Shown here piece by piece: positions 1 through 15,875 of a DNA stretch of 15,875 nucleotides. Source of the DNA: Sulfuricella sp. (GTDB taxonomy: Bacteria; Pseudomonadota; Gammaproteobacteria; Burkholderiales; Sulfuricellaceae). Position 1 is the first letter of the stretch. Each line of letters opens with the position of its first letter. Both the position numbers and the translations under genes were made by a program. The notes below the pieces were generated by a model that was not told the origin of the DNA, ran no database searches, and worked only from the letters and a program-made list of their open reading frames with translations. The DNA is taken from contig JAIOJM010000050.1 in assembly GCA_019911785.1 (NCBI GenBank), positions 1 to 15,875 of the forward strand, given 5' to 3'.

Positions 1-92
1 TCGAAGCGATGCGTTGCTTCCTGCTGCAATATCGCGGGGAACTCGACGCGACTGTGGAACCTTCATCACTCAATCAGGAGAGTCAGTCATGA
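1..92 (+). CDS. 3' end of an upstream gene (partial, unidentified)
   Basis: The frame whose first whole codon is at position 3 stays open from the window edge to a TGA at 90-92 and reads as a plausible C-terminus (EAMRCFLLQYRGELDATVEP, then nine more residues). Its stop overlaps the ATG of the following cytochrome gene as ATGA, the usual arrangement for translationally coupled genes. Only 29 codons are visible, so no family can be named, and a chance open frame is possible. Two other frames are also open over the first 88 bases. The ATGA junction is the main support for this one. Confidence 0.4.
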   Translation, partial: EAMRCFLLQYRGELDATVEPSSLNQESQS

Positions 93-562
93 AAACTATC
101 CTTGCACTGTCACTGTTTGCAGGAATGGCAACGGTATTGGCTGCACCGTTGGCTGCTGCCGAAACGAAAGAGAGTCCGAAGAAAGTCGCGGCGATGGCCA
201 ACATGTGGGGTGATACGCCAACGCCCCATTTCAAGCCGACTGGCAAGCCCGTTACTGCCGCCCGGGGCGAAAATGTTTTCGTCGATCATTGCGCGATCTG
301 CCACGGACTTCGTGGCAAAGGAGACGGTCCGCGCTCGGCATTTTTCCAGCCAGGGGTACAGTACATCCCCGACCTTACCCTCGCTGCTTTCCTGCAGGGG
401 CGCGACCAGCAGTTGCTGGAAAGCATAAGGCAAGGACTGCGCCGGTTCCCAGAACCCGCCTACGTGATGCCCCAGTTCAAGTACATTCTGTCCGATGAGG
501 AAATAAGGAGCGCGCTGGCCTATGTCAAGACGCTTCCTGGAAAAGCAATGAAATCCAAGTAA
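89..562 (+). CDS. Periplasmic monoheme cytochrome c, 157 aa
   Basis: The start at 89 has AGGAGA at 76-81 and gives a clean Sec signal peptide (MKTILALSLF..., hydrophobic core, cleavage near APLAAA at residues 19-24). The frame is open further upstream with a TTG at 14, but that start would bury the signal. One CxxCH heme site (CAICH, residues 68-72) is followed by GLRGKGDGP, typical of class I cytochromes c. YVMPQF around residue 127 could supply the axial methionine, and the C-terminal helix (SDEEIRSALAYVKTLP) is the usual last helix of the fold. It is probably a soluble periplasmic electron carrier. It sits 66 bp before the methionine-repeat gene and upstream of pcrA, so it may feed the perchlorate chain, but no partner can be assigned from sequence alone. 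Confidence 0.85.
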   Translation: MKTILALSLFAGMATVLAAPLAAAETKESPKKVAAMANMWGDTPTPHFKPTGKPVTAARGENVFVDHCAICHGLRGKGDGPRSAFFQPGVQYIPDLTLAAFLQGRDQQLLESIRQGLRRFPEPAYVMPQFKYILSDEEIRSALAYVKTLPGKAMKSK

Positions 563-628
563 GCCAGGCTTGGAATTCTGGCAGGGCGCAACTGGTATTT
601 TTTCGTTCATTCACAAAAGGAGTTTGTT

Positions 629-865
629 ATGAGCAAGATTGCTGCATTGTTTCTTTCCATGTGCATTCTGTTGTCAGGCGGCAGCGCACTGGCGGATGAT
701 TCGATGAAGAAGGACGCCATGGCCAAGGAGAGCATGAAGATGGAGCCCATGGGCAAGGATGCAATGGCGAAGGATGGCATGAAGAAGGGCTCGATGAAGA
801 AAGACTCCATGGCCAAGGATGGCATGAAGAAGGATTCCATGACCAAGGGCGAAATGAAGAAGTAA
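629..865 (+). CDS. Exported methionine-rich MXKDX pentapeptide-repeat protein, MrpX-like
   Basis: The ATG at 629 follows AAGGAG (617-622). Residues 1-22 form a Sec signal peptide ending SALA, which predicts a 56-residue mature periplasmic peptide. After one Asp, residues 24-78 are exactly eleven pentads of the form [DEG]-x-M-x-K (DSMKK, DAMAK, ESMKM, EPMGK and so on). Methionines fall at 26, 31, 36 and every fifth residue to 76, plus one at 38: 12 of 56 residues. The pattern matches the family annotated as pentapeptide MXKDX repeat proteins. In Azospira suillum a periplasmic methionine-rich peptide, MrpX, scavenges hypochlorite and is repaired by a methionine sulfoxide reductase. The position directly upstream of pcrA and the downstream msrB/msrA support the same role here. 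Whether it is an ortholog of MrpX or a convergent repeat protein cannot be told from this window. Confidence 0.88.
   Translation: MSKIAALFLSMCILLSGGSALADDSMKKDAMAKESMKMEPMGKDAMAKDGMKKGSMKKDSMAKDGMKKDSMTKGEMKK
698..862 (+). repeat. 15-bp tandem repeat, 11 units, coding for the methionine pentads
   Basis: Eleven in-frame 15-bp units run without interruption to the stop codon. The third codon of every unit is ATG, and AAG or AAA usually closes the unit. Units are diverged by synonymous and conservative changes, but AAGGATGGCATGAAGAAG occurs twice, a sign of duplication in larger blocks. Repeat-number variation between strains is likely. Confidence 0.85.
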
Positions 866-885
866 GCATTGGGTAGGTGGAGTTT

Positions 886-917
886 CCTCCGGACGACTGT
901 AACGGATCGTTCGGAGG
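886..917 (+). terminator. Stem-loop just after the methionine-repeat gene
   Basis: CCTCCGGACGA (886-896) pairs with TCGTTCGGAGG (907-917) over 11 bp with one G-T pair and a 10-nt loop. It begins 21 bp after the stop. No T-run follows, so it may be an mRNA-stabilising 3' structure or a weak terminator separating the small gene from pcrA. Confidence 0.45.
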
Positions 918-1076
918 ATGTCGATGGTTGTTCCGCAAAACCTGTACAGGTATCAAGACCCTGGATTTGCCATTCTCCACCATCGTCGGTGCCACGCTGA
1001 TCCTATCGTTGGCCGCCTTTCCTGCCGGTGTGTTCGCTAGGCGTAAGGCGCATGTTGCACTTCGAAAGTAAATCCG

Positions 1077-1098
1077 CGTTGCAATTTAGCTTGCAACG
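1077..1098. promoter_or_regulatory. pcrA: Palindrome upstream of pcrA, candidate operator
   Basis: CGTTGCAA (1077-1084) and TTGCAACG (1091-1098) form a perfect 8-bp inverted repeat with a 6-bp spacer, 56 bp before the pcrA start. The right arm contains TTGCAA, which could also serve as a -35-like element, but no convincing -10 sits at the right distance. No sigma-54 element with the required GG-N10-GC spacing was found in the 288-bp gap. A second, shorter palindrome, CCTGTACAGG, lies at 941-950. Binding of a regulator is inferred only from the symmetry. Confidence 0.4.
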
Positions 1099-1153
1099 TA
1101 CATTGTTTAAGATGCTTATGTCTTTAATGTCCGCAAAATAAGGAGAGCTGAAA

Positions 1154-3955
1154 ATGATAAAGTCGTCGCGCAGAGAATTTCTCAAAGCCGCCGGTGCCGC
1201 CTCGTTGAGCGTCATGCTGGGCGGTTCATATGCCTTGCGGGCCTTGGCCCAATCTCAGGACGCCATGACCCAGCACGAATACACCGGCTGGGAGAATTTC
1301 CACCGCAATCAGTGGAGCTGGGACAGGAAAACGCGTGGGGCACACCTCATCAACTGTACCGGCGCCTGTCCGCATTTCGTCTATACCAAGGACGGCGTGG
1401 TGATGCGGGAGGAGCAGTCGAAGGACATCGTGCCGATGCCCGGCATCCCCGAATACAATCCGCGGGGCTGCAACAAAGGTGAGTGCGCCGTCGATTACCA
1501 GTACGGGCCGCATCGCATCAAATATCCGTTGATTCGCGTCGGCGCGCGCGGCGAAGGCAAATGGCGGCGTGCGAGCTGGGACGAAGCGCTGGGAATGATC
1601 GCCGACAAGATCGTCGACACCATCAAGAACGAGGCGCCAGACTGCATCAGTGTGTTCTCTCCAGTGCCGGCGGTGGCGCCGGTGTCGTACAGCGCCGGCC
1701 ATCGCTTTGCGCACCTGATCGGTGCCCACACCCATACTTTCTTCGACTGGTATGGCGACCATCCCACCGGCCAGACTCAGACCTGCGGTGTGCAGGGCGA
1801 CACCTGCGAGACCGCCGACTGGTTCAACTCCAAGTTCATCGTATTGTGGGGCGCCAACCCGTCGGTCACCCGTATTCCCGACGCACACTATCTGTCGGAA
1901 GCTGCCCTCAATGGCACCAAAATCGTCAGCATTACGCCGGACTACAATGCTTCGACGATCAAGGCAGATCAGTGGATACACCCCAAGCCCGGCACCGACG
2001 GTGCGCTCGGCATGGCGATGGCTCATGTCATGATCAAGGAAAAACTGTTCGATGTGCACAGCGTGAAGGAGCAGACCGACCTGCCCTACCTGGTGCGCAA
2101 GGACAACAAGCGCTTCCTGCGCGAGGCCGATGTCGTCAAGGGTGGTTCGCCCAACAAGTTCTACGCCTGGGACGCGAAGACTGGCAAGGCGGTAATTATG
2201 AAGGGCTGCTGGGGCGAAGAGCCGGAGCAGAAGCCGGCGGTCAGCCCGGCCTTTCTGGGCCGCAACACGCTGACCTTCCCGAAAGGCCATATCGATCTGG
2301 GTGAACTCGATCCGGCGCTGGAAGGAAGCTACAAGGTGCAACTCGCCGACGGCAAGATGGTCGATGTGCAGCCAGTCTTCGATATCCTCAAGGCCCGCAT
2401 TATGAACGAATACTCGCCGGAAAAGGCCGGGAGCATAACCGGGGTTTCGGCCAAGGTGATTACCCAGTTGGCCCGCGAATTCGCGGCCGCCAAACCGGCG
2501 ATGATCATCTGCGGTGGCGGCACCAACCACTGGTACTACAGCGACGTGCTGCTGCGGGCCTTCCATCTGCTGACCGCGCTTACGGGAAGCGAGGGAAAAA
2601 ATGGCGGCGGCGTCAATCATTACATCGGCCAGTGGAAGCCAGTCTTCTTACCCGGCATCGTCGCCTTGGCCTTTCCGCAGGGTGCTGCCAAGCAGCGCTT
2701 CTGCCAGACCACCATCTGGACTTACATCCATGCCGAGGTCAACGACGAGATGGAGAAAGTGGGGATCGATACCAACAAATATCTTCGTGAAAGCATCGCC
2801 ACGCGCCAAATGCCGAACCTGCCGCGTGACGGCCGAGATCCCAAGGTGTTCATCGTCTATCGCGGCAATTATCTGAACCAAGCCAAGGGACAGAAGTACG
2901 TGTTGCAGAACCTGTGGCCGAAGCTCGATCTGATTGTCGATATCAACATCCGCATGGATTCGACGGCGCTGTATTCGGACATCGTGCTGCCGTCTGCCCA
3001 CTGGTACGAAAAGCTCGACCTGAATGCGACTGAAGAACACACCATGATCAACATGACCGAGCCGGCCATCAAGCCGATGTGGGAGTCGAAGACCGACTGG
3101 CAGATATTCCTCGATCTGTCGAAACAGGTCGAGGCAGCGGCGGCGAAGAAGAACTTCACCAAGTTCAACGACGAGCAATTCAAGTGGGTGCGGGATCTGT
3201 CGAGCCTATGGAACCAGATGACCGACAACGGCAAGCTGGCCAGCGACGAAGCCGCCGCCCAGTTCATTCTCGACAGCGCACCGCAATCGAAGGGCATCAC
3301 GCTGCAAATGCTGCGGGAGAAAGGGCCGCAACGCTTCAAGAGCAACTGGACGTCGCCGATGAAGGAGGGGATTCCCTACACACCGTTCCAGAACTACGTG
3401 GTCGACAAAAAACCTTGGCCGACGCTTACCGGTCGCCAGCAGTTTTATCTCGACCACGACACATTCTTCGCCATGGGGCTCGAATTGCCGACCTACAAGG
3501 CACCGATCGAGGCGGACAAGTTTCCGCTGCGCTTCAACACCCCGCACAGCCGCTACGGCATCCATTCGACCTTTAAGGACAACGTGCTGATGCTGCGGCT
3601 GCAGCGCGGCGGACCGTCGGTCGAGATGGCGCCTGCCGATGCCAATGCGCGCGGCATCAAGGACAACGACTGGGTCGAGGTGTGGAACAACCACGGTCGC
3701 GTCATCTGCCGCGTCAAGATTCGCAAGGGCGAGCAGGCTGGCCGCGTGTCCATGTGGCACACCCCCGAACTCTACATGGACCTTATCGAAGGCAGCACGC
3801 AGAGCGTCCTGCCGATTCGCATCAATCCCACCAGCCTGGTCGGCAATTACGGCCACCTGGTGTTCCGGCCCAATTACTACGGGCCGGGCGGCGTCCAGCG
3901 CGATTCGCGGGTGGAGGTCAAACGCCACCTTGGCACCACGCCGATGAGCCTGTGA
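1154..3955 (+). CDS. pcrA: Perchlorate reductase catalytic molybdenum subunit PcrA
   Basis: This 933-residue type II DMSO-reductase-family protein would reduce perchlorate to chlorate and chlorate to chlorite in the periplasm. TAAGGAG at 1139-1145 sets the start. A twin-arginine signal (SRREFLK, residues 5-11) ends near A32. The FS0 iron-sulfur site is H64-x3-C68-x3-C72 and C106 (RGCNKGEC). Asp202 in WYGDHPTG is the expected molybdenum ligand, since it matches D170 of the mature Azospira enzyme as I recall the numbering. The dinucleotide-binding stretches characteristic of the family run through residue 920. The gene leads pcrBCD and cld, the order that identifies perchlorate rather than chlorate or nitrate reductase. 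Residues 196-197 are Phe-Phe where I recall Phe-Tyr gate residues in A. suillum PcrA; a tryptophan near the third gate position is present (W494). Selenate or nitrate reductase subunits are the nearest alternatives, but context excludes them. Confidence 0.95.
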   Translation: MIKSSRREFLKAAGAASLSVMLGGSYALRALAQSQDAMTQHEYTGWENFHRNQWSWDRKTRGAHLINCTGACPHFVYTKDGVVMREEQSKDIVPMPGIPEYNPRGCNKGECAVDYQYGPHRIKYPLIRVGARGEGKWRRASWDEALGMIADKIVDTIKNEAPDCISVFSPVPAVAPVSYSAGHRFAHLIGAHTHTFFDWYGDHPTGQTQTCGVQGDTCETADWFNSKFIVLWGANPSVTRIPDAHYLSEAALNGTKIVSITPDYNASTIKADQWIHPKPGTDGALGMAMAHVMIKEKLFDVHSVKEQTDLPYLVRKDNKRFLREADVVKGGSPNKFYAWDAKTGKAVIMKGCWGEEPEQKPAVSPAFLGRNTLTFPKGHIDLGELDPALEGSYKVQLADGKMVDVQPVFDILKARIMNEYSPEKAGSITGVSAKVITQLAREFAAAKPAMIICGGGTNHWYYSDVLLRAFHLLTALTGSEGKNGGGVNHYIGQWKPVFLPGIVALAFPQGAAKQRFCQTTIWTYIHAEVNDEMEKVGIDTNKYLRESIATRQMPNLPRDGRDPKVFIVYRGNYLNQAKGQKYVLQNLWPKLDLIVDINIRMDSTALYSDIVLPSAHWYEKLDLNATEEHTMINMTEPAIKPMWESKTDWQIFLDLSKQVEAAAAKKNFTKFNDEQFKWVRDLSSLWNQMTDNGKLASDEAAAQFILDSAPQSKGITLQMLREKGPQRFKSNWTSPMKEGIPYTPFQNYVVDKKPWPTLTGRQQFYLDHDTFFAMGLELPTYKAPIEADKFPLRFNTPHSRYGIHSTFKDNVLMLRLQRGGPSVEMAPADANARGIKDNDWVEVWNNHGRVICRVKIRKGEQAGRVSMWHTPELYMDLIEGSTQSVLPIRINPTSLVGNYGHLVFRPNYYGPGGVQRDSRVEVKRHLGTTPMSL

Positions 3956-3991
3956 GCAGCACAACCGAACGATCTTGGAAGGGAATGAATC

Positions 3992-4993
3992 ATGGCTAAA
4001 GTTATGAAAGCATCAAAGCGGCAGTTGGCATTCGTCGTGGATCTCAACAAATGCATCGGTTGTCAGACTTGCACGGTTGCCTGCAAGAAGTTGTGGACCA
4101 GCGGTCCCGGTCAGGATTTCATGTACTGGCGCAACGTCACGACCGCTCCGGGCATGGGTTACCCCAGGAACTGGGAGACCATGGGAGGCGGTTACAAGGG
4201 TGGCGAGTTGCAAAAGGGTAAGAAGCCGATGCCGGTTGATTATGGCGTACCCTTTGAGTTCGACTACTCGGGGCGGCTTTTCGAGGGCAAACCGGGCCGT
4301 GTGCGGCCCAGCCCAACGCCGCGCTCGGCACCTAACTGGGACGAGGATCAAGGTGCCGGCGACTATCCGAACAACCATTACTTCTACCTGCCGCGGCACT
4401 GCAACCACTGCACCAAGCCCGCCTGCCTGGAGGCTTGCCCGAACGACGCCATCTACAAACGCGAGCAGGACGGGGTCGTGCTGATCCATCTCGACAAGTG
4501 CAAGGGGGCGCAGAGCTGCGTCGAATCCTGCCCATACAAGGTGCCGTACTATAACCTGGTGACCAACAAGTCCAACAAGTGCATTGGTTGCTTCCCGCGT
4601 ATCGAGAAAGGGGTCGCCACTGCCTGTGTAGCCCAGTGCGTAGGCCGCGCCATGCACGTCGGTTTCCTCGATGATCCGGCGAGTTCGGTGAACAAGCTGG
4701 TGCTTCAGTGGAAAGTGGCGCTGCCGCTGCATCCCGAATTTGGCACCGGGCCCAACATCTACTATGTGCCACCGGTTCTCGGGCCGGGCATGGAAGATGG
4801 TGCCGGCAACATGTCCGACCAGCCGAAGATTCCTCTGGCGCAGTTGCAGGGGCTGTTCGGTGCGGGCGTTCAGGACGTGCTGAAGTTGCTCAAGTCGGAG
4901 CGTGAAAAGAAGATGAAAGGCCAGGCGTCGGATTTGATGGATACGCTCATCGGTCGGCGCAGCGCAGACATGATGCTTTCTCCGCTTACTTGA
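3992..4993 (+). CDS. pcrB: Perchlorate reductase iron-sulfur subunit PcrB
   Basis: A 333-residue NarH/DmsB-type ferredoxin subunit that passes electrons from cytochromes to PcrA. Four cluster motifs are visible: I, C21/C24/C27/C31; II, C137/C140/C145/C149; III, C170/A173/C176/C180; IV, C197/C200/C212/C216. In motif III alanine 173 replaces the second cysteine, the change that yields a [3Fe-4S] cluster in this family (NarH has Trp at this place). There is no signal peptide, so the protein would be exported folded with Tat-directed PcrA. GGAAGGGA lies upstream of the ATG, and the gap after pcrA is only 36 bp. Length and order agree with known PcrB. Confidence 0.95.
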   Translation: MAKVMKASKRQLAFVVDLNKCIGCQTCTVACKKLWTSGPGQDFMYWRNVTTAPGMGYPRNWETMGGGYKGGELQKGKKPMPVDYGVPFEFDYSGRLFEGKPGRVRPSPTPRSAPNWDEDQGAGDYPNNHYFYLPRHCNHCTKPACLEACPNDAIYKREQDGVVLIHLDKCKGAQSCVESCPYKVPYYNLVTNKSNKCIGCFPRIEKGVATACVAQCVGRAMHVGFLDDPASSVNKLVLQWKVALPLHPEFGTGPNIYYVPPVLGPGMEDGAGNMSDQPKIPLAQLQGLFGAGVQDVLKLLKSEREKKMKGQASDLMDTLIGRRSADMMLSPLT

Positions 4994-5006
4994 GGCCGGC
5001 CGGAAT

Positions 5007-5044
5007 AGCGGTGCGGAGAGACTTCGCACCGCTGCCATCCTTTT
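5007..5044 (+). terminator. Intra-operon hairpin between pcrB and pcrC
   Basis: AGCGGTGCG (5007-5015) pairs perfectly with CGCACCGCT (5025-5033) around a 9-nt loop. Seven bases later comes TTTT (5041-5044). It resembles a leaky terminator or an RNA-processing barrier, and would lower pcrC, pcrD and cld relative to pcrAB, or stabilise the pcrAB message. Confidence 0.5.
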
Positions 5045-5061
5045 AAAAATTGGAGAACAAA

Positions 5062-5772
5062 ATGATGAAAGTGTTCCAGCTGGCAGCGATTCTGCTGCTT
5101 ACGGCGGGATGGACTAATGCCGCTGATGAACCGGGCTATGAGGGCTTCCGCAACTGCTTAAAATGCCACGACGGTGAGGGTGACTCATGGCGCAAGACAC
5201 CCCATGCCAAGGCATTCGAGTCGCTGAAACCAAACAATAAGGTGGAAGCCAAGATGAAGGCCAAGCTTGATCCGGCCAAAGACTATACGCGGGATTCGGA
5301 TTGTGTCGGCTGCCACGTAACCGGTTTCGGCGAAAAGGGGGGGTATCACGTCAACATCGGGCCGGATGAGGCGAAGTGGCTCAGCGGCGTGTCCTGTGAG
5401 TCCTGTCATGGGGCGGGTAGCGATTTTCGGCGGAAGCACGGCGAGGCTGAAGATAGACTGAAAAAAACCGGTGAGCCGACCGACCGTCAAATGCTAATCG
5501 GGGCGAAGCAGAATTTCGATTACGAAAGGGCCTGCGCTCGCTGCCACCTAAATTACCAGGGGTCGAAATGGGCCGAGGCAAAACCGCCCTTCACGCCTTT
5601 CACGCCGGCAATCGACGCCAAGTATCAGTTCGATTTCAATAAGGCGGTGCGCACGCTAGGCAACGGTAATCCGGTCCATACCCATTACAAGTTGCGGGGG
5701 GTATTCACGGGCGGGCCTGTCCCGGCGATCCGGGCCGAACTCCAGAATACGGCGCAAGAACCAGAGGATTGA
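5062..5772 (+). CDS. pcrC: Periplasmic tetraheme cytochrome c of perchlorate reductase, PcrC
   Basis: The likely start is ATG 5062 (236 aa), because GGAG at 5052-5055 is correctly spaced for it; a TTG at 5050 in the same frame would overlap that site. A short Sec signal ends near WTNA (residue 20). Four CxxCH sites at C32, C81, C112 and C158 and the spacing of extra histidines place it in the cytochrome c554-like multiheme group. As third gene of the operon it is the presumed electron donor to PcrAB, replacing the heme-b gamma subunit of related type II enzymes. Its role is inferred from family and position; other cytochromes encoded here may share the work. Confidence 0.92.
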
Positions 5773-5855
5773 TGCCGGGCCATCAGTCTGGGCACTTCCG
5801 ATGGAGCGCTAAAGCGACACGATAGCAACACGATAATTAGGACGGGATACGCATT

Positions 5856-6566
5856 ATGAATGATATGAACGCAGCAATGAGCATCAACCAGATCGAGAAG
5901 GCGGTAGCGCGCAGCCGCATTTATGCGCTGCTCGCCATGGGGTTCCGTTATCCGGAAGAAGGCGCCTTCTCGCAGTTCGCGGATGGCACCTACGCGGACA
6001 TGATTGCCGGCGCCGTTGGCGTGTGTGCAGCGGGTTTGCTCGGCAACTTCGAGGAAAATTTGGCACCCCGCTTGTTGGTCGCTGCCTCCTGCCAAGAACT
6101 TGAGTCGGACTACCTCAGCGCTTTCGAAACCAACCGGCCGAAGCCCAGTGTTTCCCTTTATGAGGGCAGTTACCACCATAAGGGCGGCAAACCGGCGCTG
6201 CTGCTAGAACTGAAGGGCTTTTACCGCAATTTTGGCTTGGTGATTGCGGAGGCGGAAAACGATCTCGAAGACGCGCTTACCGCTGAGCTTGAATTCATGC
6301 AATTTCTAACCGCCAAGCAGGCGCAGGCGGAGGAGGGTCTATTGGACAAGGCACCTTATCTGCGGGCACAACGGGATTTCCTCGAACGGCATTTGGCAAT
6401 GTGGTTGCCGGCGCTGCGGACGGCGGTGGATGCCAAGCTGGAACAACACTTCTATAGGGCGCTCACCGATTTTGGCGAGCAGCTTCGTCGCTCACGATAT
6501 CGAGGAAGTGCGGCGCGATATTATCCTTCTTGGCTAATGCTCCAAATGCTTCGCTGTAGCTTTTAA
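5856..6566 (+). CDS. pcrD: TorD-family assembly chaperone PcrD
   Basis: A 236-residue, all-helical cytoplasmic protein without signal or heme motifs. It shows TorD/DmsD-family features: ELESDYLSAF (81-90), the conserved loop SVSLYEG (98-104), FYRNFGL (122-128) and an acidic helix with ELEFM after it. Such chaperones bind the twin-arginine leader of their partner and hold it for molybdenum cofactor insertion before export, so the client is PcrA. GGGA at 5844-5847 supports ATG 5856. It follows pcrC by 83 bp and precedes cld by 21 bp, and matches the fourth gene of known pcrABCD operons. Confidence 0.92.
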   Translation: MNDMNAAMSINQIEKAVARSRIYALLAMGFRYPEEGAFSQFADGTYADMIAGAVGVCAAGLLGNFEENLAPRLLVAASCQELESDYLSAFETNRPKPSVSLYEGSYHHKGGKPALLLELKGFYRNFGLVIAEAENDLEDALTAELEFMQFLTAKQAQAEEGLLDKAPYLRAQRDFLERHLAMWLPALRTAVDAKLEQHFYRALTDFGEQLRRSRYRGSAARYYPSWLMLQMLRCSF

Positions 6567-7436
<870 letters not shown>

Positions 7437-7470
7437 TTCATTGTAACCATCGCTCACTGAGCGCGCCTGT

Positions 7471-7498
7471 CTGTGTCCGTCTTATCAGGCGGACATAG
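7471..7498 (+). terminator. Stem-loop at the end of the pcr-cld operon
   Basis: A 12-bp stem (7471-7482 with 7487-7498, two G-T pairs) closes on a TATC tetraloop 35 bp after the cld stop. No T-run follows, so it may act as a 3' stabiliser or a Rho-dependent end. The remaining gap to moaA (7499-7660) shows no convincing gene or riboswitch. Confidence 0.5.
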
Positions 7499-7660
7499 TG
7501 GTGGCGGAGAAAAAAGAGCTCCTTCGATCAACGCTTCGCGTCGCCATTTGTTCCGCCGTCGTCCGGTATATGGGGGGTGACGACCAAGGGTGAGCGGTGA
7601 TTTTCGGCTGAAACCTGGAGCGCGGCGATAGGTGACCGTTTGGTTAAAAGGGAAATTGCC

Positions 7661-8632
7661 ATGCTATGCGATAACCATGGACGTCGAATCGAATACTTGC
7701 GGCTGTCAGTCACCGACCGTTGCGATCTGCGTTGCACTTACTGCATGCCGGAAGGCTTCAAGGGATATGAGGAACCGGCCAACTGGCTGACGTTCGACGA
7801 AATCGAGCGGGTGGCCAAGGTGTTTGCTGGTCTGGGTGTGCGGCGCATCCGACTGACCGGCGGGGAACCGCTGTTGCGCGGGAACCTGGCCAGCTTGGCC
7901 GGACGCCTTTTCGCCCTGCCCGGCATCACCGACCTGTCGCTTTCCACCAACGCCACCCGCTTGGCGAAGTATGCGCGTGTGCTGCGCAAGGCAGGTATTT
8001 CCCGGCTCAACGTCAGTCTGGATACGTTGCGCCCGACGCGATTTGCCGCAATCACCAAACGGGATGTCCTCGCGTCCGTGTTGAGCGGCCTTATGGCCGC
8101 AAAAGAAGCGGGTTTCGGCCCGATCAAGATCAACATGGTGGTGATGGCGGGCGTCAACGACGACGAAATCGACGCCATGGTCGCATTCTGCGTCGAGCAT
8201 GGCTTTATCCTGCGCATGATCGAAACCATGCCGGTGGGTGAAACCGGCAGAAACGCCGGATTCGTCGCGCTCACTCCAATCCGGGAGCGTCTGCGGTTGC
8301 GCTTCGGCCTAGTGGATGGCGTTGTGCCCGGCGGCGGCCCCGCTCACTATCTGGTTTCTCCCGACCGGCGGTTCCAGGTCGGTTTCATCACTCCCATGTC
8401 GCAGCATTTTTGCGAGACCTGCAATCGTGTGCGTTTGAGCGTCGATGGCACACTCTATACTTGCCTCGGACAGAACGATAAGGTGGATTTACGGACCTTG
8501 CTGCGCAGGGGTTGCAGCGACGCTGAACTGGCCGCATCGCTGGTCGAAGGCGTCAATCGCAAGCCGTTCAAACATGAATTCGAGGAAGACCCGGCCAAAG
8601 TCATTCGTTTCATGTCATCGACCGGGGGGTGA
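7661..8632 (+). CDS. moaA: GTP 3',8-cyclase MoaA, molybdopterin biosynthesis
   Basis: A radical-SAM enzyme for the first step of molybdenum cofactor synthesis. ATG 7661 (323 aa) is preferred over a TTG at 7640 because AAGGGA sits just before it. The SAM cluster motif is C21-x3-C25-x2-C28 (CDLRCTYC). The second, GTP-binding cluster is C251-x2-C254-x13-C268. RLTGGEP and the C-terminal Gly-Gly (STGG), both typical of MoaA, are present. Only this one step of the pathway is encoded here, so it probably raises flux for the molybdenum enzyme PcrA in cells with a full pathway elsewhere. moaA genes are known in perchlorate islands. Confidence 0.95.
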   Translation: MLCDNHGRRIEYLRLSVTDRCDLRCTYCMPEGFKGYEEPANWLTFDEIERVAKVFAGLGVRRIRLTGGEPLLRGNLASLAGRLFALPGITDLSLSTNATRLAKYARVLRKAGISRLNVSLDTLRPTRFAAITKRDVLASVLSGLMAAKEAGFGPIKINMVVMAGVNDDEIDAMVAFCVEHGFILRMIETMPVGETGRNAGFVALTPIRERLRLRFGLVDGVVPGGGPAHYLVSPDRRFQVGFITPMSQHFCETCNRVRLSVDGTLYTCLGQNDKVDLRTLLRRGCSDAELAASLVEGVNRKPFKHEFEEDPAKVIRFMSSTGG

Positions 8633-8764
8633 ATGTTGTGTTTGTTGATCCGCCCAGATACAGACCATCCCAGCATTTCTCGTTGAAGATGTAACCTTTT
8701 ACCGCTGCGTTCCGAATACTCAACAAAGAAGGAATGTGATCACTTTATAGCGAGGTTGATGATC

Positions 8765-8890
8765 ATGAAGAACGAGTTTTATCGCCTTGATTATGAGCGT
8801 TTCAGCACTGCACGGTGGGGGGGCAATCGTCAAATGTGGTTTGCAATAGTGATTTTTGGCGGGTTTTCTGCGCAGAAGATGATTTTCTGA
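8765..8890 (+). CDS. Possible 41-residue membrane peptide
   Basis: An ATG at 8765 with GAGG at 8752-8755 opens a 41-codon frame ending TGA at 8888-8890. The product starts MKNEFYRLDYERF, is charged in the first half and has one short hydrophobic stretch (WFAIVIFGGF). I recognise no family. It lies alone in the 305-bp gap between moaA and the diheme cytochrome, and a candidate sigma-54 promoter overlaps its 3' end. It could be a small membrane protein, a gene remnant or chance. The rest of the gap shows nothing else I can support. Confidence 0.3.
   Translation: MKNEFYRLDYERFSTARWGGNRQMWFAIVIFGGFSAQKMIF
8857..8872 (+). promoter_or_regulatory. Candidate sigma-54 (-24/-12) promoter
   Basis: TGGCGGGTTTTCTGCG keeps the invariant GG (8858-8859) and GC (8870-8871) with the required 10-bp spacing, and TGGC plus TGC agree with the consensus. 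Transcription would start about 55 bp before the diheme cytochrome gene. Perchlorate genes in Azospira suillum are, as I recall, controlled by a sigma-54-type response regulator (PcrR), so the class fits. One site in an AT-rich gap can still be chance. Confidence 0.4.
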
Positions 8891-8937
8891 GTCGGTAAGT
8901 TTTTATTTTTTAAACTTTAATAAGGATCTCTGTTGTC

Positions 8938-9564
8938 ATGAAGCGAAAAAATGGGGGGTACGCACTGCTGGCGACTAGTGCTTTGCTTTGTTTGACTTTT
9001 CAATCCGGCGCACTGGCAGCCGATGCTGGAAAACTTGCCGAAAGCTGCGCGAGTTGCCACGGCAAGGACGGCGCCAGCACCGAGAGCGATGTGCCGAATA
9101 TTGGCGGTTATTCCGCCGAGTATTTCTCCGTCGCCCTGAAAGCCTACAAGAGCAAGGAACGTCCTTGCGTCGAGACCAAAGTGCGTTCCGGCGACAAGAA
9201 GGGGACCAAGACCGACATGTGTCAGCTGGTCAAGGACATGAGCGAAGCCGACGTCAAGGCGCTGGCTCAGCATTTTTCCGAGAAGAAGTTCGTGCGCACG
9301 GCGCAGAAATTTGATGCCGCCCTAGCCAAGAAAGGCAAGGACGTTCACGACAAGAATTGCGAAAAATGCCACTCTGAAGGGGCCAGCCTGGCAAGTGACG
9401 ATGCGGGTATCCTGGCAGGGCAGAAAATGGCTTACCTGAAGGAGCAGACCGAGTTTTTCCTGGGCGGCAAGCGTACCATGCCCAAGAAAATGAAACCCAA
9501 GCTGGAGGGGCTCGACAAATCCGAAGTTGAAGCTGTCCTCAATTACTACGCCAGTTTCAAGTAA
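8938..9564 (+). CDS. pcrO: Periplasmic diheme cytochrome c (c4-like), PcrO-type
   Basis: A 208-residue protein with a Sec signal (cleavage near GALAADA, residues 24-30) and two CxxCH sites, CASCH at 37-41 and CEKCH at 141-145, in two class I domains like cytochrome c4. MPKKM (181-185) offers an axial methionine for the second heme. C77 and C95 could form a disulfide in the first domain. AAGGA at 8922-8926 is a little far from the ATG. It precedes the NapC-type quinol dehydrogenase by 58 bp and probably shuttles electrons from it to PcrC/PcrB. The symbol rests on recalled descriptions of the Azospira island and is less certain than the family. Confidence 0.85.
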   Translation: MKRKNGGYALLATSALLCLTFQSGALAADAGKLAESCASCHGKDGASTESDVPNIGGYSAEYFSVALKAYKSKERPCVETKVRSGDKKGTKTDMCQLVKDMSEADVKALAQHFSEKKFVRTAQKFDAALAKKGKDVHDKNCEKCHSEGASLASDDAGILAGQKMAYLKEQTEFFLGGKRTMPKKMKPKLEGLDKSEVEAVLNYYASFK

Positions 9565-9622
9565 GCATTCATGGCGTTTGTGTAAATTAAACCGGTATTG
9601 AAAAGAGTAAGAGGGCGTAAGT

Positions 9623-10225
9623 ATGTCGACCCCGACGGAAACTAAGAAACCTGGTAGATTTTGGCAGGCGTTGCGCAGTCCAAGTGCCAAATATTCATTA
9701 TTGACGCTGTTGGGTGGAGGGTTCGTTGCGGGCATCATTTTCTGGGGCGGTTTCAACACCGCCATGGAGGCGACCAACAAGATGGAGTTCTGTATTTCCT
9801 GCCACGAGATGAAGGACAATGTCTATCAGGAATACAAGAAGACTATCCATTACTCCAATCGTACTGGCGTGCGTGCCGTTTGTTCCGACTGTCACGTGCC
9901 GAAGGACTGGGTCCACAAGATACAGCGCAAGATCCAGGCGAGCGGGGAAGTGTGGGGCAAGCTGACTGGCACGATCGATACCCGGGAAAAATTCCAGGCC
10001 AAGCGGTTGGAGTTGGCGAAACACGAATGGGCGCGCATGAAGGGTTCGGATTCGCGCGAGTGCCGCAATTGCCATAGCTACGAAGGCATGGATCTGGAGA
10101 AACAGGACAAGAGCGCGCAGAAAAAGCACGTGCTGGCCGCAAAAGTGGATTCCGGCAAAACCTGTATCGATTGTCACAAGGGTATAGCTCACGAAATGCC
10201 CAAAGGTGACCACGACAATGAATAA
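9623..10225 (+). CDS. pcrQ: Membrane-anchored tetraheme quinol dehydrogenase, NapC/NirT family, PcrQ-type
   Basis: A 200-residue protein with one N-terminal transmembrane anchor (about residues 24-46, rich in Gly, Leu and Ile) and four CxxCH sites: C57, C87, C147 and C181. This is the NapC/NirT pattern of a quinol oxidase that hands electrons to periplasmic partners. Lengths and heme spacing agree with the family. AGAGGG lies upstream of ATG 9623. Together with the preceding diheme cytochrome it forms the quinone-to-periplasm branch for perchlorate reduction. Nitrate or nitrite respiration would be the alternative use, but neither reductase is nearby. Confidence 0.92.
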   Translation: MSTPTETKKPGRFWQALRSPSAKYSLLTLLGGGFVAGIIFWGGFNTAMEATNKMEFCISCHEMKDNVYQEYKKTIHYSNRTGVRAVCSDCHVPKDWVHKIQRKIQASGEVWGKLTGTIDTREKFQAKRLELAKHEWARMKGSDSRECRNCHSYEGMDLEKQDKSAQKKHVLAAKVDSGKTCIDCHKGIAHEMPKGDHDNE

Positions 10226-10239
10226 AGCAATTGCCGATG

Positions 10240-10266
10240 CCCCATTGCCCACTCGCGGGTATGGGG
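10240..10266 (+). terminator. Stem-loop after the quinol dehydrogenase gene
   Basis: CCCCAT (10240-10245) pairs with ATGGGG (10261-10266), with an inner CCC/GGG step and an ACTCGC loop. It starts 15 bp after the stop. There is no T-run, so termination is only inferred. Confidence 0.35.
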
Positions 10267-10286
10267 GGCTAAGAATTCATTGTCGC

Positions 10287-10305
10287 GTCGGGGCTAAAGC
10301 CCGAC
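10287..10305. repeat. REP-like short palindrome
   Basis: GTCGGGGCTAAAGCCCGAC folds into a 7-bp stem with one bulged G and a TAAA loop. Similar GC-rich palindromes recur between genes in many proteobacteria. It may add to the transcript end before msrB. Confidence 0.4.
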
Positions 10306-10366
10306 CAACATCACTCTCATTCAATTCTCCAGTGAGAGATTTCTCGCTGCATTCGCTCAAAGTCAC

Positions 10367-10864
10367 ATGATCATGGACAGACGGATGTTTATCAAACTGG
10401 CGACCGGCGGCGCTGGCCTTCTGGCCGTACCGCAGCTCTTCATGGCTCAGGCCATGGCGGCAGATCGCATAGCAAAAATCAGCAAGACCGATGCGGAATG
10501 GAAAAAACTGCTGACGCCGGCGCAGTACGACGTGCTGCGCCATGATGGCACCGAAGCGCCTTTCACCAGCCCGCTCAACAAGGAAAAGCGCAACGGCATG
10601 TATGCCTGCGTGGCCTGCAATCTGCCGCTCTTCCCTTCAAAATTCAAGTTCGACAGCGGTACCGGCTGGCCGAGCTTTTACGATGTGCTGCCCGGCCATG
10701 TCGAGACCACAACCGACTACAAGCTGGTGCTGCCGCGCACCGAATACCACTGCGCACGCTGCGGCGGCCATCACGGCCATGTGTTCAAGGACGGGCCGGC
10801 GCCCACCGGGCTGAGGTACTGCAATAACGGCGTGGCTTTGAAATTCATCGCGGACAGGGCTTAA
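10367..10864 (+). CDS. msrB: Tat-exported methionine-R-sulfoxide reductase MsrB
   Basis: This 165-residue enzyme reduces the R isomer of methionine sulfoxide. The N-terminus carries DRRMFIK and a hydrophobic run ending AMAA (residue 32), a twin-arginine signal, so the enzyme is periplasmic; most MsrB proteins are cytosolic. ATG 10373 is an equally possible start because neither has a strong ribosome site. Zinc ligands are C81/C84 and C129/C132, and the catalytic cysteine is C152 (RYCNN). No other cysteine is present, so it lacks a resolving cysteine and needs an outside thiol donor, plausibly the CcdA-thioredoxin fusion encoded 4 bp downstream. The context suggests repair of hypochlorite-oxidised periplasmic methionine. 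Confidence 0.93.
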   Translation: MIMDRRMFIKLATGGAGLLAVPQLFMAQAMAADRIAKISKTDAEWKKLLTPAQYDVLRHDGTEAPFTSPLNKEKRNGMYACVACNLPLFPSKFKFDSGTGWPSFYDVLPGHVETTTDYKLVLPRTEYHCARCGGHHGHVFKDGPAPTGLRYCNNGVALKFIADRA

Positions 10865-10868
10865 ATAC

Positions 10869-12515
10869 ATGATCATCGATATCGGATTGGCATTTCTCGA
10901 AGGTCTGGCGCTGATCGTCTCGCCCTGCATCCTGCCTGTTTTGCCGCTGGTGCTTGCGGCGTCGGTCGAGGGCGGTAGGCGCAGGCCTTACGGCATCATC
11001 ATCGGTTTCGTGCTGGCATTCAGCCTGTTTGCGCTGGTTTCGCGCCAGATCGTCATGGCGCTGGGCGTCGATCTCAATATCATCAAGAACGCTTCCCTGG
11101 TGCTGCTCGCCCTGTTCGGCCTGGTGCTGCTGTCATCGAAGCTGTCGGATAAATTCAGCGCGGCTACGCAAGGCGCGGCCAATTTCGGCAACCAGCTTGC
11201 CTCACGCGGCGGCGGGGGGTTGCTCAGCGGCGTGATGATCGGCTCGCTGATCGGCCTGGTGTGGACGCCCTGCGCGGGGCCGATCCTGGCCGCCGTGCTG
11301 GTGCAGGTGATCCGCCAGCAGACCGTACTCGCCGGCAACCTGATCATCGTGTCATTCGCTATCGGCGCCGGCGTGCCGATGCTCATCATTGCCCTGACCG
11401 GGAGAAAGGTCATGAAGAAACTGGGCTTCCTCTCCCGCCATGCAGAAGCGGTGCGCCGTGGGTTCGGCGTGCTGATCCTGCTGTCCGTCGCCTATATTGC
11501 CTCCGGCCTGGACGCGCAATCCCTGCTGACGATCCGCAGCACAAAAGCCCAACAGCCTGCCGGCGATCTGGTGCTGCGGGAAGGTCTGAGCACGCCTTAC
11601 GCCGCGCCGGAATTCGCCGGTATCGACGCCTGGCTGAACTCGAACCCGCTCACCATGCAGGGCCTGAAAGGCAAGGTCGTGCTGATCGATTTCTGGACCT
11701 ATTCCTGCATCAACTGCGTGCGCACGCTGCCCTACATCACCGACTGGGACCGGAAATATCGCGACCAGGGGGTGGTGATCGTCGGCGTGCATGCGCCGGA
11801 ATTCGAGTTCGAGAAGAAGCTCGACAACGTCAAGGCGGCGATTGCCCAGCACGGCATCCGCTACCCGGTGGCGCTGGACAACAACCTCTCCACCTGGGTG
11901 AACTTCAATAACCGCTACTGGCCTGCGCATTACCTCATCGACCGGGAGGGCAAGGTGGTCTACACGCATTTCGGCGAGGGTAAATACGAGGTCACGGAAA
12001 ACAACATCCGCTACCTGCTCGGGCTGAAAAAAGGCGGCGAACCCGTCGAGGCAGAGGCGCCCGCCGGCAACCCTGACCAGACGCCGGAAACCTATCTCGG
12101 CTATGCCAGGGCAGACAGCTTCGGGGGCGATGAGTCGGTGGCGCATAACGCGGAAAAGGCTTACCGCTTTCCGGATGAGCTTGCCGAAGACGAATGGGCG
12201 CTGAACGGCAAATGGAGAGTGGATTCGCAGAAGATCACTGCGGTCGGAAAGGGCGCGGCGCTACGCCTGGACTTCAATGCGCGCAAAGTGTTCCTGGTGC
12301 TGGGCACGTCCACCGGCAAGCCGATCCGCGTCTCTATCCGGCTGAATGGCGAGGCCGTCGGCCCCAATGCCGGCAAGGATGCCCCCGGCGGCGTGGTGAC
12401 CATCGAACGCAACACCCTCTACGAACTGGTCGACCAGAAAACACCGAAGAACGGCCTGCTGGAAATCCTGTCAGACTCTCCAGGGCTGGAGGCCTATGCC
12501 TTTACCTTCGGGTAA
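10869..12515 (+). CDS. CcdA-thioredoxin fusion membrane protein (DipZ family)
   Basis: A 548-residue protein in three parts. Residues 1-220 are a CcdA/DsbD-type membrane domain with six or so hydrophobic segments and the two redox cysteines in SPC20ILP and TPC135AGP. About 245-380 is a periplasmic TlpA-like thioredoxin domain with the active site C280-I-N-C283. About 390-548 is a beta-rich C-terminal domain usual in DipZ proteins. It carries reducing power from cytosolic thioredoxin to the periplasm. The start lies 4 bp after the msrB stop, so the two are translationally linked, and msrA follows. This makes it the likely electron source for both Msr enzymes, although cytochrome c maturation or disulfide isomerisation are known jobs of related proteins. 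Confidence 0.92.
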   Translation: MIIDIGLAFLEGLALIVSPCILPVLPLVLAASVEGGRRRPYGIIIGFVLAFSLFALVSRQIVMALGVDLNIIKNASLVLLALFGLVLLSSKLSDKFSAATQGAANFGNQLASRGGGGLLSGVMIGSLIGLVWTPCAGPILAAVLVQVIRQQTVLAGNLIIVSFAIGAGVPMLIIALTGRKVMKKLGFLSRHAEAVRRGFGVLILLSVAYIASGLDAQSLLTIRSTKAQQPAGDLVLREGLSTPYAAPEFAGIDAWLNSNPLTMQGLKGKVVLIDFWTYSCINCVRTLPYITDWDRKYRDQGVVIVGVHAPEFEFEKKLDNVKAAIAQHGIRYPVALDNNLSTWVNFNNRYWPAHYLIDREGKVVYTHFGEGKYEVTENNIRYLLGLKKGGEPVEAEAPAGNPDQTPETYLGYARADSFGGDESVAHNAEKAYRFPDELAEDEWALNGKWRVDSQKITAVGKGAALRLDFNARKVFLVLGTSTGKPIRVSIRLNGEAVGPNAGKDAPGGVVTIERNTLYELVDQKTPKNGLLEILSDSPGLEAYAFTFG

Positions 12516-12537
12516 CGGAATCGCCGAATAATTCACG

Positions 12538-12619
12538 CCGTTCGGGCTGAGCCTGTCGAAGCCCTATCCAACATATTGGATCAATATAGAGCGCCCTTCG
12601 ACAGGCTCAGGGCGAACGG
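12538..12619. repeat. Long inverted repeat with a nested hairpin
   Basis: Arms of about 26 bp (12538-12563 and 12594-12619) pair through a core of CTGAGCCTGTCGAAG and its complement, with two mismatched GG/CC positions. This core is familiar from intergenic repeats in many proteobacteria. Between the arms ATCCAA-CATA-TTGGAT forms a second 6-bp hairpin. The element fills the gap after the CcdA-thioredoxin gene and may end that transcript or separate msrA from it. Confidence 0.7.
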
Positions 12620-12657
12620 ATTTAATCAGCACTTCTCTAACCGTCAGGAGTGACATC

Positions 12658-13284
12658 ATGCCAACTATCCAGCGTTTCCACCGCTATTTATTCGGCAGCC
12701 TGTGTCTCATGCTCAGCCTGGCTGCGCCACCCAACGCCTCGGCCGCGCCCGCCGAACAAACGGCGGTATTTGCCGGCGGCTGTTTCTGGGGCGTGGATGC
12801 GGTGTTCAAGCACGTCAAGGGGGTGTCTGAAGTGGTGTCCGGCTATGCGGGCGGCAGCGCGGCCACGGCGCGTTACGAACAGGTCAGCAATGGAAATACC
12901 GGACATGCCGAAGCGGTACGCATCCAATTCAATCCGGAGCAGGTTTCCTATCAGCAGCTGCTGCAATTATTCTTCAGCGTGGCGCACGATCCCACCCAGC
13001 TCAACCGCCAGGGCCCGGATGTCGGCAGCCAATACCGCTCGGCAATTTTTTACACCAGCGCGGAGCAGCAGAAAATGGCGCAAAGCACTATCCAGCAACT
13101 CACCACCGCGCGCACTTTTTCCGCGCCCATCGTCACGCAAGTCGTGCCGCTGCAGCAGTTCTATCCCGCCGAGGAATACCACCAGAACTATCTGGCCTTG
13201 CATCCCAACCAGCCTTATATCGTCATCCATGACAAGCCGAAGCTGGAGCAATTGCGCAAGCGATTTCCGGCGTTGTATCAATAA
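12658..13284 (+). CDS. msrA: Sec-exported methionine-S-sulfoxide reductase MsrA
   Basis: A 208-residue enzyme that reduces the S isomer of methionine sulfoxide, complementing MsrB. AGGAG precedes ATG 12658. A Sec signal peptide ends near NASAA (residue 30), so the enzyme is periplasmic. The catalytic motif is GGC42FWG, and the GYAGG, NTGHAEAV and YHQNYL segments of the family follow. Apart from C16 in the signal there is no other cysteine, so it lacks the C-terminal resolving cysteines of the Escherichia coli enzyme and depends on an external reductant. The stop codon TAA at 13282-13284 is also the first three bases of an IS target duplication, so the gene survived the insertion intact. Confidence 0.95.
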   Translation: MPTIQRFHRYLFGSLCLMLSLAAPPNASAAPAEQTAVFAGGCFWGVDAVFKHVKGVSEVVSGYAGGSAATARYEQVSNGNTGHAEAVRIQFNPEQVSYQQLLQLFFSVAHDPTQLNRQGPDVGSQYRSAIFYTSAEQQKMAQSTIQQLTTARTFSAPIVTQVVPLQQFYPAEEYHQNYLALHPNQPYIVIHDKPKLEQLRKRFPALYQ

Positions 13285-13289
13285 ACCTA

Positions 13290-14258
13290 TATGCCTCTAA
13301 ACTATTTTCAGTTTGACCTGAGTATGCGTCAGGCAAGCGTTGAGCAGGCGTAATGGCAACTCGGCCTCCCACTCACGCCGGTTGAACCTATAGCAGAACT
13401 CATTGAGATACTCTTGCAGATACTTGGACGAAACGCCGTGATAGGTTCCCAGCAAAAACGCTTTGAGGTTGCCGATGGCAATGTGCACCCAGGGCAGCCA
13501 CTCGCCCGCCTTATCGGGCGGCGTCACCCGTGCCGCATGGTGCTGCGACTTGCCGATCTCCACCAAGGAGGCCAGCGCATCGCTGCGCACCAACTGACTG
13601 GGAGGGAGATGACGTTGAACAAACTGCGCCACCGTTTCACGGGTGACGGCAGAGACCTGCTGCATCGCGATAAATCCGGCACGCTTGTCCCGGTTCTCAA
13701 TCGCCACCAGCACTGGGGTTTTGCCTTCGGCACCGCGTCCACACTTTCCACTGCGTCGGCCACCCACCAGGGCATCGTCAATCTCGATCAGGTCATGCAA
13801 CCGGTAGACACTGTCCCGATGACCCATGGCAATGCGTATCTTGCGCAACATCCGGCTGGCGGTAATCCAGGACACGCCGATTTGTTTGGAAAGACGCACG
13901 GCAGATATCCCGCCCATGTCCGAGGCGGCCAGATAGATCGCCCAGAACCACTTGGTCAGTGGCAGGTTGGTGGAGTGAAACAGTGTCCCCGCAGTCAGCG
14001 AGGCCTGGTAATGGCACTTGGAGCATTCGTAGGAATGGCGCGTGGTGATGGCATATTCATGATCATGCCCGCAACGCGGGCAGCGGAACCCTTCCGGCCA
14101 GCGTTGCTGCGCCAGCGCCTGAATACAGGCTTCTTCCGTTCCATATCGCTTCTGCCAGTCCAGCAGGTTGGTTTCCGTCGCCTTCATGATTCAACTCCTT
14201 ATCTCGTTGATATCAATACGTTCGGCAGGAAAAAAACTGAAAATGGTTCAGAGGCATA
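13290..14258 (-). mobile_element. IS1595-family insertion sequence, complete, 969 bp
   Basis: Terminal inverted repeats of 25 bp (13290-13314 and 14234-14258, beginning TATGCCTCT, two mismatches) bound the element. A perfect 8-bp target duplication, TAAACCTA, flanks it at 13282-13289 and 14259-14266; eight bases is the usual size for this family. An undamaged transposase and an exact duplication indicate a recent insertion. Confidence 0.9.
13297..14187 (-). CDS. IS1595-family (ISXO2-like) transposase
   Basis: A 296-residue protein reading leftwards. It has an N-terminal zinc ribbon (C36/C39 and C55/C58), a helix-turn-helix-like segment (SKQIGVSWITASRML) and an ISXO2-type catalytic core with Asp in LIEIDDALVGG (137/138), D203 in VRSDAL and the family's YRFNRRE signature near residue 268. 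The stop codon lies inside the left terminal repeat. It moves the element by DNA cut-and-paste or copy and has no role in perchlorate metabolism. The frame is intact. Confidence 0.92.
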   Translation of the reverse strand: MKATETNLLDWQKRYGTEEACIQALAQQRWPEGFRCPRCGHDHEYAITTRHSYECSKCHYQASLTAGTLFHSTNLPLTKWFWAIYLAASDMGGISAVRLSKQIGVSWITASRMLRKIRIAMGHRDSVYRLHDLIEIDDALVGGRRSGKCGRGAEGKTPVLVAIENRDKRAGFIAMQQVSAVTRETVAQFVQRHLPPSQLVRSDALASLVEIGKSQHHAARVTPPDKAGEWLPWVHIAIGNLKAFLLGTYHGVSSKYLQEYLNEFCYRFNRREWEAELPLRLLNACLTHTQVKLKIV

Positions 14259-14277
14259 TAAACCTATCTCGATTCTC

Positions 14278-14309
14278 GATGACCGCATGTTAATCGCAAT
14301 CTGGTCATC
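14278..14309. promoter_or_regulatory. Inverted repeat between the two insertion sequences
   Basis: GATGACC (14278-14284) and GGTCATC (14303-14309) are separated by 18 bp in the stretch between the two insertion sequences. Before the insertions this stretch lay just after msrA, so it could be an old msrA terminator or an operator of the next gene. Nothing else is recognisable between 14267 and 14391. Confidence 0.25.
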
Positions 14310-14442
14310 ATCGAACCAAGCGGAAGTTTATATGATGCGAAACATTGCTGTCCGGAGATTTGAGTTTAAACGCATAGTAACTCATTGAATAATTTTTATT
14401 AAATGGCATATTTTTCTGTAACCGATTTCAACTTTCGCCAAA

Positions 14443-14462
14443 CTTCTGACTTTTGTCAGGAG
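14443..14462 (+). promoter_or_regulatory. Hairpin masking the IS4 transposase ribosome site
   Basis: CTTCTGAC (14443-14450) pairs with GTCAGGAG (14455-14462) over 8 bp, one G-T pair, with a TTTT loop. The right arm covers most of the AGGAGG ribosome site at 14458-14463. Such structures in other insertion sequences block translation from read-through transcripts. Confidence 0.5.
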
Positions 14463-14469
14463 GTTGCGT

Positions 14470-15636
14470 ATGCACGCAGGGGAACTGGTGTTTGCTCAAT
14501 TGATGGGGTACCTGCCATTGCACACGTTCCGTCAGTGCGTAGCCAAATATCCAAGTCGATATCCCACTCTCAAGTTTTCGCATCTCGATCAGTTTCTCTG
14601 TCTAGCCTTTGCGCAATTGACTTACCGCGAAAGCCTGCGCGATATCGAAACCTGTCTGCGCGCTCACCAGGCGAAGCTCTATCATCTGGGCATTCGAGGC
14701 AACATCGCCAAGAGCACACTCGCAGACGCCAACGAATCTCGCGACTGGCGTATCTATCAGGATTTCGCGATGAGCTTGATCCAGACTGCCAGAAAGCTCT
14801 ACGCCAACGAGGGCTTTGCGGTGGAACTGGAACAGACGGTCTACGCACTCGATACCACAACTATCGACCTGTGCTTGAGCGTTTTTCCGTGGGCGCGCTT
14901 TCGCTTGGCGAAAGCCGCCGTCAAGATGCATACGCTGCTCTACCTGCGCGGCAACATTCCGTCCTTCATCCACATCAGCGATGGCAAGATGCACGAGGTC
15001 AACGTGCTCGATATCCTGGTACCCGAAGCTGGCAGCTTTTACATCATGGATCGGGGCTTCACCGATTTTGCTCGCTGGTTCGTCCTGCATCAAGCACAGG
15101 CGTTCTTTGTCATCCGTGGCAAATCCAATCTGTCATTTCGACGCAACTACTCTCGCGCCGTGGACACGTCCACGGGACTGCGCTGCGATCAGACCATTGC
15201 ATTAACCTCCGCCAAGGCCTGCAAGGATTACCCGCAGCACCTGCGACGCATCAAGTTCTACGATATCGAGCACGACAAACATCTTGTCTTCCTGACCAAC
15301 AACTTCGACTTGCCTGCGTTGACCATTGCTCAGCTTTATCGTTGCCGCTGGCAGGTCGAACTGTTTTTCAAATGGATCAAACAACATCTTCGTATCAAGC
15401 GGTTCTATGGCACCACCGAGAACGCAGTCAAGACTCAAATATGGATCGCCATCACCGTTTACGTCTTGGTCGCCATCGTGAAAAAGCGGCTCAACACCGA
15501 CGCTTCGCTCTACACAATTCTACAAATTCTGAGCCTGACTCTTTTCGAGAAAACACCACTCGATCAACTGCTTAAAAATACGGAGATACAAATGACTATG
15601 CCGAAAAATAATAACAAATTGAATTTATTCAACTAA
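14470..15636 (+). CDS. IS4-family transposase, DUF4372 N-terminus
   Basis: ATG 14470 (388 aa) is chosen over TTG 14464 because AGGAGG at 14458-14463 is correctly spaced for it. The N-terminal 75 residues resemble the DUF4372 domain found on a branch of IS4 transposases. Catalytic aspartates are D128 (YALDTTT) and D194 (YIMDRGF). The Y-(2)-R-(3)-E-(6)-K signature of the family is complete at Y290, R293, E297 and K304 within RCRWQVELFFKWIK. The protein appears full length and active. Confidence 0.92.
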   Translation: MHAGELVFAQLMGYLPLHTFRQCVAKYPSRYPTLKFSHLDQFLCLAFAQLTYRESLRDIETCLRAHQAKLYHLGIRGNIAKSTLADANESRDWRIYQDFAMSLIQTARKLYANEGFAVELEQTVYALDTTTIDLCLSVFPWARFRLAKAAVKMHTLLYLRGNIPSFIHISDGKMHEVNVLDILVPEAGSFYIMDRGFTDFARWFVLHQAQAFFVIRGKSNLSFRRNYSRAVDTSTGLRCDQTIALTSAKACKDYPQHLRRIKFYDIEHDKHLVFLTNNFDLPALTIAQLYRCRWQVELFFKWIKQHLRIKRFYGTTENAVKTQIWIAITVYVLVAIVKKRLNTDASLYTILQILSLTLFEKTPLDQLLKNTEIQMTMPKNNNKLNLFN

Positions 15637-15712
15637 ATCTCCTGCCACTAATGATTTTTATTACATTTCTTGGTTGCGATTTGCCTCACACGCGCTCTGA
15701 CAGGAAAAATGC

Positions 15713-15875
15713 ATGACAAACGAGTTGTCTCCGGCCAACCCGCACTCGCCCTCAAAGTTGTTTGCCTGGGCTCCCTTGCTGGTGTTCACACTCCTGGCTT
15801 GCGCCATCGGCGCTACCGGGTATTTTGTTTTCAATCGGTACCAGGAAGGCGTCAAAAAGGAAGCGCATGACACCC
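15713..15875 (+). CDS. N-terminus of a membrane-anchored protein, possibly a sensor (partial)
   Basis: ATG 15713 with AGGAAA at 15702-15707 opens a frame that stays open to the window edge (54 codons). The product starts MTNELSPANPHSPSKLFAW, then has one clear transmembrane helix (about residues 20-41) and FNRYQEGVKKEAHDT, which looks like the start of a periplasmic helical sensing domain as in histidine kinases or GGDEF/PAS sensors. Perchlorate islands encode such regulators (PcrS, PcrP), but too little is visible to name it. The IS4 element ends about 50-60 bp upstream and has probably displaced its promoter. Confidence 0.55.
   Translation, partial: MTNELSPANPHSPSKLFAWAPLLVFTLLACAIGATGYFVFNRYQEGVKKEAHDT

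Follow-up and report, generated by a model that had tools for sequence, protein, structure and literature searches.

A predicted thiol-type methionine sulfoxide repair set, msrB-dipZ-msrA, beside the perchlorate reduction genes of a Sulfuricella sp.

Introduction

The SigF/NrsF-MrpX-YedYZ system of Azospira suillum combines an MXKDX peptide with a periplasmic methionine sulfoxide (MetO) reductase, and the BcrS/AbcS-BcrXQP system is composed likewise, according to the accessible portions of the reports (PMC4623255 and PMC5748585; PMC8315932). The same portions describe for both an ECF16-type promoter, GTAACC-N16-CGAA, a presumed HOCl trigger, sigma and anti-sigma genes as part of the system, and electrons passed from quinol via YedZ/MsrQ to the molybdoenzyme YedY/MsrP. 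Within the literature examined, whose scope leaves the original 2015 MrpX paper outside, MXKDX-linked methionine repair is quinol-driven, through YedYZ/MsrPQ.

In Streptococcus and Fusobacterium, membrane CcdA passes electrons to an extracytoplasmic thioredoxin and from there to Msr, each of CcdA, thioredoxin and a fused MsrAB being a polypeptide of its own. These CcdA-extracellular thioredoxin-MsrAB pathways are treated in the available parts of PMC7034828, PMC9239216 and PMC3914529. In Haemophilus influenzae, the accessible text of PMC7907618 has an ECF sigma factor, RpoE2, driving a periplasmic MsrAB in the response to HOCl, with a 67-aa cytoplasmic anti-sigma factor of another type than NrsF; the words methionine-rich, CcdA and NrsF are absent from its main text. 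Propionivibrio militaris MP and Dechlorobacter hydrogenophilus LT-1 were reported in 2015 to have exported MsrA and MsrB in their perchlorate islands (PMC4623255, as far as its accessible text goes), and the main text of that paper, figure and tables aside, names no ccdA, thioredoxin, DipZ or DsbD. The MP and LT-1 islands were not found among the loci that we fetched.

Results and Discussion

The window, that is, the whole stretch of 15,875 nucleotides of Sulfuricella sp. DNA analysed here (contig JAIOJM010000050.1), contains the complete core of a perchlorate reduction genomic island, and the features located below between 629 and 13284 lie on its forward strand. The perchlorate reductase genes pcrABCD (1154..6566) encode a PcrA and a PcrB that score over the cut-offs of TIGR03479 and TIGR03478, PcrA being 90% identical to its counterpart in a Sulfuricella MAG locus (L003), and the chlorite dismutase gene cld (6588..7436; PF06778, E 4.1e-30) is the presumed source of HOCl. 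An mrpX-like gene at 629..865 encodes an exported Met-rich peptide of 78 aa with 14 Met, a proposed sacrificial HOCl scavenger, which belongs to the MXKDX family by its 72.7 bits against a cut-off of 41 (NCBIfam TIGR02953, 'pentapeptide MXKDX repeat protein'). Between this gene and msrB, 9.5 kb away, lie pcrABCD, cld and moaA, and also a cytochrome c gene (8938..9564; PF00034 and PF13442), labelled c4-like here, and a pcrQ-like gene for a NapC/NirT-type tetraheme quinol dehydrogenase (9623..10225; PF03264, E 3.1e-77). The window gave no YedY or YedZ match, so that YedYZ/MsrPQ would not be the reductase at this locus, and it lacks the sigF and nrsF genes that form part of the Azospira and Bcr systems as described in their accessible texts.

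The genes msrB (10367..10864; PF01641, E 8.8e-46), dipZ (10869..12515) and msrA (12658..13284; PF01625, E 6.6e-63) stand in tandem, with a gap of 4 bp (10865-10868) between the first two. Domains and coordinates confirm here what the initial annotation had described, a CcdA-thioredoxin fusion between the two reductase genes, and the leaders that it assigned are recognisable by eye as export-type: twin-arginine on MsrB (MIMDRRMFIKL...) and Sec-type on MsrA (...PPNASAAPAEQ...). The 548-aa fusion joins a CcdA-type membrane domain (DsbD_TM, PF02683, residues 5-209) to a thioredoxin domain (Redoxin, PF08534, 246-383) and a C-terminal Thioredoxin_10 domain (PF17991, 405-548), the composition of a DipZ; its residues 244-483 match the thioredoxin and C-terminal domains of the solved DipZ 5cyy/2hyx (E 1.1e-66), for which the PDB listing states no link with Msr or RCS. 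It has four cysteines only, Cys20 and Cys135 in the membrane part and Cys280 and Cys283 in the CINC site, so the membrane pair and the CxxC expected of a DipZ are both present. CcdA and thioredoxin are thus one polypeptide, and MsrA and MsrB two, unlike in Streptococcus and Fusobacterium.

Both reductases appear to be 1-Cys enzymes. MsrA, the methionine-S-sulfoxide reductase, carries the catalytic motif GGCFWG and a single Cys outside the leader, with no resolving Cys after the catalytic one; 16 MsrAs from other DipZ loci likewise have no further Cys, and three cld-linked Nitrotoga MsrAs do have them. The cysteines of MsrB, the methionine-R-sulfoxide reductase, are four of zinc-type CxxC and one catalytic (RYCNN). 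At the FDSGxGW position, where we take its resolving Cys to be expected, the protein reads FDSGTGW. Since neither enzyme has a recognisable resolving Cys, DipZ would have to reduce both directly. These features support a periplasmic set for MetO repair of the thiol type, complete and predicted from the encoded proteins. As compared with the accessible accounts of the Azospira and Bcr systems, the window has the MXKDX peptide, the periplasmic MetO reductase, the promoter type and the presumed HOCl trigger in common with them, but its stereospecific MsrA and MsrB would draw on the cytosolic thiol pool via DipZ.

The neighbours of DipZ bear on its function. Among 31 DipZ contexts, including five (L191-L195) whose match falls largely on the thioredoxin part or whose frame is broken, MsrA/MsrB adjoin DipZ in 22 (20 without two weak MsrB-like matches, L179 and L180) and any Msr gene is missing in nine; the MsrA profile also caught MsrB, and matches with MsrB coordinates were counted as MsrB. 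Genes for sigF and nrsF together accompany DipZ in 9/31 loci, in comparison with none of 20 control stretches, and are absent from the other 22; in L179 and L180, which are among the nine, sigma and anti-sigma factors are distant (27-37% identity). DsbD/CcdA proteins give electrons to cytochrome c maturation, and four window proteins resemble c-type cytochromes: cyt1 (89-559), PcrC, the product of the 8938 gene and the NapC-like protein, all but PcrC on the basis of Pfam. DipZ might therefore serve chiefly the maturation of the island cytochromes with the Msr genes riding along, but its recurrent association with Msr and sigF/nrsF genes makes this very improbable.

MXKDX-type ORFs occur in six of the 31 DipZ loci, all six also with sigF/nrsF, and in none of the 20 control stretches. 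In a family of 22 Sulfuricella-related genomes, NrsF scores over the cut-off in 9/10 with DipZ and in 2/12 without (one-sided p 0.00095, a value that overstates independence because the genomes are related), one genome, G045, having the triad without NrsF. Matches to TIGR02953, all below the family cut-off, are confined to the genomes with DipZ (6/10 vs 0/12). YedY and classical MsrP were both not found in eight of the ten. It is also conceivable that the triad performs general envelope repair, mending periplasmic Pcr, cytochromes and Cld, with the MXKDX peptide a bystander that is recycled poorly or never. No MXKDX-type ORF lies within the 10.7-18 kb searched at each of seven complete-triad family loci, TIGR02953 finds nothing at E 0.001 in four of the ten genomes with DipZ (G036, G037, G045 and G050), and in the window mrp lies 9.5 kb from msrB and outside the operon of the promoter predicted below. 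We nevertheless regard this explanation as unlikely, given the confinement of the MXKDX matches to genomes with DipZ and the six loci that join all three elements. Loci outside the window support, by their gene content and by the predicted promoters described below, a thiol-driven form of the methionine-peptide cycle. If such a form recurs under the same predicted regulator, what is conserved would be the regulator together with the sacrificial peptide, and the source of electrons would be exchangeable.

The initial annotation had proposed such a cycle as a distinct solution tied to pcr-cld. The cycle itself stood in part, the genes being complete and linked in some relatives to MXKDX and sigF/nrsF genes, but the tie did not hold. 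The complete triad is present in seven of the 22 family genomes, with a Cld match in none of the seven, and the dipZ fusion occurs in none of 78 public cld loci (DNA up to 10 kb each side), and on these grounds a module specific to pcr-cld was rejected; that the genes are usually found away from pcr/cld, named in advance as evidence against the proposal, is in good part what we observe. Exported MsrA and MsrB in the MP and LT-1 islands, already in the accessible text of PMC4623255 and like those of the window within a pcr-cld island, also remove the novelty as it was first worded. Six Nitrospira cld loci gave matches to the DipZ profile; these are short TlpA-like thioredoxins with no membrane part and were not counted. 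No plasmid record covered 80% of the window, the fusion matching plasmids at best at 60-80% identity, and 20 pattern-matching stretches in viral_contigs encoded no Cld relative.

Relatives have the triad in the absence of perchlorate genes and behind a predicted switch that senses bleach, so that on the evidence of the compared genomes it resembles a stress operon that already existed and lies inside the island, more than something newly devised for perchlorate. A rival explanation is that the perchlorate genes were simply inserted beside the host's own sigF-regulated triad, which would have no selected role in perchlorate respiration. The fusion's named close relatives are mostly Sulfuricella (80-92% identical; the best match overall, at 93%, is not among them), none of the 78 cld loci carries the fusion in the DNA covered, and two transposase genes directly follow msrA, all of which agree with this. 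Perchlorate and cld loci of other lineages, however, repeatedly have Msr genes within or close to them (PMC4623255, in its accessible text; PMC9751292; locus L152 of D. hortensis and locus L005 of Nitrotoga, among others). This suggests that co-location is probably useful, and we give insertion without a selected role less than even credence.

An exact copy of the ECF16 (SigF/NrsF) type promoter, GTAACC-N16-CGAAT, is predicted at 8691..8717, the consensus being that of PMC3511200 and of the accessible part of PMC8315932. It is the only exact copy in the window and lies 1.65 kb upstream of msrB, ahead of the reductase operon though two cytochrome genes intervene, and none lies in front of mrp. 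The exact motif was not found in 400 kb of control DNA; with up to two mismatches, the window has 14 matches against a shuffle mean of 10.75, not above chance, so the case for the promoter rests on the exact match and on leader homology. The segment 8666-8748 matches the msrB leader in 6/14 loci compared (best E 1.6e-15) and in 6/22 family genomes, at one place each and always the msrB leader; the alignment scores 75, whereas 500 shuffles reach no more than 25 and 243 other places in the window no more than 21. One pairwise alignment (G052) extends the similarity to 8767, and we take 8666..8767 for the msrB leader of the Sulfuricella-type triad, displaced from its gene. In most complete-triad relatives, DNA homology to the window begins at the msrB start codon, and a block of about 1.6 kb, comprising a small ORF, the cytochrome c gene and the pcrQ-like gene, separates leader and msrB here. 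The small ORF (8765..8890, 41 codons) lies where msrB begins in relatives and is possibly a remnant; tblastn found no relative of it in the loci searched.

An exact predicted SigF promoter precedes msrB in six of eight msrB-bearing family loci, G045 and G041 being without one. Twelve family genomes contain 30 exact matches, compared with four for the backward pattern; six of the 30 are at msrB, nine within 0.7 kb of nrsF or an MXKDX gene, and 15 elsewhere. Scans for sigma-70 promoters and simple terminators gave no excess over shuffles. A strong inverted repeat separates dipZ and msrA (12516..12657; -53 kcal/mol, z -5.25), with 0/200 shuffles equally stable, and this hairpin, together with the 141 bp ahead of msrB, could split the transcript. 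Three points had escaped the initial annotation: the sigF-type promoter at 8691, the displacement of the msrB leader, and that both reductases are of the single-Cys kind.

The triad is probably an operon with which Sulfuricella-type bacteria respond to hypochlorite, and here it forms the last part of a perchlorate island. This reading builds on the domains, cysteine content, gene order, conservation, promoter match and leader homology; the electron route, substrate, induction and order of events are what we infer. Electrons from cytosolic NADPH would pass via thioredoxin reductase and thioredoxin to the membrane Cys20/Cys135 pair of DipZ, which would reduce the periplasmic CINC site. In MsrA and MsrB alike, the one catalytic Cys would carry a sulfenic acid, which CINC may then reduce directly, via a mixed disulfide. 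MsrA, acting on S-sulfoxides, and MsrB, acting on R-sulfoxides, would turn oxidised residues of the MXKDX peptide, and of further envelope proteins hit by HOCl originating from Cld, back into Met. The island appears to have kept the promoter and leader, with msrB pushed away by the cytochrome c/pcrQ-like block, and for this reason RCS might induce a cytochrome c-pcrQ-msrB-dipZ-msrA transcript.

More tentatively, the triad may represent a second, thiol-driven kind of ECF16-controlled Met-peptide bleach sink, found in Sulfuricella-type bacteria and some relatives, in which NADPH, thioredoxin, DipZ and 1-Cys MsrA/MsrB take the place of quinol, YedZ and YedY, and which the island captured. Its cytochrome c and quinol dehydrogenase would thereby have been placed behind a bleach-sensing promoter, and a leak of hypochlorite from Cld might raise the electron supply of perchlorate reductase and methionine repair together. 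The triad also offers a concrete test of whether island electron-transport genes came under reactive-chlorine control.

Seen from the MXKDX genes, YedY/YedZ are the commoner neighbours, in 19 of 32 loci, which counts against the reading of the triad given above; six of the 32 contexts (L272, L275-L278 and L281), without any sought gene, are probably false low-score matches and were kept in the denominators. One further MXKDX context, L269, shows a partial match to the DipZ profile.

The predicted msrB-dipZ-msrA operon

The module formed by msrB (10367-10864), the fusion gene dipZ (10869-12515) and msrA (12658-13284), all on the plus strand, is best read as a lineage-typical methionine sulfoxide repair operon of Sulfuricella-type bacteria, thiol-driven and predicted to be under SigF control. 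It sits at the end of the perchlorate island, and electron-transport genes part its promoter from msrB. As a bleach response it is a version of the known MXKDX/Msr type and not an invention specific to pcr-cld.

The positions and identities given to the three genes in the initial annotation were all confirmed, and the proposed CcdA-thioredoxin fusion is of the DipZ type, with CcdA-like membrane, thioredoxin and Thioredoxin_10 domains, the last of which, at the C-terminus, matches a solved DipZ. Its cysteines number just four, two of them in the membrane part and two in a CINC motif in the thioredoxin domain, which is the layout required to carry electrons from cytosol to periplasm. The Met-rich gene at 629-865 (plus strand) is a member of NCBIfam TIGR02953, the MXKDX repeat proteins; the Brucella peptide BcrX is likewise described as an MXKDX repeat protein, homologous to the Azospira peptide (PMC8315932).

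Between dipZ and msrA lies a long near-perfect inverted repeat (12516-12657; -53 kcal/mol, z -5.25), which could be a REP-like element, a terminator or a stabiliser and in this way uncouple msrA. An IS1595-type transposase gene (13297-14187, minus strand) lies 12 bp past msrA and is followed by a second, DDE transposase gene (14464-15636, plus strand; PF01609, DUF4372); on its right side the island ends in a mobile-element region.

The MsrA of the window has a single catalytic Cys and none after it, as do 16 MsrAs from other DipZ loci (that of L181 was missed by the motif); the cld-linked Nitrotoga MsrAs of L005, L021 and L052 have, unlike these, extra Cys. Every DipZ-locus MsrB caught by the motif carries Thr at what we take to be the position of the resolving Cys, its other Cys being of the zinc type, and the MsrBs of some distant DipZ loci (L154, L185-L188) have one or two more. 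The usual thioredoxin substrate is an intramolecular disulfide. Because such a disulfide seems to be unavailable to the MsrA of the window, DipZ would reduce the sulfenic acid directly, which is chemically plausible. Direct reduction of sulfenic acid has precedents.

Distribution of the triad and of cld

The triad had been proposed to be tied to pcr-cld, and this was not supported. The fusion was found in none of 78 Cld loci, obtained from genome_contigs out of the best 80 of 201 confirmed stretches and seen with up to 10 kb of flank on each side, many ending early at contig ends; in the same 78 (best 80 of 201), MsrB was matched in 13 and a separate MsrA in six, and two of the 13 (L001 and L060) also had an MsrA match by tblastn. 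In the Sulfuricella family, taken as that of the Sulfuricella MAG G003, 10 of the 22 genomes searched carry the full-length fusion at 77-89% identity, and seven of these 10 have complete msrB-dipZ-msrA with gene order and strand unchanged; msrB is missing at that place in G003 and msrA in G050, and G036 is ended by a contig edge. When 39 genomes were searched for Cld there were four matches, strong only in G003 and G036, where Cld and the fusion are on different contigs, and none in the seven complete-triad genomes. Since these seven genomes gave no Cld match and no Cld locus among the 78 bore the fusion, the triad is a lineage feature that occurs apart from perchlorate genes.

Melnyk and Coates 2015 (PMC4623255) report that Propionivibrio militaris MP and Dechlorobacter hydrogenophilus LT-1 have msrA and msrB, with predicted export, in their islands, and Cld-linked proteins include both peptide-methionine sulfoxide reductases and an RCS-sensing sigma/anti-sigma pair (Barnum and Coates 2022, PMC9751292). 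The main text of these two papers makes no mention of ccdA, thioredoxin, DipZ or DsbD.

In six loci (L005, L011, L012, L016, L021 and L052; four Candidatus Nitrotoga and two other MAGs), msrB-msrA stand just upstream of cld, Msr having been recruited there independently; the five MsrAs compared, those of all but L016, have extra Cys. In six Nitrospira loci (L063, L069, L072, L074, L077 and L078), a small TlpA-like thioredoxin that looks exported is encoded ~7 kb downstream of cld.

The proposed thiol route and the YedYZ route

An order-wide TIGR02953 search gave matches in 39 of 300 genomes, 23 of them over the cut-off; 32 MXKDX contexts were newly fetched, the remaining seven being DipZ contexts already counted. 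YedY and/or YedZ occurred in 19 of the 32, six of these also with Msr genes, and Msr without YedYZ in three. The pair sigF and nrsF was present in 10 of the 32, six of them with YedY/YedZ. In Dechloromonas hortensis, msrA-mrp-yedY-yedZ lies beside sigF-nrsF on the same contig as pcr-cld, ~10 kb from pcrA, so that both repair routes can also occur together. Searches for YedY and for classical MsrP found neither in eight of the 10 fusion-bearing family genomes; classical MsrP is present in G003 and G052. Single absences are weak, as G037 and G050 have nearly all their DNA on one contig and others are fragmented.

Promoter and displaced leader

The SigF/ECF16 consensus is GTAACC-N16-CGAA (PMC3511200; PMC8315932). 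One exact match occurs in the window, at 8691-8717 on the plus strand, between moaA and a cytochrome c gene, where ~0.008 are expected at even base composition; when up to two mismatches were allowed, the 14 matches in the window were not above shuffles (mean 10.75). The stretch around it, 8666-8748, shows homology to the leader of msrB in relatives, at six of 14 loci (E 1.6e-15 to 0.005), and against 22 whole genomes it matched one place each in six, always the msrB leader. Triad DNA homology begins in most relatives at the msrB start codon (10369), and therefore leader and msrB are split in the window. The split, of ~1.6 kb, holds a small ORF, the cytochrome c gene and a NapC/pcrQ-like gene, and no relative with the same block was found. 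The 9-mer ATGATCATG is present at both edges (8759-8767 and 10367-10375), and GATCATG is the msrB start context in most of the relatives compared. The repeated 9-mer may mark where a block was inserted, at the start codon of msrB.

The exact consensus stands upstream of msrB in six of eight msrB-bearing family loci (L143-L148; not L149 or L150), at several sigF/MXKDX loci, and in 11 of the 32 MXKDX contexts. In 12 family genomes, the consensus extended to CGAAT gave 30 matches versus four for the reversed control; six are at msrB, nine have an nrsF or MXKDX match no more than 0.7 kb away, and the remaining 15 may be chance. The promoter of the sigF/nrsF locus and that of msrB are on one contig in G037 (13 kb apart) and G038 (15 kb apart); an MXKDX match was detected at the sigF/nrsF locus of G038, and none at that of G037.

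sigF, nrsF and MXKDX genes at DipZ loci

The 31 DipZ contexts are spread over 28 genomes. Ten are from the family and one is from a Nitrotoga, and an order-wide search (200 genomes, 21 with E <= 1e-60) supplied the other 20, which lie in 17 further genomes. Nine of the 31 have sigF and nrsF (distant forms in L179 and L180), and the six with MXKDX-type ORFs are all among these nine; MsrA and/or MsrB accompany 22, and both accompany 14. In G003 the order is nrsF-sigF, with an MXKDX gene, dipZ and msrA running divergently from them, NrsF being confirmed by PF06532. Among twenty 20-kb control stretches from seven of the DipZ-context genomes, none had sigF, nrsF, an MXKDX-type gene or the DipZ fusion; MsrB was matched in two, one of which also had a thioredoxin-only match. 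NrsF was over the cut-off in nine of 10 fusion-bearing versus two of 12 other family genomes (G053 additionally, below it), and MXKDX was matched at E <= 1e-3, though never up to the family cut-off, in six of 10 versus none of 12, both comparisons being inflated by shared ancestry.

A ~240-aa protein is encoded inside the sigF/MXKDX/Msr/DipZ cluster of L185 (8893-9621) and L187 (2100-2816), with a FecR-like match below the cut-off at one locus and no Pfam match at the other. In three Candidatus Nitrotoga loci (L040, L041 and L042), cld and sigF/nrsF are neighbours, MsrB is matched downstream and there is no perchlorate reductase match; their chlorite dismutase looks like a member of this same predicted reactive-chlorine regulon.
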